The position numbers and the translations under genes are program-made. The notes below the pieces were generated by a model. It was given only the letters and a program-made list of their open reading frames with translations. It did no database searches and was not told where the DNA came from. A stretch of 64,000 bases of DNA, taken from contig PUDQ02000003.1 in assembly GCA_002964805.2 (NCBI GenBank), forward strand, positions 3,782,001 to 3,846,000, read 5' to 3'. Position 1 is the stretch's first letter. Every line of letters starts with the position of its first letter. Shown one piece after another: positions 1 through 64,000 of the stretch. This stretch comes from Trametes villosa (taxonomy: Eukaryota > Basidiomycota > Agaricomycetes > Polyporales > Polyporaceae).

Positions 1-1547
1 ATCGACGGAGGGGCAAAATGAACAGTCCGGCCGTTCAATATTGGCGTGAGAACGCACGTATGAACCGTCGTCAGCTCCTGGGTGCAGTTATTGCCGGGCA
101 GCCGTAGGGAACGGTCGTCGGTCGAAGTGCCTGGCCATCATATTGGTATGATACGGTGACAATATTGGTGGCGTACATCAATGTCGGGAAACGTCGCACA
201 GTACGCAGGGACGTTCCTGACCTGCGGAGAAGATGAAGTGAAGGGCGCGTTTCCAGGCGAGATGCAACTTGAAAGCGGCGGCCGCGGGCGGTATCACACC
301 CGTGCTCTGACGACGTGCTAGGAACAAACTGCTGTAGGTCTCCTCAGCCGGTGGCATAGCTGAGAAAGGATGGGCTTTGAGACGTACGGTGTCAAGCGTC
401 ACGAGCAACAGGACGTGATTGACTTCGTTACTTCTGAGCAACGCCACCATGGAGGGTGAGCTGACGTCGAGCGGCGCAAACGCGAACGTCGGGCCCGAGG
501 GGCCCCACCAGCCAAATCCGAAGGGCGTGTGAGGTGAAAGTTTCTTGCTTATTTTGTCCGATCAGAAAGCGGCCCAGGACGGCGGCCCCCCACTCAGTAT
601 TCATCAGAAAGGGGTGCGCCGAGTGTGTGATATCACCGACCCCAATATCCCTGCAGAGGCGAGTCGCGGGTTGGTGGGCCTCTTAACGCCGCGAGGATTC
701 TCCGCAGGCTTGGGATCTAGGGAGCTGGATGGCAGCGGGGAAATATTGAGGGCTCAGTCGCCAGGATGCTGAGATCGCAGCCACGGCGTTCTACAAATCG
801 CCTGCGCAGGGCTCTTCTTCAGAGAGAAGTGTTTCAGGATTCAAAGTTCGAAACACTCACCGGCACCGAGAACAGGCCTGGAATTGGTACCAATATCAGA
901 GAAGCTTTCGTATCGCTAAGAATGAAAGTTCAAGGTAGCCTGGGCGATGCTGTGCTGCGATCGTGGCCACTGCGGTCGTCCTGTCGCTGGTAAGCTGTGA
1001 CATAAGCATATTCTCCGACCGGCATCCTGGATTGCCTCTGGTGAGGGGAGGAAAGGTCCGTCTTGGGCACCGGCGATTGCACGCATGGAGCCCGAAAATC
1101 AGTTTACGTCCCAACCGAATGGCAAGGTAGTCTGTGCCCTGTCTACGAACACACAATCAACATATGGGTTGTAGCTTGTTGTAGAACCACTCACCTGAAG
1201 CTGGAGATATGCCGAAGAGCATAGAGTAGAAACACTTAGGGTAGTCATTAGTCAAACACGAGCGAGCTTCGCTATTTTCGCCTTGTAGACATTGGCATCA
1301 GGCGCCTGATGTAGTATTGTTCAACGAGTCGACGAATGATCGTAACGGTACTTAGAGAAGCGGGGTATGAAGACAGTGAGTCCGTGGTGGTAATAGAGAT
1401 CGATAAAGAAGAAAGCGCGAAACGGCAGATCCAACGACCGTCTTCCGCGGAGAGAACGAGGGATATCCAAACTTGTGTGGCGGTCGTGTCTGATCTGTAT
1501 GGGGTTCTGAGGGCGCGGGAGACGTCTGGATGATAGCTGGATGCACC
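1..1547. other. no supported gene at left edge
   Basis: Short open frames on both strands show no recognisable domain, no convincing splice-linked exons and no RNA gene. It lies 3' of the MFS transporter that ends at 1548 on the minus strand, so part of it should be that gene's 3' untranslated region. Confidence 0.5.
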
Positions 1548-4500
1548 CTAGCGAATGAAGAAGCTGTGGAGGACCGCGCAGCCACACGCGGCGGCGCACA
1601 CGAAGAAGCCGAGCGGGTAGCCCGCCGGACCGTCTTGCACACTCGTGGACCACAGCTGCCAAAGACGCGTTAGCACACAAGCGTTTGATGAAACAGGAGC
1701 TAGTGCGAGCGCTGAACGTGAGGGAGTGAGACGCACTGTGCCACCGAGGATAGGCCCGATGAAGCGCGCGAGGCTGACGATGCTTTGCGCGATGCCGTTT
1801 GCGAACCCGACGAGGTGTGGTGGGGACACTGTGCCGCGTTTGTGTCAATACGCAAGTAAAACTTGAGGAGGGCGAGAACGTACTGCAGTTCAGCAAAACG
1901 TTGATGGCGGTGTAGCTGAAAGTGCTGCCGCAGAACCGGACGGCGCTAAGAAACAGATCGTGAGTTACAGCGTCAGACAACCAAGGCTGAGGCACTTACG
2001 TGCTAAGCGCGAGAGCTGAGCGGACATAGAATGGTTAGCGATAAAGGACGGCGTATATTCAGGGGGGTTGTGTACTGACCTGACATCAACACGAGATTGC
2101 CATCATCGCTAGAGCTCGCAAACACGCGATACAAGGTCACGGTGAGGTACGAAGGGATGAAGAGCAGCGATCCGAGGCGGAACATGGAGAGGTGCGAGAA
2201 CCTCCCTCGGGGTGGCCTACACGGCATTTAGCAAGTGTGCCTCAGTAGGCGAGGGAAGATGGACATACCCAATGTTTCTAAGAGAATCGGGTGAATGATA
2301 TGAGGAAGATTGCTCGGGCTAGGACAGGGTGATGGACTTACGGATACAGCACGAACTGGTACGCGATCTGTGCGAGGCACATGAGAGCGACTGCAGACGG
2401 CGATCAGTTACTAGTCACTCGAGGGCAGGAAAACTCTTTGGCGTACTCAGCTGAGAGAAATGCCCCGCGTTCAGGTTCAAGCCACCCGACGGGTACTTCC
2501 TGTACCCCAATTAGCCACCGGCCACAAAACTGCACTAAACGCGGTGAACGACTTACGACACCAAATAAAGGTAGAACACCTGATCATGCGTCGTCGAATG
2601 CAACGCCAACCACCCATACTGCAAGATGATCGCCAACGGCAGCTGGCTCATCAACGACGGCTCCTTCTCGCTCACCGCCTCCGCCGCGGGGCTCGCCGCG
2701 CGCGCGCCCTCCGCGATCGGCGCGAGCGCGTCCAGCTCCTCCTCCGCCTCCGCCTGCGCGAGCAGCTGCTGCGCCTCGAGCACCGCCGGCGGGGTGCGCA
2801 CGCCGACGTGCTGGAAGATCGACGGCACCGTCCCGGACGCGCGCCGGTGCGGGAGCTCGTCCGCGTTGAGCCCGGGGTGCAGCTGCGAGGACGAGGTGCG
2901 GTGCACGTTTGGCGGGCGGCGCGTCGAGCCGGGCCGTGGGGAGCCACCGAAGGTGAGCGGACGCGCGCCCGTCATGGACGGCCGGTGCGGCGGCGCTTGC
3001 GTGGCGTTCGTCGATACGCGGCGGGAGAAACGGTTGTGGCGTGGCGTGGTCGACGGAGAGCCGAAGATGTCCTCGTCGGCGGGTGTAGTCTCGAGCGCCT
3101 CTTCCACGTCGATCGCGTCCTCGTCAAACTCGTCGTCGCTCTCGAACGGGTCTTCGTTGTCTGCGTTGATCGCCGCGGCGACCCAGAGATCGGCGATGTT
3201 CGTGACCGCGTTCTCATTCGCCATCAGCAGCCGCTGCGCGAAGTTCATGTCGCTCCCCGTCGCCACGCTTGACGGCGCGCCGTCGTAGTTGAAGTTGCTC
3301 TCCCGGCGACGCCGGATGGACATGCCCATGCTTCCCCGCCGGGTTGCCATGCTCGCCGCGCCGGCACTCATGAGACGATTGCGGTACGAGCCGCCGTACC
3401 CGTACGCTGAGCCGCCCCTGCTGACGCGAGAGAAGGTGCGGGGCTTGGCTCCGCGCGTGGGGGTTTCGACGAGGGGAACGGCGGGCTCTGCGGGTTGCGA
3501 GGGCCCGGGTGACGGTTCGGCCACCTCGATACCCCGTCTCGAAAAGTAGCCGGACATCTTCCGACGAATGGAACCGTACATGCTGCGACTCTCGGGTTCG
3601 TCAAGATGGGGTGTCGATGGCCGCGACTCCTCTTCCGGGATGCTAGTCAGCTTCTCTATGGGAAGACGGATTGCGCCTTCGCGCGGGCCACAATCAGGAG
3701 CGAGGAACAGGGACAATACGGAGCCTAGTAAAGAAGGTCAGCTGGGAGCTAACTAGCAACTGTGGTATTCCCTCTACCTGTGAAGGTGACGGACGCCGCG
3801 ACACAGCATGGCAGCAGATACGGGTACTTCACGAAGAGCGGTATGTTCGCGAACACGCCGGGCCACTTCTTCGCGGGCGACTCGACTGTAATATGATGTC
3901 AGAACCGAGCTGCATGCGTTACCCAAAGTAAGGAACCTACATGTCCCTCCCACGATGGCGCCCGAGACACCTCCGAAGCCCCAGCAGAACCTAGCTCAGA
4001 GTCAGTATCTGATATTGTCACGCGGATGTGAGAAATACCCTAGGATGGCGTAGGCGCGGCCCTCGTTGCTCTGGTCCGTGATAGAAGTGACGCAGCCACG
4101 TCCGACTCCGATAGCTCCTGCGAACACGCCTTGCAGAAGGCGTATTACGATAGCTTGCTGTATGGATGTGGAAGTGCCGAACAGACAGCAGGTCACGGCG
4201 CTCCCGAGGAGCGAGATGGTCAATACAAGCCTTTGACCGTGCTTAGCGGCGACGGTGGCCTATTTCCCATGTCAGTGAATCGGGGACACCGGGCAGGGAG
4301 TTGTTTGCACGTACCCAGAGGAGTGAAGTGAGAAACTGGGTTAAGAAGAACGTCGAAACTGCCGCAAAGGTTAGCACAGGGCTATACAGGGCACGTTGAA
4401 TGGAAACCCGTCCAGCAATACACTCTAGCAAAGGGAGCAGGTCTCACGCCAACGGAGTCCGCCACACAACTGTCGGCAAGCAGCCTCCCTATCGGGGGTG

Positions 4501-5126
4501 TACATGGACAGCTGTGTGACTGCATTCCGTAGCGACGCTCGGCCATCCCACTTACTACGGTCCCAGCACACACAGAGATGCTTACCTAGTAGCCCCGTCC
4601 AATATCCCACCTCCGACTCGTCGTGAAACTCCCCGAAACCTGAAAGATACTGAGCTTTCATATCAGGCTCCTACACTCAGCACAACATACCTTCAACCAT
4701 AAACAGCAAGAATGGAGCAGACACGTTCGCAGACAAGAACTCCCCCAGCATCGTCTACAAATAACAAGCGCAGCACTCAGCACTCCGCACTCATCCTTCC
4801 GCAAGCGACCACTCATCCAAACGAGCACGCACAATCGACAGCACAATCATAGACAGCACCGGCAGCGGCGTCGCATACACCTCCCCTGGGGGCTGCAGCG
4901 CGCTCGGAATCGCCGGCCGCTCCTGCGGTGTGGCCGCCGCGCCGCTCTCCTCGTCGCCCGCCCGACTCCACCGGCTGAGGATGCTCGGCTTGTGGACCAG
5001 TCGGGAGAAGGACACGCGCCCGGGGTGTCTGGGCGCACTCTCGGGTTCTCCGGGCTGGGCGTCGGCCGCATCTTCGTCGACGTCTAGGGCTGAGTCCCCT
5101 GGCCCAAAGACCCGTCTAGGAGGCAT
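1548..5126 (-). CDS. MFS transporter, ZIF/YCR023C-like, with long central loop
   Basis: Integral membrane secondary transporter of the major facilitator superfamily. About 13-14 exons can be read on the minus strand. After an N-terminal cytosolic tail come pieces reading TPLPVLSMIVLSI, MLGEFLSANVSAPFLLFMVEG, TFFLTQFLTSLLW, RLLQGVFAGAIGVGRG (MFS motif region), ITDQSNEGRAYAILG and WGFGGVSGAIVGG. A long exon near 2.6-3.7 kb encodes a roughly 330-residue Ser/Arg/acidic loop between the two six-helix halves. The C-terminal half ends in GFANGIAQSIVSLARFIGP and a last helix before TAG at 1548. Order and motifs match the fungal YCR023C and plant ZIF1-like group, to which I assign it; the substrate cannot be told. 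The start is the ATG at 5126. Several small-exon borders are approximate and no interruption of the frame is evident. Confidence 0.85.
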
Positions 5127-5648
5127 CGTGTGACCGTTCGTCTAGCGGTGTTAGTCTTTGCAGACCCAGTTCCTAGCGGATAAAGAAGTCGCCCAGAGTG
5201 CGCCGGCGTTGTTGGCTAGATGTACGCGAGGAGCACAGACAAGAGGAGGAGGGGGCGATAGTGGATGGAGCGGTTCAAGGACCAAGGACCGCGCTTTCCG
5301 AGTTTGACGCGACGCGCCCAGTGACGCTCATCACGTGCTTTTCATTAAGCTACATAAACTGAGCGCGCGCCCGTACATAGTAGCGACAAGATCGAGTCCG
5401 AGTCCGCAAGCTTGTAGCTACGGCGCGGGGATAAATTGGTGTACGTAGGGCGACAAGAAGACCAATACTACTGGAAGAGTACTCGTAGGATGGTGCTGAT
5501 ACTACGCGTGCGGTCGGCTTCTAATTTACTGTATGTTTGTTACGTGCTCGGACAGTACTTGGTAAAGTAGACATTCAGGCTGCGAGTCGAGATACCAGAG
5601 ATACGACCAGAAATACCAAGAAAAGAGAACGGAATATAAGAGAGAGCC
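5127..5648. other. intergenic, MFS promoter side
   Basis: Between the start of the minus-strand MFS gene and the end of the minus-strand zinc-finger gene. It should hold the MFS promoter and the zinc-finger 3' UTR. I saw no gene or clear element. Confidence 0.4.
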
Positions 5649-8410
5649 CTAGAATACAGACAGATTTTGGAACGCGGCATCTAGTTCAGGCAGTGCCTGG
5701 AGAGGCGGGAGCCCGTGCAGCGGAGTGAGACCGCCTCGGCGGCCTCGCATCGCGAACGGGTCGTCATCGTCGCCATTTTCACCTTCATCTTCCTCATTGT
5801 CGTCGTCGTCGTCTTCAGAGAAAGTCGAGGGGAGTCCGAGAGGAACCAGCCGCGGCGCACGAAGGAACAGCGGGCGGACGCGTACGGACGCCGCACGGCG
5901 CCGGCCAGCCACCACCGATTGCCCGCTCCGGCACACAGTCGCGCTCGAGCCTCCATCTTCACGTCCGATGCGGATGGAGGGCATCTGCGAAGGCCGCGCG
6001 TCAACGGAGCGCGCGTGACTCGAGAGGACAGAAAAGCGGCGTACGCACTGCTGAGCCCGAGCCCGAGCCTGTGTCCGCGCCCACGCTGCAAGGGTTCGTT
6101 GTTGCTGCGCTAAGGGGCTCGAGACGATCTCCAAACAAGTCCTCGTCGTCGGTGTCTCCTTCTGCGTCTTCATCCCCCTCGTCCTCGTCTCCGTAGCCAA
6201 ACAGATTCTCGGACCATGTAGGGGAGCCCCGTCCGGTGCTCGCGCTGTTCGTCGAACTTGTGTCCGCGAGGAGCTCGGGGGTATGGGGGAGGGAGCTGTA
6301 CGCTACGCTAGGCGCGGCGATAATCGGGGGATGGAACGCGTGCGGGTGCTGAGCTTCGATAGGCGACGTGTAAGGGCTATCTGACGCGGCCGAAGATGAC
6401 GAGTAGAAGGGGAAGCCGAACGAGTTGAACGTCGGTCGCGCCATAATGGGCATCGTGAACGAGTATCCGGGATTCGCCCCTGAGGCGGCCGACGACTGCG
6501 AGCTCGAGGATGCACGGGTCGGAGAACACGACGTGCTGACAGAAGGCGGGATCCCGGGGAAGTCCAACTCTTCCTGCTGCCTTGCCGCCTCTTCGCGCCT
6601 TCGCTCAGCGTCGCGGAGGGCACGGTCGATGGTTTTGCCAGTACGGCTGATACCTACGCGACGTGAGCGACGGGCAAATCATAAGAGGCTCCAGATGACT
6701 TACCTCTCTTCCACTCGAGTCCGCTTGCTCCCCAGTGCCACTTCAAGTGAATCGCCAAACTGTTCGCGAGCGGGAACGTCCGCGGGCAGAACGGGCATCG
6801 ATGCGACGGCCACGGGCCCGGGTTGCGTGCGCGAGTCTCAGCTGCGCCTACAGCTCGACCCTGAGAGCTACTGTCGGTGTTCCCTTGGGCGCGGCGCTTC
6901 CCCTTGACGGGCCCGCGAAGAGCTTTCCGGCCGTCTCTGATGCACTCGTAAAACATTGACCACGGCGCGCTGGACCAAGAGTCAGGCGGCGCGAGGATGA
7001 TAGGCGTAGGAGCGCCTTCCGGACGCCCACAAGGGGGCGGCGGAAGATGCGGATGATGGGAGACTTGAGGAGGGATATGGCTGTTCAGGCCGGGATGTAT
7101 GGCACGAGACCCATGACGGACGGAAGGAGGCCAGGCGTGAGGCGCTGGAGGTATATGCGCCTGTTGAAGATGGCTGGCAGGGGGATATGCATGGCGCGAA
7201 TGAGGGGGATACAGACCGGGATGAGGGGGAAGCGAGAACATGGGTATATGCGCCCCGTGGCCGGCCGCATGACCGGGGAGTGTAGCGGGTAGGGCTCCGG
7301 GGGCGTGTCCAATCGATGCCACATCCCGGAATGCCATGCCCGACGGTGCCATGGAAGGGCTAGGGTGAGCAGACATAGGTCTATGAGCGTAAGCGTGATA
7401 GGGGCCGAAGGACGGAGGAGGTCCCTGGAGGTTAGCCTCCGAAGGAACGCCAGACAACAAGAGCGACGGAGCCGATGGCGGGACTACCGAAGTCTCTAAG
7501 AGAGCGTTTCCGTCACGCTGCATCCTCAGCGGAGGCGGAGCGAGGCGTCCATCAGTGACCACAAGGGGTACAGGAGAACGAAAGAGAGAGTTGGGTCCCG
7601 CGAAGGAAGGGAGGTTCCGTTGTTGGTTTTGGGCGAGGCTTTTGGAAGGCGACAGGGGCGCCTGGGGGTTGCGTCTAGGAGAAGGCGTGTCCTCGGTATG
7701 TTTGGGAAACTGGACGTGAACGAGTTCCAGGCCTCTGGCAGCAGGAAAAACGTTCTCGTCGGACGCCCTGTTTCCACGTCCAAGAGACTGTAGAACAGAC
7801 CCCACACCTAGGGACGACCTCGTTGTACACGACGCGTTCGACGACGACTGCGAAGGGGTGCCCGCCGCAGCGCGAGGCCTCTCGGGGGAGTTGGGTGCAG
7901 GTAATCCAGTGGCTGGCGTCGCGTGCATATGCCGCTTGAGTGTATGCGGGAAGTCGACGAAGGCAACTCGCCAGGAATGGTCGAACATAGGCTCCGACCC
8001 GGTAGCCAAGAACGGCGGAGCGTCCGATGGGGGAGGTGCTTCCGGCGCCGACGTCTTCTGGTGCCCATCGTACATCTGGAACGGAGGGGGCCCAACGCGG
8101 AAGGTGAACAGCATCGAGCGCGGGACCTCGGACGGCCACATCGTTCGAGTGGCCGGCAAGACAGACCAGTCCACCGACGGTTCCACCGCTGTCTCCGGGA
8201 AGGCATGCTCGGCTGGCGACGCGTCGCGCGGAGGCGCTGCGCGTGCGATCTTGGGAGGCCTCGACGGCTTCGCGCTGTTGCTACCGGAATTTTGCGCTTG
8301 AGAACGGGGAGAGACCGTGTCTGGGAGCGCGTGCGAGGATACGAAGGTGAGGCGGATGCCTTGTCGACCGCCGCAGAGTCTATGCGCGACATAGCGGCCT
8401 CTGTGGACAT
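5649..8410 (-). CDS. C2H2 zinc-finger protein, single finger
   Basis: Probable nuclear DNA- or RNA-binding protein. Four exons with matching phases: 8410-8343, 8280-6704, 6653-6049 and 5984-5649, giving about 861 residues. Most is low-complexity Pro/Ser/His-rich sequence. Near the end of exon 2 a basic stretch leads into one classical finger, CPFCPRTF followed by LAIHLKWH (C-x2-C-x12-H-x3-H). Exon 3 continues with a short charged helix (RALRDAERRREEAARQQEE), and the C-terminus carries an acidic run of Asp/Glu and ends QNLSVF. The first intron (8281-8342) is chosen because it alone links the ATG at 8410 in phase; the other three junctions (50- and 64-base introns) are firmer. The single finger and the long disordered arms give no family assignment. 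Confidence 0.72.
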
Positions 8411-8990
8411 GGTGTCGGCCTAGTGAGACGGTCGCACTGTGTATGCGCGACGCGTGCGTGTTGCAGCCCTGCAGAAAGCGGGGTTAAGGCTTCAGCAAAC
8501 GATGGGGGGAGAGGGGGAGCTCGCTGTTACGCACGATGACGACGCGTCGGGAGCAACGAGGTGGAGGTCGGTGAACAAGACGAGGAGCGGTGCGGTGGAC
8601 ACCTGGAAAACGGCCGGCACGAAACATCTGGAAAATGGCAAAGTGAAGGGAAATGTCATGACCGTCACTCGCGCAAGTGCTGTCACCGCCGATCTGGTGC
8701 CCTCTGCACACCGACGTCTACTACACCTTCCTAATGCGGGTGCGCTTCCTGCGGAGCACCTCTCGGGTGCGCGCTCAGAAGACAGACGATCCCGCCCCAG
8801 GAGTGGGCGGCGGCGGCGCCACAGGCGCAAACAGACGGCGACGAAGACTAGATCTGTACGATGGGGAGTGATAAAGTCAATCTGTTACATCTAGAAGAAC
8901 GGCGCTATCCCTTCGGCGCACATCAATTAAAACCCGACGCGACAAGAGGGGAGGTTTACTACAGCGGGCAAGCCAACATGCGCTGTGCCT
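8411..8990. other. intergenic, no gene seen
   Basis: Upstream of the zinc-finger gene and downstream of the small membrane protein gene, both on the minus strand. No conserved coding segment or RNA gene recognised. Confidence 0.4.
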
Positions 8991-9400
8991 TCACGATGGC
9001 CCCTTTTCTGAAGTCCGCGCATCTACAGCAGTAGCCGGAGCAGAAACAGAGCTAGGGTCTGGGGTGGTAGTGTCGGCGGTAGCGGAGACCAAGCCGAGCT
9101 TCTCCCTCTCTTCCTTTTCGATTCTCGAGCGCCCTGGCGCGCGTCATGTCAGATCAGGCGTACGGCGACGTGCGGCCCAGCGTTGAAGCCACTCACAATC
9201 AAGCTTCTCCGACGGCCGCTGTCCGCGCGCCTCCTGTATCGAGCGCCGTTCGTTGATCGACTTCCGCGCGAAGTAGTAACTTGTACCCGCTGCCACGAGC
9301 AGACTGCCCCAGCCCAGCAACTGTTCGTTAATGTTAGACCGCGGGATCACACGTACATGCTTGTATTGCGCAGACTTGCCACTGATTTCGGGTTGTTCAT
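8991..9400 (-). CDS. small single-pass membrane protein, DUF4748-like (tentative)
   Basis: Two exons are clear: one ending at 9197 and one from 9133 to 8991 (63-base intron, phase 1). The protein reads VIPRSNINEQ, then a hydrophobic helix LLGWGSLLVAAGTSYYFA, then basic KSINERRS, RPSEKLDW and a charged tail ending SEKGPS. This resembles small conserved fungal proteins that I associate with DUF4748, possibly mitochondrial; function unknown. The 5' end is unresolved. The reading frame upstream of VIPRS lacks an ATG, while the ATG at 9400 lies in another frame and would need a short intron, for example 36 bases ending just before LLGWG, which would remove the PRSNINEQ segment. Coordinates of the start are therefore provisional. 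Confidence 0.6.
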
Positions 9401-9574
9401 GGCCAGAAGATGAGAGATAGAAGAGAACGCAGATAAATCTAAAGGAAGCGAACAAGTCTCTGACAGGTGGCTGACGTCGCGTTCAGTAGAGGCGTGCCGG
9501 AAGGGCGCCTATGATCGGCGCGCTTCCGTTTGAAATGGCGTTGATGACGTAACTGGCCCCCAAAGCGCAGTGAG

Positions 9575-9580
9575 AAAAAA
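9575..9580 (-). terminator. RNA polymerase III T-run
   Basis: Six consecutive T residues on the minus strand, six bases past the 3' end of the tRNA-Met gene, as expected for Pol III termination. Confidence 0.75.
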
Positions 9581-9586
9581 CAGCTT

Positions 9587-9657
9587 AGCAACTCCTGGTT
9601 TCGATCCAGGGACTTCAGGGTTATGAGCCCTGCACGCTTCCACTGCGTCAAGTTGCT
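9587..9657 (-). tRNA. tRNA-Met (CAT), elongator type, no intron
   Basis: The 71-base minus-strand sequence folds into a full cloverleaf. The seven-pair acceptor stem AGCAACT/AGTTGCT is perfect, the D stem is ACGC/GCGT, the anticodon stem CAGGG/CCCTG holds the loop CTCATAA with anticodon CAT, and the T stem is CCTGG/CCAGG with loop ATCGAAA. The T loop starts with A where T is usual. The A-T first pair together with this A-starting T loop recalls fungal initiator tRNAs, but the rest was not compared, so the elongator call is the weaker part. Confidence 0.9.
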
Positions 9658-12245
9658 CTGTCTAGTACTGACCTGGTAGCATCTATGGTCGTTGAACCCA
9701 GACCTGACCCAATCCGCTCCTCGGGTCGATCCTCTCGTCCGACTCGTGCTTTGACTCAAAGCACTGAGTGTCTTCATTGGAATGTATAGCTAGCCTTCAC
9801 ACTCGCTTATGATGCCGTTTAGTAGCTCCTGCGGAACAGAAAGCTTGTTGGTACGGGAAGCTTCCGCCCATTCAACCTGGTTATTTTGGCTTCCATTCAC
9901 GAGTAGTAGCATCGTTCTGCTACCGATGCATCTCCGAGTCATACGTACGTCAACGTACGCTTCATCGTCCCATGCCTCCTGCTACGATGTGCTGATATCT
10001 GCCTCCGTAGCTCCTTCTACCGGCACGCGTCGTCAGCTGAGCGCGGGCGAGCTTCGCACAAGCTACCGCTCTGACAGCCGTGAGATGGCGCCAGGACACC
10101 ATAGCATGATACGACCCCCGAACATCGACACAGCTGCTCCATTTTGAATTCCGAAGAGGACGTTCCTGCTTCTTGCTATGATACGAGCCCACCTGATTGA
10201 CTCTACGGGCTACCTGGATTCCTCGATTGGCCGCTCAGGGCACGGCGTTCGTCCTGGAAGCCACCCCGGTGCCTCCCCTCTGGAAGCAGTACTCGTCTTG
10301 CTGCATGTTTCTTGGCGGGCGCGGGCGGCGACTCCGGAGATACAATAACTTGCCGGTTCATACGATGGCCTCCTGCTAACGACAGTTTTATTCGCCCCGG
10401 CTGATATTCGTTCAGAACAGCGGTCGCTTTCCTTCTGACGGTACGATGCTCGGTAGGCACACTTTCCGAGGTGTCACACAGGCATCGCTAGTTCACGGCT
10501 GTCCATTGCAGCTTCGGCTCGGGGGGACGCTGGTGCGCCTGTCAGCCGCCTCCAGGTCAAAGAAACTCTTGCTCGCTCGCTCAAGATCTCTCTCGCGCGA
10601 GGTAGGTACTCTGCGCGTGGGCTTGCGTCACGAACCTTGGGCATGTTGACCCTTCGCGTGCTAGGCCAACGTGTTCCGCAATAACAGCCAATCTAGGTTC
10701 GGCTCCAGATGCGCACTTTCCTCTCACACGATGACCTCGATATGAGTTCTCCGGCCAGCTACAGGCCTCGCAGCGCGGTACCAGTACTGGAAATGGTCCA
10801 GACATTCCCCGGCCCGTGCACAAGGAACGCAATCCGGCCAGCTTGCTCTGGCTCACCAGTTGCATCAATTCGCCGCGTTCTACACCCGCATTCCCGTTGC
10901 TGTCAATGCGCGCTATGCATCCGTCTTCTGGACCCTGGCTATCATCTGCCGCCCCTTTCTCGTATCTCGGCCTCTCCCACGGATGCAACGAAGACCTGGC
11001 GCGCGTTCGAGGCGTGTGTGGCCTAATCGAACAGCGGACACCTCGGGAGAGGTTCAATACCCAATGCTGAGTCGCAGAGCATCTACATTCGTCAATGCGC
11101 ATTCAGTCTATGGCGTTGCAAGGAGTCCTATCCAGTCTAGTGCACTTAGCGTTCACCCTCCTACAGGCAATCGCAGCTTGTTCGCTCTCGTGCGCTTTCT
11201 TGCGGCCCGCACAGACCCGTTGTATCGCAAAATCTTCAAGCTTCCAAGTCCGCCACATCGTTAACGTACAAGCGTAGCGCCATACACACCGTTCACCCAT
11301 CCCACGATTTCATCTGCGTCCCGCACCGACGTTACGTGAAGCAAGCGGAGCTACATTGATTCGAACAGTCCACCCTCTGATCGCCATTCAGTCCTGCGCG
11401 CCGCTCGGTAGCTTTCTTCGCCTGCGACAGGCACCCCGCGCGGGCGCGTCGCCCATGGCACGGGACCATATGGCCCCGCGACAGCTCTCCGCTCGCACCG
11501 GTGTCCCAGGAAAATCGTGGGGACGGCGCAAGGGAATGGTACGACGCGCGTACGTTCCAGCGCCGTAAGTGCGTGGTGTTCTCCCTCGACAGTACATTCA
11601 GGCGGAGGCCCGTACGTCACCTGGCCACCTCCCTGCAGGGCCCGCATACAGATAGGCAGCGCATATATAGACCTGCTGTACAGAGTGGCCGGTTCAGGAA
11701 GCGTCAAAGGGGCGGCCCGGGCCTACGGATACTCTGCGCCCTTGCAGGCAGCCTCGAGCGCATTCAGTGCGGTCGCACGGCGGCCTCGAGGCTCTGCTTC
11801 GCCCGGGCCCGCTATCGCACGCGCACGACGATAGAGCAGCAAGAGATGTATTGTAGGACTATGCGGGTCGTGTAGTAATGTTTCGTCCGACGCGGACGCA
11901 CTGCGTGATGTACAGCCCGCGCGCCGGCCGGTGCGTCGCAGCCGCGCGCGGGGGTAAAGAGACCGTGAAACCATGAGACAGAGCAAGAATGCAAGCGCAG
12001 GACGCGAGACGCAAGAGAGGAAGGTGGTCGTAATATACACGTTTCCGTCACCGAAAGGCAGGGCATGCGTGAGGGTGAGCGTGAGGGGGCGTACGGAGGA
12101 TGAGGAAGGGAGGAGAAAGAGATCCATGCGTGAATATATCGTTACAAGCGCGAGCACGTCGCGTCCGTGCATCCATCCGCCGCCGCCACGAGACACCGCC
12201 CGGCCGCCCAAAAACAAGAGGGGAAGAGAGATGGGGGCGAGAGGC
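9658..12245. other. 2.6 kb without a supported gene
   Basis: Many short open frames on both strands, none with a domain I recognise, and no long terminal repeats or transposase motifs seen. The right part should include the 3' UTR of the sugar transporter. It may hold an eroded gene or mobile element, but I cannot show this. Confidence 0.4.
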
Positions 12246-14323
12246 CTAGACCTTGACGCCCGGATCCGAGCTCTTCTCGTCGTAGTCCTCCTGACGGACG
12301 TCGGCGACGCGCGCGGTCGCCTGGTGGAGGTGGTTGAGCTCGTCGCCGTCGAAGAGCGCCGCGGTCTCCTCGAGCGTCCGGTTTTGTGTTTCGACGACGA
12401 AGATGTACAGGAACACGAGCTCGAACGCGATGAACGCGCAGTACACGATCTGCAGGGCGTGTCAGACTGCTGGATCGCCAGAACGAGCGGAAGACAGGGT
12501 GACGTACGTAGTACTTCCAGGCGATCGCCTTGAGCGCGATCGGGTTCACGTACTGGTTGAAGATGAGCGCGATCGAGATCGTCAGGTTGAACACGTTGAA
12601 GCCCTTCGCGCGCAGGGAGTACGGCAGGATCTCGAGCGTGTACGACACGATGAGCGGCGTGAACGCAAGGCTGCAGATAAATCCATTAGCGCAGCTCAGA
12701 CTACTCAAAAGTGGGGGCACTCACTCGTAGAACGCGTAGAAGATGAAGATGAACGCGATGACGGCGTGAGCGGCAGATTGCGAGCCGTGAAGCGCGTACT
12801 GCGCAGAGCAGACCGTCTGGAGCGTGAAGAACACGAGCATGCCCGCGGCCGAGGTGAGGAAGAGGAAGCGGCGGCCCCAGCGGTCGACCTGGAAGGACGC
12901 GAACACGGCCCAGAACAGGTTCCAGATCGCGAGGATGCCGGTGATGAGGAGCTGGATCGAGGTGTCGGTGATGCCAATGGTGTCGAACACCTTGTTGAGG
13001 TAGTACGAGACGAGACCGTTGCCGGACCACTGCGAGAACCAGGCGATGGCGATGATAATGACCATGCGCTTCCGGTTGCCCTTCGTCGCGAAGAGGGCCT
13101 TCCAGCCGACGTTCTTCGAGTCTAAGCGAGACGTGACGTCAGATACCGCAGGGTGGAGACAAATTGTCGCGTTACTCACTCTCCTGGTCCAGGCGGATGG
13201 CGGCCTTGATTTCCTCAAACTCGTACTGGACGAGGGGATCTTGCTCGTCACCGTCCGCATGGTAGTACGCGAGTGTACGCAGGGCTTGGCTCTCCTTGCC
13301 CTTGCTGACGAGGAAACGGGGCGACTCGGGCACGAGCCAGATCAGGAAGAACTGGAAGATGGAGGGAGTAGCCTGCAGGAGCGAGGGGATACGCCATGAC
13401 CATTCACTCGGGATGTGCTGAGTTCCGAACGCAGTCCATGATGCGCTGAGAAAATTGTTAAGCTCGGCACCAATTAAGCCTTGGAGCGGAGAGGCTCACA
13501 TGATGTTGCCGGAGTACCAGAGGGTGTTGTAGAGCGAGGTGAGCTGGGGACGGTAGGTAGGGTACGAGACCTCCGTGACCAGCATGGGCGCGGCGTTGGC
13601 TATTCATAGCATGACGGCGTGAGAGGCGCAGGAACGTCATGGGCGGCTGGGACACTTACAGGCAATACTCAGACCAAAGCCGAGGAGGAACCTGCCATGC
13701 TCATCAGAATGGGCCGCTTCCCAGACGCGACCCGCACTCACCGAGCACCAATGAACTGATTGATGTTCATGCATGCCGTCTGGAGGGCGGCACCTGCCAG
13801 CATGCAGACGGCGCCAATCCAGATGGTGGGGCGACGGCCAATGCCATCGGAGAGGTAGGGAGCGAAGGGGTACCCGGCCAGAGAACCGATGTTCTGCATA
13901 CTGGGGTCAGCGAGCAGCTCTCGTGAGGGGACACGGTGTAAAAATGGACTCACCTGGATGGCGTTGAGCAGGCCGAGGGTGCCACCTTGCGGGTTGTTGA
14001 AGAAGTCCTTCCACTGCTGCATAGACTGGAGACTGTTCATCAAGCTACCATCGTAGCCGTTGGTCGAGGAGGTGATGAGCCTGGGAAGCAGAGGTCGATA
14101 AATCTCCGAGACCACGATGCGCATCTGCCGGGGTTACTCACAGGAGAACCAGCCAGCCGTGGAGGGCAATGAGCCTTGGAGAAACGTCGCAGTTTGAGCG
14201 TCGGGGTCAATGTCGAGCACGAAGGACGGCGCACCTCCGGTTGTTGTACCACTTCCTGTTGGGATCCACAACATGCATGAACTCCGCCACATTGTTGGCG
14301 GTAGCTGCGGGACCGACGGCCAT
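12246..14323 (-). CDS. MFS sugar transporter, lactose-permease-like
   Basis: Plasma-membrane sugar:proton symporter of the fungal hexose/lactose permease group. Ten exons all join in phase: 14323-14235, 14174-14142, 14080-13954, 13893-13742, 13691-13660, 13599-13500, 13445-13180, 13121-12725, 12670-12508 and 12449-12246, for 520 residues, the usual length. Signatures include LSDGIGRRP near residue 100 (first-half DRxGRR motif), PESPRFLV near 217 (sugar transporter signature before the central loop), VDRWGRR near 348 and the C-terminal cytosolic VETQNRTLEE. SSTNGYDGSLMN at the start of TM1-2 and NTLWYSGNI are typical of the lactose permease-like clade. The exact substrate is not decidable. Two GCGGGG motifs lie upstream. 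Confidence 0.93.
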
Positions 14324-16324
14324 GGTGAGCTGGCGAGATTGGCTTGGAGTCGTGAACAGGAACGAGCTGGGAGAAGCTGGAGGAGCGCAGAAACGAGCGT
14401 GGAGGCTTTATACGAGAACCGATCACAAAAGAGGGACGGGGTATGGCAGGTGACCGAGTGTGCAACGAATGTGGACGGTTTCTCCATAGATTCTCCAGTT
14501 TCCCCGCGCGTTTGATTGCCCCGCACTCGGGCCACGGTGCTCATTGGTCGGCCGTACTCTAGCGCAGCCCCCGACGGATCTCGCCAGGAACGGAGCCACG
14601 CCATCGAGAATCGGCGCGCCTGCGGGCGAGATGTTCCTCCCTGGTCCGCGCGTTCTACGCGACTCGGATAGGAGTCGCTTCGACTGTACGCGCCAAACAT
14701 ACGCACACCCGTCAGTATCTTCTCCGATGATAGAAATTTAGACATGCCGAAAGCAGGCCTTCGTATTCCGCGTGAGAAGTATGAACTGCAGCCGCGCATC
14801 GGTCGTTCGAGCTTGTGATTAGCCTAGATCCAGCCGCCGCCCAGGTCCGAAGTTCGGCAAGAGCTTGACAGGCGGCATTCGTATGGGATACTTGGACATA
14901 CCGGAGACGTACACAATGGGTTTCAACAAGAGCTGCGACATCGGGGAGACTCGGGCGCCGTTGTATGTGGTGGAACAGTGGAAAGAGCAAAAGTGCTTGT
15001 GACCGCGCATCCGTGCGGTCGGGCGTTTGCCATATTGATCGGATCGGTACACTTCTCAATTAGGTTAACAAGAATGATTCCGCGTCCGGTGGGAATGTTT
15101 TACACCCCACGGGGCGACAGGACGGCCTGGGGTAAGGAGAAAACGTTAAGGCCTGTTAAGGCACGCTCACATAGGCTCACATGCGTCGAGAATATTGGAG
15201 CCACAACAAGTCACAGCCTCCCACCGCCGTCCAACGAAGGCCACCACGGGGCACTGCGCGCCGGCGCCCGCCCTTCAGTCCAAAATAACGACCACATCAA
15301 ACGGGATCACACGTCGTAGCGCGGACCGTCGGGATGCGTTTTCTGGCCGGGCGGGGTCACCTGGGCCAGGCCACGATCGCCGTTCCTACATACTGACCCC
15401 CATTCCCACGGGAATAGATGCGATGCTCTCCGCCGTCCGCCGCACAACACCCGGCGGCGGCGCGGAAGCCGCACCAAGCCCCCGCTGGCCCGCCCGAGCG
15501 TTCATGCGCGGTGGTTGTCCTCAGCATGCCTCGTTTGATTGCAGTACTAGTCGCGCTGGAATAACAGTAGACCGATCGTACCACCGTTAGGCACTCCCCC
15601 GCCGCTGAACGCGGTCCCGCCGCCACCCCCACCAGGCTGCCGCAGAAATTCTGGAGAAACCCCGCGGCCAAGACCAGCGCACTGCGCCACCAACGCCCTT
15701 GTCGGGCCGCCAGTGGCAACGCAAAACGATCGCAGCTGGCTGCCAGTGAGGCCGGGAGCGCCCTTCGGAGTATTTACTCGCTTCGCCTCATCTGTCAAAT
15801 TCGCACGGAGAAACCATGCGTCGAGAACGTAAGCCCCTGTGAAAACACCACCGCAGCCAGGTGGCGGCGGTCGAATGCTAATAGGCCTGCGCATCGATCA
15901 GCTCTTCGTTTACTCTGAGGGAACCTAACAATCTTGACAGAACGTAGTACCTACTCTTTCTTTTACTACGAGAAGCGGTGGTCAAGTTGTCTCCTCAATA
16001 CTTTACACGCCATGCGGCATAGCTACTCGGAGAGCAAAGCTCTTGTGATACCTGGCGTGTCTGCGACGAGCTCTGGAAGACTGCAAGGCACAACTAGCTG
16101 TTCCAGAAACGGCACGGCACACAAATTAATATACAGAGGAAGATCCGCGCACCGATCCAATGAGTGCGCGTGGTATGGCTTGCATCTACAAATTCCAGTC
16201 CTAAAGCGAGGGGGCGAGCAGCGCAGCAAAGAGAGCGTGGTGTACAGGAACGGAGATACGGTAGCAAGGAGCGTACTGGAGCGCCGTGGAGGACAATTAG
16301 TTGTCGGCGAGACAGTGTCTTAGG
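14324..16324. other. intergenic 2 kb, no gene supported
   Basis: Holds the sugar transporter promoter at the left and the ATG11 3' UTR at the right. Open frames in between lack any recognisable domain or consistent exon joins. Confidence 0.4.
14502..14524 (-). promoter_or_regulatory. paired CreA/Mig1-like GCGGGG sites
   Basis: CCCCGC occurs at 14502-14507 and 14519-14524 on the plus strand, reading GCGGGG toward the sugar transporter gene about 180-200 bases upstream of its ATG. GCGGGG fits the known CreA consensus SYGGRG. Carbon catabolite control of this transporter is inference from position and consensus only. Confidence 0.35.
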
Positions 16325-19300
16325 TTAATCCGAGGTGGGCGTCGGCGACTCTGGGATCGGGCTGGAGCTTCCTGCTCCGCGCCCGATGGGAGACGTCGAT
16401 TTCGACGGAGACGAGCTCGAGCCAGCCTCCGGCGATGTACCTTCCGCTAGTTCGAGCTTCCTCCTGCGTCCGAAGCCGATGCCCCAGCTGCCGGCGAAAC
16501 TTGCTAGACGGCTCGTCGCGGTTGGCCCTGTACCAGCTCCGGCGCCTAGACCGAGTCCGGCGAGCGAGCTGGACGACGTCGTGGCAGGGGATGGCATCGC
16601 ACCGATAGAATTGCGCGAGGGAAGCACCGAATGCGATGACGTCCGCCTCCGCTGCGTCTGCGACAGCAGACTGGCCATCCCGCCCGTGGGAGAGTCCTCT
16701 GGGGACGGAACGTACGACCCAGCCATCGCACCTGGCATTCCAATTGTGTCCGAACCGGATCCAGAGCCCGACGAGGGCGTCGACGCCAGCGTCGACACTG
16801 CCTGCTCCGAAATAGCGGTCGTGGGCATGGCTTTCGGGGCCGCACCGGCCGTGGCGCCGAACGGTATCCTCGCGCTGGAGAAGCGTGACGACGTCGAGCC
16901 ACGGGACGCGCGGGACCCGGGGCGGAGCGGAGACGGTTGGACGGGCATATGGCTATTTTGGGGCTGGGACCCTGGGCTGCGACGCGTTGGGGACGCAGGA
17001 GGGGGTACCGGGAACGGCGTGGGAGGAACCTCCGCAGGAGGCTTTGCGTTCTCAGACGGTGTCGCAGGGCGAGGGGTGGGCTGGTCAGCCGCCTCCGCTG
17101 ACGGAGCTGCTGCTTGCTCAGCGGGCCCAGCTTGCGCTAGAAGGCGGGAGAGGGAGGACGGGCCCGCCGTGGGCGAGGAGTTCGAGCGCGTCCGTGGGAA
17201 CAGCCGGGATGTGGGCGGGCGGGTGACGCTGAAAGATTCCTCCACCTCCGGTTCCGGAGGACCTGCGGGGATGGGCGCCGGGACGTCGGCGGGTGGAGAA
17301 GATTGTGGTGACGTTTCCGAAGGGGGTTCGGCGGCTGGAATCTTCTTGGACGACTCCCGCCGCTTCGAGGGGTACGCCGGCTGCGTCCAGTCCTCCACCT
17401 CGAGCATGTAATACTTGACGCCATCACCCAGCCCGTACGGATTCGTGTTCGGGTCCTATAATCGCAAGAATCATATCAAAGTTCAGCCACACCCTCATAC
17501 GCCAGAGATGCCCGGCGAAAATATGCAGCGTTGACGTACCTTGAAGTCGACCACCCTCTCGGTCAGAGAAGTGATCCGAGCAACAATCCACTCGCGTGTC
17601 TTGAGTTGCTCCGCAAGGTGGCCTGTAGCCTGCAAAAAGTAGTGTGGGAAAGACACTGCACAAATGATAATCACCGCCAGGGAGAAATATCGGACGTCAG
17701 GGCTTAGCGGTAGTCGCCGATCAGCACAGTGCGTCCAGACTCACCGTTGAACGCGGCCCACGGCTTCGAGACGGAGTTGCGCGTCGGGAGGAAGAGGGCT
17801 AGGTCGCCCTTGGCGAAGTTCCTGAACGAGATCTTGCCCTTCGCCCGCTCGCGGTAGTCCTTGCACTGCTTCTGCCATTTGCGAATCGTCGAGCCCGCCT
17901 TGTTAATGGCCTCGAGGAAGTGGTCGTGGTCGAACGCGCGCAGGGCCTCGAGCGCTCCAACAGGGTCCGACGGGTCTATGGGCAGGGGCTCGCCAGACAG
18001 TGGGACGATCGCATGGCGCCCGTTACTGTGCACCGAATCCGCCAGGTTGCCCGCCCCCGCGTTCTTGCTGCCTGGATGGGCGATCATGGTCTGCACGGCG
18101 GTGAGTGCCTTCACATGCGCGTTGCGGAAAGCCAGCGCGACGTCAAGCAGCTGCGCGACGAGCCGCTCGCTCTCCTCGAGCCGGTGCTCATACTCGGACT
18201 GAGACGCCCGCCCGGCGCGGAGGTCCTCCCGGACGGTCCGCTCGTCGCGCCGCGCGTCTCGGAGCTCGTGCTCGACGCGCTGCAGCTCCTCCCTGAGGCC
18301 GACCGCGTCCGCGTTCGCCATCTCCGCTTGCGCGCGCGCGTCCTTGACCTGGCGCTCCGCGTTCTCCAGCGCCGCGCGCAGCTCGGAGAACTGGTGCTCG
18401 AGCACGGCACGGTCGCCGTCCGCCTCCGCGATGTGGTCGCGCAGGGCCCGGTCGTGCTCGGACGCCTGCGCGCGCAGTAGCCGGTCCTTCTCCTTGCCAG
18501 CCTCGACGAGCGCCTGCTTCACCACGTCGCTCTCGAAACGTGCAGCCTGGATCTGCGTCTCGAGATTCTCCCCGCGGGCCCGCGCTTCCTCGAGCCGCCG
18601 GAGGGTGTTCGTCTGCTCCTCGAGGAGAGTGGCGACTTTCTCCGCGTTGCGCGCCTCGAGCGACTTGACAGCTTCGAACTCCTCCTGGACCTGCGATAGC
18701 TGGCGACGGAGGTGCTCGGCGGCGCGTGCCTGCTCGGTGGCATCCGCCAGCGCACGCGCGAGCTCCTCGCCCTTGTTGCCCGCTTCGGCCGAGATTTCCG
18801 TGTTGCGCTCGTCGAGGATACGGCGCGCGCTGGCCTCGCTCTCGAGCTGAGCGCGAACAGAGTGCAGGTCGCGCTCCAGCTGGCCGCGGGCGGTCTCGGA
18901 CGTCTGCAGCGTGTCGCGCAGCTGCTCAATCTCCGACCCCATGGCGGCCCGGCTGCGCTCGTGCTCGGCGTCTGCATCCGCCTTCTGCTGCCGTAGTGCT
19001 TGTAACTGGGACGTCAGCTCTACGTACGCCTGATCGTCCTCCGTAGCTGTGATACCGATAGGAAGTCAGCCGCGTGCCGACAACCTACATTATCTGTATG
19101 TATGCGTACCTCTGCGTCGGTGACTTAGCAGCCTAGAAGACGAAAGGACTGACGAGAGGATCAGCGCAAGCGGCGATACAGCGGTGCTCAGCACGCACGG
19201 GATCGCTCAGCGATTCTGTCAAACCCTGACTCAAGGCTATCCATCTTCCCGATCAGCTTGTCCAGTTTCGAGCGGGCTTCCGAGACAGAGTCCAGCGCAG

Positions 19301-21406
19301 CTGCGTCCTGGGACTGCTGGGCGAAGTGCTCAAGATCGTCGAGAACGTGAAGGAAGTCTAGAGATACGCCGACAGATTAGCATGTGCAACCAATCGGTGG
19401 GCGGTGGAGATCTAGCACGGACCATCGATGTCCATGCGCTCTAGGGAGTACGGCGAGTCGGTGCTTCCTTGTGGAGAGAAGTCAATGCTAGGGACGGGAT
19501 CGTCGAGGGCCTTCACATCGAACGGGAGCTCTCCCTGCACTTCGTTCCGGTGGGCTTGTCGTCGTTTGCGTTCGTTCGACCTATGGAGACGGGAGTCAGC
19601 CCATGTATGGCGTAGGAAACGGAGTCTTACGATAGCTTCGCCATGACCTCCAGAATGCTCTGTGCTCTTTGGTAGAAGAATCGCGCTGTATTGCGCGCAC
19701 TTCAGTTTACGTTGTTTTTGGCCAACTCACTGCACGCACCGAACTCCTTCCGCCGGACGATCTCCACTACTGTGGCACCGTAAGCGTAGAGCATGTTGTG
19801 CAGCCGAGCTATATGTGAGAAGCTCGTCTTCGCCCTGAAGTTCGCTTGGAGTGTCGACAGCGCAGATGGCAGCGTGACCAGCTCAGTATTGAGTTCACTG
19901 ATGCGCTGGATCGTATACACGCATTGCTCGGTGTATGCGTTCTTCGCGTGTATCCGGGTTGTATGCTAAGCATGGTGACTTCAATAAACAGCTCTGTACA
20001 TACCTTGACATCTGCCATGTATTGGACCTCAGTCCGTAGATTGGCATCCGACTGGCGCAAGTCTACCCTGACATTAGGTTACTCATTCTAATTCTGATAA
20101 ACGAGACGTACCATGCAGGGCTTTCTCCGGTGACGACCCTGGACCTACCAACGACTATGAGCATCGTTGACATGCAGCGTTGACGGACTTACGCTCTGGA
20201 GAAGCATTTATGGCTGAGATCTTCTCCCAAGCCTCTTGCGCTCTCCGCGCACTGGCTTCGGCCTCTTCAATGGAGCTAAACCCGCTTGTTCACCCACCGT
20301 CCTGCGAGAACCAGAATTGCGCTCACCTACCTGTGGTTTGTGACTGCAAGCCTCACCTCGTCGCCTCCAAGACTGAGCCTGGATATGGCTTCTTGGACTT
20401 GTTCGAAGCGACTGCGCAAGTCTTCGTGCGTGTTCATGCAGCTGGTTGCAACCTGCTCCATCTTCACCTTGCTAACATAGTCGCCAAGAGTGCGTCCCCT
20501 GTCCCCCGCCTCCATGGCCTTACGCATAGACGCACTGAGGAACTCTTTGTGCACCTTGACCCGGCTCACGATCTCGAGGTCCGCGTTGATACCACCAAGA
20601 AGCTTGGCTTGGCGATCAAGCTCGCGTTGCGCTATGGTAGACAGGGCTTCGAACCCCTCGGAGGTGGCAAGGATGTGGAGATCGAGTGCGCCAGAGGATA
20701 TTCGGAGGGCATTCTGCTGGTAATGTAGAGTGCTGAGAGTATGGTTGACTTGGTCGAGATGGAAGGAGGCGGCTTGAAGATAGCTGCTCGCGAGCTGTGA
20801 TATTCGAAAGGGTGGTGTAGAGGCTATAGCATCTGTACCGACGTTATTCATGTGTACGAGCTCTGAATAGCCTTTCAGCGTACCTTCGACAGGAGGATGC
20901 AGCTCCGCCTCGTAATGGAGGTCATGCAACACTTGATCTATATCCATTCCGAGGTATGCCTTGTTGAACACATAGATTGTCTATGGCCGCGTCAGCGAGA
21001 GTTACATGCGGGGAAGGGATACAAGTTACCTGATCCTCTACTCCCGCCAAGTCGCGAATGTTATCGTTCCGCAGCGGCCTTCCATCCGAGAGATATGCCC
21101 AAATGGCGTCCTGAGGTATTCCGGTTTTCTCGGATATGAACTGGTCGAGATCGTTTAACCTGGAGGACAGTAGTTAGCAATCGGCTTGTAAGCCTGAGGT
21201 GCCCCGCTTCAGTCGCAGTAGAGATGTCCGCAGCCGTATGCGCAGGTTTTATCCAAGGTGACCCAGTTCAAAGCGGTATACGTTCGCAAAAGCTCCTTGA
21301 CGCGAGCGGCATATAGCTTGCGGAGGCGTACGTACCTCTCTAGGTCCCACAACGACACATCGAGCTGCACCACCGACCCATCTTCCGCTCTGCATAGTTG
21401 AATCAT
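16325..21406 (-). CDS. ATG11: Autophagy-related scaffold protein Atg11
   Basis: Cytosolic scaffold of selective autophagy that links cargo receptors to the Atg1 kinase. The ATG at 21406 starts an N-terminal ubiquitin-like part (MIQLCRAEDGSVVQLDVSLW, then GIPQDAIWAYLSDGRPLRNDNIRDLAGVEDQ and VFNKAYLG). Several small exons follow between 19.0 and 20.3 kb, then a long coiled-coil exon (17704-18942) rich in Glu/Arg heptads. The conserved C-terminal domain reads KISFRNFAKGDLALFLPTRN, then across an intron SFPHYFLQATGHL, TREWIVARITSLTERVVD and NPYGLGDGVKYYMLEVEDW. It ends in a long Ser/Pro-rich tail to TAA at 16325. These N- and C-terminal blocks are diagnostic. At least eight introns; the exact borders of the middle exons were not all phased. 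Confidence 0.92.
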
Positions 21407-21873
21407 CGTTCAGTTGACCCTCGCTGTTGGTTCATATTCCGAGTGTTGCGGCAGTCGAAAGCAAGGTAAAAGAGGTAAAGCGGATGAGATGGGTACTCGA
21501 GTATGCGCTCAGGCTGCGGCGTTGTGGCGAGAGCTGCAGTCGCGAAGCGCCCGTACGCGAGGCAGTCAGGTGATGCCAGAGTGGCTATCACGTGGCTTGA
21601 CGCGACCGCGCGCCACGCGCGAGGTTCCGTTTGCTTCTTGTCCTCTTACGGCGACCTCAACCCCTCCTCTCGCCTGCCGGCCTCAGGCCTATCTTCTGCT
21701 GGGAATATAGTCGTACTTCTGGCACATACGCGTATGCTGAGCTGAGCTCTGACGCCACAATCTGGACCTCAAATATCGCACCAGAAGACCTCCGACATAT
21801 CGTTCGAACGCCGAGCCAACGTTGTCGCCACGACGTCAAGCTGAAGCGCAAGGCGGAACAGCAGAGTGTACAT
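21407..21873. promoter_or_regulatory. divergent promoter ATG11/STN1
   Basis: 467 bases between the two start codons, head to head. It must contain both promoters. No specific element was identified. Confidence 0.55.
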
Positions 21874-24321
21874 ATGAGCAAGACTACAACAGTAACCACC
21901 AAGACGACCATTGCGCGGTCGACATCGTCCCTCCTGCTGTCGCCCTCGAAGCGCCGCCGTACAGATGAGGCGCCGCCACAGGAAGGACCCTCTACTGGGA
22001 ACGTGATCCGAGAAGGAGAACGGACAACTCCTGCGAATCGGGGCGAAGAATCACGTACACCTACCCCAGCTGAGATTCACAGGTGGACATTCACCAAGGC
22101 GGCTATTGCGCCATGCTTCGTCCGGGACGTGCTCGAAATGCGCGAAAGCGGCTCCAGAGGTGGGGATATAGTCACTCTGTACCAATCTAGCTTCTCAACT
22201 TTACTTCCTTTTCCAGATATGGAGTTCTTCTGGCTGGGCCGTATCCCATGCAGAACTGTCAGCCTCGTCGGCCTCGTAGTCGGGGTTCAAGTCTGGGAGA
22301 AGCGCACAGTGTATACGATCGACGACGGAACCGCAGTGGTCGAGTGTGCGCACGCTCATGCGCAGGTTGCCCCTCCGAGTCCTGTCAAGCCCAAGGTGCA
22401 GGCCAAGGCGCCAATTGAGCATAGGCCGAGAGCAGCCGGTCCATCCTTCGCCGACTATCTACCTCCGCCGCGGGCCACAACATCAGCGTCCGCTGTTGCG
22501 ACAAGGCGAATTGTCGCGGAACCTCCCCCGCCACCCAAGCCTGTTGCCCGTGTCGGCCAGTCCGTACGAATCGTTGGACGCGTGATCACCAGACACGACA
22601 CTCGTCTACTCCTCGTCGATGACATCTGTAAGATACCCAACTGCACTACTGGATACCGTATGCTTATCATATCTGGTGCCGTAGCTCGTTGTCTTTCGTT
22701 CAATGATGAACCTGCCCATTGGCTAAAGGTGTCCGAACTGCACCGCACAAGCTACCACCCAGAAGAGAAGTTGCCGCCGTTCGTTCCACCACTCCTCCCA
22801 GCCGCGTCAACATACGCGCCGCAGTTCCATCCTTCACATTGGCCGGGATCCCCTTCCAAGCGCGGGCACGATCACCAATCCCAGGAGCCTGGGACACCTG
22901 CATCTGTTCGCTCCTCTATCCCCTCCACCAACACTTCGCCTAGCACTGTAGCTTCCGGATCGTCACCTGTATCCTGCGTCGGTGACCAACCACGGGTAAG
23001 TACTCTGAACCTCTCCTGACCCAGATGTTCAACCTTTCGCTTGTAGTCTCCTCTGCGCCTACGGCACCCTGCACGACTGCATACCCGAGATCTCACAGTA
23101 CACACTCTGCGCATCTACATCAAACACTACATGGACAACGCGCCTCCGCCTTCTCGCCGTCGAAGGCACAGCGTCGGTCTCCGATCTGTCTCACCTTCAC
23201 CCTCCCCTCGATCCTCGCAAGCCCGTCAACAAGACTCCCTCGAGACCCCTACGAAGTCCGGTCGAGGACGCTCGGGGCATACCTCGGATCAAACTCCACG
23301 TCCTTCACGCATGCTTCCTTCTCTACGAGGCGGACAGTCGTCTTCATCCTTAGCCTTTGACGCCGAAACCGACACTGAAGACGAGGATGACCATACTCCA
23401 GAGGACGACGACCAAGTCTATGGCTACACGCTCTCCCACCTACGCCGTGTACCTGAGCTATCTCTTCTCGCCCGGCGGGTCGTGCACGCCGAAGCGCACC
23501 GCCGCGCGAAAGAGGAGCGCAAGAAGGAGAAAGCGAAGGCGAAGGCAGACGCAGAGCGCAGCCAGAGCCGCCTCAAGTCCGAGCCGAGCGCCGCTCCCAC
23601 CGCAGCATCCGCCCCTACCTCCACCTCTTCGTCGAGCGCCCCGAAAGAGGCAGACCTCACAGATCCCGCTGTGGCGGCAGCAGCGACGAAGCGTCTATTC
23701 CGCCAGGCGATCCGCACGCTCTTCCAGGACGGCAGCATCGTCCTCTGGGACGGGCCGATCCGCCCTCTGCCCGCCCCGGCGTTAGACCCACTCCTCCCTT
23801 CGTCCTTCTCCTCTGCTCTGTGGAAGGCGAACACCAGCTCCAGCACGTCCGCGTCTATGTCTACGTCCGCCTCGATGTCGACCTCGGCTTCGACCTCGAA
23901 GTCTTCGCGGAGCTTCCCGAAATACGACGAGTGGGACGAGGACGCGCCGCTCAGCGACCCAGAACTAAGCGAAGAAGCCTACGTCCCGCTCACGCCCGCC
24001 TACTTCACGCGCGTCCTCGAGCGCGCCATCGCGAGCATCCTCGCCGAGGCCTCCTCCCCCTCCACCGGTGACGCCACGCCCAAACCGAAACCCCGGCCCA
24101 AAGCGACATCCCTCATCGACCGCCTTCGCGCGCAGGAAGCGGCCTCGGGCTCGACGGCGGTAGCAGGACCGACGGCGAGCGAGCTGCTCGCGTGGCTGCG
24201 CGGCAGCGACGAGCGGTGGGCGCGCGTCGGGATTTGGTCCGTCGAGGAGGCGCTCGAGTGGGGGCGGCGCGAGGGGCGCGTGTGGTGTGTGGGCAAGGGG
24301 CGCTGGGAGGTGTGCGGGTAG
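21874..24321 (+). CDS. STN1: CST complex subunit Stn1 (telomere capping), OB-fold protein
   Basis: Part of the CST complex that binds telomeric single-stranded DNA and controls C-strand fill-in. Four exons join in phase: 21874-22159, 22217-22627, 22685-22995 and 23047-24321, about 760 residues. The N-terminal OB fold starts after residue 95 with FFWLGRIPCRTVSLVGLVVG and WEKRTVYTIDDGTAVVEC. It is interrupted by a Pro-rich insert and resumes at GQSVRIVGRVITRHDTRLLLVDD. RHPARLHTRDLTVHTLRIYIKHYMD at about 340-365 is a hallmark of fungal Stn1. The C-terminal part ends in a segment fit for winged-helix folds. Introns 1 and 2 are each 57 bases, in frame and stop-free, so they are easily missed. The protein is longer than usual because of low-complexity Ser/Glu stretches. 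Confidence 0.88.
23840..23906 (+). repeat. short in-frame Ser/Thr/Met codon repeat in STN1
   Basis: Imperfect repeats of a 12-base unit encode alternating SASMST-type residues. They lie inside the STN1 reading frame and lengthen a disordered linker. Confidence 0.5.
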
Positions 24322-24869
24322 CTAGCGGCGGCGGGGTGGGTGGCTCCCAGCTAGGGTTGGGGCTTGTGCGTTGTGGGCGCGTGGGTGTGCTATGTCCGAT
24401 CTGTCATCTGTGGGGAGGCACACGGGGAACGTTCTGCTTCATCTGATTCGTTCGTGTGTTACGACCGTGTTACGTTCTACGCTTGCTGAGCATCAAGGAT
24501 AGTGTTTGTGGTGATTGGCGTGGACGCTCGTGTAAGGTGGAGGGAAGGTAGGATCGCTGCCGCCGCATGCGCCATGATGTTTGTATGCGTTTATTCGCAA
24601 CTCTGTCTTCTCAGACACCGTCACTTTCAAGGACTGTCGTACACACGGCTGGAGGACAGATATTTGATTGACCTGAAAGCAAACACTGGCCGCTCTAGCA
24701 ATTCGCCACACCACGAGGTAAAGGAATGTGATATATTATGCAACCGTGCTCGTGTTGAGCAAATAACGGTGCACGTCAACGGGATCCATCCGGGATATAC
24801 ATGCGCACAGAAAGCGGGTACTAAACGAGAGTGTCGAGGACAAATGTGTCCGTCCTGAATGCTTGAAAA
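24322..24869. other. intergenic between STN1 and coiled-coil gene 1
   Basis: Convergent 3' region. Nothing coding recognised; expected to hold the STN1 3' UTR. Confidence 0.4.
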
Positions 24870-25289
24870 TAACGGCGAGTGAGCGAGTGAGATCATGTCG
24901 AGGCGGGGCGAGCGAGATAGCGTGTTTGTGATGGCGAGGGAGAGCATAGGCTGGGAGAGTGAAGAGGCGAGAGGCGAGAGCAGATGGAGGGAAGCAATAC
25001 AACAACAAAACCGGAAGCGAGCGATGGCTGTGGAGAACAGCGAGTGTGGGTATGTTGCTCTGACGAGCGAGTATAGCGAGGGCGGGAGAACGCGGCTTCG
25101 ACCGCGAGGCAGCTGAGGAGACGGCAAACAACGGCCGTGACAGACGCATGGGCAGTTCGTAGGACACACGAAGCTCCTACTCGCATGCTATGCGTGACGC
25201 TCGTCCGTCTGCTGAGGTGACCGTGAGCGAGGCGTTCACAGAGACGCGACGTGTGAAGACACGCACCTCAACAAGCTTACGAACTGGCC
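24870..25289 (-). repeat. 3' flank of coiled-coil gene 1, diverged copy of 32.2-32.6 kb
   Basis: Downstream of the stop at 25290, minus strand, runs of sequence recur in order downstream of the paralogue near 32.2-32.6 kb, including a segment on the minus strand that would read TRSSEQHTH in both. Similarity is patchy, lower than in the 5' part of the duplication. Confidence 0.5.
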
Positions 25290-26620
25290 CTACTCGCGGT
25301 TGCGGTTGTCCACGATGGGGGCGCCCACGAGCACCTTCAGCTTCTGCCTGCGGGATCCCTGGGCCTGCGGCTCGGTCGACGGGCCAGCCACAGGCTCCGC
25401 CTGGGGCGAGGGCGGGAGCGACGGGACATCCGGAGCATTTTGAGGCCGTCTCGTCAGGCTGCGCTTGATGGTGCGGGCGATGTCGCGCAGGCGCGACGAC
25501 TTCTGAGAGCTCGTCGAAACTTGGGACTGCAGGGAGCGCGAAGAATGGCTCCCCTGCGTATACATGACCCCGCCGGGCGAAGAGGGGTCGACGGGCGAGA
25601 GGTAGGGGCTCGCGTTAGAGGGGCTCGGAGGCTCGGAGAGCGGAAGCAGGTCGGTGGGGCTTTCCGGGTCGGAGTGGACGAAGTCCGGGATGGATCCCGA
25701 GTTGATCGAGGGGGGGTGTATCTCGACCGGGGCCGACTGTGCAGACGCCGACGTCTCAGACGACGAAGACTCGGACAACGACGCCCCGGATGACGACGCC
25801 TCGGACAGCGGCCGCGACGTGGAAGATGGTCCCGCCGTAGGGGACGAGGGTGCTTGCAAGGCAGGTGCGGCGGGGGATGGTTGAGGGACTGGAATCGGGG
25901 AACCCATATTCGCTACCAGTTGGCGTAGAGTGTCGTTGATGGCCGCAATGCCTCCGCCGAGCCCCTTGACGCTCTCATCGAGACCCTTGACGTCTCTCTT
26001 GAGACCCCTGGTGGCTTTCCGGACTCGCTTGACTTGGTCTTGGAGCTTGTCGACGTCGCTTCGAAGCCCCCCGACCTGGTCCTCCAGCTCTTTGAGCCTC
26101 TTATCAGACTCCGCCTTATCCTTTTCGTATTGCTCTGCATGGTCTTTCATCCCTTTTGCGTGCTTTTCCATCTCCTTTGCGTGCTCTTCCATCTGGTTCA
26201 TCCTGATCATGAGGGGCGCGAGGATGTTGTTATCGCCCGTCACGGCCGCGTGCACGCGCTCTACAAAGTTCGAATCGACGCTAACGGGGGATTGGGACCT
26301 GCGACTATAACCCGAGGGAGGCGTGATGCGCGGAGGCGTGATGCGCAGGCCGTGCGGCTGGTTGGATGAAGCAACGCTAACGCTGTCGGAGGCTGATAGT
26401 GGGCGTCAGCAAGCAACACAGGGATATGGTCTTTCACAAACGTACCCGCATCGTCCATATCGAGAATTTTGTTTCGAAGGGGGCGCTGGAAGGCTAGCTG
26501 GACGTGGATCGAGTGTGTGGGGGTGGAGAACGAGAGCGAGGGGAGAGTGCGCAGGATTATATGGGGCGCGTTGGGGTCTGGCTTATCGATGGGCTCGGAG
26601 TCTGTAGGGACAGGTGCCAT
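25290..26620 (-). CDS. coiled-coil, Pro/Ser-rich protein, paralogue 1
   Basis: Unknown function. Exon 1 (26620-26446) encodes a 58-residue conserved N-terminus beginning MAPVPTDSEPIDKPD and containing LRTLPSLSFSTPTHSI. Exon 2 (26260-25290) encodes a coiled coil of about 90 residues rich in Glu/Lys (MIRMNQMEEHAKEMEKHAK, then DKLQDQVKRV), a Ser/Pro-rich low-complexity region and a basic patch RLRDIARTIKRSLTRRP followed by EPVAGPSTE. About 381 residues. The 185-base intron is unusually long here and may hide a small exon; its donor is conserved in position and phase with the paralogue at 32.6-34.1 kb. No membrane segment or signal peptide. The coiled coil suggests oligomerisation. Confidence 0.62.
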
Positions 26621-27060
26621 GGCGGGCGAACAAAAAACGAGCTGTCAAGACAAAACGGGGAGGGGAGAATGACTCGCAGCGAGAAGCAACCAGCACGAGG
26701 AGGGGGCGAGGATGAGCGACACGACTAGACTGAGCGATCAGCACTGCCAGGCGTCAGTTGCGCGATATTTGGTTCGCACACTAGCGGAGTTGTCGGCACG
26801 GCACCGGGCGTTCCGTTGTCCTTGGCACGAGATATCCTTCCCCTTTCAGAGAGACAGGACCGGGCGGAGTTGGAGGTGTACAGCTGCAGCACAGGCTGCG
26901 GACGGCGAAAACAATCGAGAGGTCGAAGAACTCGAGGAAGACAGCAACGGACGAGCACGCGGCGCGACGCAGGTTATTGTTTGGTCCTGTTGTCTAACAC
27001 CCTTGACGCCCGCACTTCCTTCTCACGTCGCGCCCGGCCACCACAGGTCGCGACAGCCCA
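26482..27060. repeat. duplicated exon 1 plus promoter block, copy 1
   Basis: Matches about 33990-34540 in the same orientation. By eye roughly nine in ten bases agree through exon 1 and about 280 bases upstream; the more distant part carries small indels. It includes the promoter of coiled-coil gene 1 and extends toward the HMG-box gene. Confidence 0.8.
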
Positions 27061-27426
27061 CGTCGTATACATCCACCATGTTGATTCTCCTGTATATCGC
27101 CGGCAATCTTGTTGTCTAGGCGAAACCCAACTGAGGGGTGCGTCGGGGCCCTTCTGCCTGCAGCGGACAATATTCACCATTCCTTCGCGTGGGCCTCAAG
27201 GTTGCGCAACACCCAATCCGTCCACAGTTGATCGCATCGACCATCCTCGCCCGCCGCCCCGCGTTCAAGCCGCTTTGACCCCCTGCCACTGGGTCCCGCG
27301 TTGATGCTTGAGGCCCAAGCACCCACAGTCCGAGGCCGCATATAAGAGGTGCAACGGACCACCTCATACGGCACCGGGTCATCTTCGCCTCACGCACCCC
27401 ATCTTCGTGACAGCAGCACCGCTAAA
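27061..27426 (+). promoter_or_regulatory. upstream region of the HMG-box gene
   Basis: Unique sequence between the duplicated block and the ATG of the HMG-box gene. No definite TATA element or other motif was assigned. Confidence 0.35.
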
Positions 27427-28474
27427 ATGGCTTCGCTGTGGGACCCGCTCGACGTCTACCTCGGAAAAACCGAGCACCACTACTACCCCGAACTCCGTAT
27501 CGACATCCCCAGGCCGCCGGACGCGTTCCTCATCTACCGCATGGACCACACCCGGGAGATGGTGTACGCGAACGAGAAGGCGGGCCGCCAGTCCGACGTG
27601 GCGCAGGAAGTCGCGGCACTGTGGGAGCAAGAGCCCGAGCATGTCAAGGCCGAGTACGAGGAGCTCGCGGAGCGCGTGAAGGCGCGTCACGAGGCGCTTC
27701 ACCCGCACCGTGAGGCCTCGTCGTCCTACGTTCGCTGGACAGACCACCCCGCGCTCAGCGCTATAGGCGGCCCTTCGGACCCGCCGTACTATCACCAGTA
27801 CGGACCCATGTCGCTCGAGGAATATGTGAGTCTCCCGGTTTCGAGCATCCGCATACTTTCTTGACCCGTGCCTCTTCGCACCGCCAGGCGGACAAGGTAG
27901 TGTGTCATTTAAGGATGGCGTGCCAGGCTGTCAATCAGTACAGTGAGGAGTATCGTCAGAAGCAGATGTATTACGACCACCGGGACGACCTGGAATGGGC
28001 GCCCTACGTCGACCGGTACACGTTGGAGGAAGTCCAGCTCGCCGAGGAGAAACACTTGATGTGGGCTCAGTATCTAGAGGACGTGAAGGAGAAATTCATA
28101 CTCCTCGTGAGCAACCTTTGCACCAGCTCTTCTGACATGGCCACTCACGCCTCTTGCCCATTTGCCCATAGAAACCCCTTCAATTCACCTATAGAGCAGC
28201 CCCTCCTGTGGACGCTGTGTCTTCTCCTGAGGCCGCCCAGCCGAGCCAAGGAGACGCGAGCGATCCTCTGCTCGACGTTGCCTCCGCTGATATCACGGCG
28301 GCGCAAGATGCCCCCACAGAGCTTTCCTCGCCTGCGCAGGCGGAGTGCCAATTGGACGACACCGGCGAGTCCGACAGTTCTTCCTTCGGGACGATTTCGC
28401 CGTCTACCTCCGACGAACAGGAGTACGCAGCTGATCCTCTGCCGTTCGCCAACATTCAGGACGCCCGCCGGTGA
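27427..28474 (+). CDS. HMG-box transcription factor
   Basis: Sequence-specific or architectural DNA-binding protein expected in the nucleus. Three exons in phase: 27427-27825, 27888-28106 and 28172-28474, 306 residues. The HMG box spans about residues 28-95: IPRPPDAFLIYRMD, then SDVAQEVAALWEQEPEHVKAE and YEELAERVKARHEALHP, with the usual RPPDAFLIYR opening and the conserved Trp. The middle part is Tyr/Glu-rich (YDHRDDLEWAPYVDRYTLEE) and the C-terminal tail is acidic and Ser-rich, like an activation region. The form of the box recalls fungal MATA-HMG proteins, but nothing nearby (no homeodomain or pheromone genes) points to a mating locus. Its upstream region touches the duplicated promoter block. 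Confidence 0.85.
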
Positions 28475-30469
28475 ACAGTGTCTTCCGTGAGTTCGGAGCA
28501 CAATAGCACGCGAATGTGCTGAGTCTCGGGCTCGTCGTCTCAGTAGTCCGCTCTTCTCCGCGTATCCCTATCCTCGTTCCGCCACCCGTTCCGCAACAAG
28601 TCCATTATAGTTTCCTATCTTTCAAAGCACCCAAGGCCAATGCCGCCGCATGTACCCTTATTTCCTCACTATATCGTACTCCCAATTTCTATGCACTTCA
28701 CCTTACACCGCGTTCCGGCACCGTTGCACGGTCAAGCACCTATCGCTGGCTGCTTCTCGCGCCGTCAGAGTGCCGGGCCACGGCTTCGGCGCGCGATCGG
28801 AGCGCGATCGGAGAAGAAGTTATTTACCGCGAACCCGCGAACCATCTCGTAGTGTGCGCTTCCAAAAGCCTCACTCTGGCGTTCGCGCTCGTAGGATAGA
28901 CCTTCACCGCCACAAGGCTGACATGGATCCCTGCCGCCGTGAACGTCAACAGACGTCAATATGGTGTCACTCCAATCGTGGCATCTGTTCTCCGCCGATC
29001 GAGTCCACCGGCCCCACTGCTTGAATCGTGTGTGCCCGATGCCGTGCAATACTAAGGACTGAGTGCTGAGTACTGAAGGCCCAGAAAGTTAGTCTCGAGG
29101 TGCGAGTACTTTGCGGCATACGTTACCATTGGTATGTTTGGAAGACCCTGCGGGCTGTCATTCTGCTGCCTAAGTTCCCCGAGCGTTTTGCAGGCCTCGG
29201 ACATGGCAAAGAAAGAGCGACAAGTGGCAGGCGGATGTGTGCGGACCCTCGTCAGAGTGACGGTACGGAGCAGTGAATTTCCGATCCCTCGATTCTCAAT
29301 GCGTCAAGTTCAACGCGATCTACGCGCCGCTTTTGCGATATACCGCCGCGTCAAGATGGACTCCAAGCGCAATATATTTCGGGGCAGTGTTTTGCCACCG
29401 CCGCGCTCTCGACCTAGTGAGGGGCCAATCGAGATGGTACCGGCGTATGCAAGATCGCCGTAGCGGCGGGCTGACCACTCGATCGGCGCACTCACTGTTC
29501 GGGTCCGCACGCCGACGACTCGGTTCCCGCCAAGATCCCACCAACATCGCTCCGCCGCCTCCCCGACCTCGCCGCGACAAGAGGCTGACCGTGTTCGACC
29601 CGCCAGCCGCTATCCATCCACCGAGCCAAACAAACCGCGCCGTTAAGAAAGCCGCACCTTCCCCCGACGCACCTCTCCCCACTTCCCCTCCCCCCGCACC
29701 GCCCAGAACTGTTACGGGCTTCGGCTCCCACCCAGGGTACTAAGCGGACTTGTACGGGTCGTACGGGGGTCGGCCACCAGTCCTAGTGTGGTCGGTCCTG
29801 TCGGCGACCCCCGTGCGCTTCGGCGCGCGGCGGGTCTTACCTTCGTCGGGCGCCCTGAGCAGCCTCACTGCCGCCTGGGGAGCTTCCCTAGGTCGGGGGT
29901 ATTCTCCAGGCCGTACGAGTGCCTGCGGGGGCCTCCATGTTACCGCCTCGGCGGCGACGTGGCAAGCGGTCTGAGATCGGGCGGTGCTCGCCTCCCTCCA
30001 GCTCTACCTCTCGTGAGTAGTCCTTTTCTACAGCACATCGGAGGTGCTAACGAACTCACCTGCAGATCTTCCCTCAAGCTCTTGTTTTGGTTGTGGACAT
30101 GGTACGCTTCTTTTGGTCGGCCGGCGAGAAGTCTACTTCGTCGTGATTACTTCGGCCGCATGCCTACCATCGTGGCATGTCGTGCCCTTTACTTACAACC
30201 TGCGACGTTAGCCTCGGGCCAACGGCGCGGGTTGTAAGCAATGGGCCATAGCATGCCCATGGTTGGCCGTCAGCTGGTCACGAAGTCGAGGCGTGTTTGA
30301 CCTAGTATTATATAGCGCCCAATGGATCATTCCAATGTAGAACCACTGGGGAACGATTGTGATTTCGCGCGTCGTCGCAAGGTATCGTATACCGAAATAT
30401 ACCCAGCTTGTTAGCACTATCGGTGAAGCAGGAGCAGGAGGAAGCGGAGGGATGGGTGTACCAATGCTA
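28475..30469. other. 2 kb without a supported gene
   Basis: Between the 3' end of the HMG-box gene and the 3' end of the F-box-like gene. Open frames on both strands are GC-driven and lack domains. One splice-donor-like CTTACC on the reverse strand near 29840 hints at a possible minus-strand exon, but no protein match is evident. Confidence 0.35.
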
Positions 30470-31784
30470 TCAGACGTATTCTTCGAGTCCCAAGAGGTCA
30501 TACCCGTAAGGGAGGCATCCAGCCACGGGCGGCGGCTTTATTTGCACATCGACCCGCACCCCAGCTGTGCGAAGGGGCTGCAGCGCCCTCACCATGTGCC
30601 CGGCAACTTCTTGTTCCGCTTTCGAAATCGTCGCCGAAGGTATGTGGTAGACAACCCGGACATCGGTGAGCGCGGGATACGTGCGGGGCAGCAGAGCGCG
30701 GGCGAGATCCGTGAGCACCTCAGAGCCGGCGGCGGCGAAGAAGCTATCGTCGATACGGCCGCCGATGGCAAGGCGGAGCTCTTGCAAGGTCGGCGCGAAT
30801 GCGGGTGGTGGACGGGAAGCGAACCGCGGGACCTGCGCGGCGAGACAGTCGCGGAGGTAGGCCGGGAAGACACTACGACTAGAGGTGACAAGGGACAGCT
30901 TGCGCAGCGCTTTGCACCGGTAGATAGCTGCATAGAATGCCTCGTCCTCTGCACGATTCAATCCTCATGAGCTCGCGCTTCATGCCATAACAGTGCAGAG
31001 AAATAGTCGCACCGTCAGGGAGCACAGGGTACCGGAGACAGACTCGCAGCTCGCGAAGGCTTTCGACCGAGTTTGCGATGACCGAGGCCCAACCGGGCAG
31101 TATATGCCACGGGGGAAACATGTAGCTGAAGGTTGAAAGAGAACTGGTAGACGAGGAGCGCGCAGCGTCTAGATCACCTAGCAGCGCGGTGCATATAGCC
31201 GCGGTCCCAGCGTCACGCACACCGTTTTCGATAGTATTGAAGCCGATCCGAAGCGTCTTCAGGGAGAGGACACTGCGGGTTGCCACAGCTGGCGGATGGG
31301 ACACTCGATTCCGGGGATCGACTGCCGGGGCCCTTTCGTCTGTGCGGTATGCTTTGCGTAGCCCATAGATGTGCAGCTCCTCCAAACCCGGAAGGGACAT
31401 GTAGAGGGAGCGGAACTTCGCAGTGCTGAGGATGTCGAACAATGATAATTCCAGAGTGCGGACGTTCCGGAGGTGGGCCAGTTTTAAGAGATCGGGAAAG
31501 AAGATCTGGAAATCGTCCCGGCCGCGGATATCCAGCGCGGTCGGCAGGTCTGCGAGGGGCGATCCCGGAAGGAAGGTCACCATGAACGCGCGTGCATCCG
31601 CGTTGTTGTTGACGCCCAGCCGCAGCGTGATGCTTCGAGATATGTGGTGGCGAGCCCGAGGCGACAGCGCGGAGGATGTGAGGAAACAGGCGACGAGTGA
31701 ACGCCAGTCCTGGGATAGGAGATCGACGATGGTGTCCAAGATTTCGCCCGGCATTGGGCGTTGAGCACCTCGGGATTGAGCCAT
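30470..31784 (-). CDS. F-box-like / LRR-type protein, apparent frameshift
   Basis: Likely member of the large Agaricomycete family of F-box-like proteins with degenerate leucine-rich repeats. From the ATG at 31784: MAQSRGAQRPMPGEILDTIV, DLLSQDWRSLVACFLTSS and SPRARHHISRSITLRLG, the usual N-terminal F-box-like pattern. Leu-rich segments follow, such as LAHLRNVRTLELSLFDI, LPGLEELHIYGL and SLKTLRIGFN. Near 30960 the frame is lost: the first frame runs to MKRELMRIES and the continuation (EDEAFYAAIYRCKALRKLSL) is in the next frame, to TGA at 30470. No canonical intron of credible length restores it, so there is a frameshift, a sequence error or a very odd intron. Substrate and function unknown. 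Confidence 0.6.
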
Positions 31785-32199
31785 GACTAGGTAGACTATC
31801 GTGAGTACAAGGCCACGGCACAGTAGGAGGGCGTGCTTACTTCGGTTCAGAGCCAGTGTCACCGGAGTATACGAGAGTGTCAACGTCGTGTTTGGGAGCA
31901 GTCGGCCATGAATATAATCATGGTGAGAAAGGAGTGCGCGTCGAGGCGGTGCACGCACCTTCCACGTAAAACTCAATCGCTTGTGCAGAGATTTTGCGCT
32001 TCCCACATCAGAGCAGACTGCACGCGCAACGCCCCGGTGTCGTACGGGTACCGAAAGCCGAGGAGGGGAGGCGTGTAGGTCCTCGGCCGCATACACGAGG
32101 TTCTGCATAAATATATCCATTGATATTATGCCGTAGTACTCAACATCAGCACCTAGACAGCATCTCCGCAAATTCTATCAGTGGTATACAAACAAGAAA
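31785..32199. other. upstream region of the F-box-like gene
   Basis: Probable promoter region of the minus-strand F-box-like gene. An open frame runs through it in the gene's own frame from further upstream, but the segment has no recognisable domain and the ATG at 31784 matches family starts. Confidence 0.35.
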
Positions 32200-32649
32200 C
32201 GAGCGTGAAGCGGACGACGGCGTCCACGGAAACGATAACGGAGCAGGGAGTGAGGCGGGGCAAGACGAGGTAGCGAGCACGGAAGGCGAAAGGACGGAGG
32301 GAGAGCATAGACGAGACACAGGTAGGAATGAGCGACAGCGAATCGAGATACAAACAGTAAAAGCACGGTGATTGCGGAGGGATATAACGAGAGAAGGAGT
32401 GGGTATGCTGCTCCGACGAGCGTGTATCGAGAGCGCGGATGAACACCTTGCAAGCGGGGACGGGGAACATGGAGGATCGCGGTATTGACGACGAAGAAGC
32501 TGAGGAGGCAATCAGTCGCGGGCTGAGGTCACTGCTCGCCGACTGCAGGTTTCGTGCCTCGACAAACAACGCAGCCGCGCACGGGGCGTGCTCGGGCACA
32601 CAACGCATGCCAAGACGCTCCGCTGCAGGCACAACCGTGACGACGGTGC
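32200..32649 (-). repeat. 3' flank of coiled-coil gene 2, diverged copy of 24.9-25.3 kb
   Basis: Shares ordered short matches with the downstream flank of paralogue 1, including the TRSSEQHTH-encoding stretch. It shows that the duplication once covered the whole gene. Confidence 0.5.
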
Positions 32650-34130
32650 TTACACGCGATCACGCTGGATGGGCTGGCCCAGCGCCTGGCGCTGTGCCTC
32701 GGCGGACGTCTGAGCAGCCGTCGCAGTCGACGGACCAGCCACGGGCCCCGCCGCCTGCTGGGACGCGTGAGGAAGGGGCGGGAGAGGGGGCACGGCCTCC
32801 GCCTCATCCCCCGACACGTCGCTCGCACTCGCACTCTGCTGCCTCTTCTTCTTCTTGCCCCCGGAGAGGAGGCCCTGGAGGGCCCCCTTGAGAGAGGACC
32901 GCGAGCTCTGGGATCGCAGAGGGGGGGACAGGGTCGACGGGCTGGGCGGCGAGAGCGCGTCCGCGGGTTCAACCGGAGAAGCGGCGGTCGACGAGCTCTG
33001 ACCGGGCCACCGGAATTTGGAACGTTTGCCCTTGGTATTCAGGGAGCCCTCCGAGGGCTGGGAGCGCAGGGAGGGCGACGTAGGCGACGCGGAGCTCACA
33101 GGAGAGGAGGGGCTGAGATTGGACGGGTTGGGGGGCTCGAGGGGAGCGCCTGTGCCCGGGTCGTCGAGGCTCGGCGTATCGATGCGCTGGACTGAGATTC
33201 GGGGAAGTCCGCTGGGCACCTGTTGCCTGGGGGGTGCCGGGACGGGTGCAGAGGGGAGTGCATGGGTGGGGAGTGAGAGGGACTTAGGGGGAGGGGTGGG
33301 GGTTTCAAAGCGAGGAGGTGGTGAATCGCCGGTACGAGGTGAGGCGAGGTATTGGAGAACGTTCGGAGAGGAAATCTGGGACGTTGCAGGAGCAGGAACC
33401 TCAAGCGTGAGAGGAAAGGGATCTTCGGGAATGGGAATGAGGGCGAAAGGGGCGGCTAGAATGGGGGCAGGGGCAGGGGCAGGGGCAGGGGGAGGGGCAA
33501 TGTCTTCCTCGGAGGGGGAAGGAGCCACGTCTTCGTCAGGCAGGTCTACGCCGGCTTTAGCAGCCATGAGTCTGAGCAGCTTCTGGATGTCCTTGACGCT
33601 GCTATTGAGACCCTTGAGTTCCTTCTCTACTTTGCCAAGCCTACCCTCCACTTTGTCGAGCCTGCCCTCCACTGCGCCAAGCCTGTTGTTCATGGCCCCC
33701 AAGTGGTGGCCTACGACTTTGAAGTTGCTGTTCGCGATCCGAAACCTGCTGACCATGAGCTCGTCCAACCTGTTCACGTGCTCCGTAATCTCCCCGGAGA
33801 TGGTGGAGTGCGAGGTCGAGAGCGTAGAAAGAGAATTGCGTTGCGTGGCGGGCAATTGGGCTTGGTGTGGGCCCATGGTGTGGGCGCTAGCAGTGTCGGT
33901 AGCCACTGGAGCGGGTGAGCGGCCAGCGCACAAGATGAGGGGACAGGAGCACACGTACCAGCCTGCATTGCGAAATGTTTGTCTTGTGAGGGGCGCTGGA
34001 AGGCGAGCTGGACGCGAATCGAGTGTGTTGGGGTAGAGAACGAGAGCGAGGGGAGAGTGCGCAGGATTATATGGGGCGCGTCGGGGTCTGGCTTATCGAT
34101 GGGCTCGGAGTCTGTAGGGACAGGTGCCAT
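32650..34130 (-). CDS. coiled-coil, Pro/Ser-rich protein, paralogue 2
   Basis: Paralogue of the gene at 25.3-26.6 kb. Exon 1 (34130-33959) shares 45 of the first 47 residues with it; exon 2 (33905-32650) follows a 53-base intron in the same phase. About 475 residues. After the conserved N-terminus comes a coiled coil with short repeated units (RLGAVEGRLDKVEGRLGKVE), then a Pro/Ala-rich region with a PAPAPAP run, a Ser/Pro-rich stretch, a basic patch GGKKKKRQQ and a final AAGPVAGPSTA block matching the tail of paralogue 1. The second exons have diverged strongly while exon 1 has not. No known domain. The start is head to head with SPP2, 443 bases away. Confidence 0.65.
33465..33495 (+). repeat. 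(AGGGGC)n hexamer microsatellite
   Basis: About four to five tandem AGGGGC units, inside exon 2 of paralogue 2, where on the coding strand they encode the Pro-Ala run. Confidence 0.7.
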
Positions 34131-34540
34131 GGCGGGCGAACAAAAGACGGACTGTCAAGACAAAACGGGGAGGGGAGGATGACTCGCAGCGAGAAGCAGC
34201 CAGCACGAGGCGGGGGCGAGGATGAGCAGCACGACCAGACTGAGCGATCAGCACCGCCAGGCGTCAGTCGCGCGGTATTTGGTTCGCACACTAGAGGAAC
34301 GGTCGGCACGGCACCGGGCGTTCCGTTGTCCTGGGCACAAGATATCCTTCCACTTTCAGAGGGGTAGGACCAGGCGGAGTTGAGAGTGCACAGGCTGCAG
34401 TCGGCGGATACAATTCCGAACTCGAAGAAGACAGCAACGGATGAGCAGGCTATTGTTTGGGCTTGTTGTCCAGCGGCCTTGACGCCCACATATTCTTCCC
34501 ACGCCGCGCCACGAGCGCCAACGGCCGCTTGCTCATTCGC
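33990..34540. repeat. duplicated exon 1 plus promoter block, copy 2
   Basis: Counterpart of 26482-27060. It covers exon 1 of paralogue 2 and nearly all of the intergenic region up to SPP2, so the block includes the shared bidirectional promoter of paralogue 2 and SPP2. Confidence 0.8.
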
Positions 34541-34573
34541 TCAGCGCGAGGGACCTTGTCCCGCACCCCCACC
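34131..34573. promoter_or_regulatory. bidirectional promoter, coiled-coil gene 2 / SPP2
   Basis: 443 bases between two diverging start codons. Its near-duplicate sits upstream of paralogue 1 on the side facing the HMG-box gene. Confidence 0.55.
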
Positions 34574-35989
34574 ATGTCCTCCTCCGCTGCCCCGCCGGCA
34601 AAGGTCTCGTTCACCATCCGCAGACCCACCCCAGCGTCCCGGGCAGAGTCCGACTCCGACTCGTCCTTCAAAGTCCCCACCCTCCCCCGCCACCTTTCCG
34701 GCACTAGCACGCCCAACAGCCCGCTCGCCCGTGGCAGCTCCCCGCCCTCGCCCAAGGCGACCACGCGCACCTACACCGAGCGCGACAGCTCCGACGAGGA
34801 CTCCGGGCCCGAAGATGAGCTCGTGACCGGGTTCGACCAGTTCGGCGTCCAGCGGTGTGTCTCGTCCTCGCCCTCCTTTTGTGCGGGTCCTCAACTCACA
34901 GCAGCGCGCCTCGATGACAGGGTACGCGAAAAGCCGAAGCCGGAGGGCCCTCTGGTCATTCCTGCCCTCAAGAACAAGGACTGGCGCGAGCTCGCGCGCA
35001 AACGCAAGCAGCTGTATGTGCCGCCTAGCGCTGCAGCAGCAACTGGCGCAGATGGCTCCGTCGGGGGCCTCGGGACGCGCGACACCATCAACTCCGGCCC
35101 CGTGCTGACCGGGCTACAAGTCAAGAAGCGAGCCAAAGTCGAGGACACCGAAGGGGACGAGCCCATGCTCGCCGCCGACGCCCCCTCCCCACCGCAAAAC
35201 GAAGCTGTGAAGAAGGAAGAGGAGACAGACGACCAGCGCGCCCTACGCGCGATCCTCGCCTCCGCAGCCTCGGGCGGTGACTCTGGTCTCGACGGCCCGC
35301 AGATCGACATGATCCCCGCGCCGAGCGAGGACGACGCGTACAAGCAGGACGTCGAGGAGCTGCCCGAGTCCGCGACGCTCGACGACTATGCGCGCGTGCC
35401 CGTCGCGCAGTTCGGGGCCGCGCTGCTCCGCGGGATGGGCTGGAAGGAGGGCCAGGCGGCGAGCAAGCGCGGGAAGGGCCTCGTCGAGCCGTGGCTCCCG
35501 CAGTCGCGCCCCGCGCTGCTCGGCATCTGCGCGAAGGAGAAGGAGGTGTTTGATGATGGGAGCAAGAAGAAGGGCTGGAAGGCGCGTCCGGAGAGGCGGT
35601 ATGTGCCTGTTATCAAGAAGGAGCGTGGGGAGGGCGAGGGCGGGAGCGGAAGGGAGAGCTCGTCAAGGCCGCGTTCGCCTGTGTCGTCTTCGCGGAACGG
35701 CTCCCGGAAGCCTTCGAGGTCACCTTCCCCGGAGAGAAGGAGGGACAGGGACGGCAGACGCGACGACAGAGATAGGGACCGGGACCGGTACAGGGAGAGC
35801 GGCCGTGACCGCGACCGGGAGAAGGACAGGGATCGCCACCGTGACCGTGACCGCGAGTACGAGTCTTCGCGTAGAGACCGCGACAGGGACTACGACTCCT
35901 CGCGCAAGGACCGTGACCGCGAGCGGGACAGGCGGAGAGACCGTTCCGCGGACAAGTACGACTCGTCCAGGAGGAGGGATAGATACTGA
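34574..35989 (+). CDS. SPP2: Pre-mRNA splicing factor Spp2 (G-patch, GPKOW family)
   Basis: Spliceosome protein that activates the helicase Prp2 through its G-patch. Two exons, 34574-34854 and 34921-35989; the 66-base intron is in frame and stop-free, and its removal restores FDQFGVQRVREKPKPEGPL, then VIPALKNKDWRELARKRKQ, a conserved Spp2 block. 449 residues. The G-patch-like core VPVAQFGAALLRGMGWKEG lies near residues 253-275, followed by PALLGICAKEK and ERRYVPVIKKE. The C-terminus is a long Arg/Asp/Ser repeat (RDRDRDR-type), common in splicing factors. The ATG at 34574 begins MSSSAAPPAKVSFTIRRP, matching the family start. Confidence 0.92.
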   Translation: MSSSAAPPAKVSFTIRRPTPASRAESDSDSSFKVPTLPRHLSGTSTPNSPLARGSSPPSPKATTRTYTERDSSDEDSGPEDELVTGFDQFGVQRCVSSSPSFCAGPQLTAARLDDRVREKPKPEGPLVIPALKNKDWRELARKRKQLYVPPSAAAATGADGSVGGLGTRDTINSGPVLTGLQVKKRAKVEDTEGDEPMLAADAPSPPQNEAVKKEEETDDQRALRAILASAASGGDSGLDGPQIDMIPAPSEDDAYKQDVEELPESATLDDYARVPVAQFGAALLRGMGWKEGQAASKRGKGLVEPWLPQSRPALLGICAKEKEVFDDGSKKKGWKARPERRYVPVIKKERGEGEGGSGRESSSRPRSPVSSSRNGSRKPSRSPSPERRRDRDGRRDDRDRDRDRYRESGRDRDREKDRDRHRDRDREYESSRRDRDRDYDSSRKDRDRERDRRRDRSADKYDSSRRRDRY

Positions 35990-36390
35990 ACCGTCCTTGC
36001 TGTGTTTCGTACTTTTGTTTGTTTGTTTGTACCAGTAGACTGTCGCTTGAAGATCAGGCCTTCAGGATGGGCGACACGCTTCCTCCCCCTATCCGACCTT
36101 GCTTGCCTTGGGAACATGCGCGAATCCGATACGACCTCAGCTGGCTCAGGCTCAGACATATGAGATTAGACATGTAAACAATGCATCGAGATTAAGTATA
36201 TGCAAGTTGTCCGAACGCCGTACAACAGTACTACTAGCATAAGCCACATAGATGTTCCTAGCCACGCCGCATACATCCACCCCCAGCGCATGGTAAAGAT
36301 CACTAACCCACCCTACCAACAACCCACAAGCCTGGTATCATAATCCCCACCTCACTCACAATGCACATCGCGACCGGGTTTTCGAGGCAA
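35990..36390. other. convergent 3' region SPP2/SEC2
   Basis: About 400 bases between two converging stop codons. No gene; expected to hold two 3' UTRs. Confidence 0.5.
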
Positions 36391-39331
36391 TCAGTGCACG
36401 ACCGCGCCGATGCGCGCCCAGTACATCTCCTCGCGAAGACGCACGAGCTCCTTGTACGTGCGCTCCTCCCACGTCGCGTCGCCCACATACTGGCCCTCGT
36501 CCACCTTCTCCGCCTCGTCCTCCTTCACGTCCTTCGCGTCGGCCTCCGCCGCAGGTTCCGCAGGCTCGCTGTCTCCGTTCACCTGACGCTCGGGCTCGGC
36601 CTTCTCAGAGTCTGCCGGGGCACTCTCCACACCCTCTGCGAGGGTGGGCGCATCGGTGGCGGAGGCGGGCGCAGCGGCGTCAGCGGCAATAGGCTCAGGC
36701 TCCTCCGTGATAGGGGCCGACGGTTCAGGCTGCGCAGTCGCTTCTGCGGGGGCGGGAGCGTCGACGGCGGGGGCGGCCGCCTCTCCGCCCTCTGGCGCCT
36801 GCGCCGCAGGCTCAGCGGGGGCGTCGGCGGCCTGCGGGACCGCGACAGACGATGGCCGCGCGCGCGCAGCAGCTCTCCGGGGGAGGGGCGGCGGCGCGGG
36901 GGATGCGGTGCGTGATGGCGGCTTCTCGTCCTGGAGTGTGGGCGGGACCGCCGGCGCAGCCGTAGCTGCAGATGCTAGTGCTGGTGCCTCGTCCGACGCC
37001 GGGGCGATTTCCGACGCTGTTGAAGCGGGGTCCTCGGGCTTCTCCTGGGGCTCGGGCGTGGGGGCCTGTGAGGGAGGGAGGGGCACAGCGGTGGGCGCGG
37101 GGGAGGCAGCAAACGGGGACGTGAGCTCCTCGGTGGGTGTCGCGAACGAGTCCTGCGACTCCGTGCGCGAGATATCTGCAGGCGGCGCGAGGTGCTCGGT
37201 CGCGATCGCGGTCGGCGCTGGGGTCTCCTCCTTAGACTCAGACTGCGCCTCTTCGCTCGCCTTGGGTTCCGCGTCAGCAGGCTGCGCCTCAACGCTTAGA
37301 GGCTCGCTTTCGCCCGAGGTCCGCTCAGGCTCGGGGGTGGAAGGCGTCGGTTCGCGCCCTCTATTCCGCTTCGGGAGCGGCGGCGGGGCGGCAAGAGCCT
37401 GCTCCGCGGGCTTGGTCGGTTTAGGCGACGCAAGCGGCGGCGGGACAGAGTGCACCTGCCCAGGCGGCTTCGCAGGGGCATGCGACACCGTAGACGGATG
37501 CGCCGGCGGCGGCGGGGGCAAGCCCTTCCTCGATGGGTCCCTCGGGGGAAGCTTCGGCCGCGCGTCCTCGCTCGCCTTGGGTGCCTCCTTCTCGGGCGCA
37601 GGCTGGGGCGTCCCGCTCAGGCTGCGCTGCATCGAGCCCCAGAGCGAGCCGAGCCCGATCTTCGAGCGCCGCGGGGGGATCGCGGGCTTCGCCTGCGGCG
37701 CGGCGACGCCGTTCGGGCCGTCGGGCTTCCTCTCGACGCCGTTCACGGCGAGCTTCGCGGGCGGGCGGTCCGTGAAGGGCGGCTCCTCCCAGACCTTCTC
37801 GACGATGCTCGTGCGGACGTATGCCCAGAGCGAGCATGTCGTGCGCAGACGCGCGAGACACCAGCCGGACGTGCAGAGCGGGTAGATTGTTGACTGACGC
37901 GTGGGCGTGCCGGGTTGCCCGGAGGAGAGCGGGAGGGAAACGGGGAGGCCGGAGCTTGTCGCTTCTAGCCTGAAGATGTAGACTTGCGAGGGAGGCTCGG
38001 TGTTCGCGGGCGTGAACTGGGCGGAGTGTCTGTTCGCGCCGGAGAATGCGTTGGGGAGCGTGATGTCCCCTGCGCGGACGTTCTTGAACAGGGTGGTGGA
38101 CCAAGAAGCGCTCTGCGAGCCAGAGCGTGCGGCGTTCGGGGTGGTGGGCGTAGTGGCTGGAGAGTCGGAGCTAGTGCTGTAGATGGGAATGCCGCAGAGT
38201 GCGCAGACGATGTGGGTATGATGGGAACTGGCGGGTATACTGGGCGGGGAGAGCTCCTCGAGCAGAGTTGGGAATTGCATGGGCTCTACTGTGAGTTGCC
38301 CATTGTGAATGGCTGCGAGGACGGAGCGACGTGATAGCCAGTTCAGAGAGGGTGCCAGGTCCAGGCGAACAGTGGGATCCCTGTAGGCGTATTTTTAGCC
38401 ATGGCAGTGAAAGAGAAGAGGTCTGGTATACGCACGAATCCTCAGCGACAAGGCGCGCAAGAAGCGGTAGTGGGAGAAGGGTGGACATAGCAGGCGGCTG
38501 CGCCGAAGCCGGACGGATGGCGCGGAGGTGGGAGATGAAGACGAGGAATTCATGATATGGGACATGCGACGCTAGCAGTCGTGGCCGATGCGGGCGACCA
38601 CCATCTGGGGAGCGATCCACCCACTTGCCTTTGCCCATGCGCGAACGCATCTCCTCCGCTCTCCGGTCCGCCTCCTCCTTCTCCGCCTGAAGCGCCTGCA
38701 TCTGCGCCTGGAGCACCCCGACGATCTCCTCGGCTCCCCGAAGCGCATTTTCGGTCTCTTCGAGCTTGCGCGCACTTCGGGCTTCCGCCATACGCGCCTG
38801 AGCGACCATCGTGTTGGCCTGGCCGAACAGGCCCGCGCTCAGGTCGTCCAGCTCCTGCTCGATCTCTTGCCGGGCGGACTCGGCCTGTCCTCTCCGCGCG
38901 GCCTCCTCCGTCGCCCTCTCCATCAGGCGGTTGAGTTCGGTGGTGACATGCGACTTCTCCACCAGCAGGCCCGTGCTCAAGGCAGAGAGGTGCTGCGTGC
39001 GCTCAAGCTCGAGCTGCGAGATCTTGAGCGTGGACTGGCGGAGGTTGGACGAGGTGACGTGCAGCTCGTCCTCGAGGTCTGAGACGCGGTCGTACGAGCG
39101 CACGAGCTTGTTGTTCAGCTGCGTGACCTGCGAGAACAGGTCCTGCACCTGGTTCCGGAGCGACTCGATGACCATCGCCTGTGCGTCCGGGTCGGAGTTG
39201 TGTGCCTGGAGCTTCGTGTCCTCGCCGTTCGCGCCGTGCGGGACGACGGTCGTCTTCTGCTCGAGGAAGTCCGCCTCCGCGTTCAGCTCGTGGATCTCGC
39301 TGTCCACCGAGGGCTTGTGGGCGTGCGACAT
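36391..39331 (-). CDS. SEC2: Rab GDP/GTP exchange factor Sec2
   Basis: Activates the Rab GTPase Sec4 on secretory vesicles for polarised exocytosis. Two exons, 39331-38436 and 38380-36391 (55-base intron, phase 2), 961 residues. The Sec2p GEF coiled coil covers about residues 55-225, with LSTGLLVEKSHVTTELNRLM, ERATEEAARRGQAESARQEI and LDDLSAGLFGQANTMVAQAR. A conserved helical block follows (YHEFLVFISHLRAIRP, then across the intron EDSDPTVRLDLAPSLNWLSR). Next is a Cys-containing segment HTHIVCALCGIPIY near 353, and a later GWCLARLRTTCSLWAYVRT. The rest is Pro/Ala/Glu-rich disorder ending YKELVRLREEMYWARIG. A 30-base GT-AG stretch near 38572 is read through as coding because it is too short for an intron and keeps the frame. 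Confidence 0.92.
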
Positions 39332-40124
39332 GGCGTGTCAGCGGCTCCGTGATATCACCAGGATGCTAGGCCAGAAAGGGCGTGATGTGAACAAAGAACA
39401 GTCGTGCGGCCTGACGCTGTCAAAGCGCGGGGATTTTCGGTTCGTAGTCTGTAGGTGGTCGGGCGTAGCACAGCGTGAGCGGGTGAGGTAGGGTTACTGC
39501 CGGACAGGAGGGTCCAGGACGGAGTGACGTGAGGTTTGAAAAGGCTAGGCGTCGTGGTCCATTTCGTCGGGCGTCAAAGCCTTTGGACAACAACCACAAA
39601 CAGTCGTTAGATCTCATCGGGGAGTACTTTGCAAGATGGACGATTCGCTCGGCGGGGACGACCTCATGAGCACTGCACACGGCTCTGAGAGGGACATCTC
39701 GAATGCTCTGATATATAGGGTGTTGTATTCGGAGCATTGTATATCACACAGCGTCGGGATTGGCCGTCTTCCCCTATACGTTTTGGAATCCTCATCCTCA
39801 AAATCAAGGGTGGGCTCGTGCCAGTCCTTGCGTGCCCACACCGGTGCCTGATCTACGCAGGGTACGGCATTTCCCGCAGAGGGTCAGAGCGGCGAAAGAC
39901 AGTGTAGGATACAAAAGACGTACAAGAACGCCTCGCTGGTGCAATGAGGTGGGGGAAGAGCGAAGCGAAGCGGTCAAATGACAGTGCCGGTATGCCGCAA
40001 CCAAGTCTGCCCCGATGAGCGCAATGTCGCGAAACACAGGCCCTATCCACCAGGGCGCATTGCAGCCAGGGGTGGGTGATGGTTCTTACTGGTGACGAGA
40101 AGGGCCGATGGGTCTCGGAGCTAT
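39332..40124. other. intergenic upstream of SEC2
   Basis: Holds the SEC2 promoter and the 3' flank of the next minus-strand gene. No separate gene recognised. Confidence 0.4.
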
Positions 40125-41034
40125 TCATGCTGGGAAGTTGTGTAGCGCCAAAGAATCGTTTGATGCGAGGCGGTGGATGATAGTGGCGAATTCGGTGCAT
40201 ACAGTCGTCCAGAAATGCTCGGCGTCGTTTGCCAGCAAGCCAGCGTAGGACACGGGAAGAGACTCCATGGAGAGAGACCCAATCGATTGTAATGGCAGAG
40301 CAACGAGTTCGCTTGAGGCTTCTAAATAGCAAGTGAGTTGACTGTAGATGCAGGCAGAGACCATTGAACCAGTGTCGGCGAAGCAAACCACAGAGACATG
40401 AGCGTTCGGAGGCATGGCCGAATCGTCTTCTGTCTTATCAAGCTTGACTTTCCATAAGAATAGCATGGCGCGGCGAACACGGGGGATCAAGTCCGCTACG
40501 TCCGCACAGAAGGTAGTGGGGACACGTCTCCGTGTGGGATTGGAGTACGCGAAGGAGGGCGACCCGGAGACAAGTGTGGCCAAAATGGCCGGAGGTGCGC
40601 GATCAGACGAAGCCACGGTGCTCAGCCTTGCTGTCCCTGCGGACTGGCGTCAGCGGTGTTCTTCGAACGTGATAGCTCTGCCTTGGTGATGCGCCCGAAA
40701 CGACACGAGCAGTCCCGATAGAATTGCGCACGTTCAAGGGTGGGGGCGAGTTGGGAGGGCGCTAGGGCGACGGTAAGCTCAGCCTCGCGAATATTGAGAG
40801 CCATGCATGACCGCTCTGCCTCCGGGCTTCGACCGTCGGCAGTAATCGCTCGGCAAGGGGCATGGCCACGATATCGAGGCCGTCGGGAGGGGTTCGCCGC
40901 CGCTGGGTGTGGGGAGAGCGGTGCTCGTGGCCCGCAGGGGCGGTGTTGCGCAAAAACATGGAGACGGGGATGGGCGCAGGGGACGACGAGCGCGCAGCAG
41001 CATTGGTCGGGCGTGGCTTTACGTAAGATGCCAT
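40125..41034 (-). CDS. hypothetical protein, divergent from GFA1
   Basis: A plausible three-exon minus-strand gene with no recognised domain. Exon 1 starts with the ATG at 41034 (MASYVKPRPTNAAARSSSPA) and reaches VEARRQS. A 50-base intron with GT-AG ends joins it in phase to APSQLAPTLER. A second intron of about 100 bases can then join in phase to RTARLSTVASSDRAPPAILA. The last exon is the best coding evidence: FCADVADLIPRVRRAMLFLW, DDSAMPPNAHVSVVCFAD and EHFWTTVCTEFATIIHRLAS, to a stop at 40125. Alternative joins are possible. It starts 200 bases from the GFA1 ATG, implying a shared promoter. Function unknown. Confidence 0.42.
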
Positions 41035-41233
41035 GTATGGTTTCAGTTGCGACGCGTCGAGCGAATATAAACTCCTCCGTCTTGTTATCTTCCCGACACA
41101 TCCCTTCCCGTCCTTCCTCCTCCTTTCTCCCCGTCTGCCTCCTCTCGACCTCCTTCACGCCCTCGTACGCGCTTGTATACGCCCCGGAACGCCTCGCAAC
41201 GCTCAACACACCCAACACACGTCGTAGTCAATC
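41035..41233. promoter_or_regulatory. short divergent promoter upstream of GFA1
   Basis: 199 bases separate the hypothetical gene start from the GFA1 ATG. The plus-strand side is strongly pyrimidine-rich (41084-41160), as in promoters of highly expressed fungal genes. No defined TATA box assigned, although ATATAA occurs near 41065. Confidence 0.45.
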
Positions 41234-43991
<2,758 letters not shown>

Positions 43992-44601
43992 GCGTCTACC
44001 GCAGTCGAACGTGCGTCCTCCGCGACGCTCGTTTACTACGAGAAGCAGGGCAGCGGCGACGAGGTGGGCTGCGGGTCGCGGGTACGGAAGGATGTACGAG
44101 AGAGGAATGTAGGAAAAGCAAACGCACGGACGCTCGCAGCAAAACGGACTCTCTACGCGCCGCCCGGGATGGGCGGTGTACCACGGACAGACAGACGTAC
44201 GACCTTCATTAGATACAGACACAGACGCCATATATAGTTCTTTCCGTGCCCGCTCCGTCGCGCGACGTGGCGGGGCGGTGGTATAACATCTCATACACAT
44301 GCTTGGCTGTTCATAGCGCCAACCTTGCGACGTCCGACTGTTCTGCGACATCTATCGGGGTGTGCGTCGGCGTGTGTACGCTGTACGATGCGCAATCGCC
44401 ATAGCTATGCTAGGTCAAATGAAAGAATCCCACTGCTCGATCATAACTTCCTAACTGATACGCTGGAGGAGATACTTGGTACAGAGCGAGTGCTGTATCA
44501 CGAAACGGTAGGAGCACAACGATTCATTCGCTAATGATACAAAGGATTACTCCGCGCTATGCTACAAGTCCGGTGGATGGGGAAGGGCATGTCGGGGCCG
44601 C
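43992..44601. other. convergent 3' region GFA1 / small unknown gene
   Basis: About 610 bases between converging stops. No gene recognised. Confidence 0.45.
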
Positions 44602-45328
44602 TCAGTAACCGGGACCGCCAGCAGCGCCGCCCATCGTGGGGTGGCCCGCCTGGCCCGCGGTCACGTCCGACAGCGTGTTCGCGTTCTGCATCCCGCCCAA
44701 GTGACGGTTGTCCGGGTGCGCCCCATGCGCGACCGCGCGCTCGCGGCGCATGAGCGCCTCCTTCTCGAGGCGCTCCGCCTCCGCGATCTCCGCGCTCTGC
44801 ATCTTGAACGCGCCCGCCTCCTGCTCCTTCTGGAAGCCCTTCTCCTTCAGGGCCTGCGAGCCGACCATCGCGCCCGCGGCGCGCTCGGCCTTGCCTGCGA
44901 GCCGCGAGCCGCCGCCGCCGCTGCGGTTGTTGTTGATGTGCGTGGCGGGCGGGACGGGCGCGTTGGGCCCGGTGCCTGGGGCGGTGGAGTAGGGGTCGGC
45001 CTGCATGCCGGTGTTCATGCCAGGGCCCTGCAAGCGAAAGGTGAGCGACTATGAAGGAGGGGGAGGAGGGAGGGGGAACGTACGGTGTTGCCGTACCCGG
45101 GCTGTTGTTGGCCTTCGGGGTATGCACCGGCGTGGTTGCGGTGGTTGCCCGCGCCCACGCCGACGCCTGGCTGGCCGATGTTCTGGTTGGCGTTAAGGTC
45201 GGCATCGTGGCGAGCGTCGTGCTTCGCGGCGTGCTTCGACTCCTGAATGCGGATGGGTGAGCACGCATCTTCGCTGTATAACAGTAAAAAGGTCTACGTA
45301 CCTTGTTGTGCTTTCCGAAAAGCGGCAT
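44602..45328 (-). CDS. small hydrophilic Ala/Gly/His-rich protein, unknown function
   Basis: Three exons in phase: 45328-45302, 45242-45084 and 45027-44602, 203 residues. It starts MPLFGKHNK, continues with ESKHAAKHDARHDADLNANQ and GAYPEGQQQPGYGNT, then a Gly/Asn linker. The conserved-looking core is a charged amphipathic region: LAGKAERAAGAMVGSQALK, FQKEQEAGAFKMQSAEIAEA and ERLEKEALMRRERAVAHGA, then HPDNRHLGG. No signal peptide or membrane helix. The repeated Ala/Glu/Lys/Gly composition recalls stress or desiccation proteins, and I recall similar basidiomycete hypotheticals, but no named family can be given. The promoter has a TATA box and an AGGGG stress-element-like motif. Confidence 0.75.
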
Positions 45329-47863
45329 GATGATTATAAGGGGGGTAGGTAGTTGATTGAGTGGTTGGTTGGTTGAGTGGTTGGGCGTCGTAAGAGTTCG
45401 TGAACAGGTGTTGTGCTGTTCCGGGGAATTTCCCCAAGGTTTATATACGTTCTCAGTCGCCCTGGCGCAGCACCATGGCTTAGGGGCGGATCCCCACCGC
45501 TCCATGGAGGATGACGTTCTTCCGGGTTCAACGTTCCTGGGCGACACGAGAGCCCTGGCCATGGTGAGGGACTCCTCGTCGTCGTCGTCATCCTGTGTTC
45601 GGCATTGCCCCACGTACCTTGGGGTAGTGTCTCGTGGACCCTCCACTCGATGTGATCACCGGTCAGGAGGTGGGGGCATCACTGCGGGAGCCTGGAGTTG
45701 GGTACGGCCCCACAGGCTGCACCTCCGAACTAGGCAACTGTTGTGGTTCGCCGCCGCGACGCTGGAGTGGGTGCCCCGCTGTCGCCGCACTAACACCTGA
45801 TCGAATATTTAAGAGACTGCTGTACATAAATCAACCACTGGACGTGTTCGCGCGTACGTACCACTAGGCAAGGGTTGCAAGTTTAGGAGGAAGTTCAAGA
45901 GGAGTTTGCGGCGTCATTCTTCGGAAGTAGCGCCCATTGTGGCGTCGAGCGCTAACTGCACTCTCGGTCTCCACCGTAACACCACCTACCACCACTTGTT
46001 CCCTCTGCACCAGCAAGCGCGCCACGTCGCTGAACGCACCCGTCGCAGTGTATGTAAGCGAATACTGCTGCAAGCGTATCCAGAGGGTTGTGACGCACTC
46101 GGATGCCGGTACTTAGAGTAACTGGCCAGCCGAGAGCGCAAAATCGCTCAGAACTTCCCGGCGCAAGTTCTTCGCTGCCTCTTGCTACATAGATTGATTT
46201 CCTCCTGTATGAGCTCCAGTTGGACATCTACTGCGGCCCCAGGTTTCTGACACGCTTCTGCTGTAGTACTGCGCTATCGCTCAAATTAACTCCTGCCCCG
46301 GAGGGGCATCGCCACCCCCGGCGGGTGTCCTATCTTCATATATGCGTTCGCAACTGGTATATTCACCGGATGCATCGCGGCAGGTCGGCGCAGCACACCA
46401 ACTGCGTCCTAATGCAGTCCACACGGCGTTATTGCTCGGCTTCCAGGCTGCGGGGCTGCGGGGCATGAAACACGAGGCGCAAAGCATGTTGAAACTTGAA
46501 ATGCGTCAGTCTTCCGTCCTTCTACTGCGTGCCTCGGCTCCTGACGCGCCCCCGCTGCAGCCTTCCTCGCTTGTAAGGGCCAGGCTGTTGTCAGCGGGTT
46601 ATTTCTGTCTGCAATGCACGTTCTTCATGCTTCGGTCAGCGCGCTCACCTATTCAGTCAGTAGAGCCCTAGCAAGTATCCGCTGCGAGATCTGGCCCCTG
46701 GACTCGCGAACAGCACGTCCAATCTCAGGTACATCCGCAGCCTTCTTTTGCAGCTCCGATGTTCTCGTGCTTCGACGCGTACATTGGGAGCGTGTATACC
46801 ACGTGTATCTCTCCGCCTTCGCCGCCGTACTCCGCTGCAGTTCGGCATGCAACCGATGTCATTTACACAGAAATAACCCATACCATGGCCATGGATAGAT
46901 CGTCGCGCGTGGACTGGGATTGGTACGTGGCAGACTGCGCGCCGTCCCCCAAGTCAACGCAGGCCTGTCACCCCGGCTTCCCAGATCCTCCCAAGCAGTG
47001 TCCATTCTACCTAGAAGCGCCGGGCAGATCGCCTCAAACGAAGTTCGGGTATTGGGGAAATCGAACGCGAACGGCCCGCGGGGTCATCGACATCCTCCGC
47101 CGCCGCAAGTACTGCACAGGGCCAACCTCCCATTCACGGAATATGTGGTCCTTGCGCCTGGTCAGTGAGTCGTACCAGTATGATGCTGTCTCATGCAGGC
47201 TCTTCCCGAAGCCTACCGGCGTCCCAGGCTCCAGGCACACGTACTTGCACGGCGGTGTCTGGCGGTGTTTCCCCATAGATAGACGCCCGCCGGTCGAAAG
47301 TCGCGCCACAGCCACCTCTGCGGTCCTTGGCTTCGACTTCGATCTCGACTGCGACGCTCGCGGCTCGCGGCGTATGCGAATACAAGTACAGGGGTCGAAC
47401 CTTATACACACGCAGTACCTTCTCTAGCACCCGTGACTGCGCAATCAGGTCTATGGCCAAGTCGGGGAACCTGCTCGAGTCATGTCTTTGCTGCAGCAGC
47501 CATTTCCGCGCGCCCCCGAACCGCACGCGCTGCCGGAGGCAAGTTTCATTTGCGCTCGTACACACTGGCATGACTCTGCCAATCAATCAGCTGCAGGTAT
47601 TGCGAGTACCACCCCGCGAAGGATGACTGCCGCTGTGCGCTTCGGCCGCGGCGATGCGGCAGTAAGAGCTTCCTGGACACCCGGATCGCAGGGGTCACTG
47701 GGTTGTACGCGCCTGCCTGATGCTGCAGCATCCCGAGTCTGCGAACTTTCGTGACTGCAGCTCTATATGAAGGCCAGTGCACATATCTCGCGCACGCCGC
47801 CCTGAGCCATGCTCGACTCCCGCCGCCACTCCCTGTCCAAGTACCACTACACCCTCACCCCGA
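45329..47863. other. 2.5 kb without a supported gene
   Basis: Apart from the small gene's promoter at the left, I could not build a gene. On the minus strand at 47034-47411 one stretch looks protein-like (FGKSLHETASYWYDSLTRRK, then DHIFREWEVGPVQYLRRR), but flanking frames break up and no family is recognised. It may be a decayed gene. Confidence 0.35.
45423..45447 (-). promoter_or_regulatory. TATA box with adjacent inverted repeat
   Basis: TATATAA on the minus strand at 45447-45441, about 113 bases upstream of the ATG at 45328. Immediately beyond it lies a near-palindrome GGGGAATTTCCCC (45423-45435). AGGGG at 45482-45486 resembles the fungal stress response element. Functional roles are inferred from position. 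Confidence 0.5.
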
Positions 47864-48857
47864 ATGCAGCCCTTCACGACGAACGACGCCCGCTACACGA
47901 CGTCTTCCGTCCGGCCGCCCTCGGCGCCGGACGAGCACTCGGTGGCGAATATCAGAAGCCCAACAGGCTTCGAAACCTTCCAGGTACGTCCCGCCCTATG
48001 CTCGCCGCTCCCGTCTGCGCTGACCGCCGCTCCGCACAGGCCGAGTACCCGACTTCGGGTACTTCGATCGAGCCCCAGTTTGGGGCTTTACCTCAGCAGA
48101 TCACTGCTGAGGCCCCCCAGGTGTACGAGAACACCTGGGCTTATGGACAGACCACAACCCCAGGTGTGTTTGTCGGCTTTGCTCACTGAAGTGCCTAGAA
48201 TGTGGTCTTTGCTGAACATAACTGTCCTTCAGAACAAACGACCCACAGGCTCATAACTCAACACGGCCCAACGACCGCCGACCCTTCCCGCCTCCGGATC
48301 TTACAGCAGTACGACCACCCTGTCCCCTACCAGCCCCTCTCTCTCCAGGAGCAGTCAACCAGTCTCCCCGACGGCTCCCCACCCTTCGACCAACCTGGCC
48401 TCATCTTAGTCCCCACCCAATGTTTCTATCAGCAGCAGTTCCCTGCTATCACGCCTGCTCCCATGCAGGCCATAATCCCCCACCTGGGTGAATTCACCCA
48501 GTACCAAGGAGACATGGTGAGCTGCATATCCTATCACATCAGTTGTAGCTAAGAGGGCCTGTGGCCCACTACCAGTACCATCCTCTCCCAGAACACCCCC
48601 TAAACGGGGTGCACTCCCGTATCCTTTACATCTGCCCACAATGTGGACACGGTAAGCCCGCCTGTACACTCAACCTTCAGTAGCATGTGCTGACCAAACA
48701 CGATCAAGAATTCTCCCGCAAATGGAACAGGGACCAGCACGTCAACAGTGTGCATAATGGCGAACGGCCTCACCTCTGCCGGTCCTGCAAGAAGACCTAC
48801 TCTCGAAAGCATGACCTCAAGAGGCATGTTGCGAGAGAGCATCAAACCACACTATGA
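47864..48857 (+). CDS. C2H2 zinc-finger protein, two fingers
   Basis: Probable nuclear transcription factor. Five exons in phase: 47864-47983, 48040-48163, 48233-48516, 48576-48651 and 48709-48857, 250 residues. The N-terminal two thirds is Pro/Gln/Ser/Thr-rich, suited to an activation region. Two tandem classical fingers sit at the C-terminus: CPQCGHEF...DQHVNSVH and, after the linker NGERPH, CRSCKKTYSRKHDLKRHVAREH; both are C-x2-C-x12-H-x4-H. The protein ends QTTL just past finger 2. The last intron cuts finger 1 right after CPQCGH, which supports the splice model because both halves fit in phase. The start is the ATG in frame with MQPFTTNDARYTTSS; an earlier in-frame start was not excluded. 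Targets unknown. Confidence 0.83.
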
Positions 48858-49343
48858 GGTGCCCCCGGTATGTGCACGTCCTCCCGTCGGGTACACCGTT
48901 GCCAGTGAATGTTGACTCCCTATTTGGAATGCAGGGCCACCCGGCTATGTGTCTATGTGTTGTCTAGTGTAGTGCTCTGAATGTACCTGCTCTGCCGTTT
49001 TGAATTGATGTTGTCATGTTGTGTAATGTGGTCGTTCCCGTTGTGTGCAATCAGTCAACAAGTCAACAAGAACCAATCCCGCATTCTACTAACAACGCTC
49101 TGGTTGTATACGAGAGGTTGAGGTTTATTTGGGTACACATGAGTACCCGTGAACCGCCCCTCAGGCTCACGAGGAGAGAGCTGACAATTCCTCCCCGCCC
49201 ACCGGCCAAAAGGCCTCCTCGAGCTCAACTACCCTCGCCCAAATCTCCTCCGCCCGGAGGAAGGCCGGGCTACCGGGATCGATGGGTAGCCTATACCACG
49301 ACCCGAGGTGAGCTGTGTCGTCCCGAACACCGTCCCGGAACAC
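48858..49343. other. convergent 3' region zinc-finger / TENA gene
   Basis: About 490 bases between converging stops. No gene recognised. Confidence 0.45.
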
Positions 49344-50026
49344 CTACATGTTGACAAGTTCGCCCAGGTCGTCCACGAACCGCACGAACTCGGGGTTCGT
49401 CCAGTTCTCCGCGAGCTCCTTGATCGCAGGGAGCGCAGACTCCGCCCCCGTCGCGGCGGTCGCGTTAGGCAGCAGCGACTTGACGTAGCTCCAAGCGTCG
49501 AGGTAGACCTGCGCGGCGAGACCAAACCTGTCAGTCGACATCTCATACTAGGACGCGGTGCGGACGCGTCGCCACCCACCCGCTCCATCGCCCACAGGAA
49601 CACGAGCCCGTCCTCGAACGTCCCGAGCGCGCCCACGCGCGCCATCTCCGCCGTGTAGTCGCGCGTCGCCTTGCGCTCGCGCCAGCGCGCGAGGTCGAGC
49701 CCGTGCGCACGCGCGACGTCCGCGAACAGCCCGACCTCGCGGCGCACGTTCTGCAGCGCGTCCGCGAGCACGCCGATGAGGCGCTCGCCCGGCGCGTCGG
49801 CGGACTGCGCGTCGCGGGAGGAGATGGGGACGCGCGCGAGGAGCTGCCCCATGAAGCGCGGGTACGCGTGCGCGGCGTAGATGCGGTCCTGCGAGAGGTA
49901 GAGCGCGAGGAGCGCGGGCGGGAGCGTGCCCGTGCCCGCGGCGGTGAGGAAGGGGTGCTCAGTCGCGGCGGAGTAGGGGCGCGGAGTAGGGAGAGACGTG
50001 AGGTGGGCTGTAAGCGGAACGGACAT
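49344..50026 (-). CDS. TENA/THI-4 family protein (haem-oxygenase-like fold)
   Basis: Member of the TENA/thiaminase-2/PqqC-like superfamily; bacterial and yeast relatives handle thiamine pyrimidine breakdown products, but many fungal stand-alone members are uncharacterised. Two exons, 50026-49580 and 49508-49344 (71-base intron, phase 0), 203 residues. Key blocks: MSVPLTAHLTSLPTPRPYSA, ATEHPFLTAAGTGTLPPALL, LYLSQDRIYAAHAYPRFMGQ, then RKATRDYTAEMARVGALGTF and FLWAMERVYLDAWSYVKSLL across the intron. The acceptor is fixed by the conserved MERVYLDAW join. The catalytic Cys of true thiaminase II was not located, so hydrolase activity is not claimed. It lies 380 bases downstream of SEC24 in the same direction. 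Confidence 0.85.
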
Positions 50027-50405
50027 CTTCGCGAAGTTTGGCGCAACTGGGCGACTGAGTTGGTTAGCGACGTCGACGCGTCGTGGCAAGACGAGAGATA
50101 CGATTGAGACTCCTCCAGTCGTATCGACATCTGCGTAGCTGGACGATTCCAAGATAGCAGCGATGAAGTCATAGCTGGGCGAGTCGCGCCCAGAAAGCGC
50201 CCCCATCGATGCGAGCATGCTGCACCTCCTACCGCCGCGCGCGGCCGGCTCTCCCGAATCTAGTATAGATAGCAAAGAGTTCAAAGGCTCGACAAGGCTG
50301 ATCGTACGTTACGTATACTCGACACAACGGAAACAGAAAACTCCAGCCCGGTTCTTGCGCGCTTCCTCCGCCGCCGTCCTAGCCCTCCGCCAGCCGTTCC
50401 TGCGC
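50027..50405. other. intergenic SEC24 to TENA gene
   Basis: Contains the SEC24 3' UTR and the TENA gene promoter. An open frame runs upstream from the TENA start without homology. Confidence 0.4.
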
Positions 50406-53400
50406 TTAGTAGCTCGAGCCGTTGACCTGCGTCGACCATCATCAGCGCACTGTCAAATGAAGGCAAAGGGGATGAGGGGGAACGCACCTTGTCGCGCAGC
50501 TGCGAGATGAACTGCTGGTAGCTCGGCAGCACGTCCGCGCGGTCCTGGATGAGGCAGCTGAGGGCCCAGAGCCGGAGCGGCGGCTCCCCGTCCTCCTTCA
50601 CAACGTACAGGTGCGGGTAGTACACGCCCCGCCGCATCTCGCGCGTCTTCTGGATCACCGCATTTACCCGCTGCGAGAACGGGTTGTCGAGCTCCGGAAG
50701 CGTTGTCTGCGCCGCGGAGTCATGTCAGGAGGGAGAACGAGCGCATATGAGAGGGGAGAGCGTACCTTGCCGCCGCGGAGGACTTCGTAGTTGGGCAGGT
50801 TGAAGACGTCCGTGATGAGCTGCGGCACCGCGTCCCTGCCAACCCAGAGGAAGATCGTCTGCCCGTCCTCGATGAGGAACAGACCGTGACGCTCGAGCCG
50901 TTCTGACGTGAGCGGGAGCGGCTGGGGCATGATGGTGCCGTGCTCGCCCACCGTACCGCACTAGGGAGACATCGCACACAGTATCAATAAGACGCATTCA
51001 CGAAGTGGGCGCATCCTAAGACTCACCTCTGGTGGCATGTTGTGCAGGGAGTAGAACGTGGGGTAGATGTACGGGATAAGCAGCTGCGACGGCAGCGTCG
51101 TGAGCAGGCACTGCGCATACGCCCGCAGGTCGGGCGGGATCTGCGCGCTCTGCCTGATGCCAACCTATACAAGAATACCATCAGTTGAACTGTCCTCCCA
51201 CACCACTCGCTAGCCGTGATGTACGCACGTTCTTCAGCAGACCGAGCAGGAGCACAGGCAGCATCTTCAAGTTCTCCGAGACCGCGAGCTGCGCGCTCGC
51301 GCCGGCGCCGGCGGCCGTCATGCTCGCCTTGTACGCGGAGAGGATCTCGACCATCTTGTTGAACACCGCGTCGCGCGCGTCCTCGAGCTTGTGCGTGAGC
51401 GAGCGCTCGACGGCCTTGTTCGCGAGCAGCGTCGCGATCGCGACCTGGTCCGCGGACGCGAAGATGTCCGAGAGGTTGTTCGTCGTCGGTAGCGCAGTCG
51501 TGATCACACGGATGCGGCGCTCCCCTGCAGCAGTCGTAAGTATACGATTCGTTAGGGGCGGGGGTGGGGGTGAGGGGAAGGACGTACCATAGCAAGTGGT
51601 GTGGAGGACAGCGGTCTGCAGCACCACGAAGGGCGCGGTGATGTTGTCCTCGATCTGGATCTCGATGGCGTACGATAGATCCTGCGGGACCGACGGCATG
51701 GCCAGCAGATCCGTCGACCGCACGAAGAAGTTTCCGTGGAACGCGGACATGCGCAGGTCTACGCGCAAACGTCAGCGCCTTACCGAAGAACTTGGGTTGT
51801 GGGAGACACTCACTCTTGGAGGCACGGACACGCATAACGGCCTCGAGCATGATGGGCATCGCCAACACCTCACCGAACTCATGCGCGAACTTAATCGCGT
51901 CTTCTGTGCGGGAGGCGTTGAAGGCGGGGTAAAAGTACGATTGCCCAGCCGTGTAGTGGGGGAGGCAAGCTACATAGCTACTGGTTAGACTGGGATTGAT
52001 AACGTTTTCAGGGAGTGCTCACCAAGCGTGGCGACGTCCTGGTAGCCAGAGCTAAAGAGGAACATGTCGACCGAGACCTGCGCCCGAGAGCACTCGATGG
52101 CAAAGGTCTTGTAGAAGGGTGAAGCTGCTTGAAGCAGCGCAGATTCCTTGAGACGCGGATATCAGTCTCGACAAGAGCCTTGCAGGTATGTTTACGCACC
52201 TTCGAGGTTCCCAGAACCTTCGGGTCCTCCCTGTTCTTGAGCGCACCCGCGCCAACAGACGGCAGACTGGCGGAGAGGACTTGGATCTTTCCACCAATGT
52301 GCGCCTACCAATGCGGTCAGTATATGCGCCCATCTCTTGGCTTCAGGAACTAAGACGCACCATCAGCTTGAACGCAGCCTGCAGCGCGGGGCCAAGGGCG
52401 CTGCCAATGGTGTGGTTGTCCTGGAACATGTCGTTCAACCTGCCAAGCAGGCTCTCGATCGCGGGGCGGCTCTCCGTCAAGTTAACGAGCAGGTCCGTCG
52501 GCTTCGGCAAGAACACATCATCGATGTCCGACACGACCAACATACTCGAGTCCGCAGTGCCCGCCTGCGCCAATCCCATGTATTAGCACTCGTGAGAAAC
52601 CACACGCGCTTCCCGAACCCGCGCATACATACCGGGAGCGAGAAGAAGTGCAGGGACGTGTCGAACGCGATGAACGCGACCTTCGTCCGGTTGTCCTCGT
52701 TCGGGATGCGGTCGAGGTTCTCGAGGATCGTGCGCGTTGCGGTCGCGACCATGCCCGACTGAATCGCGTTGTGGCTCACGTCGATGAGGAAGACGTACAC
52801 CGCCGGCTGCGGCGGCCGGACCATGTACTCCGTGGGCGCGACAAACTCGACGACGCCGTGGTTGAGCTCCGCGCGTGCCCAGCGGTCGCCCGGCTGGTTC
52901 CGGACCTGGTCCCAGTCGAAGAGCTGCGGGACCTCGTTCGACATCGAGCACATGCAGCATCGCCAACTGCATACAGTCAAGTTTCTGCGTATGCAAGAGG
53001 GGAGGGTGAGACCTACCGGTTGCCGCCGTCGATAAACTGAACGTAGGGGTTGATGTACGTCCGGCATCTCCTGCAACGCGCGATAACGGTATCCGTGACA
53101 AGGGGAACGGGCTCATCTCCCTCCTTCACTGTGCGGTAGGGCGTGATGACGAGACCCAAGGGAAGCTTGGACTTCTGGAGAAGGGAGTGGGAGGTCGGGA
53201 TGGCGTTAACAGTACAGCGCTGGTACGAAGAGTCAGCGTTTGCGAGAGGCGAGTTCGATAGGCACGAGTTGGGCGGGAGAACAATGTCCGGAGGTGGGCG
53301 ATGCAGTTCAAGAGGATCCGGAGGAGCAGCCAGCAAGTTGGTGGTGAATAGCCGAAGACCCTTCTGTCCGACGTTCATCTGCGAGAACTGGTCGGTCAAC

Positions 53401-53987
53401 GCGTTCACGCCAGCAGGCTGCTGCTGCTGGTACGCCGGGGCCTGCCCAAACCCAGGCGCGTTGATGTACTCCGGCTCTTGCGGCGCCTGACCATAGTAGG
53501 GAGCTTGTCCGGGCTGGGCACCTATCTGCTGCTGCGCGAACTGGCCATCTCCCGCAAGACCCGGCGTGAAGAGCTGGGGAGGTTGCTGTCCGGGTTGGGC
53601 GGGAACGCCGCCGTATGCAGGACCAGGTGGAGGGGCTATCTGGTCCGCGCCGTAGTACGCTTGAGTCTGTCCGGCCGCATATTGGCGTCGTTTTGTATGG
53701 TGAGCCTGAGATGGTGGAGGGGATGCGCTCGGCGCGGGGTTGATGCCTTCGGGGTCAGGGAAGGGGGGCTCCCACTGCGTCCTACCCGTCGCAGTCTCTG
53801 AAGGACGAGCCGGGCGACGAGTTGGCGACAGTGCCTGCGCAGATGCACGAGAGACTCACCGATGAAGAGGTAACGTTGGGCGTTTTGGTCCCTGTTCTGC
53901 CGTCAATCACCATCGCATCTGCACGCTGGGGTCGACTGACCATTCGGCCGCCCAACCTGGGGGCAGCTGCTGAGCAGGGGAGGCCAT
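50406..53987 (-). CDS. SEC24: COPII coat protein Sec24 with N-terminal WW domain
   Basis: Cargo-binding subunit of the COPII coat at ER exit sites. ATG at 53987. Exons 53987-53941, 53891-53860 and one starting at 53797 join in phase and give a full WW domain at about residues 8-37: [20 protein letters not shown] then [12 protein letters not shown] Gln/Pro/Tyr-rich linker follows with no break into the Sec24 body: the zinc finger ([16 protein letters not shown], then [17 protein letters not shown]), the trunk ([19 protein letters not shown]), beta-barrel and helical parts ([24 protein letters not shown] region) and a gelsolin-like segment ([20 protein letters not shown]). It ends SQLRDK/VNGSSY, TAA at 50406. 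About ten introns; later borders were not all phased. Confidence 0.92.
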
Positions 53988-54428
53988 GGGCGCGCTGGAG
54001 GATGATGAAGGGGGCTAGAAGATGGGTGACGGTGGAGGAAAGGGCTTCGGCGACACGCGACACGTCGTGGGCGCTCTCCGCGGTCCCAGGCCAGCGACAT
54101 CACCATCACCCACGCCTCCGCCCAAAAGAAACGACTCGCAGCTATGTACACGTCTACGCATACGTGGAACACAATATTTGACATGTCCTTGGCAAACGAC
54201 CGAGCACGTATTACGGCCTGTAGAGACCGCAACGCAGTCAGAAATTTCATCGGAGTGCTTTTCCCAACGCAGCGTCGGAGAAACCTCGGCATCACACAAA
54301 CCGGGACGAGCGCAATCGCAGGGAGCAAATTCGTTTACCGGACGCGCTCACGAGCCTCATAAAAGGATGGATCACAGGTGCGCTCTGCGTCCTCCCACCC
54401 CCACAGTCGTCCTGAGTCATATTGCAGC
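53988..54428. promoter_or_regulatory. divergent promoter SEC24 / MFS gene
   Basis: 441 bases between diverging start codons. An ATAAAAGG motif at 54359-54366 lies about 65 bases before the MFS ATG and could be its TATA element. Confidence 0.5.
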
Positions 54429-56524
54429 ATGGAGGTCGAGTTATTCAAAATCCACTCTCGAGCGCCCCACCCGTCCTCGGAGCCAACCACGCCCGTGGTC
54501 GAAGCTACTGACGAGCTCGGGAAGCACATAGATAATGTCGAGACTAGTCCAGCAGGAGATAGCTCTCAGCCCAGCCGTGCGCCGTCGACGACGTTCACGG
54601 CTACTACGCCAGCTATGAAGCTCAAAGCGCGGATTCAATTTGTCACGCTCTGCTGGAGTCTGTTCCTTGCCGGCTGGAACGATGGCACGACTGGCCCTCT
54701 ATTACCCCGCATACAGACCGTCTATCACGTAGGCACTTCATATAGTTTCCATGGATGATGCTAATCCCTGTGTGAACGGCAGGTTGGTTTCGCGGTCGTC
54801 TCTTTGATATTCGTCTTCAACTGTATTGTGCGCCTTCACCCATCTATATGGTATTCGAGTCGCCCCTGACCCCTCTCTCCAGGGCTTCGTTGCGGGAGCT
54901 GCGTCGAACGTATACCTGACTGACCGCCTCGGATTCGGCACTGTAGGCCCGCTATTTTGCTTCATGTGGCGCGCTGCTCACTGTGCCTCTCAGGTTATGG
55001 TTATCGGTGCGTTGCGGCACGGAGTTCGCAGCGTCCCCAAGAGATGAACGACTATTTCACGGTAGGTTCGATGGCACAGGTCATCGGGTACTCCCTCGAA
55101 GCCCCTGCGCCTCCTTTCCCCGTCTTCGTACTCGGGTACGCTATCAACGGCTTTGGGCTGTCTCTTCAGGTAGGAGTGTTCACTACAATGTCTACATTCG
55201 CCTCCTAACATTGATACTGAAAATCTCACCCAGGATGCGGGCGCGAATGGTTTTGTCGCCTCGCTGAAAGATAACGCTGCGACGAAGATGGGCATACTCC
55301 ATGCTATCTACGGTACACCCCCACGCTCCTACACAACCTTAAGGCCTCGTGCTAACCCAGAGTACGGGAATTGGCCGTAGGCGTCGGAGCGCTCTCCTCA
55401 CCGCTCGTCGCGACGCAGTTCTCGCAGCTCAACCACTGGTCGTTCCACTACCTCGTATCGCTCGGGATCGCGCTCTCCAATGTTGTCGTCCTCATCGCCG
55501 TGTTCCGTTTCAAGGACCAGGACAGTCAGTCTTCTTTCCGGCACTTTTCCTGCCCACTCGCGCTTACCTCCGTCATCCTCAGCGTGCCTCGCCGAGATCG
55601 GGCAGCTGCCAACGCACGACGATGACAGCAACACGAACAGCAAGTACTCGCAGATCTTCGGTCTGCGGGCGCTCCACTTGTTGGCGTTCTTCATCCTTAT
55701 CTACGTCGGTGTGGAGGTCACGCTCGGAGGTATGCACCCCCGATTCTCTTTCAGCATTGTATTGTTCACTTACGGACACCGCTTCAGGCTGGATTGTCAC
55801 GTACGTCATTCAGCTTCGTGGCGGAGGACCATCGTCTGGATACATCTCATCCGGCTTCTTCGGTGGTGAGTACTTAACACTACAGTGGCTGCGGGCACGC
55901 TGACATCGATCTGCATAGGGTTGACATTGGGTCGCGTCGGCCTGCTCTGGGTAAATCAAAAGGTACGCCTCGTTGTGTCTTACCGCTGCGTTGTATCGTC
56001 TCACACAATACCTCCAGGTCGGCGAGCGCCGCGTCATCTTCGTCTACGCCATCCTCGCGATCGCGTACGTCCCGCCTTCCCAGTTCTCCATGTCCCCATT
56101 CTCCCGCTTATCCTTGCGTTCTCTATAGTTTCGAACTTGTGATCTGGCTGGTGCCCTCGCTCATCGGCGGAGGCGTCGCGGTCTCCTTCGTCGGCGTCCT
56201 GCTGGGGCCGATCTACCCGATCGTCATGAACCACGCCGCGCGCGTGCTCCCGCCGTGGCTGCTCACGGGCTGCATTGGGTGGATCGCGGGCTTCGGGCAG
56301 GCGGGCTCCGCGCTGCTGCCGTTCATCACTGGCGCGCTCGCGTCGCGCGTGGGCATCAAGGCTCTCCAGCCGTTGTGAGTTCACCAAACCCACCCCCCTC
56401 ACGGTTCACGTATAAGAAGACCACGTACTGATTCAAGTTTATTTGTCGCAGCTTGGTGGCGATGATGGGCTTCATGATTCTGCTCTGGGCACTCGTACCA
56501 GGTAATCCGCGCCGGATGGACTAA
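54429..56524 (+). CDS. MFS transporter, fucose permease/BSC6-like
   Basis: Twelve-helix membrane transporter. ATG at 54429, TAA at 56522-56524, many short exons. After a 70-residue polar N-terminus come FVTLCWSLFLAGWNDGTTGP and LLPRIQTVYHVGFAVVSLIF (TM1-2), then GAASNVYLTDRLGFG. PPFPVFVLGYAINGFGLSLQ and DAGANGFVASL are typical of the fucose-permease-like group, as are HAIYGVGALSSPLVATQFS and HWSFHYLVSLGIALSNVVVL. The second half has VGVEVTLGGWIVTYVIQLRG, SGYISSGFFGGLTLGRV and GPIYPIVMNHAARVLPPWLL, ending ALVPGNPRRMD. This group contains the S. cerevisiae BSC6-type and bacterial FucP-like proteins; the substrate is unknown. No frame break seen in the main copy. Confidence 0.88.
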
Positions 56525-56784
56525 AGGGTCTCGCCTGATGTCATTGCTTCATCTCGACAACGCGACGTGTACGTTGTATAATTCTCTAGCACTGCTTTCC
56601 GTTGCGTCTGCGTTTGAATTTGAGTTCCTGCTTCCAGTTGCCGTTCTCTTCTCTTCTCCGATCATTGTGAGCACTGCGGCTGCTTTGCTCGTGTGTCACT
56701 GCGGTCTTCGCTCGAGCTGCGTTGTCTAATTGACGACGTAGAAGTGGTCAGGTGCGTGCATATACTGGGCGGATGGTCGGGCAT
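56525..56784. other. intergenic, 3' of MFS gene
   Basis: Probable 3' UTR of the MFS gene, without other features. Confidence 0.35.
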
Positions 56785-56890
56785 GGCGCAGGTACTGGCA
56801 CGGTGTGCTCCCCGCTCATCGCCATGCAGATCGTCTGGCTCAGCTAGTGGTCCTTCCACTACCTCGTACTGCTCGTGATCGCGCTGCACC
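56785..56890 (+). pseudogene. decayed fragment of the adjacent MFS gene
   Basis: Reading from 56803, the frame gives VCSPLIAMQIVWLS, a stop, then WSFHYLVLLVIAL. This aligns with LSSPLVATQFSQLNHWSFHYLVSLGIAL of the MFS gene at about 55390-55477. The bases preceding it also resemble the corresponding exon start. An internal TAG and the lack of flanking transporter segments mark it as a relic of a partial duplication. Confidence 0.7.
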
Positions 56891-59049
56891 GCCTTTCTCA
56901 GTTAGCGGTACGCCCTCTCTCGCCATACAGCTACGACAAAGGTACTGGTGTAGAATATAAGGGCTCACAGCAGGCCGCGTGTGCTTGCTTTGGATCACCA
57001 GCAAGGTACGTACGCCAAACGGGACCACGGGGCCGTTCACTAACTCACAAGCTCCGATGTTAGTAGGTCGGAGGACGACGTGCTGAACGCCGCACGCGCG
57101 CACCAACTGGCCGTCTTGGGGATGGGGAATCCCGAGTATCGTGATATGTATATCACGTCCTACAGGTATGTGATCTCAGTTACCCATAGCTGAAAACCGG
57201 CGATGCTACTCGGCGTCTTGTTCGATGAGATATCCAGGAATAGCATCGAGCGAGGCACACCATGCCGATGCTTTAGCTTCCGTACGAATCAGCCTGAGCC
57301 AGTGCACCCTTCACATCGTCTCAACCTGAATTCCATTCTCCCGACGACATCGCTCTCAACGTCAAACCAGCCTCCCTTCCCGGACCACCGAGCCCTATGT
57401 ATAGCGCCGCGCAACCCACGACCGCCCTCGGACGAACCAACCTCCATCTCGACCTGATACTATCGTTCCCCGTGACGATAACGACAACCACATAACCGCA
57501 GTCGAATCTTGACCACAATCCAGCTTCGACCGGGCGCGCAGGCCGCCTTCTGCCCCGCATCCCGCCGACCAGTTCTGATATTCGCACAACACATCCAGCG
57601 ATTTCGAATCCGGGACCTCCACATGATAGCTCTTCCCCAAATTCTCGAGCATCTCTAGCATCTCCCCGGGCGGATCCCCCCCGACTCACCTCAGCTACCC
57701 CGAGCGTCTTCCCCCTCTTCCTCTATCTAACAGAACGACCGCAGAACGTGCGACATCAAATCCACATCGCCCGGCGGCACGCCCTCACGCTCTCGTCCAG
57801 CGACAATCACCGGCGGCGCGAGACCATTCCGACAAATGTATAGAGCTTCTCGCCTTCCGCATCACCAAGGCTCGAATTTTAACGCTCTTCTGAGTAGTCG
57901 GCTCCTGCTGCCCTCCTCGGGCACAACCGTCGACCCAGAACAGTGAAGGTGAGTGTGGCTATCGCACTTCTGACCTCCCTATAGCTATAGCGCTGCGCGG
58001 TGGACTAAGTTGGCGGGAGTAGTGAGTATGTTCGTGAAGCGGGTCCGAGCCCGATGTGTTTTCAGAACAAACTCTGTCAATGACATATGCATATATCCAC
58101 ATTTGCCTCTTCGGGCCCCCACCGCTGGCCGGCGGGGGCTATACTAAAGCCATCCGCGCAGGTTCGTATGACCGAACGTCAACCTACGTACTGCACCCAT
58201 CAGCGCAATTACTGCAACCCGCAACGTAGGGATACGACGTCAATTCCACTGCAGCTATCTCGGACGTTTGGCACTCTTCCTAATCCTACAGGCTATCGAT
58301 AGCATCGACGACAAGAAACCCGATAATGTTACACGGAACGGATATGCGCCCGTATGTTCGGACCTCCCCGGTAGCAAACGTAACTCATCCATCCCAGGCA
58401 CAGCATGAACGGAACGAGCATCATACACGCGCGCCGCGGGCGTAGAGCGAGGCTCCAGCTCCGCCCCTTCATCCCAGACAGCGCGCCCCGGGCGTCCGAT
58501 GCGCGCGCAGTGCGTACCCACGGCGGCAGCGCGGGCGCAGACGGAGATGAGGAGGGTGGAAAGCGTCCGCGCCCGCGCGTTCTTAGCTTCCGGCATTATG
58601 AAGCCCACGTTCTCGACGCTCTGCGGAAAAGTCGCTGCGCCGGTGAGGAGGGTGCGAGAAGCCGGGGGAATGATCGTGCGACACCGCGGGGAAGTCGAAC
58701 GGTGCCGCCGGACGTGCCGGACTGGCACCTCGAAGGCTCAGAAGGAGAACCACTGCACGAAGAATCGAAGCCCTAGAGACTTTTGGAGTGGGGCGACGGG
58801 GCGGGTGCAGCGGAACGGCTGATAATGTGAGGACGATGTCGAGTACACAGGAGCTTTATTGTGCCCGACCAACAGAGAGACATGTGAGCCATCCGAGATA
58901 CAAACCAGAGCCCGAAAAGAGCGTGAGAAGGCGGGAGAGAATGGGGTTTCGACGGGATGCGTAGTGCAGATGCGAGCGAGAGCGAGAGTGATGATCGGAA
59001 AACGACGAGCGGGAGACGGAATGAAAGGAGAGTGGTGTCCGGGAGGTAG
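56891..59049. other. 2.1 kb without a supported gene
   Basis: A short plus-strand stretch at about 57080-57170 reads VLNAARAHQLAVLGMGNPEY but no gene can be built around it. The region to the right is GC-rich with chance open frames and includes the 3' flank of the membrane protein gene. Confidence 0.35.
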
Positions 59050-60762
59050 TTACTGGAAGTCCGGACGTTTGAACTCCACAGGCGAGTTGGCTTCGACGTC
59101 GAACGCGTCGAGATCCGCCGACTTGATGATGTTGCCTGCGGCGTCGTATCGGATGTACGACAGGTCGGAGGGGGACACTTCCCCGGGGGCCGCAGCGAAC
59201 GTTTCCATCTGCGCGGCGTAAGTCTAAAGACATCCGTCAAACATATGTCAAGTAAGCCTACCTGGACATGTACGCCGTCCGGTTTCTTCTCGCTGACCGA
59301 CAGCATGCCACCACGGCTGAAGCGTCCACTTTTGTGGAATGCCAACGTCGAAGCTTCGGTGGTGCTATACGAGCGACGTGAGTATATGCGCAACGAATCG
59401 GATTGAATTCAGACACTCACCGGAAGACCTCAGCACCCTCTGTGGTATAGTTGGTTAGCCTTCGAACCACCCGACAGGCGACGATCTGATGCGAGCTTGT
59501 GAGCGGACAAAATGACATGCGAAAAAAGATTACGTACCGTCGATGCAATCGCAGCCGGCACGTTTGCAATAATCGACATGACGGCGTTCAGGTTCACCAA
59601 CATGAACGTCTGCGCGAATCAGTATGGAGGAGCTGCATATGTCCGGTAAACTACTCACGGTAGCGATGGTGTTAGCCACGAAGCTAGTGAATGGTTCAGT
59701 GTCATGTCGCTTGGCTTCAAATAAGAAACTCACGCGACAAAGAAGTAGATCAGGCCATCGCTGAAGATGAGCTTCACGATCCTCGACGAATCCTTTCTGA
59801 GGGGGTTGGCCCCGTAGCCCAGTTTGGCGCCGGTCAGGACGAGTACCGTAAAGTCGAAGCACATGGAGTAAATGAATGTCGCAGCGAGGACGGTGTTGCT
59901 CGTGTTCGTAATGGCACACCCCTGTCCCGGGATCCAGGCGGCCTTCAGAAGAATGCCTACGGATCCGTCAGACAATCGACAGTCGTGAGCCAACCAGATG
60001 CATACCGTGCAGGAGCAAGGACCAGTGCCCGAGGATGAGCAGCACGAGCGGCGCGACGATGTACCACGCCTGCGACCATACCGCCATCCTAAAAAAAGGT
60101 TAATCTCCGTCGAAGAAGGATGCCTGGAAGAACGCTGAGACTCACGTTCGTAGGCTAAGGTTGATACTCGCAAACCCAATCGACGCATTGCCAAAGATTT
60201 GGTTATACGTGTAGAGCGCCTGGCAATTGACCGGCCTACAAGGACACAGTTAGCGCACAACAGTGATAGCGCCAAGATGGAACCGTACTGTGTCACATTC
60301 AAGGCAATGGCACTGTTCCGAGGCGCATATAGTCAGTGAAAAGCGCATATAGACAGCCAACCAACGATACATACATGCCAATGAGTGCGAACAGGAGGAA
60401 GTAGCGACCACAGAAGTAGAAGACCTGCGAGGCGCGGTCAGCGATCATGTCCGAGGTGTCCGACCGAGCGCTGCCGCCGACATACCAGAGGCCACTTGAA
60501 CTTCCGCTTCCCGCTGATGAATTGCCAGTCGAACGGGAGCGAGGTGACGAACTCCCAGCTGGGTGCGCGGCACGCGTCAGGATGCAGCGCAGGGCAGAGG
60601 CCGTCCATTCCACGCACATGTACAGGCCGAGCAAGACGTGCATGAACTTGTCAAACGCGGCTGGACACGAGGCTATCAGACGCGCGCACGCGCAGGCGGC
60701 GTGGGTGAGCAAGACCGACCTCCGTCTTTGGTGATCTCCTCGGGGGACTGCCAGTTGACCAT
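59050..60762 (-). CDS. multi-pass membrane protein, conserved basidiomycete family
   Basis: Unknown function. The ATG at 60762 begins MVNWQSPEEITKDG; a phase-1 intron leads to AAFDKFMHVLLGLYIWEFVT and SLPFDWQFISGKRKFKWPL. Hydrophobic segments follow: VFYFCGRYFLLFALIGM, AIALNVTQ, a segment around WYIVAPLVLLILGHWSLLLH, AAWIPGQGCAITNTSNTVLA then ATFIYSMCFDFTVLVLTGAK, VKLIFSDGLIYFFVAF, and FMLVNLNAVMSIIANVPAAI. About seven helices are expected. The cytosolic C-terminus runs through SGRFSRGGMLSVSEKKPDG to VEFKRPDFQ, stop at 59050. Around nine exons. I recognise it as the widespread Agaricomycete seven-helix family with a KFMHVLLGLY...FDW motif, for which I know no function. Confidence 0.78.
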
Positions 60763-62639
60763 TTTGCGTGCGGCGTCGGCGGGGGTGGTGATGAGGGTGG
60801 GGCGGGGGCGTCGAGGGGGCGGCGGCACGACGTGGGCGGTGATGGAGGGGCCGAGGGGCAGGCCCGAGGCATGCTGGGCGATATATGAGGACGGGCGAGG
60901 AGGGAGGCAGGCTTCTTCCTGCGAACGCCCTCTACAGCTGCTTCTCGGACTTTGGGGTATCACATTCTACGAGAGGACAACGCTCGCCCGGACTAACCGA
61001 ACAACTCGCCGGCGCCGTCCGCGTGCGCCCCCCTCATGGCCGCCTGCGCTCCCACCCCTCCTTCGTCGCGCAGCGCAGCGCACGCAGCGAGGCGGCCCCA
61101 GCCCGAAGATGATGGCGCAAAAGCCTAACGGGTCGCGCGGGCGGAGAGAGCGGGATGGGCATCGCTGCTCGGGGAACGGCCTGCAGCCTGCGAAGCCTGG
61201 AGGGCGTGTCAGCGCGGCTTATTTCGGGACGACGTGCATGTCGCTCGTCTCGAACCCACCGTCTTCTCCTTCATTTCCAGCTCATCTCCCCTCCGAACCG
61301 CCCTCTCCGCCCCCTCCCCGGCCTTCTGGTGGCCTGACGTCGCTCCCTTCCGCGCGCCCCGGTCACAAGGTTCAATGCACACCACCCAACGCGCTCGCGT
61401 ACGGCCGCAAAAGCGGCGCCGTACCTGCCGTGGACTCCATGGGCGCGCCGTCTTTCTGGAGAAGAACGATATCGATGTGCGCTGTGACGGGCATATAGCA
61501 GTCGGAGTGCATCCGAGGGTGGGCCCCTCCGACGCTCTTCTTTCTTGCTTCAGAACTGATCCAGGCGATCAGTGCGTCTGCAGAGCTTCGCAGACGCCGA
61601 TCTACTTACGATCTGCCTCCGGAGGCACGATAACTCCCGATTTGGAAGGCCATCAATTCCATCACCTATTCTACACCGTTATCTGGGGTTGTCTTCACAA
61701 AGGAAGCCTGAACGCACCTTGCACCGAGGGCCTGTCGTTGACGATAACAGCGACGTCCTTGTACTCCTGTGATCATCCTTTCTTCCTCCCAGGACCTACC
61801 CTCGCACGTGGACGAGCTCGTTATGGCTGCCACGAGATCCAAGAGAAGAAGAGCACGGAGAAGTTGCTCCAATATCGCGTAGAGCATGACCCTGACCGAC
61901 CCCGGAGAACTTCTCGCCATCCGGCCCCGCTTATGGACATCGATTCTTGGCCTGCACTATCCCCGCGGACTTGCCTGCAGCTTTCCGAGCTACGCCGTTG
62001 CCCGTCGCTCGCCCACTTCTCCCAACGACGCCCGCTATACAGTTCCCGCCGTTGCTCGTGACGCCAAGTTCAGCTCCTCCGCAGGAAAGCCCGACGCGTC
62101 GATGACGCACGTCCAACTCTCAGGCGCTCCTCCGAAGAACTCAGAGAGAAAATTTCTGGCAGAGCCCAGGCCCGTGATGCGCCCCCACCCGAGCTGCGCA
62201 AACGAGAAGAAGCTCTTCCATGTTGGCATCAGACAGGCGGACATCGCCCGACCTCCAGCGCCCGTCGCGGGACAATTTGCCCATACCGCCGTGCCCTCTC
62301 TCTGCTGTCGCGCACGAGACCTCCTGCATCACCCTCTTGGCCGTCGGAGGGCCCGACGCGCCCTCCTACAAACTGTGCGTACGCACCCCGACGCGTCCGG
62401 CGCGTTCTCGAGGACGTGACACGCCGCGAGCTCCACGACACGGCGGACGCTCGACTCCAACGTAACTCGGCTCGGGCCCCATTTTCAATTGATCGGGAAG
62501 AGGCTCAACGTTCGCTGTCGCGGCAGCGGGAGCGTAATCGACACCGACGCCGTGGCCAGGCACGCCGCTCGCGCGCGCGTTGTGGGCGCCGGTGTACGTG
62601 GGTGCCGCCGCGCGTGCGGCATCTATGCGCCGTCCGGCC
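60763..62639. other. 1.9 kb without a supported gene
   Basis: Left part is the promoter of the membrane protein gene. The rest is pyrimidine-rich on the plus strand (61250-62400) with several ATG-started frames, none recognisable. A stretch near 61820-61880 reads MAATRSKRRARRSCSN, which could be a basic N-terminus, but nothing continues it. Confidence 0.35.
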
Positions 62640-64000
62640 ATGGCTTCCAACGCTAGATGCCCGACGGACGGCGCGGCCCAGATTCAGCAGCTTGGCGCTG
62701 TCCGAGACTGCGAGAGCGGAGTGCTCAGCGTCGCTGACGTGGCGACGCGCCCTGCGTGGGACGGGCGGGCGACAGCGTTCCGCTCTGTCGCCGACGCGGC
62801 GAGGTCAGGGTCGGTGCTGCTCGCCTCCTGCCTCGCCGTTTGGAGTGTGATCGCGGGGCGCGCATCAGCCAGCGCGCGGGCGTACGCGGCGGCGGAGGAT
62901 CGCGAGGGTGCGCCAGCGGTCGGCCCAGTGAGTACCCGTTCGCCGCTCGCAGCGCTCATCCTGTTCTCTCCGACTCGGGAGGTCCTCGTACGAAGGCCTC
63001 TCTCATCGACATCAGTAATATTGAGTCTGAAGTCTGTTCACAGACGAGATCCATGTTCGCGCGCATCAGATCATCGTCCTCTCCCCGAATCCCAGAGTCT
63101 GGCCAGATCCCCGACCGCTTTCGCACATTTCTACGCGTCAATTCGAAGTTGGTGCAATCTTCCAGCCCGCAGCGCGCTTGGCGCACGATGGCCGCCCGCC
63201 CTACGCGACGCCGCGAAGCACGGGCCTGCGTGGGAGCATCTCTCATCAATGCGTATCGTAGGTGTCCCGCTTCGCGCAATAGAGCCAGGTACGCAGGCGG
63301 CAGCGACGTCGGGACGCGGTACATACGCGCGACGTGGAAGATTTCGAACGTCGGGCTGCGAGCTTCTGGCAGCCGCGCTCGCGTGCGCGCGGGCAGCGTC
63401 ATGCAAGCTTCGTGGGCGCCACGGAGGGCCGACTGGGGCCCGACCGCCCGCCGGGCTTCTTTGAAGTTTGCAGTGCGTACTTACGGACTGTAGCGCAGGA
63501 TGCCCGGCGGGAGGAGTTACAAGTATCGCTGACTGTTTGTTGAACATGTCCGGCGGCTGAGCAGATACCTTGATGAGCAGATTGGGTACCTGCAGATCCT
63601 CGCAGCCGCGCGCCCCGCTGAGGGAAATGCAAAATCACCCGTAAGTGAGTACGTATGGTGGTCCGAACATCTGCAGCTAGAAGACCGGCCGCGCGCCGCT
63701 CTGCTCCAGCGGGCAGCATTCAAAGCGGCAGCACGCGGGACGCTATTTTGAAGCGGGCGGTCTATGTGGGCTTCGCGCAACAAGCGGACGGCCAGATCGG
63801 GCAGGGTTCGCCGGCGGTGAGTAGGGAGAAGCGCGTGCGTATGGAGTGCTCCCGGCGTGCCCACTGAAAGATTGCTCGAGCGTCGGGCTTCGGTGCTGGG
63901 GTAGTTTGTGTTCAAGTTGTTATGGCGTTGCTTCAAGTTGAGCCCGGGGCTTCCTGGGCGGGGTGAGCACTTCTCCCTCCTCCTTCTCCGCGACCTTCGT
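62640..64000 (+). CDS. possible plus-strand gene, incomplete at window end
   Basis: Tentative. From the ATG at 62640 a frame reads MASNARCPTDGAAQIQQLGA and later SARAYAAAEDREGAPAVGP up to a consensus donor GTGAGT at 62928. Further consensus donors occur at 63652 (GTAAGTGAGT) and 63819 (GTGAGTAGG), each preceded by protein-like stretches such as IGYLQILAAARPAEGNAKSP and ILKRAVYVGFAQQADGQIGQ. Acceptors between them are ambiguous, so the joined protein is not given. The regular spacing of good donors on one strand is the main evidence. No domain recognised; the gene would run past the right edge. Confidence 0.25.

Follow-up and report, generated by a model that had tools for sequence, protein, structure and literature searches.

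The Sec24 Gene of Trametes villosa and Its WW Exons

The window, a stretch of 64,000 nucleotides of Trametes villosa DNA, carries on its minus strand a Sec24 gene that runs from an ATG at 53987 to a stop codon at 50406. In our splice model, 14 exons are joined by 13 GT-AG introns of 49–68 bases each and encode a protein of 940 amino acids. The features are listed below.

50406..53987, minus strand: whole gene, encoding the WW domain, zf-Sec23_Sec24, trunk, beta-sandwich, helical, and gelsolin domains; the Trametes polyzona SEC24 (P0001) is 96% identical over 100%
53941..53987, minus strand: exon 1, start codon and first part of the WW domain (15 residues plus two bases of W16)
53892..53940, minus strand: intron 1, 49 bases, GTCAGT...CAG, phase 2
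53860..53891, minus strand: exon 2, middle of the WW domain (remainder of W16 plus 10 residues)
53798..53859, minus strand: intron 2, 62 bases, GTGAGT...CAG, phase 1
53017..53797, minus strand: exon 3, end of the WW domain (12 residues), disordered tether, and start of the Sec24 body up to the zinc finger

An earlier note on this DNA had proposed three small exons, joined in fitting phases by GT-AG introns of 49 and 62 bases, which fuse a WW domain in frame to the N-terminus of Sec24. Coordinates, borders, and lengths agreed with our model, and the fusion itself was borne out by the complete 940-residue reading frame, in which a Pfam WW match (E 1.6e-6) is followed by five Sec24 domains. An in-frame TAG starts 30 bases ahead of the start codon M1 at 53987, and no other Met occurs before residue 167. 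When 181 two-intron models were tried for the segment of the WW exons, 15 kept the Sec24 frame. The splice that joins the WW exons is supported at the level of sequence, and not merely allowed, because only this one of the 15 in-frame models reproduces residues 1–44 of P0001 letter for letter. A chance or wrong splice was rejected on the grounds of the in-frame model, the Pfam match, and the identity to P0001 over these residues.

It might also be that the WW exons are transcribed separately from the Sec24 body and that the fusion is an artefact of the gene model. The gene is known here from DNA sequence alone, and the public models P0066, P0086, P0091, and P0120 start downstream of or inside the WW domain, as judged by eye. 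Against this stand the annotated WW-Sec24s of many species, the one open frame, and the in-frame stop upstream, so that we regard such an artefact as extremely improbable; a single mRNA would join the WW exons and the Sec24 body. A divergent neighbour gene lies upstream at about 54432–56525 of the window (plus strand) and starts about 445 bases from the Sec24 start; by eye, its protein seems to be membrane-transporter-like (MFS-like).

Sec24 is a strongly conserved and essential, cargo-selecting coat subunit, which belongs to the inner coat of COPII on the ER membrane and has been studied mostly in yeast and animals. All five Sec24 domains of the T. villosa protein, i.e., zinc finger, trunk, beta-sandwich, helical, and gelsolin, score over the Pfam cut-off. 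The protein is Sec24 and not Sec23, as many of the top matches are named SEC24 and all 14 matched PDB sequences are Sec24; by eye, a Sec23-like gene is located elsewhere in the genome (contig C34). A second Sec24-type gene was noticed on contig C140 (320000–325500), where the visible N-terminal frame contains HSAGTPYKGLRAAIDPNQIPSP and, by eye, no WW domain; such an N-terminus presumably marks the Lst1/Sfb3 or Sec24C/D-like type. The best explanation is that the WW-Sec24 gene is the main Sec24 of the fungus, with T. polyzona as its closest named relative. The body is common to yeast Sec24 (PDB 1m2v, 4bzi), where residues 133–932 of P0001 align to 97–924 of the yeast chain, and to human SEC24A/B, where residues 208–933 align to SEC24A constructs. 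For both, the best aligned stretch stops short of residues 1–132 of P0001, and there is no WW match in that stretch.

Identity and Predicted Fold of the WW Domain

The WW domain comprises the 31 residues 8–38. Within the whole protein it matches PF00397 at 28.5 bits (E 1.6e-6), above the cut-off of 26.9 bits, and the isolated N-terminal piece of 44 residues reaches 35.1 bits (E 1.4e-8); likewise, all of 29 diverse WW pieces matched the Pfam WW model at E values up to 0.1. W12 and W35 are located 23 positions apart and P38 is the closing Pro. The two Trp residues had been described as 22 apart, which holds for the number of residues between them but not for their distance, and the domain contains a third Trp, W16. 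AlphaFold predicts a three-stranded antiparallel sheet (strands 12–17, 22–27, and 33–34), with pLDDT values of 82–89 in the WW block and below 50 for residues 42–153. In a PDB comparison the predicted fold matches the WW domains of Pin1, Nedd4, and FE65, several of them at 1.0–1.5 Å.

The residues L8, P9, W12, and P38 are invariant across the 29 diverse pieces. The mean majority identity (46 rows from the best 120 of 2428 homologues) amounts to 0.82 for the WW domain, 0.45 for the linker behind it, and 0.89 for the body. Residue counts were made on the 155 WW domains among the matches listed that show the exact 31-residue pattern, aligned ungapped on Pin1, whereby variants with indels, such as P0005, P0040, P0059, and P0061, were left out. 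Among these 155, W16 is Trp in 153, Tyr in one, and Thr in Wallemia, and it is kept also in WW domains that have lost W35. The Wallemia ichthyophaga Sec24 (P0182) shows at residues 5–35 a canonical-looking WW domain with a YYVN core and without W16, unlike the other 154; it may represent the ancestral state, a reversion, or a module swap.

A genome-wide WW search missed the Sec24 WW domain, presumably because introns split it. The eight other WW matches in the genome gave only fragments with our own WW-Sec24 profile, and these in two of the eight.

Distribution of WW-Sec24 Across Fungi

In order to date the fusion, the earlier note had suggested a search of basidiomycete Sec24 proteins for WW domains, and this search found them in nearly all of the basidiomycete matches listed. 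The first list consisted of the best 120 of 2428 homologues, whose named members belong to the Agaricomycetes, a class membership that we assume for these species. PF00397 is annotated on about 80 of these 120 and the UniRef name “WW domain-containing protein” is given to some two dozen, so the WW-Sec24 architecture is already visible in public database annotation. We built our own profile from the 31-residue WW segments of this list, ran it with filters off, and called a WW domain there at 15 bits or more. By this measure 115 of the best 120 homologues have the WW domain; the five misses are P0082 and the four models named above, and by eye P0082, too, starts downstream of or inside the WW domain.

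For the second list the query was lengthened and candidates of about 990 amino acids or more were taken, which gave the best 120 of 1559; as two rows repeat the first list, 118 proteins are new. Among its 50 named basidiomycetes, 47 contain a whole or partial WW domain at 13 bits or more. The carriers include Rhizoctonia, Serendipita, Naganishia (Tremellomycetes), Wallemia, Ustilago and kin, Exobasidium, Tilletia, Malassezia, Puccinia, and many Microbotryomycetes, whereby three of the 47 domains are partial or damaged (P0123, P0124, and P0165) and the one from Wallemia scores 13 bits. The named basidiomycetes without a WW domain, P0144, P0147, and P0156, begin downstream by eye, and the WW-less basidiomycete orthologues look like truncated gene models. 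Twelve rows without a species name were excluded from the counts: seven contain a whole or partial WW domain at 10 bits or more (P0131, P0158, P0160, P0162, P0174, P0222, and P0229), and the remaining five (P0225, P0227, P0231, P0235, and P0238) lack one, their sequences apparently beginning within a linker like that of Malassezia.

Outside the Basidiomycota, our profile (filters off) found a WW domain in none of the 56 named non-basidiomycetes of the second list, of which 54 are Mucoromycota, Glomeromycota, and other early-diverging fungi and two are Ascomycota. For a further list the query was the zinc-finger region from a Sec24 of an ascomycete, and the named matches are Ascomycota. PF00397 occurs in none of these 120 ascomycete-type Sec24s (best 120 of 429), and the top score of our profile among them was 2.2 bits. 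These counts, which cover early-diverging fungi and ascomycete-type proteins, are in line with the earlier statement that yeast and animal Sec24 proteins have no WW domain; the statement itself reaches beyond them, to animals and Saccharomycotina yeasts.

A recent or Trametes-only fusion was rejected, as the WW domain occurs across the sampled Basidiomycota, and a WW-Sec24 in Mucoromycota/Glomeromycota or Ascomycota was rejected on the zero counts among the matches listed. Since the WW domain occurs throughout the Basidiomycota sampled and is absent from the other fungi examined, a single addition on the basidiomycete stem is the simplest explanation. By sequence, the domain was probably added once on this stem, just ahead of an older N-terminal basic-Tyr motif.

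The P0005 model (Trametes cinnabarina Sec24) has extra residues in the WW domain at the place of intron 2, which probably are a read-through of that intron; together with the models that miss the WW exons, this suggests that public annotation may undercount the fusion. Some public Sec24 entries are over-long and carry foreign domains (P0121, P0122, P0124, P0230 with an AAA-type, and P0234 with a kinesin-type domain) and are probably merged neighbouring genes.

Ligand-Binding Residues of the WW Domain

In WW domains the groove for the XP unit of a ligand is formed by a Tyr and the second Trp. PPxY readers (group I) recognise the Tyr of their ligand by a His located behind the core strand, and group IV domains, which bind phospho-Ser/Thr-Pro, have an Arg/Ser phosphate loop. 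We take R14, S16, R17, and Y23 of Pin1 to be its phosphate and groove contacts. The predicted WW domain aligns without gaps to that of Pin1/Ess1 (group IV), with residues 7–39 on 6–38 at 1.1–1.3 Å for two Pin1 entries; Pin1 differs in that an isomerase domain takes the place of the Sec24 body. In this register E15, D17, Q18, and L24 occupy the places of R14, S16, R17, and Y23, so that the T. villosa domain has no Arg/Ser loop of the group IV kind. A His at the place of Pin1 H27 occurs in none of the 155 WW domains among the matches listed (T28 in T. villosa), and thus the His of group I is absent as well. Among the same matches, the place of Y23 is Leu, Val, Ile, Ala, Met, or Phe in 154 of 155, the exception being Wallemia, and the Asn after the core is changed to Glu, Asp, or Gln in 153. 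The WW1 domain of Salvador/SAV1, from another protein class, also has a Trp at the W16 position and, unlike WW-Sec24, retains the usual ligand residues (KYYIDHN).

Whether the groove Tyr counts as lost depends on the alignment register. The loss is seen when the sequences are set ungapped on Pin1, whereas gapped alignments to the Itch WW domains pair Y23, and not L24, with the groove Tyr. Place 23 is Tyr in 107 of the 119 Agaricomycete-type WW domains among the matches listed, and judging from these alignments the groove in mushrooms may be intact after a small bulge. This escape fails in Ustilaginomycotina and Pucciniomycotina, because place 23 is not Tyr there, and a register with Y23 in the groove still leaves the PPxY-reading His absent. 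The second Trp, W35, is kept in all 131 Agaricomycete-type (119/119) and Ustilaginomycotina (12/12) domains among the matches listed and replaced in all 22 from Pucciniomycotina, i.e., by Tyr or Phe in all 21 from Microbotryomycetes and by Leu in the one from Puccinia. The Microbotryomycetes proteins (among P0126–P0173) and the Puccinia protein P0168 retain the fold residues and W16 despite the loss of W35.

A classic reader of proline motifs, which would bind PPxY, PPLP, PPR, or similar motifs in Sec31, Sec16, or cargo tails, is suggested by the Pfam score above the cut-off, the fold match to the WW domains of Pin1, Nedd4, and FE65, the conserved W35 in two of the groups, and the aromatic Y23 which the gapped alignments place in the groove. 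The possible targets in the coat were scanned in the T. villosa genome, whereby Sec16 was located by PF12931 and Sec31 by a yeast probe sequence. In this one genome, the single long open frame of each, in which introns may be read through, contains 14% Pro, with four and five PPR motifs in Sec31 and Sec16, respectively, and two PPLP motifs in Sec16. PPxY is not enriched: it occurs once in the long Sec31 frame, against 0.6 in shuffles, and not at all in that of Sec16. A PPxY partner in Sec31 or Sec16 was therefore rejected for these two frames. Given altered residues at several of the usual ligand positions and no excess of PPxY, reading of this motif is possible but not favoured, and with the ungapped loss of the groove Tyr and the replacement of W35 in Pucciniomycotina also speaking against it, we consider a classic proline-motif reader unlikely. 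Of the earlier suggestion of a PPxY- or proline-rich-motif recruiter at ER exit sites, the motif reading is thus weakly supported, and recruitment to ER exit sites is possible by way of another surface.

The Tether and the Proposed Role of the WW Domain

AlphaFold predicts a disordered tether of ~110 residues between the WW domain and the Sec24 body, and in T. villosa a 14-residue basic-Tyr motif lies on it from residue 62. Among the matches listed, the linker from the WW domain to this motif measures 16–34 residues in Agaricomycete-type proteins, 57–89 in Ustilaginomycotina, and 103–167 in Microbotryomycetes; it is 8 in Wallemia and 25 in Naganishia, and in Puccinia P0168 the tether motif was not found. 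Since its length differs by group, a tether fits better than a fixed interface. A basic-basic-x-Tyr sequence is present in the first 120 residues of 94 of the 97 ascomycete-type Sec24s of at least 850 amino acids (best 120 of 429) and, as far as the sequences tell, is likely the counterpart of the T. villosa motif after the WW domain; yeast Sec24 presumably starts with MSHHKKRVY. In Ustilaginomycotina and Malassezia a RPTHPQGQARMSMP-like stretch recurs by eye after the WW domain, e.g., in residues 40–90 of P0128; the Agaricomycete N-termini compared did not show it, and it is possibly a second tether motif.

We tentatively propose, at a little less than an even chance, that the WW domain is a fixed part of Sec24 since the basidiomycete ancestor and serves as a flexible docking arm with a surface other than a PPxY pocket. 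In the predicted model the domain would fold alone and hang on the disordered tether before the Sec24 body. With Sec24 on the ER membrane, the arm could catch a partner at ER exit sites, and candidates for this partner would be the outer coat, a Sec16-type scaffold, or a basidiomycete-specific factor. For docking it would use a surface with the almost invariant W16 and the sheet instead of the classic PPxY pocket. What has been tested is the anatomy, the conservation, and the distribution; the fold is predicted, and docking, partner, and surface are what we infer. A folded knob at the end of a tether whose length is free to vary points to a docking arm more than to a fixed interface, and we favour this reading because the in-frame model is complete, because the domain is present in 115/120 and 47/50 of the matches listed, and because WW identity far exceeds that of the linker (0.82 versus 0.45) while W16 is almost always kept among them. 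Against it, W16 might only stabilise the fold, the gapped register would leave Y23 as a groove Tyr in most Agaricomycete-type domains, the W35 kept in 131/131 could mean ordinary ligand binding in those groups, and the Wallemia domain looks canonical.

The atypical ligand residues and the long flexible tether would also permit a regulator within the molecule, whereby the WW domain folds back on Sec24/Sec23 and controls the assembly of the coat or its cargo sites. Docking on a folded domain has a precedent in USP8, whose atypical WW-like domain is modelled as a plug of the protein's own catalytic cleft (PMC8576004). The sequence of this domain differs from that of WW-Sec24, since the Pfam USP8-WW model matched only one of the 29 pieces (E 0.084), and with a linker whose length varies about ten-fold between groups we judge such a fold-back quite unlikely.

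The domain might instead be a relic, i.e., an old fusion that is kept mainly as the carrier of the start codon and slowly loses its binding groove. With M1 as the sole Met before residue 167, a loss of exon 1 would remove the KRRQY motif, and the second Trp is lost in Pucciniomycotina. The invariance of L8, P9, W12, and P38 in the 29 pieces and the far better conservation of the WW domain than of the linker argue against a relic, and 35 of 114 first-list proteins (best 120 of 2428) have a Met between the WW start and the motif and keep the WW domain nevertheless. We consider a relic improbable. A further-reaching form of the docking-arm proposal, in which the WW domain gained on the basidiomycete stem gave up its proline-motif pocket and built a W16 face, so that the COPII coat of a whole phylum would assemble or select cargo with a partner absent from yeast and animals, appears somewhat unlikely.

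Significance of the WW-Sec24 Fusion

No description of WW-Sec24 was found among the open-access matches listed, as covered by their titles and the starts of their abstracts. The main text of a paper on COPII evolution contains neither “WW domain” nor “basidiomyc” (PMC4419792). In the secretion machinery, the fusion appears to be an addition of long standing that has drawn little notice, and it explains why some basidiomycete Sec24s are named only “WW domain-containing protein”. As the domain keeps its fold with several of the usual ligand residues changed, it may show a second binding mode of WW domains. Provided that the domain arose by a single addition and has been retained in the Basidiomycota sampled, WW-Sec24 would mark a real difference in ER export in mushrooms, smuts, and rusts.
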